Positions 1 to 64,000 of a stretch of 64,000 bases of DNA are shown here, piece by piece; within the stretch, counting starts at the first letter, position 1; each line of letters starts with the position of its first letter. The notes under the pieces are model-generated. The model was not told where the DNA came from, searched no databases, and saw only the letters and a list, made by a program, of their open reading frames with translations. The translations under genes were made by a program, and so were the position numbers. This stretch comes from Metabacillus litoralis (GTDB lineage Bacteria; Bacillota; Bacilli; Bacillales; Bacillaceae): the NCBI RefSeq assembly GCF_007994985.1, contig NZ_VOQF01000008.1, positions 186,001-250,000 on the forward strand. The letters are read 5' to 3'.

Positions 1-27
1 AAGTCATTGATATGTGAGGTCCTTTAT

Positions 28-480
28 ATGCGTCTAACTTTATATACAGATTACTCTCTACGAGTTTTAGTATTTTTGGCTACTAAACCAAAAGAAGAGC
101 TTTCAAATATAAAAGAAATTGCTGAAATTTATAATATATCCAAGAACCATTTAATGAAGGTTACATATGAGTTAGGAAAGATGGATATTATTGAAACAGT
201 CAGAGGACGGAATGGTGGAATCCGCTTAGCCATTTCTCCAGATGAAATTAATATTGGTGAAGTTGTTCGCCAAACGGAAGAAGATTTTCATATTGTAGAG
301 TGTTTTGATGAAGAGCGAAACCAATGTATCATATCTCCCGCTTGCGGACTAAAGCATGTTCTTAATAAAGCTTTACAAGCTTATTTAGCTGTGTTAGATG
401 AATATACATTAGCTGACTTAGTGAAAAACCAGTCTGCTTTGTTATCCTATTTCTCAATTGGAGCTAAAGACCAAAACTAA
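28..480 (+). CDS. nsrR: NsrR, Rrf2-family nitric oxide-sensing repressor
   Basis: This is a 150-residue Rrf2-family DNA-binding protein. The N-terminal winged helix begins MRLTLYTDYSLRVLVFLA, and a cysteine triad at about C92, C100 and C106 (motif ECF...QC...PACG) matches the [4Fe-4S] ligands of Bacillus NsrR, which represses anaerobic and NO-detoxification genes until NO hits the cluster. The ATG at 28 is preferred over an upstream in-frame TTG at 7 because a GTGAGG ribosome site lies just before it and homologues start there. It stands convergent to yhdC, the same neighbour as in B. subtilis (yhdE is nsrR). Identification is by remembered sequence likeness and is strong. Confidence 0.93.
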   Translation: MRLTLYTDYSLRVLVFLATKPKEELSNIKEIAEIYNISKNHLMKVTYELGKMDIIETVRGRNGGIRLAISPDEINIGEVVRQTEEDFHIVECFDEERNQCIISPACGLKHVLNKALQAYLAVLDEYTLADLVKNQSALLSYFSIGAKDQN

Positions 481-513
481 GTACCAGATTTATACTCCTA
501 GCCTTACAAAAAA

Positions 514-555
514 AGCAATAAGCTATGCCATTTTACTAGCAGCTAGCTTATTGCT
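514..555 (-). terminator. Rho-independent terminator after yhdC
   Basis: A 12-bp perfect stem (agcaataagcta at 514-525 with tagcttattgct at 544-555) lies directly after the yhdC stop. On the minus strand it is followed by a run of T (A-run at 508-514). It may also stop nsrR transcripts from the other side, though the T-run there is poor. Confidence 0.8.
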
Positions 556-906
556 CTAAAAATCTCGCTCATTTCCCTCAGTCATTTTCACAGTAATGAG
601 TTTTCCTGTTTTTGGATTAAATACCACATCAACACTTACAACAAAGATTTTCCCCTGTTTACTGGCTTTAATATGAAAAATATCCTTTGCCTCTTGCTCA
701 TTAACTTCCTCGCGTTTCACATATTTATAATCAATAAGCTCTGATTCTGGGTATTTTTCTTGTACTGATGAGATAGCAATTTTACTCCACTTTTTGTAAT
801 CTATATCATCATCATTATGTTCTCCATATGCTTTTATCCCCACTGATAAAATAAGAATAAAAGCAATACATGTGAAAATCAATTTAGATAGTGAGTTCAA
901 CTTCAT
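556..906 (-). CDS. yhdC: YqzG/YhdC-family (DUF3889) exported small protein
   Basis: A 116-residue protein with an N-terminal hydrophobic segment (LIFTCIAFILILSVGIKAYG) that looks like a signal peptide. A small alpha/beta domain follows (KWSKIAISSVQEKYPESELIDYKYV ... KIFVVSVDVVFNPKTGKLITV) of the DUF3889 type. Function is unknown. The ATG at 906 is chosen because GGAGG sits 5 nt upstream; an ATG at 918 has a worse site. In B. subtilis yhdC lies in the same neighbourhood (yhdB, nsrR). The product is probably secreted or on the outer membrane surface. Confidence 0.75.
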   Translation of the reverse strand: MKLNSLSKLIFTCIAFILILSVGIKAYGEHNDDDIDYKKWSKIAISSVQEKYPESELIDYKYVKREEVNEQEAKDIFHIKASKQGKIFVVSVDVVFNPKTGKLITVKMTEGNERDF

Positions 907-1021
907 ATAATCCTCCATTACCTTTTCCTATGGTTTTTCATTCCGCTACTAACGATTGCATAATCAGTGATATCTGCCATTTGTTATTGATTATAACTTG
1001 CCCAAATTTATGAGGCTTATC

Positions 1022-2002
1022 CTAATTATCCACATGTTTTTTTGCATACTCTGCTAAAATAAGACCTATTGTTTTATTTCTGTTCCATTCTTCATCAAAA
1101 ATAGATAATGGTGGATTTGTCTCCTCAACCAAGTAACTTAACTCAATTGTCATGGCAGGTTTCTGGTAGCATTGAATAAACCAATCTGTATATCCTCCTC
1201 CTACTGCATCGCTAGAAGGATAAGATATTTTATAGCCCGTCACGTCTGATACCATTTCAGCTAGTTGATAATCACGGTATAGGTTTTCTACCTGATTATA
1301 GTAATACCAGAAAATCTCACGACCTGATGTATGATAAGCAATTGATGCTAAAGGCTTGATTTCCTCTGTAAAAGTTAGTAGAGATTTTGTTTCACTAGAA
1401 CCAAAGGGCTTTTCACCTTTATAGTGGGAATAAGAAGCATAAGTCGAATCTCCTTGTATTTCTTCCCAGCCTGCAGGGTATTGTCGATTAAGATCAACAC
1501 CTACCCCATTTGCTTTCCACCTTTTAAAGTTGCTTTCACCATTATTCATATCCACATAAACTTCCTGCAATACTAATGGCAAATGTTCTACACCTTTTTG
1601 CTGTATTGTCACTCCATCTGGATTCACCATAGGAACAAACCAAATGGAAACATGATCTAATATATTCAAGCTATGTCCATATAATGAATACTTCTTGTTA
1701 TAGGCAGAGGCATACTCTTTTATCATCTCCATGATGATATGTGTTGTTAGCCATTCTCTTCCATGATGACTACCTGTAATTAGGACATTCTTTTTTCCTT
1801 TCCCTATTTTTATTGCGAAAATTTCACGACCTAGCTCAGATTGACCTAGTGACTTCATTTCTAAATCATGTTTGTCTGAAAGCATGACCAAGTGATCCTT
1901 CATTATTTCATATGTAAACATATCTATTGTAGCTCTACTACATATTGGTTGATTTATAAAAACCATGTACAAAACAATAAGAATTACCGAAATTTTTTTC
2001 AT
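1022..2002 (-). CDS. M14-family zinc carboxypeptidase, exported
   Basis: A 326-residue secreted metallopeptidase. It has an N-terminal signal peptide (MKKISVILIVLYMVFINQP). The zinc motif HxxE lies in GSHHGREW, a second zinc His in IAYHTSG and the catalytic Glu in MTIELSY. The substrate pocket is like that of gamma-D-glutamyl-diamino acid peptidases that trim peptidoglycan stem peptides, so a cell-wall role is plausible but inferred. The start at 2002 is used rather than an ATG at 2071 because an AAAGGA site is well spaced (9 nt) and the signal peptide then sits at the N-terminus. The gene lies between yhdC and yhdB, where I recall no such gene in B. subtilis. Confidence 0.82.
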   Translation of the reverse strand: MKKISVILIVLYMVFINQPICSRATIDMFTYEIMKDHLVMLSDKHDLEMKSLGQSELGREIFAIKIGKGKKNVLITGSHHGREWLTTHIIMEMIKEYASAYNKKYSLYGHSLNILDHVSIWFVPMVNPDGVTIQQKGVEHLPLVLQEVYVDMNNGESNFKRWKANGVGVDLNRQYPAGWEEIQGDSTYASYSHYKGEKPFGSSETKSLLTFTEEIKPLASIAYHTSGREIFWYYYNQVENLYRDYQLAEMVSDVTGYKISYPSSDAVGGGYTDWFIQCYQKPAMTIELSYLVEETNPPLSIFDEEWNRNKTIGLILAEYAKKHVDN

Positions 2003-2163
2003 ATTAGAAAATCCTTTTTTTGTTTTTAGGTTTCCATTAAGACTATTTTTTATAAGGGTAAACACTTCCAAGCCTTTTATATCAACAAAACCAAGTTTTT
2101 CACAGTAAGATCAGGAACATTTCACACACACTAAGCATATCTCCTTAAGAAGGAGGGATTTTA

Positions 2164-2406
2164 ATGGATAGCAGTGTGGATTATGACAAAGCTTTATATT
2201 ACACTCATCGATCTCAGTGGGATAACCTACTCATATTAATGGTTCGCACAAAAGACGATTTCCTTTCAAAAAAAATTGAACAATTTCTTCATGCATATAA
2301 CTTTGAGCATGACTATCAAGAGGTAGAAAAACAACTTTACTCCTTGTTACGATATATTGATCATGCTGTTGAACATCCAGAAATGGAGTATGTTCAACAA
2401 ATATAA
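2164..2406 (+). CDS. yhdB: YhdB-family small protein
   Basis: An 80-residue soluble protein (MDSSVDYDKALYYTHRSQWD...) resembling B. subtilis YhdB, of unknown function. It has an excellent ribosome site (AAGAAGGAGGG, 6 nt before ATG) and is followed by a strong bidirectional terminator, so it is a monocistronic unit. No membrane segment or catalytic motif is visible. The neighbour yhdA supports the assignment. Confidence 0.75.
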   Translation: MDSSVDYDKALYYTHRSQWDNLLILMVRTKDDFLSKKIEQFLHAYNFEHDYQEVEKQLYSLLRYIDHAVEHPEMEYVQQI

Positions 2407-2415
2407 AAGTGTCAT

Positions 2416-2457
2416 AAAAAAAGACTGACAATGGCTTAAAACCTTGTCAGTCTTTTC

Positions 2458-2458
<1 letters not shown>
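2416..2458. terminator. Bidirectional terminator between yhdB and yhdA
   Basis: An 11-bp perfect stem, aagactgacaa (2421-2431) with ttgtcagtctt (2444-2454). It is flanked by an A-run on the left and a T-run on the right, so it serves both convergent genes. Confidence 0.88.
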
Positions 2459-3009
<551 letters not shown>

Positions 3010-3660
3010 TTAATTCTCATCGGTATACCCATTTTTCACTGCAAACAATGCTGCTTGTGTTCGATCTGAAAGTTGCAGCTTAGAAAGGATATTAGAAACA
3101 TGAGTTTTCACTGTCTTTTCTGTAATAAATAGCGCAGATGCTATCTCTTTATTGCTTTTCCCTTTGGCAAGCTCGTTTAAAACTTCTTTTTCACGCTTCG
3201 TCAAATCATTTAGCTTTATAGTTTCTTGTTTTGAACCTAAAGAAAGATGTGTTATAACATGTGCAGTTACCTTCGGATGTAGTTTACTTTCTCCCTTTAA
3301 AACGTCTCGAATAGTTTGAACTAATTCATCTGGTTCAATATCTTTTAGTTGATATCCTGAAGCACCGGCCCGAATAGCTGGGATAACATGATCTTGATCA
3401 GCATAACTCGTTAAAATAATGATTTTCACTTTATCATTAAGTTCTCGTATTGCCTTAGTAGCTTCAACTCCATCCATTTTCGGCATGGATAAATCCATAA
3501 GCACGACATCAGGGTTTAATTCTGTAACCAAAGTTACTGCTTCCAGGCCATTTGTTGCTTCACCAACAATTTCAATATCCTTTTGCGTTTTTAAAAAGAA
3601 TAGTAAGCCTCTTCGAACAACATGATGATCATCTGCAATTAGAACCTTTATCTTTGTCAT
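3010..3660 (-). CDS. yhcZ: NarL/LuxR-type response regulator YhcZ
   Basis: A 216-residue two-domain response regulator. The receiver domain (about 1-120) has acidic residues DD near position 10, phosphoacceptor D56 in VVLMDLSMP and a conserved Lys later. The C-terminal LuxR-type helix-turn-helix is LTKREKEVLNELAKGKSNKEIASALFITEKTVKTHVSNIL. It pairs with YhcY, whose stop codon lies 5 nt upstream. Targets are not visible from the sequence. The downstream azoreductase is co-transcribed. Confidence 0.93.
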   Translation of the reverse strand: MTKIKVLIADDHHVVRRGLLFFLKTQKDIEIVGEATNGLEAVTLVTELNPDVVLMDLSMPKMDGVEATKAIRELNDKVKIIILTSYADQDHVIPAIRAGASGYQLKDIEPDELVQTIRDVLKGESKLHPKVTAHVITHLSLGSKQETIKLNDLTKREKEVLNELAKGKSNKEIASALFITEKTVKTHVSNILSKLQLSDRTQAALFAVKNGYTDEN

Positions 3661-3665
3661 GCTAT

Positions 3666-4796
3666 CTACACTTCTTTCTGTAATGGAATGGTGATTGAAA
3701 TAATTGTACCTGATCCAAGACTGCTGCTTAGATTAAAGTTTCCATTAATCTTCTTGGCACGCTCCTTCATACCCCTTAGCCCCATTGAAGGCAGGTGATT
3801 TTTTTCATCATATTGAAAGCCAATCCCCTTATCCTCAATAATCATTTTAACGGTATAATTTTTACGAGTAATAGAAAGAAAAACCTCAGTTGTTTCAGCA
3901 TGCTTTTTGCAATTATTTAATGCTTCCTGACCAATTCTCCACAGCTCTTCTTCAAGATGACAGGGAAGTGTACATACCCCTTCTATATTTAACTCAGCTT
4001 TCAATCCAAGTACATTTGCATAATTTAATAATGCCGAGCCAATACCATTTTCCAAGCCCTGTGGTCTAAGCTGCCAGATGAGACCTTTCATCTCTGTTAG
4101 TGCCTCTTGTGAAAGCTCCTGAATATAGGAAAGCATATCTTTCACTTCAGTTTCTATTGTCAATTCCTTAGTACCTCTTGCGGTTAACATGATTGAAAAC
4201 AACAATTGATTAACAGAATCATGCAAATCTTGAGCAAGTCTATTTCTTTCTTCTATTAATGCATGTTTACGAGCTTTTTCTACAAGTTGAATTCTGTTAA
4301 TAGCTGTTCCAATTTGAAATGCGACAGATTCTAATAAAGCAAGCTCTTCATCAGTGAAATGCTTTTTATTTGGGGCGGCAATATTAAGCAAACCAAACTT
4401 TTCATTGCCAGCTTGTAAAGGAACAGTAGCATGATGTGTAATTCCATTTGTTTCTCCCCAATTATTCTTAATGGCTGCTTCTATTCTTTTGCAATTTATA
4501 ATATTTGCTGCTTTATTTAATCGATCATCATAATACCGATTAATACACCAGCATCCACCTTCACACATAACTATTTTTTTATTCCAAGAGAGACCTGCTG
4601 GCAAATTATACTCAGCAGCTAATTCATACTCACCTTGTTTATCAATCAAAAATACCCATCCTGTGTTAAGGTCAGTAAGTTTCAATAATTCACACAAAAC
4701 ATCTTTAAGCATTATTTTTACATCGGTGGCTTCATTTAATTTCTCTGCAATCACTTTAAGTGTAGTTAATTCGTGAATTCGGTTATCTTTCATCAT
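3666..4796 (-). CDS. yhcY: GAF-domain HisKA_3 sensor kinase YhcY
   Basis: A 376-residue cytosolic sensor kinase without membrane segments. An N-terminal GAF domain occupies about residues 15-170. The HisKA_3 dimerisation helix carries phosphoacceptor H192 (AQDLHDSVNQLLFS), and a HATPase_c domain follows with EALNNCKKHA (N box) and DKGIGF/GLRGMKERA (G boxes). The GAF domain has a cysteine cluster C78, C82, C84 and C102 (motif CEGGCWC...NCKR) that could bind a metal or respond to redox. That is inference, but it fits the operon partner azoreductase. It partners response regulator YhcZ. Confidence 0.92.
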   Translation of the reverse strand: MMKDNRIHELTTLKVIAEKLNEATDVKIMLKDVLCELLKLTDLNTGWVFLIDKQGEYELAAEYNLPAGLSWNKKIVMCEGGCWCINRYYDDRLNKAANIINCKRIEAAIKNNWGETNGITHHATVPLQAGNEKFGLLNIAAPNKKHFTDEELALLESVAFQIGTAINRIQLVEKARKHALIEERNRLAQDLHDSVNQLLFSIMLTARGTKELTIETEVKDMLSYIQELSQEALTEMKGLIWQLRPQGLENGIGSALLNYANVLGLKAELNIEGVCTLPCHLEEELWRIGQEALNNCKKHAETTEVFLSITRKNYTVKMIIEDKGIGFQYDEKNHLPSMGLRGMKERAKKINGNFNLSSSLGSGTIISITIPLQKEV

Positions 4797-4942
4797 TATT
4801 CCATTCCCCTACAATAGCTTTATCCATATTATAACAAGTATAAGCTTGATAAAGCCTTCTCTATCTGAATGAAATTTTCTACGACTTTTGGAGTAGATCC
4901 TTTTAGAGAAAATTGAGGTCTTTAACTAATCAATAGTATGAC

Positions 4943-4980
4943 AAAAAAAAACACTTCTAAGAAATAAGTGTTTTTACTAA
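4943..4980 (-). terminator. Terminator after the 4993-5559 gene
   Basis: An 8-bp stem, aaacactt (4949-4956) with aagtgttt (4966-4973). On the minus strand the A-run at 4943-4950 becomes the U tract. Confidence 0.75.
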
Positions 4981-4992
4981 AGACTCTATAAC

Positions 4993-5559
4993 TTAGGTAG
5001 ATCTACCATTACTTAACGCCTTTACTATTAATGTAAACCTATAACTAATAAATACAATCACAATATCAATTAAAAATAGATAAAATTGATTCATCCCTTT
5101 ATCAAAGCTTAATAAACCTAGATAATCTTCTACAGAGGCAAAGCCAAATGCAAAGATTGCACTAAGTACCAATGTATACAAATAAAAGTTTTTGTTACGA
5201 TTTGTACAATATTGATACACAAGTAAAAATCCAACAGGTAAAGCAGATGCTGTCATACTAAGTGCATAGGGAAATATCGGGGTCAGAAAATATGTATGTA
5301 CAAATAAGCCAAGCCTTTCTAATGCAATTTCAAAATACGTCCATAGTACATGAACTGTGTACCCAAAGAAAAAAAGTTCAAATATTCTTTTTCTATCTAC
5401 TAAAAAATAAAGAATTACTAACGGAAAAAGCAATAATGCAACGACCGTCCAAAACTGCCATGTTCCCATATGTGAATAACTATCCCAGTAAGAAGAAATT
5501 AAAGAATTTAATTCTTCCTTTTTAGAATCTATCTTATCCCAATATTCACTGTATTCCAT
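4993..5559 (-). CDS. Multi-pass integral membrane protein of unknown function
   Basis: A 188-residue protein with about five hydrophobic helices (for example WTVVALLLFPLVILYFLV and FYLFLIDIVIVFISYRFTLIV) and a short charged N-terminus. It resembles small Bacillus membrane proteins such as the CBO0543-like group, but I cannot assign a family firmly. The ATG at 5559 is chosen because GGGAGGACG precedes it; an upstream ATG at 5625 would add a Cys-containing tail with no good site. It sits between yhcY and pgcA with its own terminator, so it is a single-gene insertion in otherwise conserved order. Confidence 0.65.
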   Translation of the reverse strand: MEYSEYWDKIDSKKEELNSLISSYWDSYSHMGTWQFWTVVALLLFPLVILYFLVDRKRIFELFFFGYTVHVLWTYFEIALERLGLFVHTYFLTPIFPYALSMTASALPVGFLLVYQYCTNRNKNFYLYTLVLSAIFAFGFASVEDYLGLLSFDKGMNQFYLFLIDIVIVFISYRFTLIVKALSNGRST

Positions 5560-5686
5560 AAGACGTCCTCCCACATGTTCGACATCGTCACAGTTAGTAT
5601 TTCCAGTAACAGCATTACAATACAAATACCAGTAAAGCTTAGCATTTCATTCTAGAGCCTTTGACCATTGAAAGGTTCTTCCTAAA

Positions 5687-5720
5687 TACAAAAAAGCCGA
5701 ACAAATTAATTTGTTCGACC
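5687..5720 (-). terminator. Terminator after pgcA
   Basis: A palindrome, cgaacaaa (5698-5705) with tttgttcg (5710-5717), and an A-run at 5689-5695 that gives a U tract on the minus strand. Confidence 0.8.
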
Positions 5721-5736
5721 TAGTATTATTTATTTT

Positions 5737-7482
5737 TTACTTGCTTAAAGCTGCAATTAGCTCATTTACTTTATCCATTACACCAGCTTCTAATGCTGAT
5801 AATTGTTCTTCACTTTGCTGTAACGTCTCGCTGTTAACTCCAAAGTAGAATTTTGCTTTAGGTTCTGTACCAGATGGACGTACACAGAACCAAGAATGAT
5901 CTTCAAGGATATATTTCAAAACATTTGATCCTGGTAAATTGATTGTTTCTTTTGTTCCAGCAACAATATCTTGTCGTTCACTTGTGTGATAATCTTCAAT
6001 GGCTACGATTTTTTTACCAGCAATATCTGTCGGCGGGTTACTTCTAAAAGATTGAAGAATGCTTTGAATCTGTTCAGCACCTTCTTTTCCTTTTAATGTT
6101 AAAGATTGTAAGCCTTCTTTGTAATAGCCATATTCTTTGAAAATTTCTAGTAAGCCTTGGTACAAAGTAAGACCCTTACTTTTATAATAAGCTGCAACCT
6201 CAACAGATAGTAAAGCTGCTTGTACAGCATCCTTATCACGAGCAAAATCACCAATCAAGTAACCATAGCTCTCTTCATAACCAAATAGGAATTCGTATTG
6301 ACCAGTTCTTTCGTATTCATTGATTTTTTCTCCAATGAACTTAAATCCTGTTAAAGTATCGATTGTATCTAGGTCAAATGAGCTTGCAATATCTCTACCA
6401 ATTTCTGATGTAACAATTGTTTTGAGTACTACACCATTTTTAGGTAGTGTTCCTTTTGCTTTCTTCTCAGAAAGAATGTAATGAAGAAGTAATGCACCTG
6501 TTTGATTACCTGTTAACACTACATATTCTCCATCATTATTCTTCACAGCCACACCAAGACGATCTGCATCAGGATCTGTTCCAATTAACACATCAGCATC
6601 GATTTCTTTACCATCGCGTATCGCTAAAGTAAAGGCATCATGCTCCTCAGGGTTAGGTGACTTGACTGTAGAGAAATTTGGATCTGGAAGCTCCTGCTCT
6701 TTAACAACTGTTACATTTTTATAACCAAGTGCATCTAACCCTAAACGTACAGGCTTGTTAGCTGTTCCATGTAAAGGCGTGAAAACAACCTTAATATCTA
6801 CCTCATTTGATAGATTAGGGTTCACTGAAATTGTTTTTAGCTTTTCAGTATATGCTTTGTCAATTTCTTCACCGATTATTTTAATTAAACCTTTTTCTTT
6901 TAATGAAGCTTCGTCTTCAACTTCTATTAGAAGCTCGTCTTCAACCTTGCCTACATATGATATAACAGTATCAGCTGCTGCCGGAGGCAATTGCCCTCCA
7001 TCTTCTCCATATACTTTATAACCGTTATATTCCGGAGGATTGTGACTTGCTGTTATGACAATCCCTGAAAAACCATTTAGGTGACGAACAGCAAATGAAA
7101 GCTCTGGTGTTGGACGAAGCTCTTCAAATACATATGTCTGAATTCCATGGGAAGCAATTGTTTTTGCTGCTTCCATCGCAAATTCCGGTGATTTATGACG
7201 TGAATCATAAGCAATAACAACTCCACGTTTTTTCGCTTCTTCACCGTAAGAATCTATGTATGAAGCTAGTCCTTCTGAAGCTTTACGAACTGTGTATGTA
7301 TTCATTCGGTTCGTACCTGGTCCTATTTCTCCACGCATACCACCTGTACCGAATTCTAATTCTTTATAAAAGCAATCTTCGAGTAATTTCTCGTTGCCTT
7401 CCATTTCATCTAATAAACCTTTTAGTTCTTGATCTAAATCCTGTTTATTTATCCAACGTTGATAGCTTTTTTTCCAGCTCAT
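5737..7482 (-). CDS. pgcA: Alpha-phosphoglucomutase PgcA
   Basis: A 581-residue phosphohexomutase that interconverts glucose-6-phosphate and alpha-glucose-1-phosphate, feeding UDP-glucose for glucolipids and teichoic acid decoration. The phosphoserine loop is [14 protein letters not shown] (S146), the Mg-binding loop is GTDPDADR, the sugar-binding loop is FGYEESYG and the C-terminal phosphate site is RPSGTEPK. The ATG at 7482 follows GGAGG at good spacing and gives the same length as B. subtilis PgcA; an ORF start 30 nt further up has no support. In B. subtilis the glpPFKD genes lie between yhcX and pgcA; they are absent here. Confidence 0.96.
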
Positions 7483-7796
7483 ATTTACCTCCAAGGAGTG
7501 ATTTTCCAGCAAATTTCTATAATAAATACCATCCTTATTTTAGCATATATTAGGATCTACCACAGTAATGATTTTCTACAAAATTAGCTAAGGTTGATGC
7601 AAGTTAATACAAAATTTTCGTGCAATGTTATTTTACAACAATATTTATTTAACATACTCATATAAAGTATTGTGTTGATAGTATAGGACTATTTTTTTAA
7701 TATATTTCATAATTCGACTTTAGAGGTGAAGATGTTATGACTTTTTTTAAGAAAAACAAAAAAGCTGACTCTTAACTCCAAGTCAGCTTTGATCTA
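7483..7796. other. Spacer between pgcA and yhcX
   Basis: 314 bp without a credible gene. It holds the pgcA ribosome site at its left end and the yhcX terminator at its right end. The AT-rich middle should contain the pgcA promoter, but I cannot place it with confidence. The glycerol genes found here in B. subtilis left no visible remnant. Confidence 0.6.
7755..7794 (-). terminator. Terminator after yhcX
   Basis: A 10-bp perfect stem, aaagctgact (7761-7770) with agtcagcttt (7781-7790), followed on the minus strand by a T-rich run. It lies directly after the yhcX stop. Confidence 0.85.
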
Positions 7797-9341
7797 TTAC
7801 TGTTCCTTTTTATATCTAATAGAGTAGATATCTCTTCTACGATCCTTCAATTGATTCACTGTACCAGATTGACGTTGACGTCTTAGTATTTCTAAATCAA
7901 CATCTCCAATAATCACCATTTCAATGTTCGGATTACACTCTCCTACGATTCCATCTCTTGCAAACTCAAAATCAGATGGAGCAAAGATAGCAGATTGAGC
8001 ATATTGAATATCCATATTTTCTGTTTGCGGTAAATTACCAACTGTTCCAGCAATAACAGTATAAATTTGATTTTCAACTGCACGGGCTTGAGCACAGTAA
8101 CGAACTCGTAAGTAGCCTTGACGATCTTCTGTACAAAATGGTGTAAAGATAATTTTAGCACCTTTATCTGTAGCAATACGTGCAAGCTCAGGGAATTCAA
8201 TATCATAACAAATTTGGATGGCTATCTTTCCACAATCTGTATTAAATACCTTTACTTGATCACCACGACTAATTCCCCACCACTTTCTTTCATTTGGTGT
8301 GATATGAAGTTTATATTGCTTTTCAATTGTTCCATCTCTTCGGAATAAATAAGCAATATTATAAATTTGCCCTTCTTCTTCAACAACATGTGATCCACCA
8401 ATAATGTTAACATTGTAACGTACTGCTAGCTCTGTAAATAATTCGATATAATCCTCAGTGAACTCTGTTAATCGCTGAATAGCCTTACTTGGTACCTTTT
8501 CATCTAGAAATGACATAAGCTGTGTTGTGAAAATTTCAGGAAATACAGCAAAGTCAGAGCCCGCATCAGAAGCAACATCAGTATAGTACTCCACCTGTTT
8601 AGCGAATTCTTCAAACGAAGAAATCTGCTTCATCATATACTGAACAACACAAATACGAACAGGATAAGATGTTTTGTAAAATCGCTTTGTATTTGGTTGA
8701 TAATCTACATTATTCCATTCCATAAGAGTCGCATATTGATAAGAAGCCATATCATCAGCTAAATAGTTTGGGTTTATTCTCATTAATGTGAACTCATTAA
8801 GTAGCTGAAAGGAAAGAACAGGATCATATACTTTATGTAATGAAACCTGTTGTACATATTCTCTTGGAGATAATTCATCTGCATATTTATAATAATTAGG
8901 AATACGCCCACCAATAATAATACTTTTTAAATTCATTCTTCTTGCAAAGTCTTTTCTTGCTTCATATAATCGGTGACCAATTTTCATTCGGCGATAATTT
9001 GGATGAACCATAACCTCAATACCGTACATATTATACCCTTCTGGATCATGGTTTGTGATGTAACCATTGTCAGTAATATCATCCCATGTATGTCGATCAT
9101 CATATTCATCAAAATTGACTAAAAGACTAGAACATGAACCAATAATCTTTCCTTCAAACTCTGCACAAAATTGCCCTTCAGGAAAATGTTCTAAGTGACT
9201 TTCTAAATGCTCTCTTTTCCATGGTGTCATTCCGGGAAAGCATTTTAATTGTAGCTTTAAAATCTCATCAATATCACTTTCTTGGATATTACGAATAATC
9301 ATTTTCTTTTCAAATTTGGATAAGTCCAGTTTTTCAGACAT
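7797..9341 (-). CDS. yhcX: YhcX, GNAT acetyltransferase-nitrilase fusion
   Basis: A 514-residue two-domain enzyme. Residues about 12-200 are a GNAT-type N-acyltransferase with the acetyl-CoA loop VHPNYRRMKIGHRLYEARK. Residues about 225-505 are a carbon-nitrogen hydrolase (nitrilase) domain whose Glu-Lys-Cys triad is visible in FAVFPEIFTT, KLHITPNERKWWG and IAIQICYDIEFPELAR. The natural substrate is not established; nitrilase relatives hydrolyse amides or carbamoyl groups. Sequence identity with B. subtilis YhcX appears very high along the whole length. It is followed upstream by yhcW with its own terminator, so it is probably monocistronic. Confidence 0.94.
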   Translation of the reverse strand: MSEKLDLSKFEKKMIIRNIQESDIDEILKLQLKCFPGMTPWKREHLESHLEHFPEGQFCAEFEGKIIGSCSSLLVNFDEYDDRHTWDDITDNGYITNHDPEGYNMYGIEVMVHPNYRRMKIGHRLYEARKDFARRMNLKSIIIGGRIPNYYKYADELSPREYVQQVSLHKVYDPVLSFQLLNEFTLMRINPNYLADDMASYQYATLMEWNNVDYQPNTKRFYKTSYPVRICVVQYMMKQISSFEEFAKQVEYYTDVASDAGSDFAVFPEIFTTQLMSFLDEKVPSKAIQRLTEFTEDYIELFTELAVRYNVNIIGGSHVVEEEGQIYNIAYLFRRDGTIEKQYKLHITPNERKWWGISRGDQVKVFNTDCGKIAIQICYDIEFPELARIATDKGAKIIFTPFCTEDRQGYLRVRYCAQARAVENQIYTVIAGTVGNLPQTENMDIQYAQSAIFAPSDFEFARDGIVGECNPNIEMVIIGDVDLEILRRQRQSGTVNQLKDRRRDIYSIRYKKEQ

Positions 9342-9469
9342 TTTTACTAACTCCTTTAATCTAGATAGTTAAAGCTTTTCTGAAAGATGTTGTTAAATTT
9401 TCTAGTTAGTTCTCTAGAGACAGCTTTATCTAGCGCCTTACTAAATGGTATTTCATGCAAAAATATATT

Positions 9470-9494
9470 GATTAAAAAGGTATAATACCCTTTA
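9470..9494 (-). terminator. Weak terminator after yhcW
   Basis: A short imperfect palindrome (aaaaggtataatacccttt, about 9473-9491) just beyond the yhcW stop. On the minus strand it is followed by TTTTTAAT. Confidence 0.5.
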
Positions 9495-10151
9495 TTATTT
9501 ATTTAAAAACATAACTAACTCTTTTAAATCCATATGAGCCATTGTTTCTAGTCGATGGTCAACTTCACAAAAATCTAAATTCTTAGTTACTGAGTTCGGT
9601 ACAACCACACATTTCATTCCTGCTCGTTTTGCCGCCAATGCCCCATTTGCTGAATCTTCAAATGCAATACATTCCTCAGGTTCAACATTCAAGCATTTTG
9701 CTGCTTCTACATAAAGTGCAGGATTCGGTTTTACTTGCTCCACATGATCTGAAGTACGAATGCATTCAAACTCATCTAACAAATTCAATCGTTTTAAATG
9801 TGTGGAAACCCATTTATAGCTAGAGCTGGATGCTAAACCTATTTTCAATCCTAGCTTTTTAGCAGCAGTAATATAATCTATTACACCTGGTCTCGCTTCT
9901 TCAAGATGAATACGTTTTGTAAATCTTTCTTCTAGTTGTTTCTTAATACTGTTATGGTCAATTACTTTGTTTGCTTGTTCTTCTAAATATGTATAAGGAC
10001 TAAAATCAGACTTCGTCCCAATTACTTTTCCCCAAACACTTAATGGTAACTCACAATCATGCTCTTTAAAAATTTCTGATAACACTTCATATTCATGTGT
10101 TTCGGTATCTAATATTAACCCATCAAAATCAAAGATAATAGCCTTGATCAT
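9495..10151 (-). CDS. yhcW: YhcW, HAD-superfamily phosphatase
   Basis: A 218-residue HAD subfamily IA hydrolase. Motif I is FDFDGLILDTETHEYE (nucleophile and acid/base Asp), motif II is GLASSSSYKW (Ser), the motif III Lys is in VKPNPALYVEA and motif IV is CIAFEDSANGALAAK. An alpha-helical cap lies between motifs I and II, the arrangement of beta-phosphoglucomutase and phosphoglycolate phosphatase relatives. The substrate is unknown. It closely resembles B. subtilis YhcW and keeps the same neighbours, yhcX and yhcV. Confidence 0.93.
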   Translation of the reverse strand: MIKAIIFDFDGLILDTETHEYEVLSEIFKEHDCELPLSVWGKVIGTKSDFSPYTYLEEQANKVIDHNSIKKQLEERFTKRIHLEEARPGVIDYITAAKKLGLKIGLASSSSYKWVSTHLKRLNLLDEFECIRTSDHVEQVKPNPALYVEAAKCLNVEPEECIAFEDSANGALAAKRAGMKCVVVPNSVTKNLDFCEVDHRLETMAHMDLKELVMFLNK

Positions 10152-10221
10152 TGTATATCATCTCCTCTTCCTACATTATACAAAACACGATCTTCTTTTT
10201 CACGTTTCCACCTTTGAAAAT

Positions 10222-10252
10222 TAAAAGAGGTATGACATAATGTCACACCTCA
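10222..10252 (-). terminator. Terminator-like hairpin downstream of yhcV
   Basis: Stem gaggt.tgaca with tgtca.cacctc (about 10227-10251), followed on the minus strand by TTTTAATTTT. It lies 155 bp beyond the yhcV stop, on the far side of the tandem array. Confidence 0.65.
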
Positions 10253-10257
10253 AATGA

Positions 10258-10360
10258 GATATTTGCTCTTTGTTATCGTTTATTTGCTGTTTTTCATTAT
10301 ATATTTGCTGCTACTGTTAATATATTTGCTGTTTTCATTACTTTATTTGCTAATATCAAC
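10258..10360. repeat. Five-copy ~21-bp tandem repeat
   Basis: Five degenerate copies of a unit like tatatttgctgttttcatta begin at 10258, 10279, 10300, 10321 and 10341, giving a period of 21, 21, 21 and 20 bp. Each copy keeps the core atttgct. No spacer/repeat alternation of CRISPR type is present. The array lies between yhcW and the stop of yhcV, inside the yhcV 3' untranslated region. Confidence 0.85.
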
Positions 10361-10406
10361 AATATATTAGTTTTTCGACACTAAATGACAAACATCAAAA
10401 ACCTAC

Positions 10407-10835
10407 TTAAGAAGTTTTGTTCGGTTCAGAAATGTTTGTTAATGCTACTCCAGCAGCATGATCGCTCATTTCATTAGTTGCTAAGTCTCCTAACGCAACA
10501 ATACCTACTAATTGATTATTTTCAACAATTGGTAGACGACGAATTTGATGCTGTGCCATTATTTTCGCAGCTTCTTCAACTGACATAGACGTATGACCTG
10601 ATACAAGGTTTGTTGACATAACCTGTGAAACAGGAGTTGAATTTTCTAACCCCTTTGCAGTTGTACGAAGAGTAATGTCTCTGTCTGTAATAATTCCTCT
10701 TAGCTGCCCATTATCAACAACAGGAATTGAACCTACATTAGATTGCCCCATCAATGTCGCAGCTTCTTTAATTGTTTGTTGTGAAGATACTGTTGCAACA
10801 TTAGTTGTCATACATTCTTGAATTGAATTCAACAT
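10407..10835 (-). CDS. yhcV: YhcV, tandem CBS-domain protein
   Basis: A 142-residue protein consisting of two CBS motifs (about 8-65 and 73-130). The typical ligand-loop patterns IPVVDNGQLRGIITDRDI and LPIVENNQLVGIVALGDL are both present. CBS pairs bind adenosyl nucleotides and usually act as energy sensors; no partner enzyme is attached here, so its target is unknown. It matches B. subtilis YhcV over its full length. It is transcribed divergently from bdbC. Confidence 0.92.
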   Translation of the reverse strand: MLNSIQECMTTNVATVSSQQTIKEAATLMGQSNVGSIPVVDNGQLRGIITDRDITLRTTAKGLENSTPVSQVMSTNLVSGHTSMSVEEAAKIMAQHQIRRLPIVENNQLVGIVALGDLATNEMSDHAAGVALTNISEPNKTS

Positions 10836-11063
10836 AATCCTCTCCTTTCATAGTTAGTATGAACAGTTAAGGAAACTTTATAGATGTAATATTTCAAGCA
10901 TTTGGTTTAAAAATTACCAATCACTTCATCAGTATTTCAGCAAAGTTTTAACCAAAAATAATTATAATGAAAAACCATCATAAGATTGTCACAATCTATC
11001 TATTTTACAGGAGATTCAGGAAGGCTTATAATTTAAGGAAATAATCTAAGTGTGAGGTATACT

Positions 11064-11495
11064 ATGTCAGTCTCTTTTAATAAAAGAATAGAAAATTTAC
11101 TATCCATTGGTTGGGTTGCTTCATTTATCGCAACATTAGGAAGCCTTTATTTTTCTGAAGTAATGAAATTTACTCCGTGTGATTTATGCTGGTACCAAAG
11201 AATTTTTATGTACCCGCTTGTGATTATCTTAGGGATAGGAATTTTCAAAAAAGATGCTTCTATTGCTCTTTATACATTAATTCTTTCAGGAATTGGTGGG
11301 TGCATTTCACTTTACCACTATGGAGTTCAAAAGATAGATTTCGTAGAAGAAAACTCTATTTCTTGTGGAATTGTGCCATGTTCAGGTGAATATATCAATT
11401 GGCTTGGGTTTATTACAATACCTTTCTTAGCATTAACAGGATTCATTATTGTATTTGTAACAAGTTTATTAATTCTTAAGAAAGCAGGTAAATAA
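11064..11495 (+). CDS. bdbC: BdbC, DsbB-family thiol-disulfide oxidoreductase
   Basis: A 143-residue membrane protein with four hydrophobic helices. It has the two DsbB-type cysteine pairs: C39/C42 in the CDLCWYQR motif and C101/C106 in SCGIVPCSGEYINW. DsbB-type proteins pass electrons from a thioredoxin-like oxidant to quinone. The ATG at 11064 is preferred to GTG at 11052 because GAGGT lies 7 nt upstream of it. The gene is followed after 1 nt by a thioredoxin-like gene, the usual BdbC/partner pairing. I do not recall this pair at this place in B. subtilis, where yhcU and yhcV are adjacent. Confidence 0.9.
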   Translation: MSVSFNKRIENLLSIGWVASFIATLGSLYFSEVMKFTPCDLCWYQRIFMYPLVIILGIGIFKKDASIALYTLILSGIGGCISLYHYGVQKIDFVEENSISCGIVPCSGEYINWLGFITIPFLALTGFIIVFVTSLLILKKAGK

Positions 11496-11496
11496 T

Positions 11497-11964
11497 TTGA
11501 AAAAAATCTTACTATTTGGTGCAGTTATTTTAATTTTATTCGGAGGTCTTGCGTTTGTTACAACGTATCAAAATAGCCAAAAAGCTGAAGGCAACGTATA
11601 TGGAAAAGCTAATTTAGATCCTGCTACAATCGATCAATTAGATGACCCGAATTATCAAAACATTATTCTTCCAGATCAGCTTGAAACAAAGCTTGAAAAT
11701 AAAGAAGACACGATCGTTTATTTCTTTAGCCCACGTTGTGAGCATTGTGTTGCTACAACACCTGTTTTAATGCCAATCGCTGAAGACGTTGGTGTTGAGA
11801 TTAACCAATTAAATTTATTAGAATTTGAAGATTCATGGAATGAGTATAAAATTACTGGTACCCCTACTCTTGTTCATTATCAAGATGGAAAAGAAGTTGA
11901 TCGTGTTGAAGGCTCTAGTACAGAGGAAGCGTATCGTACATTATTAGAGGAATGGAAGCAGTAA
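11497..11964 (+). CDS. Membrane-anchored thioredoxin-like oxidoreductase, BdbC partner
   Basis: A 155-residue protein with one N-terminal membrane anchor (LLFGAVILILFGGLAFV) and an extracytoplasmic thioredoxin fold. The active site is C81-E-H-C84 in FFSPRCEHCVATTPVL, and the cis-Pro loop is GTPTLVHY. It starts with TTG one base after the bdbC stop, so the two are translationally coupled. It probably oxidises secreted proteins and is recharged by BdbC. It resembles BdbA/StoA-type proteins, but I cannot choose a symbol safely. Confidence 0.87.
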   Translation: MKKILLFGAVILILFGGLAFVTTYQNSQKAEGNVYGKANLDPATIDQLDDPNYQNIILPDQLETKLENKEDTIVYFFSPRCEHCVATTPVLMPIAEDVGVEINQLNLLEFEDSWNEYKITGTPTLVHYQDGKEVDRVEGSSTEEAYRTLLEEWKQ

Positions 11965-11980
11965 TATTTGAAGAAAATCA

Positions 11981-12010
11981 AAAAAAAACGCGGAAATCCG
12001 CGTTTTTTTT
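11981..12010. terminator. Bidirectional terminator after the bdbC operon
   Basis: Stem acgcgg with ccgcgt around an aaat loop (11988-12003), flanked by eight A on the left and eight T on the right. It serves both the bdb operon and yhcU. Confidence 0.92.
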
Positions 12011-12020
12011 GATCTCACAA

Positions 12021-12425
12021 TTAAACTAACCATGTGTTAGCCGGTTTTATAAATTGACTAAATTCTCCGATTTGACTCTCCGCTTCTCTAAATTGGGTAA
12101 AAGAAAACGGAAAGAAATATCCATATTCATTTAATGTTTGACAATTACGTTCGAACATTTCTTGATACTCTTTTTCATGTCTGCAATCCTCAATTAAATC
12201 TAACACAGCAATAACAGCTTGTAAGCTTGATATGATATGGAAGGCATCCTTCAAAGTACCATTATAAAATTGATCAGTTTCTTGTGGCTGAAGTACTTTC
12301 TGTTCTTTAAGCTCCATAATTTTATCATCTGGAAAGAATTTCGGAAGAATTTCAGTAAAAATCTGATCTACTAACTCTGCAATATGGTTTTCTTGCTCTT
12401 CTGTAGAGGCAACAACAACCTTCAA
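12021..12425 (-). CDS. yhcU: YhcU-family (DUF5365) cytosolic protein
   Basis: A 134-residue acidic soluble protein beginning MKVVVASTEEQENHIAELV, similar in length and sequence to B. subtilis YhcU. Function is unknown. The start is a TTG at 12425 with AAAGGGTG six nt upstream; the open frame continues to 12539, but that extension has no ribosome site and would run into the region upstream of the divergent yhcT gene. It sits between the bdb pair and yhcT. Confidence 0.8.
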   Translation of the reverse strand: MKVVVASTEEQENHIAELVDQIFTEILPKFFPDDKIMELKEQKVLQPQETDQFYNGTLKDAFHIISSLQAVIAVLDLIEDCRHEKEYQEMFERNCQTLNEYGYFFPFSFTQFREAESQIGEFSQFIKPANTWLV

Positions 12426-12599
12426 ATAAATCACCCTTTTTTCACCTATTAAAACTACTAATATATTTAACTTCATTAAGCATACCACTCGATTATTAAA
12501 CATGGTAGAGGTAAGTCTTACCGGAACTAGATTGTACATCCATTCAGAGTTAGGTATACTTTCTATACGATAAAATTAGTGTGTAAAGGATTGATATTC

Positions 12600-13493
12600 T
12601 TGAAACGAAATGGTGAATGGCTCGAAATAATGATACCTACTGAATGGGCGAACCAAACTGTTTTCCATACATTAACAACTCATTTAGGAGTTTCAAAAGC
12701 AACAATACAGAAATGGAATTCAGCTTCAGCCATTAAAAGAAACAATGAAAAAGCTGATGTGAATCATAAAGTTCAACCTGGTGACTGCCTCTCTCTACAT
12801 TTATTTAAAGAAGAAGGATACGGAGTATTACCAGAGAAAAAGACTCTTTCTATTCTATATGAAGATGATCATTTGTTAATTGTAAACAAACCTGCTGGAA
12901 TTGACACACATCCAAATCAGGAGAATCAGCTAGGTACATTAGCAAATGTTGTAGCTTATCATTATCAGCAACATAACATACATATACGAGTAAGACATAT
13001 TCATCGCCTTGATAAAGATACATCAGGAGCGATCATTTTTGCTAAACATGATCTTTCACATTCTCTTTTAGATCAAGCTCTTCAAGCTAAAAAAATTAAA
13101 CGAACTTATATAGCACTTGCTGAAGGAAATGTGAGCCCATCAAAAGGGACTATTAAAAAAGCAATTGGAAAAGATCGACATCATGCTACAAGACGAAGAG
13201 TTTCTCCTAATGGACAACAAGCTATAACTCATTACCAGGTTGAAGAATACAAACCAAAGACCAACTTATCCACGATTTCACTTCAATTAGAAACAGGTCG
13301 AACACACCAGATAAGAGTTCATTTAAGCTTCATTGGTCATCCTCTTGCTGGTGATTTATTATACGGAGGAAAGACGAATATAATGAAAAGACAAGCTTTA
13401 CATTCTGCCAAGGTTTCACTTACTCATCCGCTCTCAAATGAAAAATTGACTGTTGAAGCACCATTACCTAAGGATATGCTAATACTTATGTAA
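12600..13493 (+). CDS. yhcT: YhcT, RluA-family RNA pseudouridine synthase
   Basis: A 297-residue pseudouridine synthase. The catalytic Asp is D138 in the motif HRLDKDTSG; the conserved KPAG (NKPAGIDTHP) and the substrate loop LETGRTHQIRVHLSFIGHPLAGD are intact. It isomerises uridines in rRNA or tRNA; the exact site is not known. The N-terminal part (1-80) looks like a reduced S4-type RNA-binding region. The start is TTG at 12600, with AAAGGA nine nt upstream, rather than GTG at 12579. It matches B. subtilis YhcT in order and length. Confidence 0.92.
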   Translation: MKRNGEWLEIMIPTEWANQTVFHTLTTHLGVSKATIQKWNSASAIKRNNEKADVNHKVQPGDCLSLHLFKEEGYGVLPEKKTLSILYEDDHLLIVNKPAGIDTHPNQENQLGTLANVVAYHYQQHNIHIRVRHIHRLDKDTSGAIIFAKHDLSHSLLDQALQAKKIKRTYIALAEGNVSPSKGTIKKAIGKDRHHATRRRVSPNGQQAITHYQVEEYKPKTNLSTISLQLETGRTHQIRVHLSFIGHPLAGDLLYGGKTNIMKRQALHSAKVSLTHPLSNEKLTVEAPLPKDMLILM

Positions 13494-13511
13494 TTTCCGA
13501 TATAAGAGAAA

Positions 13512-13550
13512 ATAAAGAGGTGATCGTCTAATTGATCACCTCTTCTAGTT
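13512..13550. terminator. Bidirectional terminator between yhcT and srtD
   Basis: A 10-bp perfect stem, agaggtgatc (13516-13525) with gatcacctct (13534-13543). A-rich and T-rich flanks suit both convergent genes. Confidence 0.85.
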
Positions 13551-13557
13551 TTTAATT

Positions 13558-14136
13558 TTAAACTTCCTTTTTCTTCGCATAAATTATATATCGCTGTGGT
13601 GCATTTCCAACATAGCTAAAAGGATAACATGTTGTTAATAGTAACTCTTCTTTTTCATTTTGAAGAGTAATAATGCTGAGATCATCAGCTTCTACAATTT
13701 TCGTATCAATTATTTCATATTCAAAGCTACCATATGGTAAAACCATTTCAAGAGAATCACCTATTTCAAGTTCACCAGCATTTCTAAAAACAGTATCTCT
13801 ATGTCCAGATAAAACGATTTGTCCGTTTTCCTCAGGATAATAGCTGCCTTTATAATGGCCAACACCTTTTTCAAGATCATCAGGATCTGTGCCTTCAACA
13901 ATTGGTAGATCTGCCTTTAGTCGTGGGATTTGTAAGATACCGATAGCTTCTCCCATAGGGGGCTTGAATGTACCATCCTCTTCTTTGTATACATCCTTAC
14001 TTGGTGGTGTTTCTACAATAGCTTTTGCTTCATTTAAAGAGTTCGTTGTTTGCATTTTCGTATCAGCTATTTCCCAAACTGCATATCCGACAATACAAAG
14101 TCCTACAACAATTAATAAATATGATAGTTTCTTCAT
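13558..14136 (-). CDS. srtD: Class D sortase (YhcS)
   Basis: A 192-residue membrane-anchored transpeptidase that links LPXT-type surface proteins to peptidoglycan. The N-terminal anchor is LSYLLIVVGLCIVGYAVW. The catalytic triad is visible: H112 in LSGHRDTVF, C170 in LLTTCYPF and R182 in APQRYIIYA. B. subtilis SrtD anchors YhcR and YfkN; yhcR lies directly upstream of yhcS there. Here the upstream neighbour is an unrelated flavoprotein and no protein in the window carries a C-terminal LPXT sorting signal, so its substrates must be elsewhere. Confidence 0.93.
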   Translation of the reverse strand: MKKLSYLLIVVGLCIVGYAVWEIADTKMQTTNSLNEAKAIVETPPSKDVYKEEDGTFKPPMGEAIGILQIPRLKADLPIVEGTDPDDLEKGVGHYKGSYYPEENGQIVLSGHRDTVFRNAGELEIGDSLEMVLPYGSFEYEIIDTKIVEADDLSIITLQNEKEELLLTTCYPFSYVGNAPQRYIIYAKKKEV

Positions 14137-14316
14137 TAATCTACTACCACTCTTTCCCCAAGGTTAATACATTCATTATAACATAGAGGAAATTTATATT
14201 TTACTATTGATCTTGATAAAACCACCTAACAATTGTAAATATTTCGTAAAGATATGACAGTACTCAACAACAAAGATAATAGACAAAAAAATCTACCTTG
14301 GATTAATAAAGTGTAT

Positions 14317-14895
14317 TTATAATATATCCACTATTCCATTTACTTCTTTTAACATAACTTCTCTAGCTTCTTTATTGATATGCTGTACAGAAAAGAAGAA
14401 CTTATGTGTGATTACATCTAGACCACAATAATCTAAAATTCCCACATCCACTATTGTCTCCATTGAAGATACAAGCTGATTAGGTTTCATTATATCCTCT
14501 GGTTGACCTGTTGTTTGAAAAACGACTGCTTTCTTTTCTTTAAGAAGACCTTCTGATTCTCCTTTAGTAAATCTAAAGGCAAAACCATTTGTAAAAACTC
14601 GATCAATATATCCTTTTAACATGGCTGGCATTCCATTCCACCAAGTTGGAAAGATCATAACTAGATTTTCAGCCCAAGTAATATAATCCTGCTCTTCCTT
14701 AATGTCTTTTGGAAGTTCAGTTTGATAAAAGCTGGAATAATTATCTTCCTTTAAAACTGGATCAAACTTCAATTTATATAAATCACGAATTTTCACGTCA
14801 TGTTTTTTATACTCTAAATGCTGTTTTACTTCATCACAGATTGCTCTATTAAAACTATCCTCACATGGGTGTGCTAGAATAATGAGTGTTTTCAT
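14317..14895 (-). CDS. Flavodoxin-fold NAD(P)H:quinone oxidoreductase
   Basis: A 192-residue protein of the NQO1/KefF/YwrO family. The FMN phosphate loop is ILAHPCEDSFNRAI and the flavin-binding segment is MIFPTWWNGMPAMLKGYIDRVF. It probably performs two-electron reduction of quinones or related electrophiles. The ATG at 14895 is chosen because GGAGG lies 7 nt upstream. About 110 bp upstream lies a 23-bp partly palindromic sequence that also occurs upstream of the GH65 gene and may be a repressor operator. It replaces yhcR next to srtD. Confidence 0.85.
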   Translation of the reverse strand: MKTLIILAHPCEDSFNRAICDEVKQHLEYKKHDVKIRDLYKLKFDPVLKEDNYSSFYQTELPKDIKEEQDYITWAENLVMIFPTWWNGMPAMLKGYIDRVFTNGFAFRFTKGESEGLLKEKKAVVFQTTGQPEDIMKPNQLVSSMETIVDVGILDYCGLDVITHKFFFSVQHINKEAREVMLKEVNGIVDIL

Positions 14896-15006
14896 TATTT
14901 CCTCCATAACTACATTTTCACTTACAACTCAAACTGTGAACATCATTTACTGTTCTGCATATCGATCTTGATTTAGTTAGTATACCTAGAAAAAATGCCG
15001 TTATTC

Positions 15007-15029
15007 ACTTAAACAAACGTTTAATTAAA
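15007..15029. promoter_or_regulatory. Operator-like palindrome, copy 1
   Basis: Core ttaaacaaacgtttaattaa (15009-15028) has an AAACGTTT centre of the kind bound by LacI- or TetR-family repressors. An identical 23-bp string occurs at 34429-34451. The cognate regulator is not identified. Confidence 0.5.
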
Positions 15030-15239
15030 TCGATATTAAAAATCCACAAAGAAGGTAACTCCTCAGATAAAATCAATTTTACAATCTATAAACAAAGGAA
15101 CCTGCATTTTAACACATAGAAATTAAGATATCTGTAGAAGTATATCAGCTTGAGTATTCTTATTAGCAAAGTAAAGAAAATCATGTTATGTTTAAACCAT
15201 AATTGCACAAAGAGACTTTAGTTTTTTGAAAGTTTTATA

Positions 15240-15270
15240 TTGATGAAGTTTAGTAGATATTTAGTATAAT
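15240..15270 (+). promoter_or_regulatory. Possible promoter of the B12-binding gene
   Basis: A perfect tataat -10 box (15265-15270) lies 35 bp before the start codon, with ttgatg at 15240-15245 as a weak -35. The 19-bp spacing is long, so strength is uncertain. Confidence 0.45.
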
Positions 15271-15305
15271 AGGTACTAGATTAAGTTAGAAAGGAGTGAA
15301 ATCAG

Positions 15306-15962
15306 GTGACTGATTTAACAAAAAAGTTTGCTCATTTCCTCTTACTTGCTGATACAACTAGTTCCTATAGGTTAGTAGAAAAGTTACTTTTAGATGGTTA
15401 TTCTTCTATATATATCTATGAAAAAATCATAAAAGATGCATTATATTATATAGGTTACCTTTGGGAAATTGATGAGATAGGTGTTGCAGATGAACATCTA
15501 GCAACTGGAACTGCTGATTTTATTCTTACGAAGCTACAGTTATTAGTAAATGAACGAGATAATCATAGCAATCAGCAAAAACAAGCTATGTTATTTTGTC
15601 TTGAAGGTGAAGAGCATTATATAGGAATCAAAATGGCGGCTAACATTTTCAAAGAACATAATTGGAATGTAAAATATTTAGGACCTAATTTACCACTTCA
15701 GCATGCTATTTACTTTGCAAACAAATCAAAACCTGATGTTATTTGTCTTTCACTTACGATGTCAAATCAATTAAAGAATTTACCAAATTATATTACTTCT
15801 CTAGCAGAACTGGATCATAAACCTACAATTATTGTAGGCAGTAGACTTTTTGAAAAATATGATCTTACTAAGTTCATACCTAAAAATACAATTGTAATTT
15901 CAGATTTAGAGAAATTATCAAGCTGGATAACAGAGCAAAAGGTTCTTGCTAAGGCTTATTAA
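15306..15962 (+). CDS. Stand-alone B12-binding sensor domain (CarH photoreceptor-like)
   Basis: A 218-residue soluble protein with a helical cap (about 1-85) and a Rossmann-type cobalamin-binding domain (about 92-210). The cap carries W53-x9-E63-H64 (WEIDEIGVADEHLAT), the signature of adenosylcobalamin light sensors of the CarH/LitR group. The lower-ligand motif ExHxxG is E102-E-H104-Y-I-G107. In CarH the residue after the Trp is a His that caps cobalt after illumination; here it is Glu54. The MerR DNA-binding domain of CarH is missing, so output must go through a partner. It starts with GTG, with AAGGAG 10 nt upstream. The neighbours are a PAS-like protein and two orphan kinases. Light sensing is inference; B12 binding is well supported. 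Confidence 0.85.
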   Translation: MTDLTKKFAHFLLLADTTSSYRLVEKLLLDGYSSIYIYEKIIKDALYYIGYLWEIDEIGVADEHLATGTADFILTKLQLLVNERDNHSNQQKQAMLFCLEGEEHYIGIKMAANIFKEHNWNVKYLGPNLPLQHAIYFANKSKPDVICLSLTMSNQLKNLPNYITSLAELDHKPTIIVGSRLFEKYDLTKFIPKNTIVISDLEKLSSWITEQKVLAKAY

Positions 15963-15989
15963 TATTTCTTTACTTCAAATAGTCAATTT

Positions 15990-16149
15990 ATAGGCTCTTT
16001 TCTAGAGATTGTTACTGATCTTATTACTTGTTATAAACAGTGTTTTTACGAATATAAGATGCTTGTTTAATTAGAAGAAATACTCCTAGACTGGATAAAG
16101 TGCTGTATCCATAATGTAACCGAAAGCAACAAAGTTCACGAAAACAGCC
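15990..16149. repeat. ~160-bp interspersed element with inverted termini, copy 1
   Basis: The segment aligns along its length with 22971-23137. Termini are imperfect inverted repeats: ataggctcttttctagag at the left and, complemented, atggctgttttcgtgaac at the right. It is too short for a transposase, so it resembles a MITE. It lies between the B12-binding gene and the PAS-like gene. No clear target-site duplication is seen at this copy. Confidence 0.75.
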
Positions 16150-16190
16150 ATTCATAAACATACAACTTTAAAAAAGGTGTGGTGAACAAA

Positions 16191-16820
16191 ATGTTCTCAC
16201 TTGAAAATGTACCAGTTCCAGTTTTTATACTAAATTCACAACTTGATATTTTACAAACATCGTCTGTAGTGAGAAAGTTATTTCCAAGCCAAAGGAATTT
16301 CCTCCAACTAGTGGACATTGATAGTAAGAATAAAGTTTCCTATTTTCTTCAATCGAACGAAAAAGAAAAATTTGAGGCCAACCTGATAACTTGTGATGAT
16401 GAAATTGAGCTTTTTGAGTTATACCAAACTAAAACGCATGATGAGAATTTATATGTTGTTTGTATTCCTTTGAAAGACAACCTAAAAAAAGTCAGCCACC
16501 AAGTTCATATGCTACGTGAGCAACTCATGGTGACTGACAAGGACAAGCTCGAATATCATCATCGTAAGGAAATTCTTTCTTTGTTTCAGCCTTTCTTAAA
16601 TGATACTGACTTATATCATTTAACAAGCTCTTCAGATAATTTAAAAGCTCTTCCCAACAAGCTCGAGAAAATTGAAGATCTTTTAAGCCTAATCCGCCCT
16701 GATATTATTGAAAGTGGAAAAAGTGATCATTATGAAGTGATTATTGATGAACTAAACGATTTACGTTCTTCAATTGACTTCTACCTTACACTAATGCCTC
16801 TTTTAGACCGCTTTGATTGA
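16191..16820 (+). CDS. PAS-like sensor protein of unknown output
   Basis: A 209-residue soluble protein. Residues about 1-110 look like a PAS domain (VPVPVFILNSQLDILQTSSVVRKLFP, then a beta-rich segment ending NLYVVCIPLKD). The rest is a predicted helical/coiled-coil region with no kinase, STAS or phosphatase motif that I can recognise. I do not know the family. The ATG at 16191 is chosen because AGGTG lies about 11 nt upstream; GTG codons at 16179 and 16182 are too close to that site. Its 3' end overlaps the convergent CheB-CheR kinase gene by 18 bp, which suggests a long-standing pairing. Confidence 0.7.
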   Translation: MFSLENVPVPVFILNSQLDILQTSSVVRKLFPSQRNFLQLVDIDSKNKVSYFLQSNEKEKFEANLITCDDEIELFELYQTKTHDENLYVVCIPLKDNLKKVSHQVHMLREQLMVTDKDKLEYHHRKEILSLFQPFLNDTDLYHLTSSSDNLKALPNKLEKIEDLLSLIRPDIIESGKSDHYEVIIDELNDLRSSIDFYLTLMPLLDRFD

Positions 16821-19800
16821 GCTAGATAAAGGTAATGTTATTTCAACTGTTGTGCCTTTATTTAGTTCACTTAAAAAGACGATTTCCCCATTATGGCTTT
16901 CAATGATTTTTAAACTAACCATTAACCCTAAGCCTGTCCCCTTTTCTTTTGTTGTATAAAAAGGTTCCCCCATTTTTTCCAACTGTTCCTTTGGTATTCC
17001 CTTTCCTTGATCTTGAAAACGAATTAACACTTTATCGTTTTCAATTTGTCGAGTTTCTATAGATAAAATCCCTGTTGATCCTTCCATAGACTCTATTCCA
17101 TTCTTAACAATATTTATAAAAACTTGCTTTAATTCATTCTCAATACCATTAACTTTAAAAAGAACTGGTTCAATTTTCGTTTTTATTGATACATTATTAA
17201 GAATAGCCTGGGTTTCCCAAATTTTCGAAACATCCTTAATAATCTTGTTAACATTCACTTCATGATATGTTACTGACTTTGATCTCGAAAGAACAAGGAA
17301 TTCATTAATAATTTCTTCTAGTCTTAAAAACTCTGACATCATGACCTCAGCGTATTCCTCACTGTAAGACTTCGTTTGTGTCATTAGCTGCAAGAAACCT
17401 TTTAGTGATGTTAGTGGATTTCTGATTTCATGTGCTATTCCTGCGGCAAGCTGACCTACTGCTGAAAGCATTTCAGATTTAATTAACATCTGTTCAGAGC
17501 TCTTCCTCTTGGTAATATCTTCACCAACACGTAGAATCTGAACAACTTCATTTTCTTCATTTTCTACAGGAATTAGCGTTAAATTCTCCCAGAATTGTTC
17601 ACCATTTTTTCCGAAATAAGAGAGTTCTCCAGACCATTCTTCTCCTGCTCTTACCTTCTTCCAATATGATTCAAACTCACTACCCTTGAAATATTCTGTA
17701 TAAATATCCTTTAGTTTTTTTCCAATAACCTCGTGTGGTTTAATGCCAAGCTGCTTTGCAAATCTACTATTAGCATACTCGATCTTTCCTTGGAAATCTG
17801 TAACAACTGTATTCGCTGGGCTTAGTTCAATTGCTTGTTTACTTAACTGAAGTTCACGATTTACTTTTCTAATGGCTGAAATATCTACGAATGTTATAAC
17901 AATACCTTCTATTAAATTATGATTCGTTCGATAAGGCATTATTTTGATATGAAACCATTCTCCATCTTTTGAAGGTAATTCTTTATCGATTGTTTTGGCT
18001 GTTACTAAAACATCCTGGATATCATTCATTAAATATTCATAATCTAAGCGATGTGAAATATGATGAATCGGACGTCCAATATCACGCTCAATAAGATGGA
18101 AAATTTTCGTGGACTCTGGTGTATATAGCTTAATATTTAACATTTTATCTAAAAATATGGTGGCAATATTAGTATTGATTAATAAATTATCCATATCATT
18201 ATTTAGATTTGTCAGTTCTGCTATCTTTTTCTCATATTCTGTGTTCACTGTAATTAACTCTTCATTAACAGACTGCATTTCTTCGTTTGTGCTTTGAAGC
18301 TCTTCATTTGCAGCTATTAATTCTTCATTCGTGCTTTGAAGCTCTTCATTAGAGGTTTCTAATTCCTCAATTGTTGTTTGCAAGCCTTGCTTTGTATAAT
18401 ATAGCTCCTGCTCTAAGTCAAAAATACGTTGATTATATGCAGTATCATGATCAAATAAAATAGAGTCACTTTTAAATTTAATTGTAGATTCTGGTCGATG
18501 TTCTTCTATAAATAAAGCAATATAATCCTTTTTCACATTAGATAACGGTTTTACAACCAATTGAACCTGTTTGCTTTCACTTTTATTGAGTAAAAGGTTT
18601 TCGTATTTAATTTCTTTTCCATCTTGACGTGCTCTTTTAATCGCAGTACCAATCGCGACAGATAAATTGGTAGGAACCATATTAAATATATTATAGTTAA
18701 GTTTACCTTTTGGAAGATTTAAGTATGCTCCAGCATTTCCTGATGAAATGACGACTTCATTATGTTCATTTATAATAATTGAAGGTGGCAATAGCTCATC
18801 CATCAATGAATTGAAAAGTTCATCAGCATAATGATAATGCTTAGTATCTCTGTATGCTTCTATCGTTAACTTATCTCTGCTATTTTCACCCTGTGAATTA
18901 TTTGTTGAAATTAATGCATGTGGCAAATGCTGATTTTGTTCCATTAAATTATTAGAGAATATCTTCCATTTACTGTTCACTGGACCAAACAAGCTTGATA
19001 GCTTTCCTATTGTTTCACTAGGTCCTAAAAATAAATATCCCTTTTCCTTTAGTGCAAAATGAAACAATGATAATACCTTTTGCTGTAGCTCTGCTTGAAA
19101 ATAAATCATGACATTTCGACAACTGATCATATCAATATTAACAAAAGGAGAATCTTTAATCATATTATGAGGGGCAAAAACTATCTTCTGCCTTATTTCT
19201 CGTTTTACTTGATAATCACTACCATCTCTATCAAAATACTTTAACAAAAGATCTTGAGGAATTGTTGTAACGATTTGCTCTGAATAACATCCTTGGCTTG
19301 CAAATTTTACAGAATCACGATCAATATCGGTCGCAAATAATTGCAAATCCATATCTATTTTTCTTTTCTCAATTTCTTCATTAAATAGGATAACTAATGA
19401 ATAAGCTTCTTGTCCTGTTGAACAACCCGCTACCCATATTCTCATTTTTTTACGACCTTTAACCAAATTATCATCAACCATTGTAGGTATTAATGTTTGT
19501 TTTAAATAGTTAAAAGCCTCACTATCTCTAAAAAAGTGAGTAACTCCAATTAATAAATCTTCTTGTAGATACCTAATTTCCCGTGGATTTTCTAAGAGAT
19601 AGTTTTTATAATCCTCTAGTGTTGAAAAAGACTGTTCATTCAGAGACATTCTTCTTTCAATTCGACGTATAACGGTATTCCTTTTATACATCGAAAAGTC
19701 GATGCCACTTTTCTTCTGTATCATCACTAATACCTGATTCAGGGTGGATTCATTAAAACTAACTGGTTTTGCATCGATATAATTAATGATATGCTGTGGC

Positions 19801-20387
19801 ATTTCTGTTGGACTTATGACAAAATCTGCAATTCCTGATTTTATAGCACTTTCAGGCATATCAGAGTATTTAGCAGTCTTATTTTGAATAAGACATAATC
19901 CACTTTTTTCATGAATATCATTAAGTCCTTTAGTTCCATCTGATCCTTTACCAGAAAAAATAACCCCAATTGCCCGTTCTTCAGCATATGATGCTAAAGA
20001 AGTAAGAAAACCATTGATCGGGTAATTGATCGCTTTATCTTTATCGTATTTTTCTAGTTGTAAAACACCCTCATCTTTAATATAAATGTAATGATTAGGT
20101 GGACATAAATAAACTGTTCGCGCTTTTAAAATCATCCCTTCTTCTGCTTGAATGACCTTCATGTCGGTATGTTTTTTCAATAACTCTGGCATAAAGCTTT
20201 TATACTGTGATGATAAATGTTGAACAATAACAAATGCAGCATCTATATTAGTTTTAATAGATTGAAAAAACTGCTCAATAGGTTCAAGCCCCCCTGCTGA
20301 TGCACCAATTCCAACGATATAAGGAACAAGATGGTTAGCTTTATTATTATGTTCAATAATCTCTTGCCCTTCTGTTACATTTGACAT
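16803..20387 (-). CDS. CheB-CheR-coiled coil-PAS-PAS-histidine kinase fusion
   Basis: A 1194-residue cytosolic signalling protein. Residues about 20-205 form a CheB methylesterase domain with S30 (GIGASAGG), H57 (VQHLSS) and D150 (SGKGSDGT), and no receiver domain in front. Residues about 212-480 form a CheR methyltransferase with AGCSTGQEAYS for SAM and SCRNVMIYF. A heptad-like coiled coil rich in NEELQST repeats runs about 655-730. Two PAS domains follow (about 733-840 and 850-960). The HisKA H is H986 (AGIAHEIRNPLTSLKGFLQL), and the HATPase_c domain has N, G1 and G2 boxes (FINIVKNG, DQGKGIP, GTGLGL). No response regulator is adjacent. The phosphoacceptor region resembles Bacillus sporulation kinases. 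All catalytic residues seem intact. Confidence 0.92.
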   Translation of the reverse strand: MSNVTEGQEIIEHNNKANHLVPYIVGIGASAGGLEPIEQFFQSIKTNIDAAFVIVQHLSSQYKSFMPELLKKHTDMKVIQAEEGMILKARTVYLCPPNHYIYIKDEGVLQLEKYDKDKAINYPINGFLTSLASYAEERAIGVIFSGKGSDGTKGLNDIHEKSGLCLIQNKTAKYSDMPESAIKSGIADFVISPTEMPQHIINYIDAKPVSFNESTLNQVLVMIQKKSGIDFSMYKRNTVIRRIERRMSLNEQSFSTLEDYKNYLLENPREIRYLQEDLLIGVTHFFRDSEAFNYLKQTLIPTMVDDNLVKGRKKMRIWVAGCSTGQEAYSLVILFNEEIEKRKIDMDLQLFATDIDRDSVKFASQGCYSEQIVTTIPQDLLLKYFDRDGSDYQVKREIRQKIVFAPHNMIKDSPFVNIDMISCRNVMIYFQAELQQKVLSLFHFALKEKGYLFLGPSETIGKLSSLFGPVNSKWKIFSNNLMEQNQHLPHALISTNNSQGENSRDKLTIEAYRDTKHYHYADELFNSLMDELLPPSIIINEHNEVVISSGNAGAYLNLPKGKLNYNIFNMVPTNLSVAIGTAIKRARQDGKEIKYENLLLNKSESKQVQLVVKPLSNVKKDYIALFIEEHRPESTIKFKSDSILFDHDTAYNQRIFDLEQELYYTKQGLQTTIEELETSNEELQSTNEELIAANEELQSTNEEMQSVNEELITVNTEYEKKIAELTNLNNDMDNLLINTNIATIFLDKMLNIKLYTPESTKIFHLIERDIGRPIHHISHRLDYEYLMNDIQDVLVTAKTIDKELPSKDGEWFHIKIMPYRTNHNLIEGIVITFVDISAIRKVNRELQLSKQAIELSPANTVVTDFQGKIEYANSRFAKQLGIKPHEVIGKKLKDIYTEYFKGSEFESYWKKVRAGEEWSGELSYFGKNGEQFWENLTLIPVENEENEVVQILRVGEDITKRKSSEQMLIKSEMLSAVGQLAAGIAHEIRNPLTSLKGFLQLMTQTKSYSEEYAEVMMSEFLRLEEIINEFLVLSRSKSVTYHEVNVNKIIKDVSKIWETQAILNNVSIKTKIEPVLFKVNGIENELKQVFINIVKNGIESMEGSTGILSIETRQIENDKVLIRFQDQGKGIPKEQLEKMGEPFYTTKEKGTGLGLMVSLKIIESHNGEIVFLSELNKGTTVEITLPLSSSIKAV

Positions 20388-20741
20388 ACTATATCCTCCT
20401 TTACAATCTCTCTATCTCATTGATATTAGAAAGATATTCACAATAAAAATGCTCATTGATTAATATTTAAAAATTGAAGTAAACTTCAATAGGATCTATA
20501 TATCAAAATGTTCAGTACGCTAAATGTATGTAATAATTCTACAAAAACTGTACTTAATCCTTTTCTATTGTAACTTATTAAACTATTTAACTGAATCTCT
20601 TATAGGCTTATTTGAAAAAAATTCAGATATGTGCTTTCATTCTCTACAAGGTACACTCCATATTAAATTCGTTATTGGAAAATTAAAGGAACCCAAAAAG
20701 GCCTAAACCTCTAAGTTAGAGGTCTGACCCGATGGTATGCT
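20388..20741. other. Spacer between the two orphan kinase genes
   Basis: 354 bp, AT-rich. It contains the ribosome site of the CheB-CheR kinase at its left end and a terminator-like hairpin at its right end. A 60-codon frame at 20524-20706 has no ribosome site and an unlikely composition. No gene is called. Confidence 0.55.
20690..20724 (-). terminator. Probable terminator after the GAF-PAS kinase
   Basis: Stem cctct/agagg extended to acctctaa with ttagaggt (about 20707-20722). On the minus strand it is followed by TTTAGGCCTTTTTGGG. Confidence 0.55.
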
Positions 20742-22793
20742 CTACGAAATTGGTAATAAGATCTTTACGCTTGTACCAATATCTAATTGACTTTTAAAAT
20801 GAATTTGCCCCTTATGATTTTGAATAATCCGATAACTTATCATTAATCCTAACCCACTACCTTTTTCTTTATTTGAATAATAAGGTTCACCAAGCTTGGC
20901 AATTCGATCTTCTGGAATCCCTACACCACTGTCACTAATTATAATATAAATAAATTCAGAGTTTTCCTCTCCGAATTCTACATTCACTATTCCACCAGCT
21001 GGCATTGCGTCAATAGCATTGCTCATAATATGCTGGAAAACCTGTTTGATTTGATGTTCATTACTATTTATTGGCTGCAGGTTGTCATCGCCATTTATTG
21101 TAAACGAAATATTTTGATGTTCTGCAGAATCTCTCATTAAATTTATAACATCTAAGATAAGGTGAGGAATATGATTTATTTCACGCTTCGTTTCCATATG
21201 TGAATTAGCTAGGATGAGTATTTCATTAATGAATTCTTCGATTTGATTAAACTCTGATAAAATCAATTCCTGGTATGGAATTTGATTCTCTTGTAATAGC
21301 TGAAAAAAACCTTTTATACTTGTTAATGGGTTTCTTACTTCATGTGCAATACTTGCTGCAATTTGACCAACTGCTGCAAGTTTATCAGATTTTCGTAGTA
21401 GATCACTATTTAACTTTGCTTCTGTAATATCCTCTGCTACACCAACTAATCTATATTTTTTTCCAGCTTCATTATAGATAGGAACTATACGACTACGTAT
21501 CCAACGAACTTTTCCATTACCTTTAATAATTCTAAAATCGAATTCAATACTATTTGTTATCGTTTTAATTTGATTTTGAACATACTCTCTATCTTCTGGG
21601 TGAATTAAGTCATGCCATACTTGAAGGGAAAGGAATTCTTCATCTCTCAAGCCTGAAATTTCAGCCATAACTCTACTACTATATAATAGTCTCATTTCAC
21701 CAAGATCATAAATCCAAAAAGCTTCATTAATATTGTTTGCTATTTGCTGAAACCTTTCTTGGCTTTCCTTGAGGCTTTTTTCAGTTTGCAATCTCTCAAG
21801 CTCATTTCCAACCCATTGTGTGATCAATTGAATAAATTCAAGATCTGATGTGTTTATTGTTCTTAACCTCTCTTCTTCCTCCCTAAAAAAACAAAATGTT
21901 CCATACAGCTTTTTGTTTACAAATATAGGTGCACCCACATATTCCTTTATTCCAACATAACTACTTTCTTGCAAATAATCTGGTTTGAGGTGTATTGGCT
22001 TTAATTTTTCAACAACTTTTAATGCACAAATTTCATTTAATGCAAAAATCTCTCCGGCATATCGTGAAACTCCTGTTTTCGATTTCTCTTTTATTACCTT
22101 ATATTTATTATCATCAACACAAGAAATAAGACCATTTGGAAGTTGAAACCGTTCACATCCCAAAGTCAGTAATTTATTTAATTTCTCTTGAAATGTATAT
22201 TCATTACTACTCGTAATTTCATACAGGCAACTAATTGACTTTTCACTTAATGTTCTTTCGATTAAATCTGTTCGAAGTTCTATTTCAGTAATGATCCACT
22301 TACTTAAATCTATTAAGTTATTAAGTTCTTCGCTACTTAGATTCCTTGGCTTATAATCTAATATACAAAGTGATCCTAAAACATTATCATTTTTCGTAAT
22401 AATTGGTGCTCCTGCATAAAAACGGAACCCTTTTTCTTTAACGAGCCTATTATTTCTAAAACGCTCATCTAATAATGCATCATTCACAACAAGAGGTTCC
22501 TTATCAACAACTACATAGTGACAAAATGCTGCACTTCGTTCTGTTGACCTTTCTACTTTTAGATCATCTGAAATACCAACACAAGACTTAAACCACTGCT
22601 TTTCTTCTGTTATCAAAGTAAAAAGTGCAATAGGTGCATGAAACAGTCTACTTGTTAAATCCGTTATTCGATCAAAGGAATCTTCATATGGAGTATATAT
22701 AAGATTGAGTTTATATAATTCTGTTAACCTTCTTTTTTCTCTTTCAATAAAAGAAGCTCCGAATTCTTTAAATAATTCATCTACGTTATAAAT
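20742..22793 (-). CDS. GAF-GAF-PAS sensor histidine kinase with apparent AUU start
   Basis: A 683-residue cytosolic kinase. GAF1 spans about 20-175, GAF2 about 185-335 and PAS about 345-465. HisKA has H484 (AASIAHEVRNPLTSIKGFFQL), and HATPase_c has SDSGVGIP and GSGLGLMIS. The first ATG/GTG/TTG in frame is TTG at 22616, which would cut off the front of GAF1. The frame stays open upstream and encodes typical family sequence (EDSFDRITDLTSRLFHAPIA). The only well-placed initiator is ATT at 22793, nine nt after an AAGGAG site at 22803-22808; an in-frame stop lies at 22800-22802. AUU initiation is therefore proposed. A point mutation or sequence error of an original ATG is the alternative. No response regulator is adjacent. 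Confidence 0.82.
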   Translation of the reverse strand: MYNVDELFKEFGASFIEREKRRLTELYKLNLIYTPYEDSFDRITDLTSRLFHAPIALFTLITEEKQWFKSCVGISDDLKVERSTERSAAFCHYVVVDKEPLVVNDALLDERFRNNRLVKEKGFRFYAGAPIITKNDNVLGSLCILDYKPRNLSSEELNNLIDLSKWIITEIELRTDLIERTLSEKSISCLYEITSSNEYTFQEKLNKLLTLGCERFQLPNGLISCVDDNKYKVIKEKSKTGVSRYAGEIFALNEICALKVVEKLKPIHLKPDYLQESSYVGIKEYVGAPIFVNKKLYGTFCFFREEEERLRTINTSDLEFIQLITQWVGNELERLQTEKSLKESQERFQQIANNINEAFWIYDLGEMRLLYSSRVMAEISGLRDEEFLSLQVWHDLIHPEDREYVQNQIKTITNSIEFDFRIIKGNGKVRWIRSRIVPIYNEAGKKYRLVGVAEDITEAKLNSDLLRKSDKLAAVGQIAASIAHEVRNPLTSIKGFFQLLQENQIPYQELILSEFNQIEEFINEILILANSHMETKREINHIPHLILDVINLMRDSAEHQNISFTINGDDNLQPINSNEHQIKQVFQHIMSNAIDAMPAGGIVNVEFGEENSEFIYIIISDSGVGIPEDRIAKLGEPYYSNKEKGSGLGLMISYRIIQNHKGQIHFKSQLDIGTSVKILLPIS

Positions 22794-22802
22794 TAATAAT
22801 CA

Positions 22803-22808
22803 CTCCTT
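22803..22808 (-). promoter_or_regulatory. Ribosome binding site that decides the AUU start
   Basis: AAGGAG on the minus strand, nine bases before the ATT codon at 22793. No ATG, GTG or TTG lies in frame for the next 59 codons. Confidence 0.75.
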
Positions 22809-22970
22809 ATTAGGCTAACCCTAATGTCAGATAGTTTACAAATTTATCGTAACACAAAAATGTCCAAAATAGAGTGATTATCGATCTAAAATCAATGCTA
22901 TTTTCTCGTTCTAGATATATAAATAGATCGTAAGTAACACCTATTACACATGCTATGAAAAACAAATAAA

Positions 22971-23137
22971 TATAGGCTCTTTTCTGAAAGATTGTTGCTA
23001 ATTGACATCTTTATCTGTTGCAACAAGTGTTTCATCGCATAAAAGGTACAATTTGGAGAAGAAAAGATGCCACTAGACCTTATACAGAGTTGTATCCATT
23101 AGGATACTAAAAACAACAAAGTTTACGAAAACAGCCT
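22971..23137. repeat. ~165-bp interspersed element with inverted termini, copy 2
   Basis: Homologous to 15990-16149 in the same orientation. Left end tataggctcttttctg, right end gtttacgaaaacagcct; the ends are imperfect inverted repeats. A 7-bp direct repeat, aaataaa, flanks the element (22964-22970 and 23138-23144), which looks like a target-site duplication. It has no coding capacity. Confidence 0.8.
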
Positions 23138-23142
23138 AAATA

Positions 23143-23190
23143 AAAAAAGCAAACCAACTAAATCGAAATTTAGTCAGCTTACTTTTCATA
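23143..23190 (-). terminator. Terminator after yclQ
   Basis: An imperfect stem (aagcaaaccaactaaat with atttagtcagctt, about 23149-23181) with an A-run at 23142-23149 that becomes the U tract for the minus strand. Confidence 0.65.
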
Positions 23191-23196
23191 CTGTAA

Positions 23197-24183
23197 TTAT
23201 TGTAATCCTGTTTCTATTTCTTTAGCCATTTCAGCTACAGATACTAATCCACCACCTGATAAATACCATATAGCGGGATCTAAGTAAACAATATTATCAT
23301 TTTTATATGCTTTTGTACCTTGAATTAATTCGTTTTCTAGCGCTTCTTTAGCAGATGTTTCTCCACCAACTACAGCAGTGCGGTCTACTACAAATAAGTA
23401 ATCAGGATCTTTTTCAACAATATACTCAAATGTTACTTTTTGACCATGAGTTGAAGCTTCAATGTTTTCATCAGCTGCAGGCACACCCATAACATCATGA
23501 ATAATACCAAAACGTGAACCTGAACCATATGCACTAACAGATCCATCATTTAAAAGAACAACAAGAGCTTTTTTATCAGCTGCAGCTTCACCTACAGAAG
23601 AGATTGTTTCTTTAATTGCTGCAATTTCTGTTTCAACTTCTTCTTGCTTATTAAAGATTTTACCTAATGTATTCATATTTTCTTCAAATGATTCCATATA
23701 TTTTGTTGTGTCCACACCCATAAAGATTGTCGGAGCAATTTCTGATAATTCTTTATAGAAATCTCCTTGTCTACCAGAAATAATAATTAAGTCAGGTGCA
23801 ACTTCACTTAATTTTTCATAATCAATTTCTTTTAAGCTACCAACACTTGTATATTCGTCACCTTCATACTTTGATAGATAATCTGGAATATTTTCTTGTG
23901 GAAGACCAGTTACATTTACTCCTAATTTATCTAAAGAGTCAAGAATACCAAAGTCAAACACAACAACTTTTTCAGGATTTGTCATTAAAGTTGTTTCACC
24001 TAATTGATGAGTAATTGTAATTTCTTCACTTTTTGCTTCTGCACCTTCTGTCGTTTCTTCTGAAGCTGTTTCTGTTGCTGGTTCTTCTTTTGCCTTTGGT
24101 TCTTCACTTGTTTTTTCTGCACCACAAGCTGCTACAACAAATACAAATAATGCTACCATTAATAATGAAAATAATTTTTTCAT
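23197..24183 (-). CDS. yclQ: Siderophore-binding lipoprotein YclQ
   Basis: A 328-residue lipoprotein with lipobox VVAAC (C20), then an acidic Glu/Thr-rich linker and a FecB/FhuD-type binding fold. It is very like B. subtilis YclQ (for example KVVVFDFGILDSLDKLG, APTIFMGVDTTKYMESF, YLSGGG), which binds petrobactin and related catecholates. It is the last gene of the yclNOPQ set. A 319-bp gap separates it from yclP, holding a Fur-like box and an inserted repeat, so it probably has an additional iron-regulated promoter. Confidence 0.93.
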   Translation of the reverse strand: MKKLFSLLMVALFVFVVAACGAEKTSEEPKAKEEPATETASEETTEGAEAKSEEITITHQLGETTLMTNPEKVVVFDFGILDSLDKLGVNVTGLPQENIPDYLSKYEGDEYTSVGSLKEIDYEKLSEVAPDLIIISGRQGDFYKELSEIAPTIFMGVDTTKYMESFEENMNTLGKIFNKQEEVETEIAAIKETISSVGEAAADKKALVVLLNDGSVSAYGSGSRFGIIHDVMGVPAADENIEASTHGQKVTFEYIVEKDPDYLFVVDRTAVVGGETSAKEALENELIQGTKAYKNDNIVYLDPAIWYLSGGGLVSVAEMAKEIETGLQ

Positions 24184-24256
24184 CTAATTCACCCCATAAA
24201 GTTTTTTTATAATAGATTTGTTTCTGTAGTTTTAATAATGGCACTGTTAAACATTG

Positions 24257-24389
24257 TTGTTGATTTCCGTTACAGGCATTCGCTTTCCGCGGGCGGTCCG
24301 GGAGCCTCCTCGTAAGCTGCGCGCCTGTGGGGTCTCCCTTTGACACGCTTCTCCCGCAGGAGTCTCATGCCTTTCACTCCAATCAACAA
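24257..24389. repeat. GC-rich inverted-terminus repeat inside the yclNOPQ operon
   Basis: A 133-bp element, markedly GC-richer than its surroundings. The first ~37 bp (ttgttgatttccgttacagg...) and the complement of the last ~37 bp (ttgttgattggagtgaaagg...) match imperfectly. It is related to repeats at 29479-29603 and 58280-58370 (shared gactcctgcggg, gaggctc and gtggaaagcga blocks). This repeat type is common in Bacillaceae as far as I recall. It lies between yclP and yclQ. Confidence 0.75.
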
Positions 24390-24431
24390 AGTGCTAAAAA
24401 TCAGCATTAAGCTTTAACATTGTTTTAATAA

Positions 24432-24446
24432 TAATAATCATTATCA
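24432..24446. promoter_or_regulatory. Fur box upstream of yclQ
   Basis: taataatcattatca differs by one base from the 7-1-7 Fur consensus tgataatnattatca. It lies about 250 bp before yclQ and just after yclP, on the far side of the inserted repeat. Confidence 0.75.
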
Positions 24447-24502
24447 ATGATATCTTTAAAATAAAGGGGTTTCCCCCCTACAGAACAAAATCGTTATTAC
24501 CA

Positions 24503-25261
24503 TTAAGTAAAATACACACAAATCTTTTGTCCATTAATTGTTTGAACTGGAATATCCATATCATAAATTTCTTTTAAAACATGGGTTTCCATCATTTCAT
24601 CTTTTGTACCCTCTCGTACAACCCTGCCATCTTTCAATCCAACAATATAGTCAGAATAACAGGAAGCAAAGTTGATATCATGTAAAACAATAATGACTGT
24701 CTTACCGAGATCTTCAACCAACTTACGCAAGTTTTTCATAATCTGGACAGAATGTTTCATATCTAAATTGTTAAGTGGTTCATCCAACAAGACATACTCT
24801 GTATTTTGTGCAATGACCATCGCAATATAAGCTCTTTGTCTCTGCCCTCCACTTAAATGATCTAAAAACCTTTCCTGAAGGTCCTTAAGTCCCATATAAG
24901 AGATAGCTTCATCGACTGCTTGCCAATCTTCATCATTTAAGCGTCCTTGCGAGTAGGGAAATCGCCCAAAGCTCACTAACTCTCTTACTGTTAAACGTAG
25001 ATTAATAGAATTAGTTTGCTTTAATATTGATATCTGTTTGGCAAGATCATTTGTTTTGGTTTTCTGTATATTTTGGTCACCAATATATATTTCTCCTTCA
25101 TCCATTGAAATCAAGCGACTGATACCTGATAACACTGTACTTTTCCCAGCACCATTCGGTCCAATGAATGAAGTAATACTACCTTTTTTAATCTGTAGTG
25201 AGACATTATCTACTACTATTTTTTGTCCATATCTTTTGGTTATATTTTTTACCTCTACCAT
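24503..25261 (-). CDS. yclP: Siderophore ABC transporter ATPase YclP
   Basis: A 252-residue ABC ATPase of the FecE/FhuC type. Walker A is GPNGAGKST, the signature is LSGGQRQRAYIAM, Walker B is EYVLLDEPLNNLD and the H-loop His is in IIVLHDINFAS. It powers uptake through YclN/YclO. The start overlaps the end of yclO by 7 bp, so the genes are translationally coupled. Confidence 0.94.
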   Translation of the reverse strand: MVEVKNITKRYGQKIVVDNVSLQIKKGSITSFIGPNGAGKSTVLSGISRLISMDEGEIYIGDQNIQKTKTNDLAKQISILKQTNSINLRLTVRELVSFGRFPYSQGRLNDEDWQAVDEAISYMGLKDLQERFLDHLSGGQRQRAYIAMVIAQNTEYVLLDEPLNNLDMKHSVQIMKNLRKLVEDLGKTVIIVLHDINFASCYSDYIVGLKDGRVVREGTKDEMMETHVLKEIYDMDIPVQTINGQKICVYFT

Positions 25262-26196
25262 GATCGATTCTCCTTTAATAGTAGATAGATAAAATAAACG
25301 CCACCCACAAAGTTCACGATAACACTAACAGTTGTTGAAAACGTAAAGATCTTTTCTACAATGAATTGACCACCTACTAAAGCTATAACACTAATTAAGA
25401 TGGAGCCAACAATTAAATGCTTATGTTTATACGTTTTATAAAATTCATGAGTTACATTTACTACAAGTAATCCTAAAAACGTAATCGGTCCAACTAATGC
25501 AGTTGAAACAGCAATTAAAATTGATACAACAATTAATAGCTTTTTTACAACTAAATCATAATCTACACCTAAGTTGATTGCATGTTCTCTGCCTAATGAC
25601 AGAACATCTAAATACTTATGATTCGGCCAATAAAATATGAGTGCAACTCCTATTAATAATAAAGAAATCAATAATAAATCTGTTTGAATGTTATTAAAGC
25701 TAGCAAACATTCTAGCTTGAACCATTAAAAATTCATTTGGATCAATTAATATTTGCATGAATGTAGACAAACTTCCGAATAAAGTACCAACAATAATTCC
25801 AATTAATAACAGAAAATAAATATTTTGTTCTCTTTTAAATAAGAAACCAAACAGCAATGTTGAAAAGATAACCATTAACACGACGCCAAGTAAGAAATTC
25901 ACATAATCATTTAAAATGAAAAATGACATCGATCCAGCAACAAAGATAATAACTGTTTGTAGCAGAATATATAAGGCATCAAGTCCAATAATACTTGGTG
26001 TTAATATTCTATTATTTGTTATCGTCTGGAAGATAACAGTTGCAAAGGCAATCGCTGCACCTGTAACAATAATCGCTGCAACCTTTGTTATTCTTCTAGG
26101 AAGGACATAATCTACATTTGGTCCGATATCGTAAAAAATAAAGCACGCTACTGCGATCATGACCATTCCTAGTAGTATTAAAGATTTCCTACGCAT
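25255..26196 (-). CDS. yclO: Siderophore ABC permease YclO
   Basis: A 313-residue FecCD-type permease with about nine to ten membrane helices. The family motif GPITFLGLLVVNVTHEF, which contacts the ATPase, is present. It forms a heterodimer with YclN. It overlaps yclN by 8 bp and yclP by 7 bp. The gene order permease-permease-ATPase-binding protein equals B. subtilis yclNOPQ (fpb in newer naming). Confidence 0.93.
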   Translation of the reverse strand: MRRKSLILLGMVMIAVACFIFYDIGPNVDYVLPRRITKVAAIIVTGAAIAFATVIFQTITNNRILTPSIIGLDALYILLQTVIIFVAGSMSFFILNDYVNFLLGVVLMVIFSTLLFGFLFKREQNIYFLLLIGIIVGTLFGSLSTFMQILIDPNEFLMVQARMFASFNNIQTDLLLISLLLIGVALIFYWPNHKYLDVLSLGREHAINLGVDYDLVVKKLLIVVSILIAVSTALVGPITFLGLLVVNVTHEFYKTYKHKHLIVGSILISVIALVGGQFIVEKIFTFSTTVSVIVNFVGGVYFIYLLLKENRSW

Positions 26197-27139
26197 ATGC
26201 CCTTCTCCTCATTAACAAGTACACAAAAATCACACTTCCAATTACTCCAACAATGACACTAACAGATATTTCGTAAGGGAATATAATAATTCGACCGATA
26301 ATATCACATAGTAGAACAAATACTGCTCCTAGCAGCGCTGTTTCAGGCAAGCTCTTTCTCAAATGATCACCTCGATAGATACTAACAATATTCGGGATGA
26401 TTAATCCGAGAAAAGGAATGACTCCAACAGTTAGAACAACACTTGTTGTTATTAGAGCAACAATTACAAGACCAACATTCACAATTTTTCGATAGTGCAG
26501 ACCTAAATTTTTCGAAAAATCTTCACCCATTCCAGCCACTGTGAATTTATTAGCAAATACATAAGCTAGAATGACAAATGGAATCGTTATGTATAAAAGT
26601 TCATATCTGCCTTTCATAATGAGAGAAAAATCTCCATGTAACCATGATCCAATATTTTGAATTAAGTCATATCTGTACGCAAAGAATGTTGTAATTGAGC
26701 CTATAATGCTACCAAACATAAGTCCAACAAGTGGAATGAAAATTGTATCCTTGAATTTAATTCTGTCTAGTATCTTCATAAAAATAAATGTACCCGCTAG
26801 CGCAAATATAAAGGCTACAATCATTTTTTCGATAGGACTAGCAGAGGTAAATACTAACATTGAAACTAAGATACCTAATCTAGCCGAATCCATTGTTCCT
26901 GCTGTTGTCGGTGAAACAAACTTATTTCTTGTAAGCTGCTGCATGATCAGACCACATATACTCATGCTTACACCTGCAATAATAAGACTGATTAATCTAG
27001 GTATTCGACTTAACAAAAGAATTTGTGTTTTTTCATCAGTCAATTGAAATAAATCCTTTGGTGTTAAATCTAAAACACCTATAAAAATCGAGCAGCATGA
27101 TAGAAGGATCAAAGCAATGCTTAAAATTATTTTTGCCAT
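26189..27139 (-). CDS. yclN: Siderophore ABC permease YclN
   Basis: A 316-residue FecCD-type permease, the first gene of the importer operon. The ATPase-contact motif is VGVIPFLGLIIPNIVSIYRGDHLRK. The ribosome site AGGATATAA precedes the ATG. Two Fur-type boxes lie 43-130 bp upstream, so it should be induced by iron starvation. Substrate assignment (petrobactin/bacillibactin precursors) follows the B. subtilis orthologue and is inferred. Confidence 0.93.
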   Translation of the reverse strand: MAKIILSIALILLSCCSIFIGVLDLTPKDLFQLTDEKTQILLLSRIPRLISLIIAGVSMSICGLIMQQLTRNKFVSPTTAGTMDSARLGILVSMLVFTSASPIEKMIVAFIFALAGTFIFMKILDRIKFKDTIFIPLVGLMFGSIIGSITTFFAYRYDLIQNIGSWLHGDFSLIMKGRYELLYITIPFVILAYVFANKFTVAGMGEDFSKNLGLHYRKIVNVGLVIVALITTSVVLTVGVIPFLGLIIPNIVSIYRGDHLRKSLPETALLGAVFVLLCDIIGRIIIFPYEISVSVIVGVIGSVIFVYLLMRRRAYA

Positions 27140-27181
27140 TTATATCCTAACTTCCCTTAAAATAGGTTATGTAATTAATTT

Positions 27182-27196
27182 TGATAATCATTATCA
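27182..27196. promoter_or_regulatory. Perfect Fur box upstream of yclN
   Basis: tgataatcattatca is an exact 7-1-7 Fur box, 43 bp upstream of the yclN start. Confidence 0.9.
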
Positions 27197-27253
27197 ATAG
27201 TAATCAAAAAAAATAGCTTGTAAATTACTCAAGTTTTTCTTTTTCACTATCAG

Positions 27254-27268
27254 TGAGATTGATTATCA
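27254..27268. promoter_or_regulatory. Second Fur-like box upstream of yclN
   Basis: tgagattgattatca matches the 7-1-7 consensus in 13 of 15 positions. With the perfect box 57 bp away it may give two Fur dimers on one promoter. Confidence 0.6.
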
Positions 27269-27373
27269 ACTACAGTAATTAATGTAACACAAAAAATAAA
27301 AAGTGAAAAGGTTTATTTTCAGATTTTTTTATCAACTATGTAGTTTTCACACGAAATCCACATTTTTACTAAT

Positions 27374-27416
27374 ATGTAAAAGATAGATATACAACTAACT
27401 TTATATCTATCTTTGC
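27374..27416 (-). terminator. Terminator after the HD-GYP gene
   Basis: A 13-bp stem, aaagatagatata (27379-27391) with tatatctatcttt (27402-27414), 25 bp beyond the stop. T-rich sequence on the minus strand follows, but the stem is AT-rich and the U tract weak. Confidence 0.6.
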
Positions 27417-27438
27417 TAGAAAATATCTGATAATATTA

Positions 27439-28380
27439 TTACTTAATTTCCTTAGGATTAATAAATGTATCCTTCATTTTTTCAACACATGTTATAAAGA
27501 TATCAGTGATCTCTGGATCAAACTGGATTCCTCTGTTTTTCTTTAATTCTTCTAAAACAAAGATCATTTCTTTTCCATCTCTATAAACACGTCTAGAAAT
27601 CATCGCATCAAAGGCATCGGCTACAGCAGTTATCCTTGCTAAATAAGGGATATTCTCACCCTTTAGTCCTTTAGGATATCCGGTGCCATCGAACCTTTCA
27701 TGATGATATAAAACGATATCCAACACCCCTGTTTTCATCATACTTGGGATATCTTTAATGATAGAATAGCCTGTTGAAGGATGTTGTTTAACAATTTCAT
27801 ATTCATCTTGAGTTAATTTTGCAGGCTTATTTAAGATTGCTTCAGGTATCGAAATTTTCCCAATATCATGTAAGAGCCCACCCAAGTAAATTGTCTCACA
27901 CGTTTGTTTCGGTAATTTCAATTCCTCTGCAATCATCCGTGAATATCTTGCAACATTTTCTGAATGTAAAGCCGTATATTTATCTCTTGAATCTAACAGC
28001 TTTGAAAAACTTACTGTTAAGTCCATATTTATTTTCTTTTGATTTATATTATTACTGACTAATATCGATACAACTAACCCAGTTACAAAATATGTTAAAG
28101 AGAGAATAATAAAAGATTCTATGTAAGGAACACTTTCAGGAACAAAAATATATCTAGCTGTTGTTACTAAAACACTTTGCATAAGTAAGATGATTTTACT
28201 GTTATAAATAAGGCCTAATAAAAGCATAACTAAGGTATAAACAACTACTAAGCTTCTATGAAAATGTAAAAATCCCCCTATTAATATAAGAATAACTGCT
28301 AACAAATAGAACAACCATCTGAATTTAATAAAAAACTTAATCCAAGGATCTGACTGATGTACATCGTGATAAATATTCAT
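27439..28380 (-). CDS. Membrane-anchored HD-GYP domain protein
   Basis: A 313-residue protein. The first ~115 residues contain about four hydrophobic helices, and residues about 120-300 form an HD-GYP domain. Key motifs are LHSENVARYS, LGGLLHDIGKISIP, VKQHPSTGY and HHERFDGTGYPKGLKGENIP, so the metal centre and GYP motif are complete. HD-GYP proteins hydrolyse cyclic di-GMP or related dinucleotides; activity here is predicted only. It is a single-gene unit next to the yclN operon. The membrane part may be a small sensor. Confidence 0.87.
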   Translation of the reverse strand: MNIYHDVHQSDPWIKFFIKFRWLFYLLAVILILIGGFLHFHRSLVVVYTLVMLLLGLIYNSKIILLMQSVLVTTARYIFVPESVPYIESFIILSLTYFVTGLVVSILVSNNINQKKINMDLTVSFSKLLDSRDKYTALHSENVARYSRMIAEELKLPKQTCETIYLGGLLHDIGKISIPEAILNKPAKLTQDEYEIVKQHPSTGYSIIKDIPSMMKTGVLDIVLYHHERFDGTGYPKGLKGENIPYLARITAVADAFDAMISRRVYRDGKEMIFVLEELKKNRGIQFDPEITDIFITCVEKMKDTFINPKEIK

Positions 28381-28536
28381 AGTTACTCCTATTATTAATT
28401 TTTAAAAAATTGTAACATAGGAATCGTTTTTTGTCATAAATTGCCGATTGTTTCTTTTGTAGGAATATGTTATTAGCTAAAGATCCTTCAAAATATCAAC
28501 TGTATATCCTGCCACTACAGTTTGACTCTATCACTA

Positions 28537-28926
28537 TCATAATTTCTTAATCATATCTCTAATTGCTTCTGAAACTTCTAAATTATGTTCCTTACAAAAA
28601 TTAGTAAGTGTTGAATATGTACTATCATCTAATCTTACATGAATCGTATGATTATATTTTTCTGATTCTGGTTTTTTCGGACGACCTCTGCCTACTTTTC
28701 GCTTTCCAACTTCATCTTTCCAAACACTAATCACAACATAGCCTTGCTTTTCTATTGCTGCGTCACACTCATTTTCCCGCCACATTTTGTTTGATTTATC
28801 ACTAAAATCTTTAACAAAATCTGAGAGCTCTTCATTTTGTAATTCCTTCATTACAGCCTTTTCCATTGCTTTGTGCTCAATAAACTGCTGAAACTGTTTG
28901 TATGATTTAAATTTCAATTCTTTCAT
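28537..28926 (-). CDS. AT-hook plus ribbon-helix-helix DNA-binding protein
   Basis: A 129-residue protein I cannot assign to a named family. Residues 1-60 are helical and charged. An AT-hook-like GRGRPKKP lies at 79-86, and residues about 93-129 (HTIHVRLDDSTYSTLTNFCKEHNLEVSEAIRDMIKKL in pattern) look like a ribbon-helix-helix domain. It would bind DNA as a dimer with an extra minor-groove contact. The ribosome site GGAAGGTAG is good. It is monocistronic and has no toxin neighbour, so an antitoxin role is not supported. Confidence 0.7.
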   Translation of the reverse strand: MKELKFKSYKQFQQFIEHKAMEKAVMKELQNEELSDFVKDFSDKSNKMWRENECDAAIEKQGYVVISVWKDEVGKRKVGRGRPKKPESEKYNHTIHVRLDDSTYSTLTNFCKEHNLEVSEAIRDMIKKL

Positions 28927-29269
28927 ATCATTCTACCTTCCCTGAAATTATTAGTAGGAATTATGTTATGTATCATTGATGTTATAAATGTAGCAAGCTA
29001 TAATACAAATCTTTCTAAATGTCGTTACCCTATGTAATTATAATTTATATATAGCTCTGTTTAAACTAGATTTATGTTTTGGTTAGGATGTTTCAGTGAA
29101 TTTTTGTTGTTAATAACGTACTAAGGAAAAAATCCTTTATAAAAATTTTGACAGCAATATCTTGTATCAAAATATTGTTTTTTACTAGATAAAAAAAGTA
29201 AATTACCAGCTTTCCTTTTAGTAAGGTTATTTTAGTAAAGATTAATGCTGTTGATTTTTTCTAATGTAA
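28927..29269. other. AT-rich spacer
   Basis: Part of an 840-bp gene-free stretch (28927-29766). I see no coding sequence, RNA gene or clear regulatory motif in this part; the right-hand part holds repeats. Confidence 0.55.
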
Positions 29270-29333
29270 TATGGTGAAGACGCTTGACTTCTTCCCCGCG
29301 CAAAAGTAATTTTTCTGAGTGCAATGAAACGGA
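29270..29333. repeat. Degenerate copy of the inverted-terminus repeat
   Basis: Shares the two ends (gtgaagacgcttgacttc and caatgaaacggattta) with the copy at 29479-29603 but lacks the middle. The following ~40 bp are also similar in both, so this looks like a local duplication with internal deletion. Confidence 0.6.
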
Positions 29334-29478
29334 TTTATCGCTACCTGACAATTCATTAATTACATATCTTGTTTTGTCTTTATCCTAATCTAACAATAAT
29401 TAAAAAACAGTAATAAACAAGTAACTAATAAAATGAGAATTGTTCTTTCAAGTTTATAACTATATGAAGTAACCTATA

Positions 29479-29603
29479 GTGAAATGGAGCGGAAGACACT
29501 CGACTCCTACGGGAATAGAGGAAAGGCTGAGACCCCGCAAGCGTAGCGAGGAGGCTCAGCTTCCTCCCCGTGGAAAGCGAGTGTCTGCAGCGAAATGAAA
29601 CGG
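29479..29603. repeat. Inverted-terminus repeat, fuller copy
   Basis: A ~125-bp element beginning agtgaaatggagcggaagac and ending gcgaaatgaaacgg. Its ends are imperfect inverted repeats (gacactcg near both ends), with a GC-rich middle (gaccccgcaagcgtagcgag). It is related to 24257-24389. Confidence 0.7.
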
Positions 29604-29696
29604 ATTTATTACTATCTGAAAATTTATTAATTACTTGTCTTGCCTTTTCTTATATGACCATAAACACTGTTGTATCTTATGTCTAAAGCGAAATTA

Positions 29697-29734
29697 AAGA
29701 AAAAACAGACAAATCCATATTAGATTGGTCTGCT
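29697..29734 (-). terminator. Terminator after the GH32 gene
   Basis: Stem cagacaaatc (29706-29715) with gattggtctg (29723-29732), one mismatch. A T-rich tract follows on the minus strand (A-run at 29697-29705). Confidence 0.75.
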
Positions 29735-29766
29735 AATTAAAATCTTACTTTCAAAGCAAGTACACC

Positions 29767-31260
29767 TTAAATCGATCGTTTTAACTCCCATTTTTTCAAT
29801 TCACTAATCTCAATTTCTTCATCAGAAAAAAAGCTGATTTTATTACTATTTATACTCGGATAAATCCTCCCAGTCATCACCTGTTCTCCTTCATTAATAA
29901 ACACTTCAATAGATGATTTATCAATAAAAATTCTTAAATGTAATTTGTTCTCTTCTAGCATAATCTTCGTTTTGCGAACTCCACCAGGACCTTTTCCTGA
30001 CTCATTACGATCAAACTCCAAAATGCCTTTTTGACCGTAATAAGTGAAAACTGTTTCTTCACCTAATGAATCATCAACACGAAGTCTGACACCAAATGTT
30101 GCTGGCTGCTTCATTTTAAAGGTAACATCAAGCTCTATACAATCTCCTTCAACATCAGTTAAAGACATTTCATTAATTAATTTAAGCTGCTCATATGAAA
30201 CCTCATTTGTTCTTAGCTGTTCTATTTCTTTAACAGGACTTGTAATAAGCTTGTTATTTTTCAGTTCTAATACACGAGGTAAAGTCATTGCTCCTGAGTA
30301 ACCGTGCTCTTGTGTTGGCATTTTGCTTTCCCACATGTCCATCCATGCTATCACAATTCTTCTATCCTTGTTATCGAGCATTGTTTGTGGTGCATAATAA
30401 TCAAAGCCATAGTCAAGTAATTCGAATTCACCATATGAAAGATTACCTTTAACATAATCTAGCTCTCCAACAACATATCCAGCTTGATGCAGGTTTTGAT
30501 ATAAATTCCCTTCAGGCTTTACACCTTGAGGTGACATAATCAAAATATCCTTATCATTTAATTCAAATAAATCTGGACATTCCCACATATACCCAAAGTT
30601 TCCTTCACCTTTAGCAATAATATTTATAAACTCCCAATTCAATAAATCTTTTGAACGATATAATAAAACCTGTCCAATATTATCATGTGTTTTGGAGCCT
30701 AGGACACAATAATAGTTTTCTTCATGCTTCCAGACCTTCGGATCACGAAAATGAAATGGATGAATATCTTCTCCCTTAGGAGCCTCTGAAATAACAGGAT
30801 TTTCTTCTAATTTTTCAAACCGTACAGCATCCTCACTTACAGCAAGTGCTTGAACTTGTTTTAGATCTTCGTCATAATTCTCACCAGTCCATACATTTCC
30901 TGTATACATTAAGTAGAGCTTTCCATCTTTCTCAATTGCACTTCCTGAAAAACAACCATCTTTATCATATGTTTCTCCTGGAGCTAAAGCAGGAGGAAGA
31001 TGTTCCCAATTCACTAGATCCTTACTTTTAACATGTCCCCAGTACATTGTATCCCATTTAGGAACATAAGGATGATGCTGATAAAACAAGTGATATTCTC
31101 CTTTAAAATAGCAAAAACCGTTTGGATCGTTCATCCAGTTCGCAATTGGTGCCACATGATACTGTAAACGCCATTCATGTTCATGAACCTTTTGCTTGAG
31201 CTTATTTAACTCTTGTTGGGCAGCACGTATTCTGATTTCTTCAACCATACATAAACACAT
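29767..31260 (-). CDS. GH32 sucrose-6-phosphate hydrolase / beta-fructofuranosidase
   Basis: A 497-residue cytosolic enzyme. GH32 motifs are complete: nucleophile Asp in WMNDPNG, FRDPK for the transition-state Asp and acid/base Glu in MWECPDLF. A C-terminal beta-sandwich follows (about 350-497). It hydrolyses sucrose, sucrose-6-phosphate or fructosyl ends of raffinose-type sugars. Because the locus imports sugars by ABC transporter, unphosphorylated sucrose released by alpha-galactosidase is the likely substrate (inference). The start lies 3 nt after the beta-phosphoglucomutase stop, so translation is coupled; ATG at 31248 is an alternative start. It is the last gene of the sugar locus. Confidence 0.92.
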   Translation of the reverse strand: MCLCMVEEIRIRAAQQELNKLKQKVHEHEWRLQYHVAPIANWMNDPNGFCYFKGEYHLFYQHHPYVPKWDTMYWGHVKSKDLVNWEHLPPALAPGETYDKDGCFSGSAIEKDGKLYLMYTGNVWTGENYDEDLKQVQALAVSEDAVRFEKLEENPVISEAPKGEDIHPFHFRDPKVWKHEENYYCVLGSKTHDNIGQVLLYRSKDLLNWEFINIIAKGEGNFGYMWECPDLFELNDKDILIMSPQGVKPEGNLYQNLHQAGYVVGELDYVKGNLSYGEFELLDYGFDYYAPQTMLDNKDRRIVIAWMDMWESKMPTQEHGYSGAMTLPRVLELKNNKLITSPVKEIEQLRTNEVSYEQLKLINEMSLTDVEGDCIELDVTFKMKQPATFGVRLRVDDSLGEETVFTYYGQKGILEFDRNESGKGPGGVRKTKIMLEENKLHLRIFIDKSSIEVFINEGEQVMTGRIYPSINSNKISFFSDEEIEISELKKWELKRSI

Positions 31261-31263
31261 CCA

Positions 31264-31932
31264 TTATCTATTTATAAATCTTTCTGTGATCTCATTATAC
31301 GACAGCTCTGCTGTTGTTTGATAAACGATATCTGCTGTTGAAAATTGATTCTTTGGTCCAATCGCAACCGCAAACATCCCTGCAGATTTTATGGATTCCA
31401 CTCCAGCAATAGCGTCTTCAACACCTATACAATTATCCGGTTGAACATTTAGTAACTCTGCTGCTTTTAAGAATATTTCAGGATCAGGCTTACCCTTCTT
31501 TAAAGCATTAACATCTACTATGACATCAAAATTCTTCTTTAAATTAAGTGATTCTAAAACTGCAGATGCATTTTTACTAGCAGAAGCTAACCCTAAACCT
31601 AAACCAGCTGACTTTATTTCAATAAGTAGCTCCTCAATTCCTGGTAAGATATCAGCCGGTGAGATTTTCTTTATTAATTGTACATAATGCTCATTTTTTT
31701 TCTTAGCTAACTCTTCTTTTTCTTCATTGGTAAACTCTGTTTCCTTATTTCCAAATTCAAGGATTTTTTCAAGAGAATCCATTCTTGATACACCTTTTAA
31801 CTCCTCATTTAATTCTCTAGAAAAAGTTATCCCTAATTCATCAGCAAGTGTTTTCCAAGCCAAATAATGATATTCGGCAGAATCTGTAATTACACCATCC
31901 AAATCAAAAATAAATGCTTTAAGAGTACTCAT
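31264..31932 (-). CDS. pgmB: Beta-phosphoglucomutase
   Basis: A 222-residue HAD enzyme converting beta-glucose-1-phosphate to glucose-6-phosphate. The nucleophile and acid/base are in FDLDGVITDSAEYHY, the Ser in LASASKNA, the Lys in KKGKPDPEIF and the Mg site in CIGVEDAIAGVESIK. It follows the GH65 phosphorylase by 9 nt, the standard pairing in which GH65 supplies beta-glucose-1-phosphate. The ATG at 31932 has AGGGGG upstream and is preferred over the adjacent GTG. Confidence 0.94.
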   Translation of the reverse strand: MSTLKAFIFDLDGVITDSAEYHYLAWKTLADELGITFSRELNEELKGVSRMDSLEKILEFGNKETEFTNEEKEELAKKKNEHYVQLIKKISPADILPGIEELLIEIKSAGLGLGLASASKNASAVLESLNLKKNFDVIVDVNALKKGKPDPEIFLKAAELLNVQPDNCIGVEDAIAGVESIKSAGMFAVAIGPKNQFSTADIVYQTTAELSYNEITERFINR

Positions 31933-31941
31933 CACAACCCC

Positions 31942-34230
31942 CTAATTTGATATTTTTACTGTTTTGTCTTTTCCCTTATTTAACAAAAGCTCATCATTAA
32001 AAAGTTTTACCTTTAGATCTTGTCCTTCAAGAAGTGTCAAAGTAACATCTTCCTTATTTACCTTTACAGAAATTCTCCTTTGTAAGTAGAACAGTGTAAA
32101 TTCATAGTGTGACCACTGAGCTGGCAACGATGGACTTAACGATAATCCTGTTTCCTTGATTCTCACTCCTCCAAAGCCATGGATAATTGACATCCACGTT
32201 CCACCCATATTGGCCATATGCAAGCCATCCTTTGTATTACCGTGAGTATTATCTAAGTCAAGTCTGGCAGATTCCATAAAGTAATCATATGCTTTCTCTT
32301 TATAGCCTACCTTCGCTGCCATAATACTAAAGATTGCAGATGATAGTGATGAGTCATGCGTTGTTATTTTTTCATAATAATCATACGAGTTCTTAATTGT
32401 GTCATATGATTGTTCATCCTCTAAAAGAAAGTGCCCAAGAACTGTATCCGCTTGCTTGCAAACTTGATAACGATATAAAGTTAAAGGATGAAAATGTAGT
32501 AATAATGGAAACTTATCTTTTGGTGTATTCTTTAGATCCCATACATCTTTTTGTAAAAATGTATCATCCTGTGGATTAATTCCTAAATCAGTATCAAAGG
32601 GAAGATACATTTTTTCTGCTGCCTGCTTCCATTGGTCTGGCTCAGTATCCAACACATTTATTCGTTCCTTCAGTTCTTCTAGAACAGCTTTATCTTTTTC
32701 TTTTACAAGATTCCAGGCAATTTCCGCCCATTTTAAATTATGCTTTGCCATAACATTTGTATAATAGTTATTATTAACAAGACACGTATACTCATCAGGA
32801 CCTGTTACATCATCGATACGGAATGTATCATGATAATAATGTCCAGTATCGATCCAAAGTCTTGCAGTTTCAATTAATAGCTCTGCACCGTATTCAATCA
32901 TAAATTGTTCATCTTTTGTAGCTAAGTAATATTGAATTGTGCTGTAAGCAATATCAGCACTTATATGATATTGTGCTGTTCCTGCGGGAAAATAAGCAGA
33001 GCATTCCGAACCAGAAATTGTTCTCCATGGAAATAGTGCTCCTTTTTTATGACCCATTTCTTTTGCACGCTCTTTTGCACCATCAAGAATCGAATAACGA
33101 TAAACAATCAAGCTTTTCGCTAAATCAGGTTTTGTTAATAAAAAAACAGGAATCATGTAAATTTCAGTATCCCAGAAGAAATGCCCTTCATAACCTTCAC
33201 CAGAAAGACCTTTGGCAGCAATATTACTATATTTATCTCTTCCTGCTGATTGCAATAAGTGATAAAGATTAAACCTAATTCCTTCTTGAAGCTTTTCTTC
33301 TCCACCAATTTTTATGTCTGCAACCTGCCAGTATTCATCAAGATATTGCTTTTGCTCATCAATCAACGTATTAAAATCTATTGTTGCTAGGCTCTCATGA
33401 ATAGCTTTTCCTTTTTTAATTAAGTCATTTTCATGTCTTAATGTATCTGTATATACATTGTACTTAGTTAAAGTGATAGATTCTGTTAGCTCAAATGAGT
33501 ATGTAACATCAATAGATTTTTCCTTTACATCAACTTCCCCAACAACCTTATTTGATCCAATTGATAGTTGGTGTTTTGTTGCACATGCTGTTTCTAAATT
33601 AGATGTTCCTGTTTTATCTACTACAAACATCATATTTTCGTCATATCCTACATTTCCAACAGACAATAACTTTGCATGTCCTGCAGAAACACGTGGATCG
33701 TTCCGACTAACATAATTTGATACATCACCATCTACTTTAGAGACAATCTTAACTGTACCTGTAAAATCAACAGGCTCAATCAACAATTCAATGGCAAACA
33801 GCTCTCTTATGTGAAAAGATACAAGACGCCTAAAACGTAATTTAACTTGCTGTCCTTTTTTTGTTTTATAAGTAATCACTCTTTCTGTATAGCCTTTGTC
33901 CAAATAAAGAAATCGCTCAAAGGAAATAACTTCACCTTCAAAGAGGGAAAAACGTTCTCCTTCAAAGTAGATTTCAATAGTTTGGGCATCAATATTATTC
34001 ACCAACTTTTGCTGTGTTTCAGGAAAAGCGTATAACTTCTCTCCATAATTAATTTCAGTAATATCATGAAACGCGTTTAAATATGTTCCACGAATGGAAT
34101 TCATCTCACTACCATAACCTTCTTCAAAATTACCACGTACACCGATATAGCCATTAGCTAATGAAAATAAACTCTCTAAATTCAAAAGCTCTTGCTGAGA
34201 CAACTCATTTCTACTAATTGTCCATGTCAC
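31942..34230 (-). CDS. GH65 family alpha-glucoside phosphorylase
   Basis: A 762-residue inverting phosphorylase: an N-terminal beta-sandwich (about 1-250), then an (alpha/alpha)6 barrel and a small C-terminal domain. The catalytic Glu is in DDVTGPDEYT, and the phosphate-site region includes ECSAYFPAGTAQYH and HFFWDTEIYM. GH65 members split maltose, trehalose, kojibiose or nigerose into beta-glucose-1-phosphate and a sugar; the specificity is not obvious from the sequence. The start is GTG at 34230 with GAGGAG nine nt upstream, giving the usual family length; the open frame extends to 34362 without support. It leads the GH65-pgmB-GH32 unit. Confidence 0.9.
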   Translation of the reverse strand: MTWTISRNELSQQELLNLESLFSLANGYIGVRGNFEEGYGSEMNSIRGTYLNAFHDITEINYGEKLYAFPETQQKLVNNIDAQTIEIYFEGERFSLFEGEVISFERFLYLDKGYTERVITYKTKKGQQVKLRFRRLVSFHIRELFAIELLIEPVDFTGTVKIVSKVDGDVSNYVSRNDPRVSAGHAKLLSVGNVGYDENMMFVVDKTGTSNLETACATKHQLSIGSNKVVGEVDVKEKSIDVTYSFELTESITLTKYNVYTDTLRHENDLIKKGKAIHESLATIDFNTLIDEQKQYLDEYWQVADIKIGGEEKLQEGIRFNLYHLLQSAGRDKYSNIAAKGLSGEGYEGHFFWDTEIYMIPVFLLTKPDLAKSLIVYRYSILDGAKERAKEMGHKKGALFPWRTISGSECSAYFPAGTAQYHISADIAYSTIQYYLATKDEQFMIEYGAELLIETARLWIDTGHYYHDTFRIDDVTGPDEYTCLVNNNYYTNVMAKHNLKWAEIAWNLVKEKDKAVLEELKERINVLDTEPDQWKQAAEKMYLPFDTDLGINPQDDTFLQKDVWDLKNTPKDKFPLLLHFHPLTLYRYQVCKQADTVLGHFLLEDEQSYDTIKNSYDYYEKITTHDSSLSSAIFSIMAAKVGYKEKAYDYFMESARLDLDNTHGNTKDGLHMANMGGTWMSIIHGFGGVRIKETGLSLSPSLPAQWSHYEFTLFYLQRRISVKVNKEDVTLTLLEGQDLKVKLFNDELLLNKGKDKTVKISN

Positions 34231-34428
34231 TTCATTCAACTCCTCTTCGTAAAAACGAATAACGATATCCATTATTGTAATGTTAATTGTTTTAAAACCT
34301 CTAAAATAAACAGTCCTTATTATAGCTTTACACTTGATATAAAATGCAGATATTAACATCAATAGTTTTAGAGAAACGCCTCATTTTATTCATTAAATTA
34401 AATTCTAAGAAAAGTTGAGCTTAAAAAT

Positions 34429-34451
34429 ACTTAAACAAACGTTTAATTAAA
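34429..34451. promoter_or_regulatory. Operator-like palindrome, copy 2
   Basis: Identical over 23 bp to 15007-15029 (core ttaaacaaacgtttaattaa). It lies about 200 bp upstream of the GH65 start. The AAACGTTT centre suits a LacI-family sugar repressor. Confidence 0.55.
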
Positions 34452-34500
34452 ATGATTTATGTACTATATCCTTGCATTTTCTTACACTTTGAAAAAGATA

Positions 34501-34538
34501 AAGAAGAGGATCGACTCATTTGAGCCGACCCTCTTTTC
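34501..34538 (-). terminator. Terminator after the alpha-galactosidase gene
   Basis: Stem aagaggatcgactca (34504-34518) with tgagccgaccctctt (34522-34536), including G-U pairs, followed on the minus strand by CTTTATCTTTTTC. Confidence 0.75.
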
Positions 34539-34543
34539 ACTTA

Positions 34544-36769
34544 TTACTTGCCTACTAAATAAAAGACTTCAGATTGATAATCTCCTCCACGTTTTGCAAA
34601 TGATCCATTTGCTCCGTTAAATTCTGTTGGTAAAGGCAATCCACGATACATTAATTCATCACCATAGAAGCCCTCTTTTTCTTCATTAACTTGATAAAGT
34701 AAATTCTCATTTAATCCTTTTAAAAGAAGCACTTGTTCTTTCTTTGGATTTGCATCTGCAAGTACTTTATACCAGCCAACCAATGCCTCTTTTTTATTCT
34801 TTGAAGTAATCATCCAAGCTGTTTCATTATTTTCAAACGGATTTTTTAATCTAATAAAATCTCCATCTCTAATCAGCTTACGATGCTTCTTATAAAATTG
34901 AACTTGCTTCTTAATGACACTTCTTTCTTCATCACTTAATTCGAGAGGATTTAATTCATAACCAAATGTTCCGAAATATGCTGTATTCGCTCTTGTCTCA
35001 ATAGGTGTGTTGCGTAATGTTTGATGGTTTGGTACAGCTGAAACATGTGAACCCATACTATAAATTGGATACACTAATGAAGTTCCATACTGGATTTTTA
35101 ATCGTTCAACTGCATCTGTATCATCACTTGTCCAGGCTTGTGGTGCATAATAGAACATACCTGGATCAAAACGACCACCACCACCTGCACATGATTCAAA
35201 TAGAACATCTGGGAATTCCTCAGTTAGCTTCTCATATAGAGAATACACCCCTAATATATATCGATGGAAAAACTCTCCTTGTTGATCTTGACTAAGTGCT
35301 TGTGAAAAAGCATCCGTAATGTTTCGATTCATATCCCACTTTATATATGAGAGCTTTGTTTTCTTAATAATGCCCGCCATCTTTTCATATATAAAATCTA
35401 CTACTTCGTGTCTAGAAAAATCTAAAACTAATTGATTTCGACCAAGAGTCAAATGCTCTCCTTGTCTACCTACAACCCAGTCTGGGTGATCATTATATAA
35501 TTGACTGATTGGATTGATCATTTCAGGCTCAAACCACAAACCGAATTTCATATTCAATAAATCAATTTTATTTGATAATGATTCTAGTCCATTTGGTAAT
35601 TTAGCTTTGTTTTCAAACCAATCACCAAGTGATGAAGTATCATCATTTCTAGCTCCAAACCAGCCATCATCTAATACAAATAACTCAATTCCTAATTCTT
35701 TAGCACTTTTCGCTATATTCACTAGCTTTTCTTCGTCAAAATCGAAGTAAGTTGCTTCCCAGTTATTTATTAAAACAGGTCTTTCCTCAGTTTTCCACGG
35801 ATCACGTATTAAGTGATTACGATATAAATCATGGAATGCTTGACTCATTCCATTTAACCCTTTATCTGAATACACCATCACTACTTCAGGAGCTTGAAAG
35901 CTTTCTTGCTCTGATAGCTTCCATTTGAATTGATGTGGATGTATTCCCATCATTACTCTTGATGTTTGATAATGATCAACCTGGACTTGAGCTAAAAAAT
36001 TGCTACTATAAACAAAATTAAAACCATATACTTCATTTTCATGCTCTGTTGTTTCTTTTCCTTTTAATGCAATAAACGGATTATCATGATGTGAACTTGC
36101 TCCTCTAATACTAGAAATCGATTGAATTCCTTGAACAAGCTGACGTTCTTTAATATGTCGTTCTCTTGACCAAGTTCCTGATAAATGAATCATAGAATAA
36201 TCATCATCAGGTAAATCAATCGAGGCACTCATTAACTTTTTAATAAAGATTGGGTCATCACCGATATTTTGCATTTTCACATTTCTTGTTATCACTGGAT
36301 AATGATGAAAAATTGTATATGATAAATAAACCTTCGCCATTATCTTTTTATCTACTAACGTTATTGTTAGAGTTGTTGCTTCTTCTTCATTAGCATATGT
36401 TGCTGGAAGTCCCTTCAATTTAGGCTTTCCACTAGTCACTTCATACCCTTGGTAGGTAAATTCATTTCCAATTCGACCATCACGTGTTTCAACTTCAATT
36501 GCCGCTTCTCGAAAATCTCCTTTTCCTGCAACAGGAAACTCTTGTCTTGTTGTTTCTAGTGAAAATGCCGGATCTTCTTTGTAATAATGACAGCTAGCTG
36601 GAGTTGGAATAGAATTAACCTGAAAATGAGAAAAATCCTCTCGATGTCTAATTGCCTTACCATAATATAACTGACCTAAGCTGCCATTTTTCAAAACATG
36701 AAACAGATAACTGATTTCTCCATTTGTTAAATGAAATTGTTGTTTCTCTTCATTAATATGTAAATACAC
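34544..36769 (-). CDS. GH36 alpha-galactosidase
   Basis: A 741-residue enzyme releasing alpha-1,6-galactose from melibiose, raffinose and stachyose. An N-terminal beta-supersandwich is followed by a TIM barrel (about 320-640). The nucleophile Asp lies in YIKWDMNRNI, the acid/base Asp in QAWTSDDTDAVERL, and other family motifs are ELFVLDDGWFG, GLWFEPEMIN and LFESCAGGGGRFD. No signal peptide is seen. The start is GTG at 36769, nine nt after GGAG; a TTG at 36778 sits directly on the ribosome site. A terminator-like hairpin only ~50 bp upstream separates it from the beta-galactosidase gene. Confidence 0.94.
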   Translation of the reverse strand: MYLHINEEKQQFHLTNGEISYLFHVLKNGSLGQLYYGKAIRHREDFSHFQVNSIPTPASCHYYKEDPAFSLETTRQEFPVAGKGDFREAAIEVETRDGRIGNEFTYQGYEVTSGKPKLKGLPATYANEEEATTLTITLVDKKIMAKVYLSYTIFHHYPVITRNVKMQNIGDDPIFIKKLMSASIDLPDDDYSMIHLSGTWSRERHIKERQLVQGIQSISSIRGASSHHDNPFIALKGKETTEHENEVYGFNFVYSSNFLAQVQVDHYQTSRVMMGIHPHQFKWKLSEQESFQAPEVVMVYSDKGLNGMSQAFHDLYRNHLIRDPWKTEERPVLINNWEATYFDFDEEKLVNIAKSAKELGIELFVLDDGWFGARNDDTSSLGDWFENKAKLPNGLESLSNKIDLLNMKFGLWFEPEMINPISQLYNDHPDWVVGRQGEHLTLGRNQLVLDFSRHEVVDFIYEKMAGIIKKTKLSYIKWDMNRNITDAFSQALSQDQQGEFFHRYILGVYSLYEKLTEEFPDVLFESCAGGGGRFDPGMFYYAPQAWTSDDTDAVERLKIQYGTSLVYPIYSMGSHVSAVPNHQTLRNTPIETRANTAYFGTFGYELNPLELSDEERSVIKKQVQFYKKHRKLIRDGDFIRLKNPFENNETAWMITSKNKKEALVGWYKVLADANPKKEQVLLLKGLNENLLYQVNEEKEGFYGDELMYRGLPLPTEFNGANGSFAKRGGDYQSEVFYLVGK

Positions 36770-36805
36770 TTTATCCAACTCCTTTGTGATCTAAAAATTC
36801 TACTA

Positions 36806-36846
36806 ACAAAAAATAAAGAGCTTGAACAAACCAAGCTCTTTTCTAT
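36806..36846 (-). terminator. Terminator between beta- and alpha-galactosidase genes
   Basis: Stem aagagcttg (36816-36824) with caagctctt (36832-36840), followed on the minus strand by TTTATTTTTTG. It leaves only about 46 bp before the alpha-galactosidase start, so it probably acts as a partial, intra-operon terminator. Confidence 0.75.
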
Positions 36847-36879
36847 TGTTTTTTTAATCCTTCTGTAACTTTCTACTAA

Positions 36880-39800
36880 TCAACAATTAACGCGCTGGAT
36901 TAAGAACTCAAACTCCATATCTTCATTCGCTTTAAGCAAATGCTCGTCATGTACTGGAGCACCCCAGCTATCATCGCCACCTACACCCATTTGCTTTCCT
37001 GCAACAGTTATTACAGTGTAATGAACATTTGGTAACTCATAATGATGTGTAGCATTTTCTAATTCAAAAGCTGTGTAAGGAGAAACATTACACTCAACTG
37101 GATCTCCGACAGATGATACTTTTATTCCATCTCCATACTTGCTTGTCACACTTAGTTGACGGACACCTGTACGATTTCCTGATTCTTGTGGATTCAAGTA
37201 GCCAGAAAGATTATCTGTAACAGTATTCTTAAAGATACCAAGACGCGCTCCCATCGAACGATCAGAATAGTTTTCCTCTGGCCCCATTGCATACCATTCT
37301 AGCTGATCATATTTTGCTGGAACTTTAAAGGATAACGCAAAGATCGGTAATTGTGGCAAATCTTCTGCACCATAATAAGATGATTTAACATGTATGCTTC
37401 CATCAGAGGTAACTGTATAATTCGTTTTCACCTCTAATTTTGCAGAAACAGAAAATTTATACGTAAATATAACCTGTACTTTATTAGCTTCTTGCTTTAA
37501 CTCAATATTTGTACATTTTCTCGCTAAACTTGCAGCATACCAGCTTCCTGAGTTAAATGTTTGAGCAAAGCCACGATCATTATCAGTAGTTGCTCTCCAA
37601 AATAGTGGTACAGGTGGATATGCGATCATTTCTTTGCCTGAATAGTTAACAGAAACTAAGCTACCTACTTGCTTTGAAAACATAATCGTGAAATCTCTAC
37701 CATGTACTCCAATATTTACATCACCTTCAACAACTCTAAATTGGTCACTAGATGAAGCGATTGGATTTTCTACTTTTTGTTTTTCCATAATAAACTGACC
37801 GAAAGCAACTTCATGTCCAGATTGTGCCCAAAGCGGATTTTCCTGCAATTTAAGTGCAGCATGTAAGCAAAATTCACCAGAGTTTTGTAATACCTTTTCT
37901 GGTAACTCAAATTCAACTCTCTCTTTACTTTGAGGCTGAACAACTACATTACTTCTATTTTGATAAATTTCTTTTCCATTAAGCAACAATTTATACTCTA
38001 AATAATAATCTGATGTATCAATAAAAAGATTATCATTGGTAATCAAGACACCAGATTGATTTACATCAAGCTTTACATTTTGATATAAGAATTTCACTTC
38101 CTGCATTTTTGGAGAAACTTCTCGATTCGCATAAACAATTCCATTTGTACAGAAGCCATAATCTGTTGGTCGATCCTCAAAATCTCCACCATATGCTAAA
38201 AACTCTTTACCATAACGATCTTCTTTTATAAGTGATTGATCAATATAATCCCAAATAAATCCACCTTGATACATTGGGTACTTATCTTCAAGTTCTGTGT
38301 AATAATTCATTCCACCTAAAGAATTTCCCATCGCATGCATATATTCACAACTTAAATAAGGCTTTTCAGGATCATCATTTAAATACTTTTCTATATCAGC
38401 AGGCTTGGCATACATTCTACTTTCCATATCACTTGTGTCATTATAGTTTCGGTCATAAAACACTCCTTCATAATGCACAAGGCGACTATCATCAACTGAT
38501 TTAAAGTATTTTGTCACATTCAAAATAACTTCTCCTGCATATGATTCATTTCCACAAGACCAAATCAAAATAGATGGATGGTTTTTATCTCGTTCAAACA
38601 TAGATATAGCACGATCTAGAACAATATCCTGCCACTCTGGCTTATTACCTGGAATATTCCAAGAAGGCTCAACAGCACCCATCTTTTGCCATGAACCATG
38701 TGTTTCTAGGTTCATTTCATCTATCACATAAATTCCATATTCATCACATAACTCATACCAATAGCTTTGATTTGGATAATGAGAAGTACGAACAGCATTA
38801 ATATTGTTTTGTTTTAATGTTTTAATATCCCATAGCATATCTTCTTTAGTAATCGCACGTCCGCTTCGACAATTGAATTCATGACGATTGACACCTTTGA
38901 AAACAATTCGTTCACCATTTAATTTCATAATCTTATCTACCATTTCAAACCTTCTAAAACCAACCTTTTGAGGAATAACCTCTACTAATGCACCAGATTC
39001 ATTGAATAATTGGATATATAATTGATAAAGTGTAGGCTCTTCTGCACTCCATAGCTTTGGTTTGTTAACTGTCATAGAGAAGCTAGATTCTTCCCCTTCA
39101 ATTGAAGCTGTTGCAGATTCTATCAAATTTCCCTTATGATCAAATAATTCAGCAACGACTTTAGATCCACTATTTGCAGACAATAGTTTCAGGTCAGCTT
39201 TAAGTGTCCCATCCGTAAATGTTTCATCTAACGTTGCTTTTACATTCGTATCAAATACGTGAATCTCTGGAACAGTATATAGGTATACATCTCTAAAAAT
39301 CCCTGAAAAACGCCAGAAATCTTGATCTTCAAGCCAGCTGCCAGTGCTTCGTTGATACACTTCCACCGCTAACTTATTTTCTCCTTCCTTTAAAAAAGGA
39401 GTAAGCTCAAACTCTGCTGGTGTAAAGCTATCCTCACTATAACCAATAAATTGACCATTCAGCCAAACGTAGAATGCTGATTCAACACCTTGAAAAGATA
39501 TAAAAACAGGCTTTTCCTTCATATTTTCAGGAACATTAAAATACTTTACATAACTCCCAACAGGGTTTTGATCAGTAGGAATTTCAGGTGGACGGATATC
39601 ATTATGACCATCCCAAGGATACATTGTATTCGCATATTGTGGTTTGCCATGACCCTGTAATTGAATATGTCCAGGAACACGAATATCACCCCAACCAGCA
39701 CAATCAAAATCTTCCTGATAAAATGACACTGGTCGATTTACAGGATTAATCGCATAATTAAATTTCCATTGTCCATTCAAGTCATATCGCATTTTCATAG

Positions 39801-39927
39801 AAGAAGCTGACTTTGCCTCTGCTAAAGTTTCATAATAAAAGTGATCTGAATGTGCAGGAAGACGGTTTACTGCAAACACATTCACATCTGTTAGCCAATC
39901 AGTAGTTGGATTAAGGTTAGTTGTCAT
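36880..39927 (-). CDS. lacZ: GH2 beta-galactosidase (LacZ type)
   Basis: A 1015-residue five-domain enzyme of LacZ length. It has a sugar-binding domain (about 30-210), an immunoglobulin-like domain, a TIM barrel with acid/base Glu in LIWSCGNESYAGE and nucleophile Glu in YLSCEYMHAMGNS, and the C-terminal beta-galactosidase small-chain domain. GVNRHEFNCRSGRAI is also typical. The ATG at 39927 is chosen since GAGAGGAAG lies ~10 nt upstream and begins the conserved sequence. It is cytosolic, downstream of the ABC permeases. It acts on lactose or other beta-galactosides. Confidence 0.94.
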   Translation of the reverse strand: MTTNLNPTTDWLTDVNVFAVNRLPAHSDHFYYETLAEAKSASSMKMRYDLNGQWKFNYAINPVNRPVSFYQEDFDCAGWGDIRVPGHIQLQGHGKPQYANTMYPWDGHNDIRPPEIPTDQNPVGSYVKYFNVPENMKEKPVFISFQGVESAFYVWLNGQFIGYSEDSFTPAEFELTPFLKEGENKLAVEVYQRSTGSWLEDQDFWRFSGIFRDVYLYTVPEIHVFDTNVKATLDETFTDGTLKADLKLLSANSGSKVVAELFDHKGNLIESATASIEGEESSFSMTVNKPKLWSAEEPTLYQLYIQLFNESGALVEVIPQKVGFRRFEMVDKIMKLNGERIVFKGVNRHEFNCRSGRAITKEDMLWDIKTLKQNNINAVRTSHYPNQSYWYELCDEYGIYVIDEMNLETHGSWQKMGAVEPSWNIPGNKPEWQDIVLDRAISMFERDKNHPSILIWSCGNESYAGEVILNVTKYFKSVDDSRLVHYEGVFYDRNYNDTSDMESRMYAKPADIEKYLNDDPEKPYLSCEYMHAMGNSLGGMNYYTELEDKYPMYQGGFIWDYIDQSLIKEDRYGKEFLAYGGDFEDRPTDYGFCTNGIVYANREVSPKMQEVKFLYQNVKLDVNQSGVLITNDNLFIDTSDYYLEYKLLLNGKEIYQNRSNVVVQPQSKERVEFELPEKVLQNSGEFCLHAALKLQENPLWAQSGHEVAFGQFIMEKQKVENPIASSSDQFRVVEGDVNIGVHGRDFTIMFSKQVGSLVSVNYSGKEMIAYPPVPLFWRATTDNDRGFAQTFNSGSWYAASLARKCTNIELKQEANKVQVIFTYKFSVSAKLEVKTNYTVTSDGSIHVKSSYYGAEDLPQLPIFALSFKVPAKYDQLEWYAMGPEENYSDRSMGARLGIFKNTVTDNLSGYLNPQESGNRTGVRQLSVTSKYGDGIKVSSVGDPVECNVSPYTAFELENATHHYELPNVHYTVITVAGKQMGVGGDDSWGAPVHDEHLLKANEDMEFEFLIQRVNC

Positions 39928-40120
39928 CAAGATCACGCTTCCTCTCATTGTTCTGATTTTGTTCTGGGTTAATCATTAATCGAATAAATTTCATAATTGC
40001 TTATTAATAAAAAAACGAGGACCTATAGTATTTAGATACCTTTGTCTTGTAAAAATATCTTTTTAGGCTATCGATCCTCAGATAATACTTTTATTATTTT
40101 CTAAGATCCTATTATATTAA

Positions 40121-40945
40121 TTACTTCACTGACCCCATCATTCCTGCAACGAAATGCTTTTGCATAATGAAGAAAATAATAGCCGCTGGTAAAGTCGCGA
40201 TAACAATCGCCGTCATGATTACACCAAAATCAGGAGCATAGCTTGATCCAAGGTTTGAAATTAGCAATGGAATTGTTTGATTTTCAGGAGATTGCAATAC
40301 AACTAGCGGCCATAAATAATTGTTCCAACTAGCCATAAAGGTAATAATTGCAGCTGCTGCATATGTTGTTTTCATAGTAGGGACATATATTCTAAAGAAA
40401 ACACCTAACTCACTTAATCCATCAATTCGACCTGCTTCAAGAATATCCTTCGGAAACATTTTTGTGCTTTGACGGAAAAAAAAGATAAGAAATGCTGTTG
40501 TTAATGTTGGTAATACTGCTGCCGTTAATGTATCAATCCCCATGAAAGGAACAGTTTGAGAAATAGTACCGAACATGCGGAATAATGGAACCATAAGTGC
40601 AGCAAATGGAATCATCATCGATAAAAGTAAAATATTAAAAACAACATCTTTTGCTTTACTTTTATAAATCTCAAATCCATATCCTGCTAGTGAGGCAATT
40701 AATAGCGATAACAGTGTTGTAGAAATTGAAATCTTGGCCGAGTTCATTAACGCTGGCACAATGTCAACTGTATTCATTAGGTTATTAAAATTTTCAATGA
40801 AGTTGGTCCCTGGCAATAATCTTCCTTTTGTAACATCGACTGACTTATTTGTTGCTGATATAATCATCCACAAAAACGGAAAAATTGATACAATACTCGC
40901 AATAATTAACACACTATAGCTAAATATGCTTTTCATTTTAGTCAT
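40121..40945 (-). CDS. CUT1 sugar ABC permease, MalG type
   Basis: A 274-residue permease with six helices and the EAA loop EAGRIDGLSELGVFFRIYVPTMK that docks the ATPase. It is the second permease of the importer; it overlaps the preceding permease gene by 8 bp. The ATG at 40945 follows AGGTG at good spacing. No ATPase gene is present in the locus, so an MsmX-type shared ATPase is expected elsewhere. Confidence 0.92.
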   Translation of the reverse strand: MTKMKSIFSYSVLIIASIVSIFPFLWMIISATNKSVDVTKGRLLPGTNFIENFNNLMNTVDIVPALMNSAKISISTTLLSLLIASLAGYGFEIYKSKAKDVVFNILLLSMMIPFAALMVPLFRMFGTISQTVPFMGIDTLTAAVLPTLTTAFLIFFFRQSTKMFPKDILEAGRIDGLSELGVFFRIYVPTMKTTYAAAAIITFMASWNNYLWPLVVLQSPENQTIPLLISNLGSSYAPDFGVIMTAIVIATLPAAIIFFIMQKHFVAGMMGSVK

Positions 40946-41861
40946 TTCGATCACCTGCCACTTTAAACTGAATAATAGAGAAAATAACGATCATAATTAC
41001 AATTGCATAGGATACGGTCGCTGCATACCCAAAGTCTGGTGTATATTTAAATGAAAGGTTGTAGATATATTGTGAAATTGTCATGGTTGCATTACCAGGA
41101 CCACCTCTTGTTATATTCATAACTTCATCAAATAATTGAAGCGTACCAATTGTAGAAGTGATTGACGTAAATAAAATAATAGGCTTTAACATAGGTATTG
41201 TAATTTTAAAGAATTGCTGAAAAGCAGATGCTCCATCCATTTTTGCGGCTTCATAGATTGAATGATCAATGTTTTGAAGTGAAGAAAGATAGAAAATCAT
41301 ATTATATCCAGTCCAACGCCAAGTAATTGCAATTACGATCGCCATCTTGGCCCAAAACGGATCAGTAAGCCATTGTATTGGCTCGGCAATTAAAGAGAGT
41401 TTCATTAACATCATGTTAATAATTCCATCTAATCCAAATAAGTATTTGAAAATAACCGAGTATGCTACAAGAGATGTTACACATGGTAAGAAAATTGCTG
41501 TACGGAAAAACCCTTTAAATTTTAAGCTTTTATTATTTAAAAGTACTGATAAAAATAGAGCTAATAAAATCATGACTGGTACTTGAATAAGTAGATAAAT
41601 AACTGTATTCTTAACTGCTGTTATAAAAGTTGGATCTTTGATTAACCGAGCATAGTTATCAAATCCTGTAAACGTTAAATTTGTACCGGTGCCTGATTGG
41701 AAAGACATAATTAGTGCATGCGCCATTGGATAGAAATAAAATAAGAAAATTAATAGTGACGCTATAGTAATAAAAGACCAGCCAATTATTGTACTTTTAT
41801 TAAAGACTTTCCTCTTGGTATAAGAAAAAGGTGCATTTTGATTCGTTTTTGCCGATATCAT
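40938..41861 (-). CDS. CUT1 sugar ABC permease, MalF type
   Basis: A 307-residue permease with about six helices plus an N-terminal cytosolic tail. The EAA loop is YEAAKMDGASAFQQFFKITIPML. The ribosome site AAGGAG lies about 10 nt before the ATG. It resembles lactose/galactan oligosaccharide permeases such as GanP/LacF. It is separated from the binding-protein gene by a large hairpin. Confidence 0.92.
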   Translation of the reverse strand: MISAKTNQNAPFSYTKRKVFNKSTIIGWSFITIASLLIFLFYFYPMAHALIMSFQSGTGTNLTFTGFDNYARLIKDPTFITAVKNTVIYLLIQVPVMILLALFLSVLLNNKSLKFKGFFRTAIFLPCVTSLVAYSVIFKYLFGLDGIINMMLMKLSLIAEPIQWLTDPFWAKMAIVIAITWRWTGYNMIFYLSSLQNIDHSIYEAAKMDGASAFQQFFKITIPMLKPIILFTSITSTIGTLQLFDEVMNITRGGPGNATMTISQYIYNLSFKYTPDFGYAATVSYAIVIMIVIFSIIQFKVAGDRND

Positions 41862-41898
41862 TTCAAGTCAACTCCTTAACTTGGTCAATATAAGATAA

Positions 41899-41969
41899 GA
41901 GCCTTGGAGACACATTGCTACTTCAATAAGTAATCCTTATTTTCAGAAGCAGATGTGGTTCCAAGGCTT
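41899..41969 (-). terminator. Intercistronic hairpin between binding protein and permease genes
   Basis: A long imperfect stem, gagccttggagacacat (41899-41915) with atgtggttccaaggctt (41953-41969), has a 37-nt loop and no strong U tract. Such hairpins after binding-protein genes stabilise that part of the mRNA and lower permease expression; this role is inferred. Confidence 0.6.
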
Positions 41970-42013
41970 TGCTTCTCATACTATTTCTAAGATGAGAAGA
42001 TTAGTAGGAAATA

Positions 42014-43309
42014 TTACTGAAGTTGTGCTTCAGCTTGTTGTTGTGCATCTTCTAGCACTTTATCAAGGTCCTTACCGTTAAGGTAGTTTTGCATTTCAAC
42101 AATTAAAATATCATCGATTGCATATGTGTGCAGACCATAATTAACTTGTGGAATTTCTTCTACCCATTGCGAGAAATCCGAGATAATTGTTTGACCTGCA
42201 AAGAATTCATCTGCTGCTTTATATTCTTCTCCACCAGATGCAGGGATGTAAGTTCCAATTGCACCTATTTCTGTTACTAAATCTTGGTAGAAATCTACAT
42301 TTGAACCAAATGTTTTCGCTAAGAAATCAGTCGCTTCTTCTTTACCATCAACATTAAGTACATACCATGAACTACCACCTAAGTTAGAAGCATTTACAGA
42401 ACCTTCTACGTCTGGAAGTTTAGGTTGTGGTACTACTGCCCATTTACCTGATTGTGATGCTTCAGCCTTAATTGAAGGAGTGATCCAGTTTCCTGTTGGA
42501 ACCGATGCAACCTCACCACTATTAAATCCTGCTAAGAATTGGCTCCAATCAGAGATTGGGTTTACAATGTCAGCATCTAACAATGCTTTATACATTTCGA
42601 AAGATCTTTTAAGAGCTTCGTTACCAGCAATAATTGGTGTTACACCATCTTCTTTTAAATACCAAGCGCCAGCAGATTGCATCATCATACGAATTAAACC
42701 TTGGTCGTTTGGATCAAGTGATAACATGTTTTTACCAGTTACTTCTTTGACTTTTTTACCAATTTCAATGTATTGGTTCCAGTCGATACCCTTTAAATCA
42801 TCAAGCGTATATCCTGCTTCTTCTAAATAGTCCGTTCTAACATATAAGCCTGTTACACCAGTATCAAATGGTAAACCATAATTTTTCCCATCTAAACTAG
42901 TAGGTGCAATTTTATATGATGCAAAATCATCCACTACATATGATCCTGTAATTTCGTGGAAAGAATCAGGATATGCTTGTAGGAAACTTTGCGCACGATA
43001 ATCTTCAATTAACACGATATTTGGTAATCCTTTTGTTGTTCCAGAGCTTAAGCTGGTATTTAATTTTTGGATTATATCAGCTTGTGCATTCTCTACAATT
43101 TTAATTTTTAAGTCTGGATTTTCAGCTTGATAAGCTTCTTTTGCAATATTCAAAGCTTTAATATTAAAGTTAGGGTCCCATGCCCAAATTGTAATTTCTT
43201 TTGAGTCTGATGTGTTCTCTCCTTCAGATTCTACAGTCTCTTTTGATCCTGAAGAACATGCTGCCAAAACCATCATACATGCCATCAGTAATACGAGTAG
43301 CTTTTTCAT
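42014..43309 (-). CDS. CUT1 sugar-binding lipoprotein
   Basis: A 431-residue extracytoplasmic solute-binding protein, family 1. Lipobox VLAACSSG (C18) follows a signal peptide. ITIWAWDPNFN, the DFASYKIAPTSLDGKNYGLPFDTG hinge region and GGSSWYVLN are typical of oligosaccharide binders. Together with the two permeases it imports the sugars attacked by the downstream hydrolases. A catabolite-response element overlaps the 5' untranslated region. Confidence 0.92.
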   Translation of the reverse strand: MKKLLVLLMACMMVLAACSSGSKETVESEGENTSDSKEITIWAWDPNFNIKALNIAKEAYQAENPDLKIKIVENAQADIIQKLNTSLSSGTTKGLPNIVLIEDYRAQSFLQAYPDSFHEITGSYVVDDFASYKIAPTSLDGKNYGLPFDTGVTGLYVRTDYLEEAGYTLDDLKGIDWNQYIEIGKKVKEVTGKNMLSLDPNDQGLIRMMMQSAGAWYLKEDGVTPIIAGNEALKRSFEMYKALLDADIVNPISDWSQFLAGFNSGEVASVPTGNWITPSIKAEASQSGKWAVVPQPKLPDVEGSVNASNLGGSSWYVLNVDGKEEATDFLAKTFGSNVDFYQDLVTEIGAIGTYIPASGGEEYKAADEFFAGQTIISDFSQWVEEIPQVNYGLHTYAIDDILIVEMQNYLNGKDLDKVLEDAQQQAEAQLQ

Positions 43310-43329
43310 AAAAATACCCCCATTTTGTC

Positions 43330-43343
43330 TGTGTTTTTTTGTA
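43330..43343. promoter_or_regulatory. CcpA cre site upstream of the sugar transporter
   Basis: tgtaagcgttatct fits the cre consensus tgwaancgntnwca at 13 of 14 positions. It lies about 20 bp upstream of the binding-protein start codon, where CcpA would block transcription when glucose is present. Confidence 0.7.
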
Positions 43344-43529
43344 AGCGTTATCTTACTTACAGGTATAATGTTAGCATCTATATGTCTATTTTCTTTAGGA
43401 CAATATTTTTAAAAACTTGTGATATTTTTATAGATGTATACGCTTTCAACATTTTTGATTTGTATTTATTTTAGATAATAGTATTTTCTTTATTTTATTG
43501 GTCAATTACAAACTAAAAAGGCTTTGAAA

Positions 43530-43580
43530 AAACAGGATGCCAAGCCTCCAATATGTCAATTAGCGTGGAAGCTTGGCAGT
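43530..43580 (-). terminator. Terminator after the YesM-type kinase gene
   Basis: A 13-bp near-perfect stem, tgccaagcctcca (43538-43550) with tggaagcttggca (43566-43578), followed on the minus strand by TCCTGTTTTTTC. Confidence 0.75.
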
Positions 43581-43612
43581 TATTCAAAATAAAATTTCTG
43601 TTACAAGAGCAA

Positions 43613-45379
43613 TTATTTTACATTAATAGGAAGTGTTATTTTTATTCTTGTACCTTCTCCTAGTTTGCTGTCTATTGAAACTCCGTAATTATGACCGAAT
43701 AAAATTTGTATCCTTTCATTCACATTTCTAACACCTATACCTGTGAAATGTTGCTTTTTACGTTTTGTTTTAGGAAGCTTGCTTTTTGACCCAATATCCA
43801 TTCCATCGCCATTATCCATAACCTCACAAATTAACGTATCTTGTTCTTTCCATACCATTACATTTATAAAACCATTGGTTTTATGGTTAAATCCATGAAA
43901 AAATGAGTTTTCAATAAACGGTTGTAAAATAAGTTTCGGAATTTCATAGTGCAAACAATCCGGTGCAAGTAAATAATTTACTTTAATTCGATCACCGTAT
44001 CTTTTTTGATTAATAAGAACATAATTTTTTAAGTTTGTTATTTCTTGTTCAACAGTGATTGTCTCACTAACATTACCGATTGTATTTTGAAGCAATGAGA
44101 TGAGGGAATTAATCGTCTCTTCCGCCTCTTCTCTTCCTCCCTGCTGTACCATAAATTTAATTGATGTTAATGTGTTATAAAGAAAATGTGGATTAATTTG
44201 TTGTTGCAGAGCAGCAAGTTCTGCATTACGTTTTTGCTTTTGAAATAATACGAGTTGCTCTAAATAATCATTCAGTTCGTCAAGCATAGAATTAAATGCT
44301 TTCCCTATTTGTCTTGTTTCATAAGTTCCTGTTACAGATACATATTGACCAAAGTTATATTTGGACGCATCTGCAATTTGTTTAACCAACTTAGATAGTG
44401 AATTCGTCATTCTTCTTGAAATTAGAAACACTATAATAAGTGCAACTACAACGATACATATACAAATTAATACAATTTGTTTTTTATTTATTAAATCACC
44501 TATAGCTGATTCTCTATCAATTAAGTTAAATAGGTACATATCAAGAGAAGGTAAGTATTCCATAAAAATGATTTGGTCTGTACCCATGAAATTTCCAATA
44601 AGGTATCGATCATCGTTTTTTTCTTTTGTGTAACTCAATAGGTCCTCAGCTTTATCACCAATTAAACCAGACTGATTACTTGATACGATAATACCAGTTT
44701 TATCTAAGATAAAAACATTGTTTCCCGTACTTGTATAGCTATTATAGAATTTTCTAAATTCACTTTCCTGAATGGTAAAATACATCATTCCATAAATACT
44801 ACCTGATATTCGCTCCATTAGTGGTTTAGAAGCAACTATAAATTTAGCATCCCCTGCCATAGCAGTATATTCAGTTCGTTGATCATATTGGTAAATTAAC
44901 CTCTTAGGCTGCTCCAACGAATTTTTAGTAATACTATGTTCTTTTAGCTCATCATCCGAGATTGGCCAATAAGTACGATTTGTCGCATAACTAATTCCAT
45001 TAATACCAGTGATCAGTATCTCTGTCTCATAGGCATCCACATTTGATTTTGTTCGCTTCATTTGCTCACCCATTTGAAAATATGCTCTCATCTTTTGTGC
45101 ATTACTTTGGTTTTCTGTCATTATTGTTCTAAGTTTCCCACTTTGAACAATATTGTTCGACGCGAGAACAATTGAATAGTTGTAGGATTCAAAGCTGTCT
45201 TTTATTTGATTCATTACTTTCGCATTGGTAATACTGAACTTATCAATAAAAAACGTCTCTGACATACGAAATGTTGTCCATGTAATGATCACTGAGACAG
45301 AAATAATACTGATCACACTTATTAGAAACATAATAGCAAATAACCCATTATGCCTAAAATGATCGGGTAAATGTTTCAT
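43613..45379 (-). CDS. YesM-family sensor histidine kinase
   Basis: A 588-residue membrane kinase. Two helices (about 15-37 and 295-317) flank an extracytoplasmic sensor domain, followed by HAMP (about 320-375). The LytS/YesM-type His_kinase region has QQQINPHFLYNTLTSIKFM (phospho-His) and HATPase_c has IENSFFHGF and DNGDGMD. It pairs with the AraC-type regulator encoded 15 nt upstream and probably senses an extracellular sugar or a ligand-loaded binding protein, switching on the transporter-hydrolase genes that follow. Confidence 0.92.
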   Translation of the reverse strand: MKHLPDHFRHNGLFAIMFLISVISIISVSVIITWTTFRMSETFFIDKFSITNAKVMNQIKDSFESYNYSIVLASNNIVQSGKLRTIMTENQSNAQKMRAYFQMGEQMKRTKSNVDAYETEILITGINGISYATNRTYWPISDDELKEHSITKNSLEQPKRLIYQYDQRTEYTAMAGDAKFIVASKPLMERISGSIYGMMYFTIQESEFRKFYNSYTSTGNNVFILDKTGIIVSSNQSGLIGDKAEDLLSYTKEKNDDRYLIGNFMGTDQIIFMEYLPSLDMYLFNLIDRESAIGDLINKKQIVLICICIVVVALIIVFLISRRMTNSLSKLVKQIADASKYNFGQYVSVTGTYETRQIGKAFNSMLDELNDYLEQLVLFQKQKRNAELAALQQQINPHFLYNTLTSIKFMVQQGGREEAEETINSLISLLQNTIGNVSETITVEQEITNLKNYVLINQKRYGDRIKVNYLLAPDCLHYEIPKLILQPFIENSFFHGFNHKTNGFINVMVWKEQDTLICEVMDNGDGMDIGSKSKLPKTKRKKQHFTGIGVRNVNERIQILFGHNYGVSIDSKLGEGTRIKITLPINVK

Positions 45380-45394
45380 AGGGTATCACATCGC

Positions 45395-46951
45395 TTATTT
45401 CAATTTTTGACTTCTCCTATATTGGCTTGGAGATACTCCCTTAAGTTTCTTAAAAACTTTGCAAAAGTAACTATGATCCGAATAACCTACTATTCCACTA
45501 ATTTCAGATATAGGAGTAGATTCTCTATTTAGTAGTTTAGCCGCTTCTTCAATGCGTATTCGATTTAAATATTCATTAAACCCTTCTCCATTATGCGAAG
45601 TAAAATAACTTGATAAATACGAGGGATTAAAATGAAAATGATTGGCAACTCCAGTTAAATTAAGCGGTTCTGCATAATGGTCTTCTACGTACTCTAAGAT
45701 CATTTTGATATTGGATCCACCGCTCTGATTTCCCTTCGCTAAGATGCTTTTCTTAGCCTTTTCAATAAATTGTTCTAACTGCTCAACAACTGCACTTGCA
45801 GAAGTAGCTTCATCTATAGAATTAAAAAGTGTAAATTTAGCATTTTCTAACTCTTCCACGTCATAGTCCATATTGCTTAAGAGTATGGTTATATTAAAAA
45901 TAATGTTTCCAAAAAATGACTTGAACTCAAAAATATCAGTAGTAAACCCACCAGATAAAGCCTTAATATGGTCGTTTAAATAATTAAAGGCAGCATCAAA
46001 ACGTTCATGCTTAAAATCATTTGTAAACTTGTCCAAATTAAATGAAGCTACTGGTGGCACTTCTTTTGGTTGATTTTTTTCGGTCAGTAGCTTAGCTTCA
46101 GGAAAGTAAAAACGGTATTGTAACATTTTCTTAATCACAGAATTATATTTATTTCCTATTTGACTGAAATCTTTAAATGAGTCTGTAATAAGTATAGCAA
46201 CTTCAGAATCTTCTTTTAATAGTTCATCTGCTAACGTTAAACAGCCAATTAAGTCCTTTTCCTCTAAATTAACCAAGAATACGCTTACATTCTTTTCACT
46301 TGTATAAGGTTGAAAAACAGTATCTCCCATCATTATTTCAATCTTATTCTTGATTCTTTTCTTAAGTGAATCAGAATCAGATAAATTGTTAGAGAAAGAG
46401 AGACTTCGTGTATCTACCACTAATAAGCAAAAACAATCAACTGGAAAAGCTTTTCTAATAAGTTGCGCATCATACTCAGTTTCAAAACCAGAAAGAAATT
46501 TATCGATAATATGCCCTATATTCAACGAAAGATTAGTTTCTTCTTTACTGGCTTGTAGCGACGAAATTCTGCTTGCCACAGTTGTTAATACGTTCAGTAA
46601 GTTTTCAGCATCTAGCTTAGGTTTTAAGATATAGTCTACCGCACCGCTTTGAAACGTTGATCTCACATAATCGAACTCTCCATAACTACTCAAAATAATA
46701 ACTTCTATGTTTGGATATTGCGCTTTTACAATTCTTGTTAACTCTTCACCGTCCATAATCGGCATAACAATATCAGTAAGAATAATGTGTGGATTTGTTC
46801 GTTCAACCATCTCCAGTGCTTCCTGACCATTTGAAGCTTCACCAATAATTTGAAAACCTTCTTGTTCCCATTGAAGATAATGCTTTATCCCTTGTCTTAT
46901 TAGCTGTTCATCGTCAACGATTAAAATTCTACATAGTTCACCCGATTTCAA
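45395..46951 (-). CDS. YesN-type AraC response regulator
   Basis: A 518-residue regulator with an N-terminal receiver domain (ILIVDDEQLIRQG; phospho-Asp in HIILTDIVMPIMDG), a middle region of about 250 residues and a C-terminal AraC double helix-turn-helix (LTGVANHFHFNPSYLSSYF ... ISEISGIVGYSDHSYFCKVFKKLKGVSPSQYR). It starts with TTG preceded by GGGGGG. It is first in an operon with the YesM-type kinase and stands directly upstream of the sugar transport genes, so it is the likely activator of the locus. Confidence 0.92.
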   Translation of the reverse strand: MKSGELCRILIVDDEQLIRQGIKHYLQWEQEGFQIIGEASNGQEALEMVERTNPHIILTDIVMPIMDGEELTRIVKAQYPNIEVIILSSYGEFDYVRSTFQSGAVDYILKPKLDAENLLNVLTTVASRISSLQASKEETNLSLNIGHIIDKFLSGFETEYDAQLIRKAFPVDCFCLLVVDTRSLSFSNNLSDSDSLKKRIKNKIEIMMGDTVFQPYTSEKNVSVFLVNLEEKDLIGCLTLADELLKEDSEVAILITDSFKDFSQIGNKYNSVIKKMLQYRFYFPEAKLLTEKNQPKEVPPVASFNLDKFTNDFKHERFDAAFNYLNDHIKALSGGFTTDIFEFKSFFGNIIFNITILLSNMDYDVEELENAKFTLFNSIDEATSASAVVEQLEQFIEKAKKSILAKGNQSGGSNIKMILEYVEDHYAEPLNLTGVANHFHFNPSYLSSYFTSHNGEGFNEYLNRIRIEEAAKLLNRESTPISEISGIVGYSDHSYFCKVFKKLKGVSPSQYRRSQKLK

Positions 46952-47143
46952 AGCAATCCCCCCCTAAGTGATGTAGACTTTATATATTTTATTTATACTT
47001 CATTATACACATGAATAGCAGAATGATGGAAAGAAGAATCGGTCTATAAAAAGAAATAATACTACCTAGTGAGTATTATTCCAATGTTTTTCAATAAAAA
47101 ATTTCGGGAATAATATTCTCAAACGAGTTACGAGGTGAATTTT

Positions 47144-47287
47144 ATGAAAAAAATAGAAAACACAATGGTTCGCAATATGAAGGATTTAAAGGAGCAATCA
47201 AAAATAATGGAAAACATGAGTACAAATCAACAAATAAAACAAAGTGAGCAAAAGCCTGATCCTATCCAATATACTTCTAAAAAGTAG
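47144..47287 (+). CDS. Short hypothetical gene (47 codons)
   Basis: A 47-residue charged, hydrophilic, Met/Lys/Gln-rich peptide (MKKIENTMVRNMKDLKEQSK...). The ribosome site CGAGGTG lies about 8 nt before ATG. No membrane segment or motif is seen. It could be a small spore-related protein given its place beside yhbH, but there is no direct evidence. No clear terminator follows. Confidence 0.55.
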   Translation: MKKIENTMVRNMKDLKEQSKIMENMSTNQQIKQSEQKPDPIQYTSKK

Positions 47288-47685
47288 AAAGAATGAAAAG
47301 GATGGCTCCTCAAGAGTGTCTGACATGTCCTAAACAAGACATTCCGTCAAAATCATGTTTAATAGGATCAAGGTGGTGTTAAAGCACTATTATAAGTCAT
47401 TCATGTTTTTAGCTATCCCTCATCCTAAATTCCTCAAAAGGACTTGTCTCATTTTTAACAATTCCACGATAATTTTCTAAATTATTTGTCAATAAAACAA
47501 AACTGCTGCATAGGATAAAGTAATCCACAGAATTTCAAACAGTTCTTGGTCCCAATTTATTCATCCACGTTAATGTATGCGTGAAGGTCATGAAATGTGA
47601 CAGTTTTTTTCATTTAGGAATTATTTTTTTGATTTAATTGATCAAGCTACTGAAACTAACTAAAATCTGGAGGGGGAATTTTAAT
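47288..47685. other. Leader region of yhbH
   Basis: 398 bp without a gene, AT-rich. It must hold the yhbH promoter; I cannot match a sigma-E, -F, -G or -A box with confidence. The strong ribosome site GGAGGGGG is at its right end. Confidence 0.5.
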
Positions 47686-48861
47686 ATGACGGGTAAAGAA
47701 CAAACAAATTTTGTTATTTCACAAGAAGATTGGACCCTCCATCGTAAAGGCCAGGATGATCAAACAAGACACCAAGAAAAAGTTCAGGAAGCTATTCGCA
47801 ACAATCTTCCAGATCTTATAACAGAGGAAAGTATCGTTATGTCAAATGGAAAAGATGTTGTGAAAATACCAATTCGTTCACTTGACGAATACAAAATTCG
47901 CTATAACTATGATAAAAACAAACATGTTGGTCAAGGTGATGGAGAAAGTGAAGTCGGAGATGTTGTTGCAAGAGACGGATCTCAGGCTGATGCAAAAGGA
48001 CCAGGTAAAGGTCAAGGAGCCGGGGATCAAGCTGGTGAAGACTATTATGAAGCAGAAGTATCCATATTAGAGCTTGAAGCAGCCCTTTTCAAAGAATTAG
48101 AACTACCTAATTTAAAACAAAAAGAGCGCGACGATATTGTGATTGACCATATCGAATTTAATGATATAAGAAGAACCGGATTGATGGGGAATGTAGATAA
48201 AAAAAGAACAATGCTTTCTGCATACAAACGTAACGCAATGGCAGGAAAATCAAAGTTCCATCCAATCTATCCAGAGGATTTAAAATTCAAAACCTGGAAC
48301 GACACAGTCAAACCTGATTCAAAAGCAGTTGTTATTGCGATGATGGATACTAGTGGCTCAATGGGTCTTTGGGAAAAGTACATGGCTCGCAGCTTCTTCT
48401 TCTGGATGACAAGATTTCTAAGAACCAAATACGAAAAAGTTGAAATTGAATTTATTGCACACCACACAGAAGCAAAAATTGTTACTGAGGAAGACTTTTT
48501 TTCAAAAGGAGAAAGTGGTGGAACAATCTGTTCATCAGCATATCGTAAAGCCTTAGAAGTTATTGATGGCAAATACAACCCTTCACGATATAATATCTAT
48601 CCTTTCCATTTCTCAGACGGTGATAACTTAACCTCAGATAATCCAAGATGTGTTAAACTAGTCGACGAGCTTATGAAAGTCTCTAATATCTTCGGCTACG
48701 GTGAAGTCAACCAGTATAACAGACATTCAACCTTAATGTCCGCTTATAAAAATATCAATGATGAAAAATTCCGCCACTATATCCTCAAGCAAAAATCAGA
48801 TGTTTTCCAAGCAATGAAGAGCTTCTTTAGAAAAGAAGAAGAAAATAAGATGTACGCTTAA
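47686..48861 (+). CDS. yhbH: YhbH, DUF444 sporulation protein
   Basis: A 391-residue protein of the YeaH/YhbH family, which works with the PrkA kinase and SpoVR in stationary phase and sporulation. A von Willebrand factor A-like domain carries the metal site [10 protein letters not shown] low-complexity Gly/Lys stretch (about 100-130) precedes it. The ATG at 47686 follows GGAGGGGG and gives the B. subtilis length. In B. subtilis yhbH follows prkA on the same strand; here it faces prkA, separated by a tandem repeat. Confidence 0.94.
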
Positions 48862-48901
48862 CTAGGAGAGGGAAAGATTTCCCTCTCTCTTTTACATAAT
48901 A

Positions 48902-49180
48902 ATCACTTTGCACGTCATTCTCTTATCTTTGCGAGTCATCCTCACACTTTTACCCGACCATCTGCCACTATTTCCATGCCATTCACCACTTTATCGACCA
49001 TCAATCTCACTTTGCACGTCATTCTCTCATCTTTTCGAGTCATCCTCACACTTTTACCCGACCATCTGCCACTATTTCCACGCCATTCACCACTTTATCG
49101 ACCATTAATCTCACTTTGCACGTCATTCTCTTATCTTTTCACGTCATCCTCACACTTTTACCCGACCATCTGCCACTATT
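48902..49180. repeat. 104-bp tandem repeat built from ~21-bp subunits
   Basis: Units begin at 48904, 49008 and 49112 (period 104 bp, about 2.7 copies, over 90% alike by eye). Each unit divides into five ~21-bp segments of the type acttttncncgncatnctc. Short frames cross the array, but 104 is not a multiple of three and they have no ribosome sites. It fills the spacer between the convergent yhbH and prkA genes. Confidence 0.9.
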
Positions 49181-49276
49181 CAACGTTATACGCTTCTAAA
49201 CAAACTGACCTCTTCTTCCACCAATATACACAAAAAAAGCTGACAAAATTTCCGCCAGCTCCCATTCCCTGATACA

Positions 49277-51172
49277 TTATCTATTTAACAAACTTCCCAC
49301 ATATCTTAGTAATTCATTAGCAGATGATGAATTATAGCCATGCTCATCGATTAAGCGTGCAACAACTTCGTTCACCTTCTTAAGCTGTTGCTCGTCTGGA
49401 GTTTTTGATGATGTTGTGATTTTGACAACATCCTTCAGATCCGCAAATAGCTTTTTCTGGATAGCTTCACGAAGACGTTCGTGTGAATTATAATCAAATC
49501 GCTTCCCTTTACGTGCATATGCAGAAATACGAATTAAGATTTCTTCACGGAACGCTTTCTTCGCATTCTCTGAAATTCCAATTTGCTCTTCGATTGAGCG
49601 CATTAATTTTTCATCTGGATTCATTTCTTCACCTGTTAATGGATCACGAAGCTTGTTTTTATTACAATATGCTTCAACATTATCAAGGTAATTATCCATA
49701 AGTGTTTTAGCAGATTCCTCATAAGAGTATACAAATGCTTTTTGCACTTCTTTCTTTGCCATATCATCATAAAGCTTACGTGCCACAGATATGAAATTTA
49801 AGTATTTTTCACGATCTTCATTTGAGATCGAAGCATGTTGATCCAATCCTTCTTTTAACGCACGTAATACATCTAGTGCATTGATTGAAGGAACTTCCTT
49901 ACGGATAATTGTTGAAGAAATCCGGTTAATCACATAACGTGGATCAATTCCTGCCATACCTTCATCATTATATTCTTTTTGTAATTCATTTACATCTACA
50001 GAGTTGAAGCCTTCAACATTTTCACCATCATATAATCTCATTTTCTTCACAAGATCAATGTCACCGCGTTTTGGTTCTTTAAGGCGAGTTAAGATTGTGA
50101 ACATTGCTGCCACCTTTAATGTATGTGGAGCAATATGAACATCAGAAACATCGCTTTCACCAATCATTTTTTCATAAATTCGTTCTTCTTCAGTTACTTT
50201 CAAGTTATAAGGAACAGGCATTACGATTATTCGAGAATGGAGGGCTTCATTTTTTTTGTTGGAGATAAATGAACGATATTCGGTTTCATTTGTATGTGCG
50301 ACAATCAGTTCATCTGCAGAAATAAGTGCGAAACGACCGGCTTTAAAATTACCTTCTTGTGTTAATGAAAGCAAATGCCATAAAAATTTCTCATCACATT
50401 TTAACATTTCTTGGAACTCCATCATTCCACGATTGGCTTTATTCAATTCACCATCAAAACGATATGCTCTGGGATCTGATTCTGATCCATATTCTGCAAT
50501 CGTTGAAAAGTCAATGCTTCCAGTTAGATCCGCAATATCTTGTGATTTTGGATCAGATGGACTAAATGTTCCGATACCAGCACGTTTATCTTCTGATAAG
50601 AAAATTCGTTCTACTCGAACATCCTCTATACGTCCACCATATTCCTGCTCCAACCTCATTACATTTAATGGAGATAGATTCCCTTCAATACGAATGCCAT
50701 ATTCATCATAAAAATCTTCTCGTAAATGATGTGGAATTAAATGTAATGGATCTTCATGCATTGGACAGCCTTTAATCGCGTAAACTGCACCTCGATCTGT
50801 TAATGAATAAGCCTCAAGTCCTCTTTTTAACATTGTCACAAGTGTAGACTTACCACCACTTACTGGACCCATCAGTAACAGAATTCGTTTTCTTACATCT
50901 AAACGTTTGGCAGCTGGATGGAAATACTCCTCCACTAATCTTTCTAATGCATCTTCTAATCCATATAGCTGATGATCAAAAAACTTATAACGTCTTTTGC
51001 CATCAATCTCTTCAATCCCTGCATCTTTAATCATATTGTAAACCCGCGAATGGGCTGATTGGGCAACCCAAGGTTTTTCCTTAACAATATCCAAATACTC
51101 TACGAAGGTACCTTCCCACTTTAAACGTTGCTCATCTTCCCTGTACTTTTCAATCTTTTTTAAGATATCCAT
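49277..51172 (-). CDS. prkA: PrkA serine protein kinase
   Basis: A 631-residue AAA+-type protein kinase/ATPase of stationary phase. Walker A is LMGPVSGGKST; the AAA-PrkA domain covers about 15-380 and the C-terminal kinase-like PrkA domain about 400-631. The ATG at 51172 follows GGAGGTCC and gives exactly the B. subtilis length; the open frame extends to 51319 without support. It works with YhbH and SpoVR. It faces yhbH instead of preceding it. Confidence 0.95.
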   Translation of the reverse strand: MDILKKIEKYREDEQRLKWEGTFVEYLDIVKEKPWVAQSAHSRVYNMIKDAGIEEIDGKRRYKFFDHQLYGLEDALERLVEEYFHPAAKRLDVRKRILLLMGPVSGGKSTLVTMLKRGLEAYSLTDRGAVYAIKGCPMHEDPLHLIPHHLREDFYDEYGIRIEGNLSPLNVMRLEQEYGGRIEDVRVERIFLSEDKRAGIGTFSPSDPKSQDIADLTGSIDFSTIAEYGSESDPRAYRFDGELNKANRGMMEFQEMLKCDEKFLWHLLSLTQEGNFKAGRFALISADELIVAHTNETEYRSFISNKKNEALHSRIIVMPVPYNLKVTEEERIYEKMIGESDVSDVHIAPHTLKVAAMFTILTRLKEPKRGDIDLVKKMRLYDGENVEGFNSVDVNELQKEYNDEGMAGIDPRYVINRISSTIIRKEVPSINALDVLRALKEGLDQHASISNEDREKYLNFISVARKLYDDMAKKEVQKAFVYSYEESAKTLMDNYLDNVEAYCNKNKLRDPLTGEEMNPDEKLMRSIEEQIGISENAKKAFREEILIRISAYARKGKRFDYNSHERLREAIQKKLFADLKDVVKITTSSKTPDEQQLKKVNEVVARLIDEHGYNSSSANELLRYVGSLLNR

Positions 51173-51314
51173 AAGGACCTCCTTCATCATTGGTCGAACT
51201 ATAAACTGCACTTGCAGATTAATACACTTTATGCGAGGATGTCCTTTAACATTCGTTTTACATGACAAAAAGCAGATAAACAACAAAAATTTTCTTTGGA
51301 AAATATGTTGCACA

Positions 51315-51343
51315 TTCACATCACATATGGTTTAAGGTATAAT
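51315..51343 (+). promoter_or_regulatory. Sigma-A promoter of a small transcript
   Basis: ttcaca (51315-51320), a 17-bp spacer and a perfect tataat (51338-51343). Transcription would begin near 51350 and run through the 30-codon gene to the terminator ending at 51597. Confidence 0.65.
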
Positions 51344-51452
51344 AAAACTAGTTATTAAAGGGATGCTATACATACAGTGAGACTTTTCTCACAACTGGTT
51401 AAAGGATAGCTCCTTATGTACTTGAATAGATTTATTTTAAGGAGGTACAGCA

Positions 51453-51545
51453 ATGAACTTTTTATTAATTTTAGGTGTGAGTTTAGCGTTCATAACTGCA
51501 ATCTTCACTGCAGGTTATGATAGTAAGCCAGGTGTAAAAAAATAA
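51453..51545 (+). CDS. 30-residue membrane peptide
   Basis: A one-helix peptide, MNFLLILGVSLAFITAIFTA then a short charged tail ending VKK. The ribosome site is strong (AAGGAGGT, 7-8 nt before ATG). It has its own promoter, a ~100-nt leader and a strong terminator, so it is very likely a real expressed unit of about 250 nt. I do not recognise a family; small subunits of respiratory oxidases and toxin-like peptides look alike at this length. Confidence 0.7.
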   Translation: MNFLLILGVSLAFITAIFTAGYDSKPGVKK

Positions 51546-51557
51546 TAAGTCAAAAGA

Positions 51558-51600
51558 ATAAAAGAGGGTCAAACATCACAATGTTTGACCCTCTTTTTTG
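51558..51600 (+). terminator. Strong terminator after the 30-residue peptide gene
   Basis: A 16-bp perfect stem, aaagagggtcaaacat (51561-51576) with atgtttgaccctcttt (51581-51596), with T-run. It can also act on the opposite strand downstream of trmL. Confidence 0.92.
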
Positions 51601-51699
51601 GGAACTCTTTTCTAGTTAGTAAAACGATGTCTTCATCACAAAAGTTTATCATTTTTATAAAGGTTTTTAAAAAGCAAAAGATTACTATAGTAGCCCTTT

Positions 51700-52173
51700 T
51701 TATGATAACCCAGGATAATTCTGTTGTCTTAATGCTTCATATATCAATATTGCAGCTGTGTTTGATAAATTTAATGAGCGAACATGCTCAGTCATTGGTA
51801 AACGTAAGCACTTATCCATATTTGCTGAAATAAGATCCTTCGGAAGTCCAGTTGTTTCTCGACCAAATACGAAAAAATAGTCTTTCTCCACATCACTATA
51901 ATCAAATGTAGTATGTGGTTGTTGACCAAATTTCGTTAGGTAGAAAAACTCTCCTGATGAATATGTTTCAAATAATTCCTCTAAAGAATCATGATAAATA
52001 ACATTAACATGCTCCCAATAGTCCAAGCCTGCTCTTTTTAACATCTTATCATCCGTAGAAAATCCTAATGGACGTATTAAGTGAAGAGTTGTATTTGTTG
52101 CTGCACAAGAACGTGCAATATTCCCAGTATTTGCAGGGATTTCTGGTTGATATAATACTACGTGTAAAGCCAT
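51700..52173 (-). CDS. trmL: tRNA (cytidine/uridine-34 2'-O)-methyltransferase TrmL
   Basis: A 157-residue SPOUT methyltransferase. The knot motifs are visible: YQPEIPANTGNIARSCAAT, FFVFGRETTGLPKDL and RLPMTEHVRSLNLSNTAAILIYEALRQ. It methylates the wobble base of certain tRNA-Leu. The ATG at 52173 follows GAGGTGACT. It is the cspR gene of the B. subtilis yhbB-cspR-prkA region. Confidence 0.95.
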   Translation of the reverse strand: MALHVVLYQPEIPANTGNIARSCAATNTTLHLIRPLGFSTDDKMLKRAGLDYWEHVNVIYHDSLEELFETYSSGEFFYLTKFGQQPHTTFDYSDVEKDYFFVFGRETTGLPKDLISANMDKCLRLPMTEHVRSLNLSNTAAILIYEALRQQNYPGLS

Positions 52174-52272
52174 AATAGTCACCTCATCTATTTCTATAAA
52201 AAACGGAGCAATAATGCCCGTTCACTTAATTTGGGTTATTCACCCACTTTTCTACAAAACATTATACCATTG

Positions 52273-53175
52273 TTATTTTGAACTCGTATCATCTAAAATT
52301 CGAAAAAATGCATACTTAATGTTCGGAGTGTATGCTGATGAATCTTCATACGCCCAATATCTCATTCGACTATTATAAGTTTGTGCATTTACCAAGGGCA
52401 TATTCTCAGGATCCTTTGCCACAACAAAAGTTGTATGATCAAACCGGCCATCACCTTGGAAATCATAGCAAATAACATCACCAGGCTTTAATTGCTCTGC
52501 GTCTGTAACCCTCTCAGCGTGTAATCCAATTTTAGAGTTTTTAAGAAAGCTTGTCATCGCATTTGCGACTGACCAGCTAAAGCTCCAATTATTATTTTGC
52601 ATCCACCAACCATTTGAGCGATTTGGATAGCCACGCATTTTGGCATTTCCAGCATGTAAGCATTGAGAAACAAAATTTGTACAATTCACATCAAAATTTT
52701 TATATTTAGGATTTTCATCATTCCACCATCTCTCAGCATATTGTACAGCTGCAAGTCGGTCATAGCTAAACTCCTCTTTTTCTCTTAGGTCATGATCACT
52801 CACTTCTACTAAAGACTGATTTCCCTCGCTTCCATTAAAGATTTCAATTAATTGATCATCAATAAGCTCATCATGGTAAAATGTCGCTTTTCGATGATCT
52901 ATTCTTTCTTCTATATAAAAGAAATCCTTTTGCTTGTTCAACCATTTATAATGGCAAAAATATAAGGCCTCCTGTAGATTATTTGCTGTTATCTCAACAC
53001 TTGAGATCTTCACCTCTGCACTACCTTTGACTATTTCAGCATTACGCTTTTCATTTGAAAGATATCTACGTTCCAGTGCATGTAATTCTTGATTATTGCG
53101 GGTATTTTTAATTAGCTTCTTATTTACAAGCATTTCTAATTTTGCTTGATTCAATTCTGACAGAATTTGCTTCAA
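52273..53175 (-). CDS. yhbB: YhbB, amidase-domain (Amidase_6) protein
   Basis: A ~300-residue protein. The C-terminal half (about 130-295) is a putative amidase domain with a Cys/His-type core: DVNCTNFVSQCLHAG with the likely nucleophile, GDVICYDFQGDGRFDHTTFVV with the likely His. The N-terminal half is charged and helical with no signal peptide. The substrate is unknown; related domains are found in cell-wall or sporulation proteins. The start is TTG at 53175, about 7 nt after GGTGGTG; another TTG at 53181 is too close. Confidence 0.85.
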   Translation of the reverse strand: MKQILSELNQAKLEMLVNKKLIKNTRNNQELHALERRYLSNEKRNAEIVKGSAEVKISSVEITANNLQEALYFCHYKWLNKQKDFFYIEERIDHRKATFYHDELIDDQLIEIFNGSEGNQSLVEVSDHDLREKEEFSYDRLAAVQYAERWWNDENPKYKNFDVNCTNFVSQCLHAGNAKMRGYPNRSNGWWMQNNNWSFSWSVANAMTSFLKNSKIGLHAERVTDAEQLKPGDVICYDFQGDGRFDHTTFVVAKDPENMPLVNAQTYNSRMRYWAYEDSSAYTPNIKYAFFRILDDTSSK

Positions 53176-53328
53176 AATCAATCACCACCATCATCATGTA
53201 TTACTACAAGATATATGACTTTTAATGAGAATTAGTCTTGCGAAACGCAGATTGTTCTAAGAAGTAGAAGAACTCAGAGTTTTAGAGCAATAAAAAAGGC
53301 AGCACTCTATTTATAATAGAAGCTACCG

Positions 53329-54468
53329 TCAACTTGTTTCATGAAGTAATGCTAAACCTTTTTGTATTTCCTCTTTTACCTGTTCATCCTTCTCCTTTTC
53401 AAACGCCTTTAGAAGCTCAACTTCAGCAGAAGCATCTCCAATTTTCCCGAGAGCCCATGCAGCTGTACCACGAATGACAGGTCTTGGATCTTGATGAACT
53501 AACATTATTAAGTCTTGCGTAGCAGTTTTATCTTTAAAATGTGCTAGAGCTAATATAGCATTTCTTTGAAGTGGTTTTTTTCCTCGCCACGAACCAGAAA
53601 TATGTCCATATTTCTCTTTGAATTCACGGTTACTAATCGTTAAAAGAGGCTTCAATTTTGGCTTTGCTATTTCAGGATCAGGCTCCATTTCTTCATGAAA
53701 ATGAAAATCCTTTCCTTTGTTAATTGGACAAACAGTTTGACAAGTATCACAGCCATAAATTCTGTTACCAATTTTCGTTCGATATTCATCAGCTAAAAAG
53801 CCCTTCGTTTGAGTTAAAAAGGCGATACATTTTGATGAATCAAGCTGACCTGGTTGAACTAGAGCACCCGTCGGACAAACGTCGATACATTTACGGCAGC
53901 TTCCACATTGATCTTCCATAGGTTGATCTGGTGGGAAAGGGAAATTTGTAATCATTTCTCCTAAGTAAACATAAGAACCAAACTCAGGGGTTATAATCGA
54001 ACAGTTTTTTCCACTCCAACCAATACCAGCTCGTTCTGCAACTGCACGATCTGATAATTCTCCTGTATCCACCATTGATTTTAGTTGAATATCAGGTATT
54101 CTCTTTTTTAAAAACTCCTCTAGCTTCTTTAGCCGATCTCGTAAAACGGTATGATAATCTTGTCCCCAAGAAGCTCGACAAAAAATTCCACGTCGATCTT
54201 CTTTAGTGCTTTTAGGAGCATCTTTAAGCTTTGAAGGGTATGCAAGAGCTATTGAAATAATCGAACTTGCTTTTGGCAAAAGCTTCACAGGTGTAACTCT
54301 TTTTTCGATATCAGGTTCTTCAAATCCTGATTGATAGCCAAGCTCTTGTTGTGTTATTAACCGCTGCTTTAGCTCTTCAAACAAACCTGCACTTGTAAAA
54401 CCTATTTTATCTATACCAATTTCTTTACTATATTCAATTACTTCTTGTTTAAATTGTTCAATGTTCAT
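53329..54468 (-). CDS. queG: Epoxyqueuosine reductase QueG
   Basis: A 379-residue cobalamin- and iron-sulfur-dependent enzyme that performs the last step of queuosine synthesis in tRNA. Two [4Fe-4S] motifs are seen, CGSCRKCIDVCP and CDTCQTVCP. The catalytic region includes DTGELSDRAVAERAGIGWSGKN. A C-terminal HEAT-like repeat (about 300-379) helps bind tRNA. Length equals the B. subtilis orthologue YhbA. It is another cobalamin user in a window that also encodes a B12-binding sensor. Confidence 0.95.
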   Translation of the reverse strand: MNIEQFKQEVIEYSKEIGIDKIGFTSAGLFEELKQRLITQQELGYQSGFEEPDIEKRVTPVKLLPKASSIISIALAYPSKLKDAPKSTKEDRRGIFCRASWGQDYHTVLRDRLKKLEEFLKKRIPDIQLKSMVDTGELSDRAVAERAGIGWSGKNCSIITPEFGSYVYLGEMITNFPFPPDQPMEDQCGSCRKCIDVCPTGALVQPGQLDSSKCIAFLTQTKGFLADEYRTKIGNRIYGCDTCQTVCPINKGKDFHFHEEMEPDPEIAKPKLKPLLTISNREFKEKYGHISGSWRGKKPLQRNAILALAHFKDKTATQDLIMLVHQDPRPVIRGTAAWALGKIGDASAEVELLKAFEKEKDEQVKEEIQKGLALLHETS

Positions 54469-54691
54469 ACTAGTTCCTCCCTTCTCTTTAAATTGAAGTT
54501 TTACTATTAATAATTTGAAGAAACCGCACTGTATTAAGCTTGGTCACACTTTTCTCGACATGAACAACGTTACCTCTAAACAAAAATATCACATTAGAAC
54601 ATTCTTTTTAGAAGCTAGACGAAGCTCAGGTGACGAAATATCACTTCTACTATGGTAAAATAACACCACTATAGTTGTGGAGGTTTAAATA

Positions 54692-55360
54692 ATGGAAATT
54701 GCAATCGATCATATATTAAAGGAATTAAGTCCAGACTTTAAGGTTGGTGTTGTCCATTATAAAGATATTCAAGTATCAGATTCACCACAAATGCTTAAAG
54801 GAAGACTTCATTTGTTTCAGGAATCCCTTTATTTTGATTATGTTGATAAAAAAGTCACTGAAATCCCAGCAATAGCTGAATGGAGAAAATTATTTAAATT
54901 AGTAGGAGCTGATCCAAGTCGTTATCGACCATCTAATGAAGCTTTATATCGTCGAGTACAAAAACAGCAATTTCTTAGTAATGTGAATTCAGCAGTTGAT
55001 CTGAATAATTTTCTTTCTCTTCAATATCAGCTTCCTCTTGGAATTTATGATTACGATAAACTGTCAGGTGATACGGTTACAATTAAAATTGGGACAAGCA
55101 GCGATTCATATACCGCCATTAATGAACGTGATATAACATTATCAAATAAAATACTTACTCAAGACGATATTGGAGCATTTGGCAGTCCATATCTCGATTC
55201 TAAACGAACCGCTGTAACATCCAGCACTGTCAATGCAATTCATTTTATTTATTTTCAGCCTTCATTTCACAGTGAAGAAGCTAATCAATTATTACAAAGT
55301 TTATCAAAAATGTTCACTCAAATCCATGGAGGAGTTAGCAATTATAGCGTTATCACTTAA
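54692..55360 (+). CDS. B3/B4 tRNA-binding-domain protein
   Basis: A 222-residue protein made of the B3/B4 domain found in phenylalanyl-tRNA synthetase beta chains. Marker sequence WRKLFKLVGADPSRYRPSNEALYRRV and NFLSLQYQLPLGIYDYDKL are typical. Free-standing members have been suspected of editing mischarged tRNA or amino acids, but function is unproven. The ribosome site GGAGG is 8-9 nt before the ATG. Confidence 0.88.
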   Translation: MEIAIDHILKELSPDFKVGVVHYKDIQVSDSPQMLKGRLHLFQESLYFDYVDKKVTEIPAIAEWRKLFKLVGADPSRYRPSNEALYRRVQKQQFLSNVNSAVDLNNFLSLQYQLPLGIYDYDKLSGDTVTIKIGTSSDSYTAINERDITLSNKILTQDDIGAFGSPYLDSKRTAVTSSTVNAIHFIYFQPSFHSEEANQLLQSLSKMFTQIHGGVSNYSVIT

Positions 55361-55518
55361 TTGTGAAGGGCTTATTCTATGATTGTCGATTTTCCCCCAT
55401 ACAGGAATTTGTTATGCCCAAGCTTTACCTAGAAAACTTCTGGTACATGAACCAGTGGAATAACCCATTTACAATTAGTGGTCACTATTCTATTTTGAAA
55501 ATATATGGTTTGAAAAAT

Positions 55519-55567
55519 TAAAAAACGCAATGCCTCGTTTATCTAAGAAACGAAACACTGCGTTGTA
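55519..55567 (-). terminator. Terminator after tRNA-Gly
   Basis: A two-part stem: aacgca with tgcgtt (outer) and tcgttt with aaacga (inner), followed on the minus strand by TTTTTTAATTTTTC. Confidence 0.8.
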
Positions 55568-55577
55568 ACCATATGTA

Positions 55578-55651
55578 TGGAGCGGGTGAAGGGAATCGAA
55601 CCCTCATCATCAGCTTGGAAGGCTGAGGTTTTACCACTAAACTACACCCGC
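55578..55651 (-). tRNA. tRNA-Gly (anticodon UCC)
   Basis: A complete cloverleaf on the minus strand. Acceptor stem GCGGGTG pairs with CACCCGC, D arm GTTTAGTGGTAAAAC, anticodon loop CTTCCAA with anticodon TCC, T arm with GGTTCGATTCC. The CCA end is encoded. It is a single tRNA with its own promoter and terminator. Confidence 0.97.
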
Positions 55652-55667
55652 TTAGGATATGTAATTG

Positions 55668-55696
55668 ATTATAACAAGGCTTTTGAAAAGAAGCAA
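55668..55696 (-). promoter_or_regulatory. Promoter of tRNA-Gly
   Basis: On the minus strand TTGCTT (55691-55696), a 17-bp spacer and TATAAT (55668-55673), with the tRNA start about 17 bp further on. Confidence 0.75.
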
Positions 55697-55981
55697 GATA
55701 AAAAAAGAATTTTGTCGTTTTTTGTCGATAAACCTAAAAAAAATCACTCCCTTAGTATATTACTCTTCTAAAGGATAATCAATAGCTTTCTTCATATTTA
55801 TTATAATTTAGTAATTTGCATTCCTAGTTCTCATCTATTTACAAAACTTTAACATAAGATGATTCTTGTCATTTCATCTAACTATGGACATTAGCCCATT
55901 CTGCAAAACCTCATTCCCATTTTAATAGGTAAATACATATAGTACAGTGAAACATTAACATTTGGGAAGGATGAATGACTA
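55697..55981. other. AT-rich spacer before the Gly-rich gene
   Basis: No gene is visible. The end holds the ribosome site (GGAAGGATG) of the glycine-rich gene. Confidence 0.5.
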
Positions 55982-56341
55982 ATGACATATAGAACAGAAA
56001 GAGCACCCTTTGGATATGGCGGCGGATTTGGAGGATACCCAGGCGGTCCTGGGGTAAGTCCTTTTGGTGGATATAATTATGGTGCTGGCTATGGTGGCTA
56101 CCCTGGAGCTGGTTACGGTGGTGGATACGGTTATCCCGGAACAGGCTTTGGTGGTGGATACGGTTATCCTGGAGCTGGATACGGAACTGGTTATGGTGCA
56201 GGATACGGTACCCCTGGATTTGGTGGCTATGGTGGTGGCGTAGGACCACTAACAACTGGATTATTAGGCCTAGGTGCAGGATTACTCGGTGGAGCAGCTT
56301 TAGATGATGGTCCATTTAATCGTGGCTACTATTATAGATAA
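55982..56341 (+). CDS. Glycine/tyrosine-rich low-complexity protein
   Basis: A 119-residue protein of which most is Gly, Tyr, Pro and Ala in repeats such as GYGGGYGYPG and GAGYG. The tail is hydrophobic (GLLGLGAGLLGGAAL) and ends NRGYYYR. Its base composition is clearly GC-richer than its neighbours. A good ribosome site and a strong terminator support expression. Proteins of this composition in Bacillus are often spore coat, crust or cell-surface structural proteins, but the role here is unknown. Confidence 0.75.
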   Translation: MTYRTERAPFGYGGGFGGYPGGPGVSPFGGYNYGAGYGGYPGAGYGGGYGYPGTGFGGGYGYPGAGYGTGYGAGYGTPGFGGYGGGVGPLTTGLLGLGAGLLGGAALDDGPFNRGYYYR

Positions 56342-56351
56342 TAATTAATCA

Positions 56352-56384
56352 GCAAAAGGGGCTACTTTCTGGCCCCTTTTCTAC
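56352..56384 (+). terminator. Terminator after the Gly-rich gene
   Basis: Stem aaaagggg (56354-56361) with cccctttt (56373-56380), followed by T-rich sequence. Confidence 0.85.
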
Positions 56385-56475
56385 TATAATATATTCGTTT
56401 AAATACCATAATAAATATGAAAATGGTTCCAAGACTTTCCCCTTTTACGATATCCTCTCTTTAATAAAGCACCTT

Positions 56476-56754
56476 CTAAAAAAAGCGAAGAATACCTACA
56501 ACAACCGCTGCTACACTAATCCCTGTTCCAACAATCCACTTCGTTAGCTGTAGCTGACTTTCATATATTTTTTTGTCCATTTCTTTTTTTGTCACATATT
56601 CTTTTTCTGTTAGTATCTTATCAACAAGTGCCCTCACATCATTTTCATCTAAGGTATTTGAATGATGATCTTCGAAGTTCTCAAGCTGATATTCTAACTC
56701 TTTTACTGTAAGCTCTAATTCTTTGAGGCCAACTTCGAATTCTTTTTCCTTCAT
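56476..56754 (-). CDS. Small tail-anchored coiled-coil protein
   Basis: A 92-residue protein: an acidic helical/coiled-coil segment (about 1-60) followed by a C-terminal hydrophobic helix (WIVGTGISVAAVVVGILRFF). This form resembles phage-derived hemolysin XhlA-like or other tail-anchored small proteins; no firm family. The ATG at 56754 follows GGAGG. It is divergent from the next kinase gene. Confidence 0.65.
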   Translation of the reverse strand: MKEKEFEVGLKELELTVKELEYQLENFEDHHSNTLDENDVRALVDKILTEKEYVTKKEMDKKIYESQLQLTKWIVGTGISVAAVVVGILRFF

Positions 56755-56933
56755 AATTCCGCCTCCTTTTAATACCCCTTCTTCTATCATATTCACGAGT
56801 GAGTATTTGTGATAAAACTTGTATCATAACTATTCAAAAAAGTAATTATCTAACCTAGTAAATGTAAAATTGTGTAGCGTATAATATTAATTAGAAAAGA
56901 GCAATCATTACTGTTAACATAAGGAGTCTTTAA

Positions 56934-58145
56934 ATGACTAGTAACGTTTCAGACGATAATGAACTTGAACAACTAAAAAAAGAGAACGATTTGCTTCGCA
57001 GAACACTTGGGCAGATTAAAGGCACTTTTACATATCACGATCAACAGCTTGGTTTAACTGTGAAGAAAGATGAGAAACAAAACATCGAAATAACAAAGAT
57101 GGACAACCATCTTCTAAGCGACTATGGTGGCCTAAAAGAGAGCGAAGGTTTTTTGCCGGCTATTCTTGATTTTGTTCCACATCATATTGTCTTTGTCGAT
57201 GCTAAAGGAATCATAACTTTTTGTAATCAGCAAGCTGCAAAGGATTTGAATGTTGAAAGAGATCAAATAATCGGAAAGCATATACGAGAGTTACTCCAAA
57301 TCCCTGATGAACAAATTGCTGTACTTGAATCAATCAAATCAGGAACAGAATTAAAAAACAAAGAAGTGTTAGATATGAATTATGGAATAATAAACACAAG
57401 GATACTATGGAATCCTGATGGCTCTATAAAGAGAGTGATTGGCACATTTTATTTTTTAAATGTGATTAAAGAAGCTGAAAAACAAGCTTTAGCAGGAAGA
57501 ATTGCTGCTGGAATTGCTCATGAAATTAGAAATCCCTTAACAACTGTAAGAGGTTACTTACAGTTTCTAAGTGAAAGTGATGATAACGAGCATACTAAAT
57601 TATTTTCAAATTTACTTATCCCTGAACTGGATCGTGCCAATAAGATAATTAGTGATTTTTTAAGTATTGCAAAACCAGCCCACACTAAAACGAAAGAGCT
57701 AAATATCTATGAATTTTTGACAGAGTATCTTGGGAAGTTCCTTAAAAGTGAAGCATTATTATATAATGCCAAGTTACACTATGAGCTGCATCCTTTAACA
57801 AGGAAGCTCTCAATAAAAGGTCATCAAGATGAATTGCTTCAAGTATTTATGAATTTACTACGTAATTCAATGCAAGCAAAGAATCATGCACCTTTAGAAA
57901 TTACAATTAAAACTACTGTTAGAGCTCAACATATTCAAATACAATTCATTGATAATGGAATTGGAATTCACACGTCAATTTTATCTCATGTATTTGACCC
58001 TTTCTTCTCAACAAAGGAAGAAGGAACAGGATTAGGATTATCAGTATCCAGAAAAATTATTGAAAATCACGGGGGAACAATGACTGTAGAAAGCGATGTT
58101 AATGGAACACAGTTTTCAATTAGTCTACCTATTTATAATGATTGA
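56934..58145 (+). CDS. PAS-domain orphan sensor histidine kinase
   Basis: A 403-residue cytosolic kinase. A short N-terminal coiled coil (about 8-30) is followed by PAS (about 70-180; ILDFVPHHIVFVDAKGIITFCNQ), HisKA with H196 (AAGIAHEIRNPLTTVRGYLQFL) and HATPase_c (NLLRNSMQA, DNGIGI, GTGLGLSVS). No membrane segment and no adjacent response regulator. The phosphoacceptor sequence is like that of sporulation kinases (KinA-KinE), so it may feed Spo0F/Spo0A (inference). Confidence 0.9.
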   Translation: MTSNVSDDNELEQLKKENDLLRRTLGQIKGTFTYHDQQLGLTVKKDEKQNIEITKMDNHLLSDYGGLKESEGFLPAILDFVPHHIVFVDAKGIITFCNQQAAKDLNVERDQIIGKHIRELLQIPDEQIAVLESIKSGTELKNKEVLDMNYGIINTRILWNPDGSIKRVIGTFYFLNVIKEAEKQALAGRIAAGIAHEIRNPLTTVRGYLQFLSESDDNEHTKLFSNLLIPELDRANKIISDFLSIAKPAHTKTKELNIYEFLTEYLGKFLKSEALLYNAKLHYELHPLTRKLSIKGHQDELLQVFMNLLRNSMQAKNHAPLEITIKTTVRAQHIQIQFIDNGIGIHTSILSHVFDPFFSTKEEGTGLGLSVSRKIIENHGGTMTVESDVNGTQFSISLPIYND

Positions 58146-58163
58146 TTACATAAAAATATAAAT

Positions 58164-58437
58164 GCGGCTGGGATATAAGTATTTAAGCTAGTGATAAACC
58201 CGAAATATTAGGAAATATTTCGGGTTTTTATTTGCTGTCTTCAATAGATTTTTTGATTTTGCATACTATTTTTAAGAACTAGTGAAATGGAGCAGAAGAC
58301 ATTTGACTCCTGCGGGTGCAGAGGAAAGGCTGCCCCCGGCGAATCTTATGTATGCAGCTCAATGGAACGAACTTGTTTCTTTCAATTTAACATTTATTCG
58401 TCTTTTTGTATGACATCTTTAATTATGTCCCAGCCTC
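58164..58437. repeat. ~274-bp element with gaggctgggacat termini
   Basis: The left end gcggctgggatataagt and the complement of the right end (gaggctgggacataatt) are inverted repeats. The interior contains a terminator hairpin (58196-58227), which would stop the upstream kinase transcript, and a degenerate copy (58280-58370) of the gtgaaatggagcgg repeat family. The left 100 bp are repeated at 61040-61165. Confidence 0.65.
58196..58230 (+). terminator. Terminator after the PAS kinase gene
   Basis: A 14-bp stem, aaacccgaaatatt (58196-58209) with aatatttcgggttt (58214-58227), with T-run. Confidence 0.88.
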
Positions 58438-58550
58438 ATTTACTAGGGCATCATCATTGACTAATACAATAAATTACACTAAAATAACGTTTGGATACTT
58501 TCAAGTTCTTAAAGTAACTACTGAGTTTCCCTCACGAGGATGTGATTTTT

Positions 58551-59414
58551 TTGGACGCTAAAAGAAAACTTATTATTGAAACAGCAACCACTATTTTTGC
58601 TGAGAAAGGCTACCATACAACTTCCGTACAGGAAATTGCTGAAAAATGCTCTATGTCTAAAGCTTCTCTATATAAGCTTTTTACTTCAAAGGAAGATCTG
58701 TTTATCGCCGTATTTGAATACCATCAAAACATCATGTTTGAAAAAGCTTCTACCTACTCTTTTGATCCTTCGTTAACACCTAAGGAGCTTTTAATTAAGC
58801 AACTTTGTACTCAGATCGAAGACTTTATTGATCGCAAGGATTTTATCATGATGCAAATAAAGGAAATTCCAGTAACTGAAAACAACAAGCTTAAGGATAT
58901 CTTGATTAAAGTAAGGTCTCGTATTGTATTGTGGCAAAAAAATATGCTCATCGGTGCATATGGAGATGAAATTGAGCCTTATATTTGGGATATAACCATA
59001 ACATTACATGGAATCTTAAAAGAATACATCTTACAGGCAAGTGAACATAAGCATGTTGATCGTCATGCAGCTCTTGAAATTGCCACTTATATCGTTGACC
59101 GTTTAGATATCATTTCAAATGACTTAATTAGCGCAAAACCTAAACCTTTATTTACAGAGGAAATACTGAAGTCTTTCCCTTCTCATTCAGATCATATTTA
59201 TAATCACCTGAATAAAATTGCTAAATATATTCAAACTTTAGAAGATCAAACACATCGTGAAAAATTAGCTAACTCTTTGGAGATGTTAAAAAAGGAACTG
59301 AATACAACACAACAAAGGGTTTTTCTTATTGAGGCTTTATTACATTATTTTAAACAAGAAGAGCAGTTAAAAATGACTATTATTGAACTTCAGTCACTGA
59401 TATTAGGAGGATAA
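58551..59414 (+). CDS. TetR-family repressor
   Basis: A 287-residue regulator. The N-terminal helix-turn-helix is IETATTIFAEKGYHTTSVQEIAEKCSMSKASLYKLFTSKEDLF; the long C-terminal part (about 60-287) is helical and larger than in usual TetR proteins (about 200), with a helical extension of some 80 residues. The start is TTG at 58551 because GAGGA is nine nt upstream; a GTG at 58542 is too close. It stands 3 bp from an efflux pump gene, which it very probably regulates. Confidence 0.88.
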   Translation: MDAKRKLIIETATTIFAEKGYHTTSVQEIAEKCSMSKASLYKLFTSKEDLFIAVFEYHQNIMFEKASTYSFDPSLTPKELLIKQLCTQIEDFIDRKDFIMMQIKEIPVTENNKLKDILIKVRSRIVLWQKNMLIGAYGDEIEPYIWDITITLHGILKEYILQASEHKHVDRHAALEIATYIVDRLDIISNDLISAKPKPLFTEEILKSFPSHSDHIYNHLNKIAKYIQTLEDQTHREKLANSLEMLKKELNTTQQRVFLIEALLHYFKQEEQLKMTIIELQSLILGG

Positions 59415-59417
59415 AAC

Positions 59418-61028
59418 ATGTATCATTTAGAACATAAACAAAAGGTCATGATTATGGTTGCTATAATGTCAGCCATGTTCTTTGCAGCTGTTAACATGAC
59501 CATTGTTGGAACAGCTTTACCTAAAATTGTTTCAACAATTGGTGGAATGGAGTATTTTGACTGGGTTTTCACCGTCTACATGCTAACATCAACAATAACA
59601 GCAATGTTAGTTGGTAAATTATCCGATATTTATGGGCGCAAAATCTTTATCTTAATCGGTATTGGGATATTTATGCTTGGTGCATTTTTAAGTGGAACTT
59701 CTAATGACATTATCCAATTAATTTTGTATCGTGGTTTACAAGGATTTGGCGGCGGAATGATTATGTCGAGTGCCTTTACAACAGTAGGAGACTTATTCAC
59801 TCCTCGTGAACGTGGAAAATGGCAAGGATTGCTAGGTGGTGTTTTCGGACTTTCAAGCTTATTCGGACCAACACTTGGCGGTTATATTGTTGATAACTTT
59901 GATTGGCATTGGATTTTTTGGGTTTTCTTACCGATTGGATTCTTCGCTTTTGCTTTAATTCTGCGGTTATATCCGTCTCAAAAAGCAAAAGAAAAAGAAC
60001 CAATAGATTTTCTCGGTTCGATTACATTAACAATTGCTATTATCAGCCTTTTACTAGGCTTCACTTGGGCAGGAGATAAGTATGCTTGGCTCTCTTTAGA
60101 AATTATTGGCTTGTTCTCTGTAACCATCTTTTCAATTATAGGATTTATCTTTATCGAACTTAAAGCTAAAAGTCCAGTTTTACCTCTCTTCCTATTTAAA
60201 AACAGTGTTTTCTCTGTATCAAATATAGCTGGGATGCTCTTAGGAATGGGAATGTTCGGCACAATTATGTACGTACCATTTTATGTACAAGGAGTTCAGG
60301 GGGAATCTGCTACTGTATCCGGATTAGTTGAAATGGTCATGACAGTTTCAATGGTCACATCTAGCATCATTGTTGGAAACTTAATTACTAAAACAGGTAA
60401 ATACAAAATCTTTGCTTTACTTGGCTTAGTCATTATGGCGATAGGCCTTATCCTTAATTCTACATTAGAAGTAGACTCTTCATTAACACGGTTAATTCTG
60501 CAATTGATTGTAGTGGGTATTGGTATTGGAGTGAATATGCCTGTATTTAATATCACTGTTCAAAATGCTGTGAGCCATAAATATTTAGGTGTTGCGACAG
60601 CTTCTATGCAAACATTTAGACAAATAGGTGGAACAGTAGGAGTTGCGTTACTTGGATCTGTTATGGGGAATAAAATGATGAATGAATTGGCTGATAATCA
60701 AGGAGAAAATATTCCTACACCTCCACCAGAAATGGCTGAAACAATGGAAAAGCTACAAAATCCACAAATATTAATGGATACAGAACAACTAGAGGCAATA
60801 CGTGCAGATCTTCCACCTGATATGTTACAAGTATTTGACCAATTTATCAACGTTCTTAAAGAAGCACTAAATACATCATTAACAGTAGTTTTCTTAGTTA
60901 GTGCAGGTATTATCACACTTGCTTTTATCGTAACATTATTCTTAAAAGAAATACCTCTACGAACAACAAATGATAATGAAGAAGAACCGAATAAAGAAAA
61001 AGAGAAAGTTCAAAGTGTTAGTCATTAA
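59418..61028 (+). CDS. DHA2-family MFS multidrug efflux pump
   Basis: A 536-residue transporter with 14 predicted helices (EmrB/QacA type). Motif A is VGKLSDIYGRKIF, motif C-like GPTLGGYIVD and GLQGFGGGMI are seen. It exports hydrophobic drugs in exchange for protons. An extracytoplasmic loop of about 80 residues lies before the last helix (TPPPEMAETMEKLQ...). The ribosome site AGGAGG overlaps the tetR stop, so both are one operon. Resembles B. subtilis YhcA, but the orthology is not certain. Confidence 0.9.
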   Translation: MYHLEHKQKVMIMVAIMSAMFFAAVNMTIVGTALPKIVSTIGGMEYFDWVFTVYMLTSTITAMLVGKLSDIYGRKIFILIGIGIFMLGAFLSGTSNDIIQLILYRGLQGFGGGMIMSSAFTTVGDLFTPRERGKWQGLLGGVFGLSSLFGPTLGGYIVDNFDWHWIFWVFLPIGFFAFALILRLYPSQKAKEKEPIDFLGSITLTIAIISLLLGFTWAGDKYAWLSLEIIGLFSVTIFSIIGFIFIELKAKSPVLPLFLFKNSVFSVSNIAGMLLGMGMFGTIMYVPFYVQGVQGESATVSGLVEMVMTVSMVTSSIIVGNLITKTGKYKIFALLGLVIMAIGLILNSTLEVDSSLTRLILQLIVVGIGIGVNMPVFNITVQNAVSHKYLGVATASMQTFRQIGGTVGVALLGSVMGNKMMNELADNQGENIPTPPPEMAETMEKLQNPQILMDTEQLEAIRADLPPDMLQVFDQFINVLKEALNTSLTVVFLVSAGIITLAFIVTLFLKEIPLRTTNDNEEEPNKEKEKVQSVSH

Positions 61029-61039
61029 ACAGCGTAAAA

Positions 61040-61165
61040 GAGGCTGTGACGTAAGTTTTTAAGCTAATAATAAACCCAAATTATTAGGTGATAGTCCAAT
61101 CTTTCGCCTAATAACTTGGGTCTTTTTTTGCTGTCTTCAATAGAATTTTGAATTTCGCATGACAT
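61040..61165. repeat. Partial copy of the 58164 element
   Basis: gaggctgtgacgtaagttttt and the following ~120 bp (aagcta.t.ataaaccc ... tttgctgtcttcaatag ... gaatttcgcat) match 58164-58260 in the same orientation. It includes the terminator of the tetR-MFS operon. Confidence 0.65.
61072..61130 (+). terminator. Terminator after the MFS gene
   Basis: Stem acccaaattattagg with cctaataacttgggt (about 61074-61122), then a run of seven T. Confidence 0.85.
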
Positions 61166-61239
61166 AACCGAAGAGTCATCCATAGAGAAAAATTATTCAA
61201 CTTATACTACTGTTATTTAATTAGTTTATCTGAAAAAAC

Positions 61240-61312
61240 AAGTCTCCAGCTTAGGTCTCATCCTCTACTCTGTTCCCGTAGGTGCCCTAGTGTCTTTCGC
61301 TCCATTACACTA
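61240..61312. repeat. Degenerate repeat copy in reverse orientation
   Basis: The complement reads tagtgtaatggagcgaaagacact...ctacgggaacagag, matching the start of 29479-29603 and 58280-58370. It is inverted relative to those copies. Confidence 0.6.
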
Positions 61313-61335
61313 ATTCTTAAAAATATAGCTCTTTA

Positions 61336-62934
61336 TTATTTGTCTAAAACCTGAGATCTATATTCATTCGGAGTAAGTCCGACAATCTTTTTAAACACCT
61401 TACTGAAATATTTCTCATTTTGATAACCGACCTTAAACGAGATTTCATATACTTTCAAATGTGGATTATTCAATAATTCCTTCGCTTTTTCTATTCTTAT
61501 CGCTGTTAAATAATTCGTTACTGTTTCATGATACTCTTGTTTAAAGCGCCTTGATATATACTCTCTGCTTAAATAAAATTTATCAGCAATCTCCTGTAGT
61601 GTAATATCCTTATCATAATTTTTCCGAAGGTAGCTTTCGATTTCTTGAATACTGCTTTTTTCTTTTTGATATTTTGCTGTATAAAGAATTTCAATAAGCT
61701 CATGAAATTCCTTACGTTTTTCACTCATAAATTTGCTATAAGAAAATGATCCGTCATTCTCCCAATAATTCGAACCTTTATAAAAGGATGTTTGTTTACT
61801 CACATTATATTCTTTTAGCCAATTCTTCCTTAATATTTTAAAATGATCTTCCCACAGCATGATTTGTTCATAAGAAATACAATAATCAGATTTTAGCATG
61901 TTAAATATTCCATCAAGTACTTTATCTAAATTTTCTATACGTCCACTTTGTAATGTCCACATAATATCTTCCATGTAATCTAATAAATGAAAAAGAGGGC
62001 CTGCTGTTGTTTCTTGATACTTAATTAACTCTTTTTTATCTGTTGATAGAAGATCAAACGTTAACATTGTTTGTAGTGCTGTGTGATAAGTCATATCAAG
62101 CTGTTGAGATGTCTTCCCTATTGCAATAATAATATCGGATTTAGAAATCTGTTGAAGAGCACTCTTTATTTTTTTATTCATTGTCTCTATTTCATCTTGT
62201 TTCCATAACAGAACAACCACTTCGTCATCTTTATTAATATTCCTGAAGCAAACTCCTGATTTATTTAATTGTGTAATTTCATTACAGATATTTAACACTG
62301 TAAAAAAAGCTAGATCGCGATCTCCCTCATAAACACTAGATAGCAAACATCTTACAGAAAATAATGAAATCGTATATTGTTGTGTTAATGTTAAATCCAC
62401 CTTAAATTCCTGATGAATCTTCACCTTAGTATCATTTGAAATGAAAGATTTATCTAATAATCCTGTAAAAAGATGATCCCAATATACCGATCTTGCTTCA
62501 TTCATTGCTTTATTATTTTGCTCAGAGGATTTTCTTTTTGTTTCTTGTTTATGCCATTCTGTTACGGCACGTTCTAATGTTTCATTTAATATCTCCGGTT
62601 CGATTGGCTTTAAAATATAATCAAAGCTTCCATAAGCAATAGCATTTCTCATATAATTGAAATCATCATATCCACTCACCACAATTGTTTTACTAGTAAA
62701 ACCTGAAGTATGAATCCACTTTAAAAGATCAATTCCATCAATCTTAGGCATGTTCATGTCTGTAAAGATAATTTCTGGATGATGCTTCAAGATCATTGAT
62801 TTTGCCTCTTCACCATCTTTTGCCTCATATATATCTGTTATTCCATATTGATCCCAATTTGCTAATAGCATGATTCCTTCTCTTACATGCTTTTCATCAT
62901 CAATTATGATCGCTTTCAGCTTCTTCACCCCCAA
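61336..62934 (-). CDS. YesN-type AraC response regulator
   Basis: A ~532-residue regulator. Receiver domain AIIIDDEKHVREG with phospho-Asp in EIIFTDMNMPKIDG; a long middle region; C-terminal AraC domain ITLQEIADKFYLSREYISRRFKQEY ... VYEISFKVGYQNEKYFSKVFKKIVGLTPNEYR. It overlaps the kinase gene by 35 bp, so translation is coupled; the exact start is unsure (TTG 62934 or GTG 62928). Targets are probably sugar-transport genes outside the window. Confidence 0.9.
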   Translation of the reverse strand: MGVKKLKAIIIDDEKHVREGIMLLANWDQYGITDIYEAKDGEEAKSMILKHHPEIIFTDMNMPKIDGIDLLKWIHTSGFTSKTIVVSGYDDFNYMRNAIAYGSFDYILKPIEPEILNETLERAVTEWHKQETKRKSSEQNNKAMNEARSVYWDHLFTGLLDKSFISNDTKVKIHQEFKVDLTLTQQYTISLFSVRCLLSSVYEGDRDLAFFTVLNICNEITQLNKSGVCFRNINKDDEVVVLLWKQDEIETMNKKIKSALQQISKSDIIIAIGKTSQQLDMTYHTALQTMLTFDLLSTDKKELIKYQETTAGPLFHLLDYMEDIMWTLQSGRIENLDKVLDGIFNMLKSDYCISYEQIMLWEDHFKILRKNWLKEYNVSKQTSFYKGSNYWENDGSFSYSKFMSEKRKEFHELIEILYTAKYQKEKSSIQEIESYLRKNYDKDITLQEIADKFYLSREYISRRFKQEYHETVTNYLTAIRIEKAKELLNNPHLKVYEISFKVGYQNEKYFSKVFKKIVGLTPNEYRSQVLDK

Positions 62935-64000
62935 TTAAAGGCAGACTTATAGTGACGCATATTCCTCGGTCTGGATTATTATCTAGAATAAAATTTGCAC
63001 TCTCCCCATAATAGAGCTTTAAACGTAAAAAGATATTTTTTAATCCGATATTTAAATCACCAGGTGCACTACTATTGTCCATTTGAAAGGTCTCATAGAT
63101 TTCATTTAGTCTATCTTGACTAATCCCTTTTCCGTTATCCTTTATTGTTATAAGTAAATGCTCTTTTTGCTTTTTTCCGACAATTGTCAAATTGCCCAAT
63201 GACTCATCATTACTTTCGAAACCATGTTTAAAATAGTTCTCAATAACTGGCTGTAATATCATTTTTGGAACAGGGATATACAATATTGCTTCATCAAACT
63301 TCAATGTATAATCAAATTGATCTCCAAATCTTTCTTTTTGTAATAATAGAAAGGCTTTCGTATAATCAAGCTCTTTCATTAAAGGAACCATATCTTCATT
63401 CATATTCATACTGTATCTCATAATTTTAGAAAGATGTGTGACAAGAGTATACACCTGTGGAACATTATTTTTCAGGGCTAAAGTTCCGATAGATTGTAAT
63501 GCATTGTATAAAAAATGTGGATTAACCTGAGATTGCAGGACCTTTAGTTGATTTGTTTTATTCTCAATCTCAAGCTTATATTCCCTATTAATCAGTCTAT
63601 TTATTTTGCCTACCATTTCTTTAAATCGATCACCTAATACACCTATTTCATCATTACCTAAAGAGTCGAAATCAACATTCATATTTCCCTTTTCAACTTG
63701 CTTAATATTCTGTAATAAAATTCGAATTGGAGAAGTAATCTTAAATGATACAAATAGTGTTGCTAAAACAACTAAAATTAAACCGATAACTCCAAAGACT
63801 ATATTAATTTTCGCTACTCCTAATGCACTTTCAAATACAGTGATATAAGGAATTCTCTTAGCTAAGATCCAACCGCCGGAAGAATCTGCAACCTTCTCAT
63901 AAATCATTAAGCCTTTAAAGGAATCCGAATTTATCTCAATTGTCCCACTTTGATTTTCTGTCCTAATTAGAGAAGAAACCCAATCTTCGTCAGCTGATAT
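62900..64000 (-). CDS. YesM-family sensor histidine kinase, 5' end beyond the window
   Basis: Partial: the frame is still open at 64000. The visible part ends the extracytoplasmic sensor (WVSSLIRTENQSG...), then a membrane helix (INIVFGVIGLILVVLATLFVSF), HAMP, the His_kinase motif QSQVNPHFLYNALQSIG and HATPase_c (IENYFKHGF, DNGKGIS). It partners the regulator at 61336-62934. No start can be given. Confidence 0.9.
   Translation of the reverse strand: MSADEDWVSSLIRTENQSGTIEINSDSFKGLMIYEKVADSSGGWILAKRIPYITVFESALGVAKINIVFGVIGLILVVLATLFVSFKITSPIRILLQNIKQVEKGNMNVDFDSLGNDEIGVLGDRFKEMVGKINRLINREYKLEIENKTNQLKVLQSQVNPHFLYNALQSIGTLALKNNVPQVYTLVTHLSKIMRYSMNMNEDMVPLMKELDYTKAFLLLQKERFGDQFDYTLKFDEAILYIPVPKMILQPVIENYFKHGFESNDESLGNLTIVGKKQKEHLLITIKDNGKGISQDRLNEIYETFQMDNSSAPGDLNIGLKNIFLRLKLYYGESANFILDNNPDRGICVTISLPLIGGEEAESDHN

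Follow-up and report, generated by a model that had tools for sequence, protein, structure and literature searches.

The locus studied here, in a window of 64,000 nucleotides (the whole stretch of Metabacillus litoralis DNA that was analysed), raises the question of what a CarH-type cobalamin domain acts on when it has no DNA-binding part. The gene at 15306..15962 (+ strand, GTG start) encodes a standalone cobalamin-binding protein of 218 aa, composed of a helical part (Pfam B12-binding_2, 2.9e-7, residues 7-74) and a Rossmann part (B12-binding, 3.9e-13, residues 94-179). No MerR domain was found in it by Pfam, as the preliminary description had stated, and the B12 domain begins at residue 7. 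The motifs W53, E63-H64 and E102-x-H104-x-x-G107 named in that description are confirmed in the ORF, with the codons of Trp53 (the place of CarH Trp131) at 15462..15464, of Glu63-His64 (CarH Glu141-His142) at 15492..15497, and of His104 (CarH His177), the expected lower axial ligand of cobalt, at 15615..15617, all on the + strand. The likeness to adenosylcobalamin photoreceptors also held, as every element of the light-responsive cobalamin signature (GxxW / EH / GxxH / GxxxP), as given in the available text of PMC11796333, is present (G50-W53, E63-H64, G101-H104, G126-P130). Of the 87 aligned B12 rows, 84 have Trp, Glu, His and His at the four key positions; the other three are L063 (H104 to Q) and L190 and L194 (both H64 to Y). 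The nearest NCBIfam model is CarH, at 59.9 bits far under its cut-off of 400, and the closest sequences in the PDB are that of the photocobilin SasPcob (3.4e-14), followed by the MerR-type 8jbs and CarH. These sequence features support the reading of the 15306 protein as a CarH-type cobalamin domain without the DNA-binding part. It shares with CarH/LitR of Thermus thermophilus (TtCarH) the cobalamin domain, Trp, Glu-His, axial His and GxxxP, but differs in the missing MerR domain, in Glu at the place of His132 and in being encoded with a PAS adaptor. AerR is likewise a standalone cobalamin domain, acting by protein contact on CrtJ/PpsR, and its sequence match is much weaker (7te2, 0.084). Corrinoid methyl carriers of methyltransferase systems (MtaC/MtbC type) belong to the same superfamily and gave weak NCBIfam matches (MtgC, MtaC, MtbC); such a role is very improbable, since CarH and photocobilin match better, the Trp and Glu-His of the adenosyl pocket are kept, and no corrinoid methyltransferase occurs among the 26 window ORFs scanned with Pfam.

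Glu54 does stand at the place of CarH His132, as had been proposed, yet this is the rule of the family (Glu in 82, Gln in 4 and Leu in 1 of the 87 rows). The bis-His light state of CarH requires His132, which the 15306 protein does not have. The suggestion that its photochemistry could differ for this reason does not make it a special case: SasPcob, with Gln at the aligned place (sequence alignment), is still light-responsive and forms a water- or hydroxide-ligated light state, according to the available text of PMC10979010.

The next gene downstream (16179..16820, + strand) encodes a partner protein with an N-terminal PAS-like domain and a C-terminal helical hairpin related to the DHp of histidine kinases, without the phospho-acceptor His and without an ATPase domain. 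The earlier label of a PAS-like neighbour stands by homology, the protein being related to PAS-STAS and PAS-kinase proteins over their PAS half; it does not stand as a firm Pfam name, since Pfam gave no family in one scan, PAS at E 0.14 in another, and no firm family name on 13 adaptor rows. The adaptor profile had no convincing match in PDB (best 0.038, the PAS region of a potassium channel). Taken by itself, the C-terminal part aligns with the DHp region of the PAS-kinases (hhalign, two cut points, E 4.9e-5 and 1.4e-5, compared with 0.33 and 0.51 for reversed controls). The 16179 protein has no HATPase match and no His at the aligned acceptor place, which speaks against its being a histidine kinase itself. 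Its hairpin gave no significant match to the DHp of the neighbouring CheB-CheR kinase (E 0.03 and 0.057), and for this reason a mixed four-helix bundle of adaptor and kinase is not claimed.

That kinase (16803..20387, - strand) is of the order CheB-CheR-PAS-PAS-HisKA-HATPase, with CheB, CheR and kinase motifs present; it is convergent to the PAS gene and overlaps it by 18 bp. A second kinase, GAF-GAF-PAS-HisKA-HATPase with a probable ATT start (20742..22793, - strand), adjoins the CheB-CheR kinase in all 11 Metabacillus loci of the window type. Pfam agrees with both domain orders as first described. The claim that the four proteins are soluble is plausible by hydropathy, since none has a 19-residue window above 1.6 while two membrane or lipoprotein controls exceed that value. 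The kinases were also said to have no adjoining response regulator; the nearest one found lies at 3010-3660 with a kinase of its own (26 of the 54 window ORFs scanned with Pfam). A promoter and terminator scan of 14900-16900 was uninformative, with 13 promoter-like sites where shuffled sequence gave 10.5, and without any terminator.

The family was surveyed in the order Bacillales, where it is present in 174 of 397 genomes among the matches listed. Seventeen of the 191 genomes among the matches listed were dropped, their best B12 match being weaker than 1e-30; presumably these matches are of the MerR-CarH or MetH type. B12 and PAS families occur together in 169 of the 397 genomes, with B12 alone in 5 and PAS alone in 6 among the matches listed (two dropped genomes, G072 and G105, fall among the 6). 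Sixty loci from 41 genera were hand-picked from the matches listed, so that the following proportions are not random-sample estimates. A gene of the form PAS-X lies directly downstream of the B12 gene in 58 of them; 45 of these have an RsbR-like STAS domain as X, 5 a kinase-like part and 7 the window type, and 1 is a split copy. The class called PAS-short by the script comprised two loci, a split PAS-STAS gene (L119) and a 179-aa adaptor (L149), the latter counted with the window type. This linkage supports the 16179 protein as the cognate partner of the 15306 protein, and the link to PAS is real. The five kinase-type adaptors all have the ATPase domain; the acceptor His is found in L133 alone and is replaced by Glu (L140), Asn (L148), Ser (L150) or Thr (L146), and with four of the five sampled lacking it, output by ordinary phosphotransfer is doubtful even in the PAS-kinases. 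A plasmid search for named carriers returned 12 records, distant relatives in Azospirillum and others, all below 60% identity.

The preliminary description had proposed a cobalamin- or light-dependent input to a kinase network. Its PAS link stands, and its kinase link holds for the window type only: the PAS gene has a convergent CheR-containing gene next to it in 7 of 7 sampled window-type loci outside Metabacillus, in 6 of 6 further loci chosen for such PAS genes (5 of the 6 from genera already sampled), and in all 11 Metabacillus genomes carrying the window-type PAS gene. It fails as a general rule. Genomes in which the B12 gene regularly stood without the PAS and kinase genes had been named as evidence against the proposal; the B12 gene does occur regularly without adjoining kinases, because 45 of the 60 loci have RsbR-like STAS output, and it is seldom without the PAS gene. 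The partner most often found with the family suggests the general stress switch, not a kinase, as the target.

Could the B12 gene and the kinases be separate neighbours, the 16179 protein feeding the CheB-CheR kinase another signal and the B12 protein serving as an input that is dispensable or in decay? Of the 11 Metabacillus genomes that carry the adaptor, 4 show loss of or damage to the B12 gene (gone from the locus in G005, in fragments in G014, with one stop in G012, with the axial His lost in G010) and keep the adaptor and both kinases. The B12 and PAS genes are convergent to the kinase and form no single operon with it, and in two other genera the CheR gene lacks its kinase part. Against this, B12, adaptor and convergent CheR genes stay together in all sampled window-type loci outside the genus and in all those fetched later, and a single branch of the B12 tree (SH-aLRT 92) sets the 18 window-type rows apart. 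Output type tracks this tree, its labels changing 5 times, the minimum possible, compared with 27.8 in shuffles. On balance, separate neighbours are a somewhat unlikely explanation.

The same genome encodes a sister system (G000:C74:141 kb), consisting of a B12 domain and a PAS-STAS protein. The STAS domain of this copy scored 23.7 bits against a cut-off of 22.6 in one scan and 22.2, just under, in another; four relatives of the protein scored 26.5-32.2 bits. One relative, L066, matched RsbR (4.9e-10) and 2mwg (1.6e-9), which we take to be the blue-light photoreceptor YtvA, over the STAS part. RsbR has two phosphorylated Thr; Asp and Gly stand at these places in the alignments of L066, the one member aligned to RsbR. 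An RsbR/S/T-type operon is present in the window genome. The sister system resembles RsbR paralogues and YtvA in the STAS part, as shared by L066, and differs from them in its PAS-like N-terminus and in the separate B12 protein linked to it. Literature searches for a link between cobalamin or B12 and the stressosome gave nothing relevant among the papers listed.

A phycobiliprotein- or photocobilin-like globin is separately encoded in the window genome (G000:C45:480814). Across the 397 genomes, among the matches listed and with relatedness not corrected, globin and B12 families occur together in 150, B12 only in 24, globin only in 11 (including the five dropped weak-B12 genomes G072, G105, G123, G191 and G376), and neither in 212. 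In Metabacillus the identical 12 of 21 genomes carry both, and the globin gene is unlinked to the B12 gene in 10 of these 12; G038 has a window-type locus and no globin. A profile built from 31 globins hits phycocyanin at 0.0015, SasPcob at 0.018 and AbPcob at 0.047, and the invariant D36 and W62 align by HMM to an Asp and a Trp of SasPcob that are 26 apart, the spacing of Asp270-Trp296. The gene before the globin matches the IsdG-type/ABM family (8avh, 3.1e-7). IsdG-type heme oxygenases have Asn, Trp and His as catalytic residues; Trp and His are aligned here and Asn is replaced by Ser, in a single alignment. The 15306 protein is a B12 domain only, and a one-protein photocobilin is not what was found. 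Photocobilins (SasPcob 8J2W, AbDPcob 8J2Y; available text of PMC10979010) are the closest sequence relatives of the B12 domain, and SasPcob shares with it a residue other than His at the His132 place; the putative bilin-type globin that co-occurs with the B12 family is a further likeness, but here the globin is a separate gene, not fused, and the partners are PAS-STAS, PAS-kinase-like or PAS-pseudo-DHp proteins. In BBAG-2/B12 clusters, as far as described in the available text of PMC10151467, globin and B12 protein are separate adjoining genes, and HO is encoded either in the cluster or elsewhere in the genome; those clusters carry pre-2 FDBR genes and occur in Myxococcales and others, whereas an ABM/IsdG-like gene and PAS outputs are found here, in Bacillales. 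Both the stressosome branch and the bilin-type globin are absent from the preliminary description. A photoglobin study is said to have covered photoglobin-B12 gene neighbourhoods with signalling domains, and part of the wider pattern may therefore already be in print.

The co-occurrence with the globin bears on a further alternative, in which the 15306 protein would sense cobalamin level, reporting the supply of AdoCbl to the adaptor, with photolysis incidental. The genome's adenosyltransferase, MetH-sized B12 protein and MerR-CarH share the cofactor, Metabacillus is to our knowledge not phototrophic, and the Glu that stands where CarH has its upper-ligand His argues against a CarH-style bis-His light state. 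We nevertheless regard a level sensor as improbable: the light signature is complete (available text of PMC11796333), SasPcob also lacks that His and yet responds to light (available text of PMC10979010), and strong co-occurrence with a bilin-type globin points to light.

The reading preferred here, with a probability of about 0.47, is that the 15306 protein is an AdoCbl sensor, most likely a green-light receptor, acting through the PAS adaptor in a modular system of Bacillales. One standalone CarH-type domain would work via the dedicated adaptor encoded directly downstream, and output would be set by the second half of the adaptor, which in the 16179 protein is probably a histidine-less relic of a kinase DHp hairpin. 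AdoCbl, for which the genome has an adenosyltransferase gene, would be bound in the dark, its adenosyl group keeping the B12 domain in the state that binds the adaptor or locks it; once light breaks the Co-C bond the adaptor would come free, and by touching the convergent CheB-CheR-PAS kinase it would alter how active that kinase is, the direction of this effect being among the things we infer. The sister B12 domain would act on the stressosome via its PAS-STAS protein. The globin at C45, if it binds bilin, could attach to the B12 domain in the manner of photocobilins, which would extend the response into the red range. The whole would be a split B12 (or B12/bilin) photosensor with swappable outputs, its chromophores, light response and kinase coupling being presumed. 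Weighing against it are the lost or damaged B12 genes in Metabacillus, the CheR genes without a kinase part, the missing acceptor His in most kinase-type adaptors, the insignificant match of the hairpin to the CheB-CheR kinase, the absence of a globin from G038, and the repeat element and poor models described below. A wider form is possible and put forward tentatively, in which four separate parts (heme-monooxygenase-like enzyme, bilin globin, AdoCbl domain, PAS adaptor) read green and red light, are common in Bacillales, and by a swap of the adaptor end serve the stressosome, a kinase-like protein or a CheB-CheR kinase. In that form the system would turn light into a general-stress signal for a large group of Firmicutes that are not phototrophic.

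The photoreceptors of Bacillales cited so far are mainly LOV-type ones of the stressosome. If correct, the preferred reading would connect a B12 light input, possibly with bilin, both to general stress control and to kinase-type signalling in a considerable fraction of Bacillales. Small soluble proteins suffice for a direct test of the adaptor idea, in which one receptor serves exchangeable PAS ends, and the idea would also yield compact green-light switches. AlphaFold2 models from three rows each were poor (mean pLDDT 56.3 for the B12 protein, 52.1 for the PAS protein), and the fold matches of the B12 model to CarH, photocobilin and corrinoid proteins are given no weight because of a TM of ~0.4 and rmsd of ~13. 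In the window strain the B12 and PAS genes are split by a MITE-like repeat element of ~160 bp (15989..16149, no strand assigned), one end of which reads close to TAGGCTCTTTTC and the other close to GAAAACAGCC; it is missing from the two nearest species and has 40 matches in the genome, itself included.

The 218-residue standalone protein of CarH type (15306-15962, + strand) is read as part of a photoreceptor-like B12 module whose PAS outputs can be exchanged; the finding of the preliminary description is real and proves wider than first stated, and the parts are of known kinds. The placement and domains of this B12 protein, of the PAS protein downstream (16179-16820, + strand), and of the two kinases, CheB-CheR-PAS-PAS-HisKA-HATPase (16803-20387, - strand) and GAF-GAF-PAS-HisKA-HATPase (20742-22793, - strand), were confirmed. 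Both parts of the cobalamin-binding fold are present in the B12 protein, which lacks a DNA-binding domain. The published light-responsive signature (PMC11796333) is complete in it. By sequence, its closest solved structures are SasPcob (a photocobilin), 8jbs (MerR-type) and CarH; searches with the B12 protein found relatives in M. crassostreae (90% identity) and M. litoralis (75%). The literature searched, outside which most subscription papers lie, did not show the split arrangement, its branches to the stressosome and to CheB-CheR, or their spread in Bacillales.

Of the order's 397 genomes, 191 hold the B12 family (E 1e-15), or 174 once 17 with weak matches are removed. In 60 loci, picked by hand among the matches listed, the gene directly 3' of the B12 gene encodes an RsbR-like PAS-STAS protein in 45, a window-type PAS protein in 6 and a short variant of it in one more (L149), a PAS-kinase-like protein in 5, and a split PAS-STAS in 1; two have no PAS gene. 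The genome of one of these two (G022) contains an unlinked PAS-STAS gene, and that of the other (G185) two further B12 genes with PAS partners (L128, PAS-STAS; L190, PAS-kinase). PAS profile and B12 family were both found in 169 of the 397 genomes, B12 only in 5, PAS only in 6, and neither in 217; the tiny Fisher p-values overstate independence, because the genomes are related. The 87 B12 rows were placed in a quick tree whose root, set by a very distant MerR-CarH row, is unsure. A single branch (SH-aLRT 92; the program's mark is 95) sets the window-type rows apart from all others, the PAS-STAS rows cluster, and the PAS-kinase rows are close to the root. The output labels change five times on this tree, the minimum possible, a result that near-copies favor. 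Co-evolution of receptor and adaptor, with rare swaps of the adaptor end, fits this pattern, as perhaps does an origin of the window adaptor from a decayed PAS-kinase.

The window's genome contains a second B12 protein (contig C74, 141 kb), 38% identical to that of the window, and the gene of a 262-aa protein overlaps its gene at the 3' side. The N-terminal part of the 262-aa protein matches the window PAS protein (30% over 121 residues) and the C-terminal part is a STAS domain, with a score at the edge of the cut-off. PDB matches of a relative (L066) are RsbR and 2mwg, the latter the blue-light photoreceptor YtvA. An operon in the same genome encodes an Rsbr_N-STAS protein and RsbS-, RsbT-, RsbU-, RsbV-, RsbW-, SigB- and RsbX-like genes, recognized by order and sequence.

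The window PAS protein was aligned by hhalign to the PAS and dimerization region of the kinase-type adaptors over 201 columns (99.9%). Since the PAS domain might account for this score, the C-terminal part was tested alone, and at two cut points gave E-values of 4.9e-5 (68%) and 1.4e-5 (80%), with 0.33 and 0.51 for reversed controls. The residue aligned with the phospho-acceptor is not His. The structure model predicts two long helices (residues 152-178 and 182-210), with block pLDDT values of 67-80 for residues 151-200, 51 in the last block, and below 50 for residues 1-97. We conclude that the window adaptor combines a PAS part with a silent DHp remnant. All five sampled kinase-type adaptors have an ATPase domain and only L133 has kept the phospho-acceptor His, which is replaced by Glu (L140), Asn (L148), Ser (L150) or Thr (L146) in the others, so that acceptor loss is common in this line. 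The His is kept in all three members fetched separately (L190, L193, L194).

The PAS gene has a convergent CheR-containing neighbor in 7/7 sampled window-type loci outside Metabacillus, in 6/6 further loci fetched for having window-type PAS genes (five from genera already sampled), and in 11/11 Metabacillus loci, the window included; in the latter 11 the GAF-GAF-PAS kinase always adjoins. The adaptor gene is still faced in L147 and L158, with a CheR gene lacking the kinase domain (CheB-CheR(-PAS)), and in L149 and L196, with CheR alone remaining of the convergent gene; L197 resembles the latter two by length and profile. In L058 the CheB-CheR kinase is broken into two frames. As the kinase end is absent in several loci and CheR is always there, the constant partner is the CheR part rather than the kinase. 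Among the 11 Metabacillus genomes having the adaptor, the B12 gene is absent at the locus in G005, is a fragment with three stops in G014, and has one stop in G012; the B12 protein of G010 no longer has the axial His (H104 to Q) or Gly126. All four retain the adaptor and both kinases, so that in this lineage at least the adaptor-kinase pair does not need the B12 protein to be of use. The four genomes count against a tight coupling of B12 protein to kinases, which had been proposed from proximity. The adaptor and kinase genes are convergent with an 18-bp overlap (16803-16820), and L005, L006, L058, L059, L060 and L061 have the same overlap.

The place of CarH His132 is taken by Glu54, from which a possible difference in photochemistry had been proposed. 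The alignment has 87 rows, 86 of standalone B12 proteins and one of the MerR-CarH from the window's genome; 82 have Glu at this place, four Gln and one Leu. SasPcob has Gln at the aligned place, and its light state is water- or hydroxide-ligated cobalamin without the large bis-His change of CarH (PMC10979010). Given Glu, the usual residue at this place, and the SasPcob precedent, no bis-His state like that of CarH is to be expected in the B12 protein of the window, but this leaves room for a light response. The MerR-type CarH-like protein of the window's genome (contig C1, 729.5-730.1 kb, L002) also has Glu there. In L190 and L194 a B12 paralogue adjoins the PAS-kinase and Tyr replaces the His of Glu-His; the paralogues may be a light-blind form.

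A gene of about 120 residues, for a putative bilin-type globin, lies nearby on the strand of the B12 gene in 35/60 loci. An ABM (monooxygenase-like) gene and the globin gene lie 5' of the B12 gene in 30 of these, 28 of which continue into PAS-STAS; the pair is 3' of the PAS-kinase-like gene in two more loci, and in the window's genome is located elsewhere (contig C45). A profile of 31 globin-like proteins had phycocyanin (E 0.0015) and photocobilins (0.018 and 0.047) as best PDB matches, at modest E-values. Opposite the invariant Asp36 and Trp62, SasPcob has an Asp and a Trp at a distance of 26 residues, which is also the distance between Asp270 and Trp296, the residues in contact with biliverdin. 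In Metabacillus the 12 genomes holding the globin are precisely those in which a standalone B12 gene is present (at E 1e-40 or better), and the other 9 have no globin; across the order both genes occur in 150 genomes, B12 only in 24, globin only in 11, and neither in 212. The B12-only genomes, including one with a window-type locus (G038), indicate that the globin is dispensable. Asn is a catalytic residue of IsdG, and is missing from the ABM protein in one alignment; a search of the window's genome for an HO-1 type heme oxygenase found none.

A repeat element of about 160 bp has two copies in the window (15989-16149 and 22971-23136, 70% identical) and 40 matches in the genome; the first copy separates the B12 and PAS genes and is absent there in the two nearest species. 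The conserved N-terminus of the GAF-GAF-PAS kinase (start at 22793; also L005, L006, L059, L061 and L062) seemingly starts at ATT, mostly preceded by a GGAG-like ribosome site. From the preceding stop to this ATT, the window, L005 and L006 have no ATG, GTG or TTG; in-frame start candidates exist upstream in L059 and L062. The nearest response regulator found to the two orphan kinases is a NarL-type regulator, encoded with its GAF-HisKA_3 kinase at 3010-4796.
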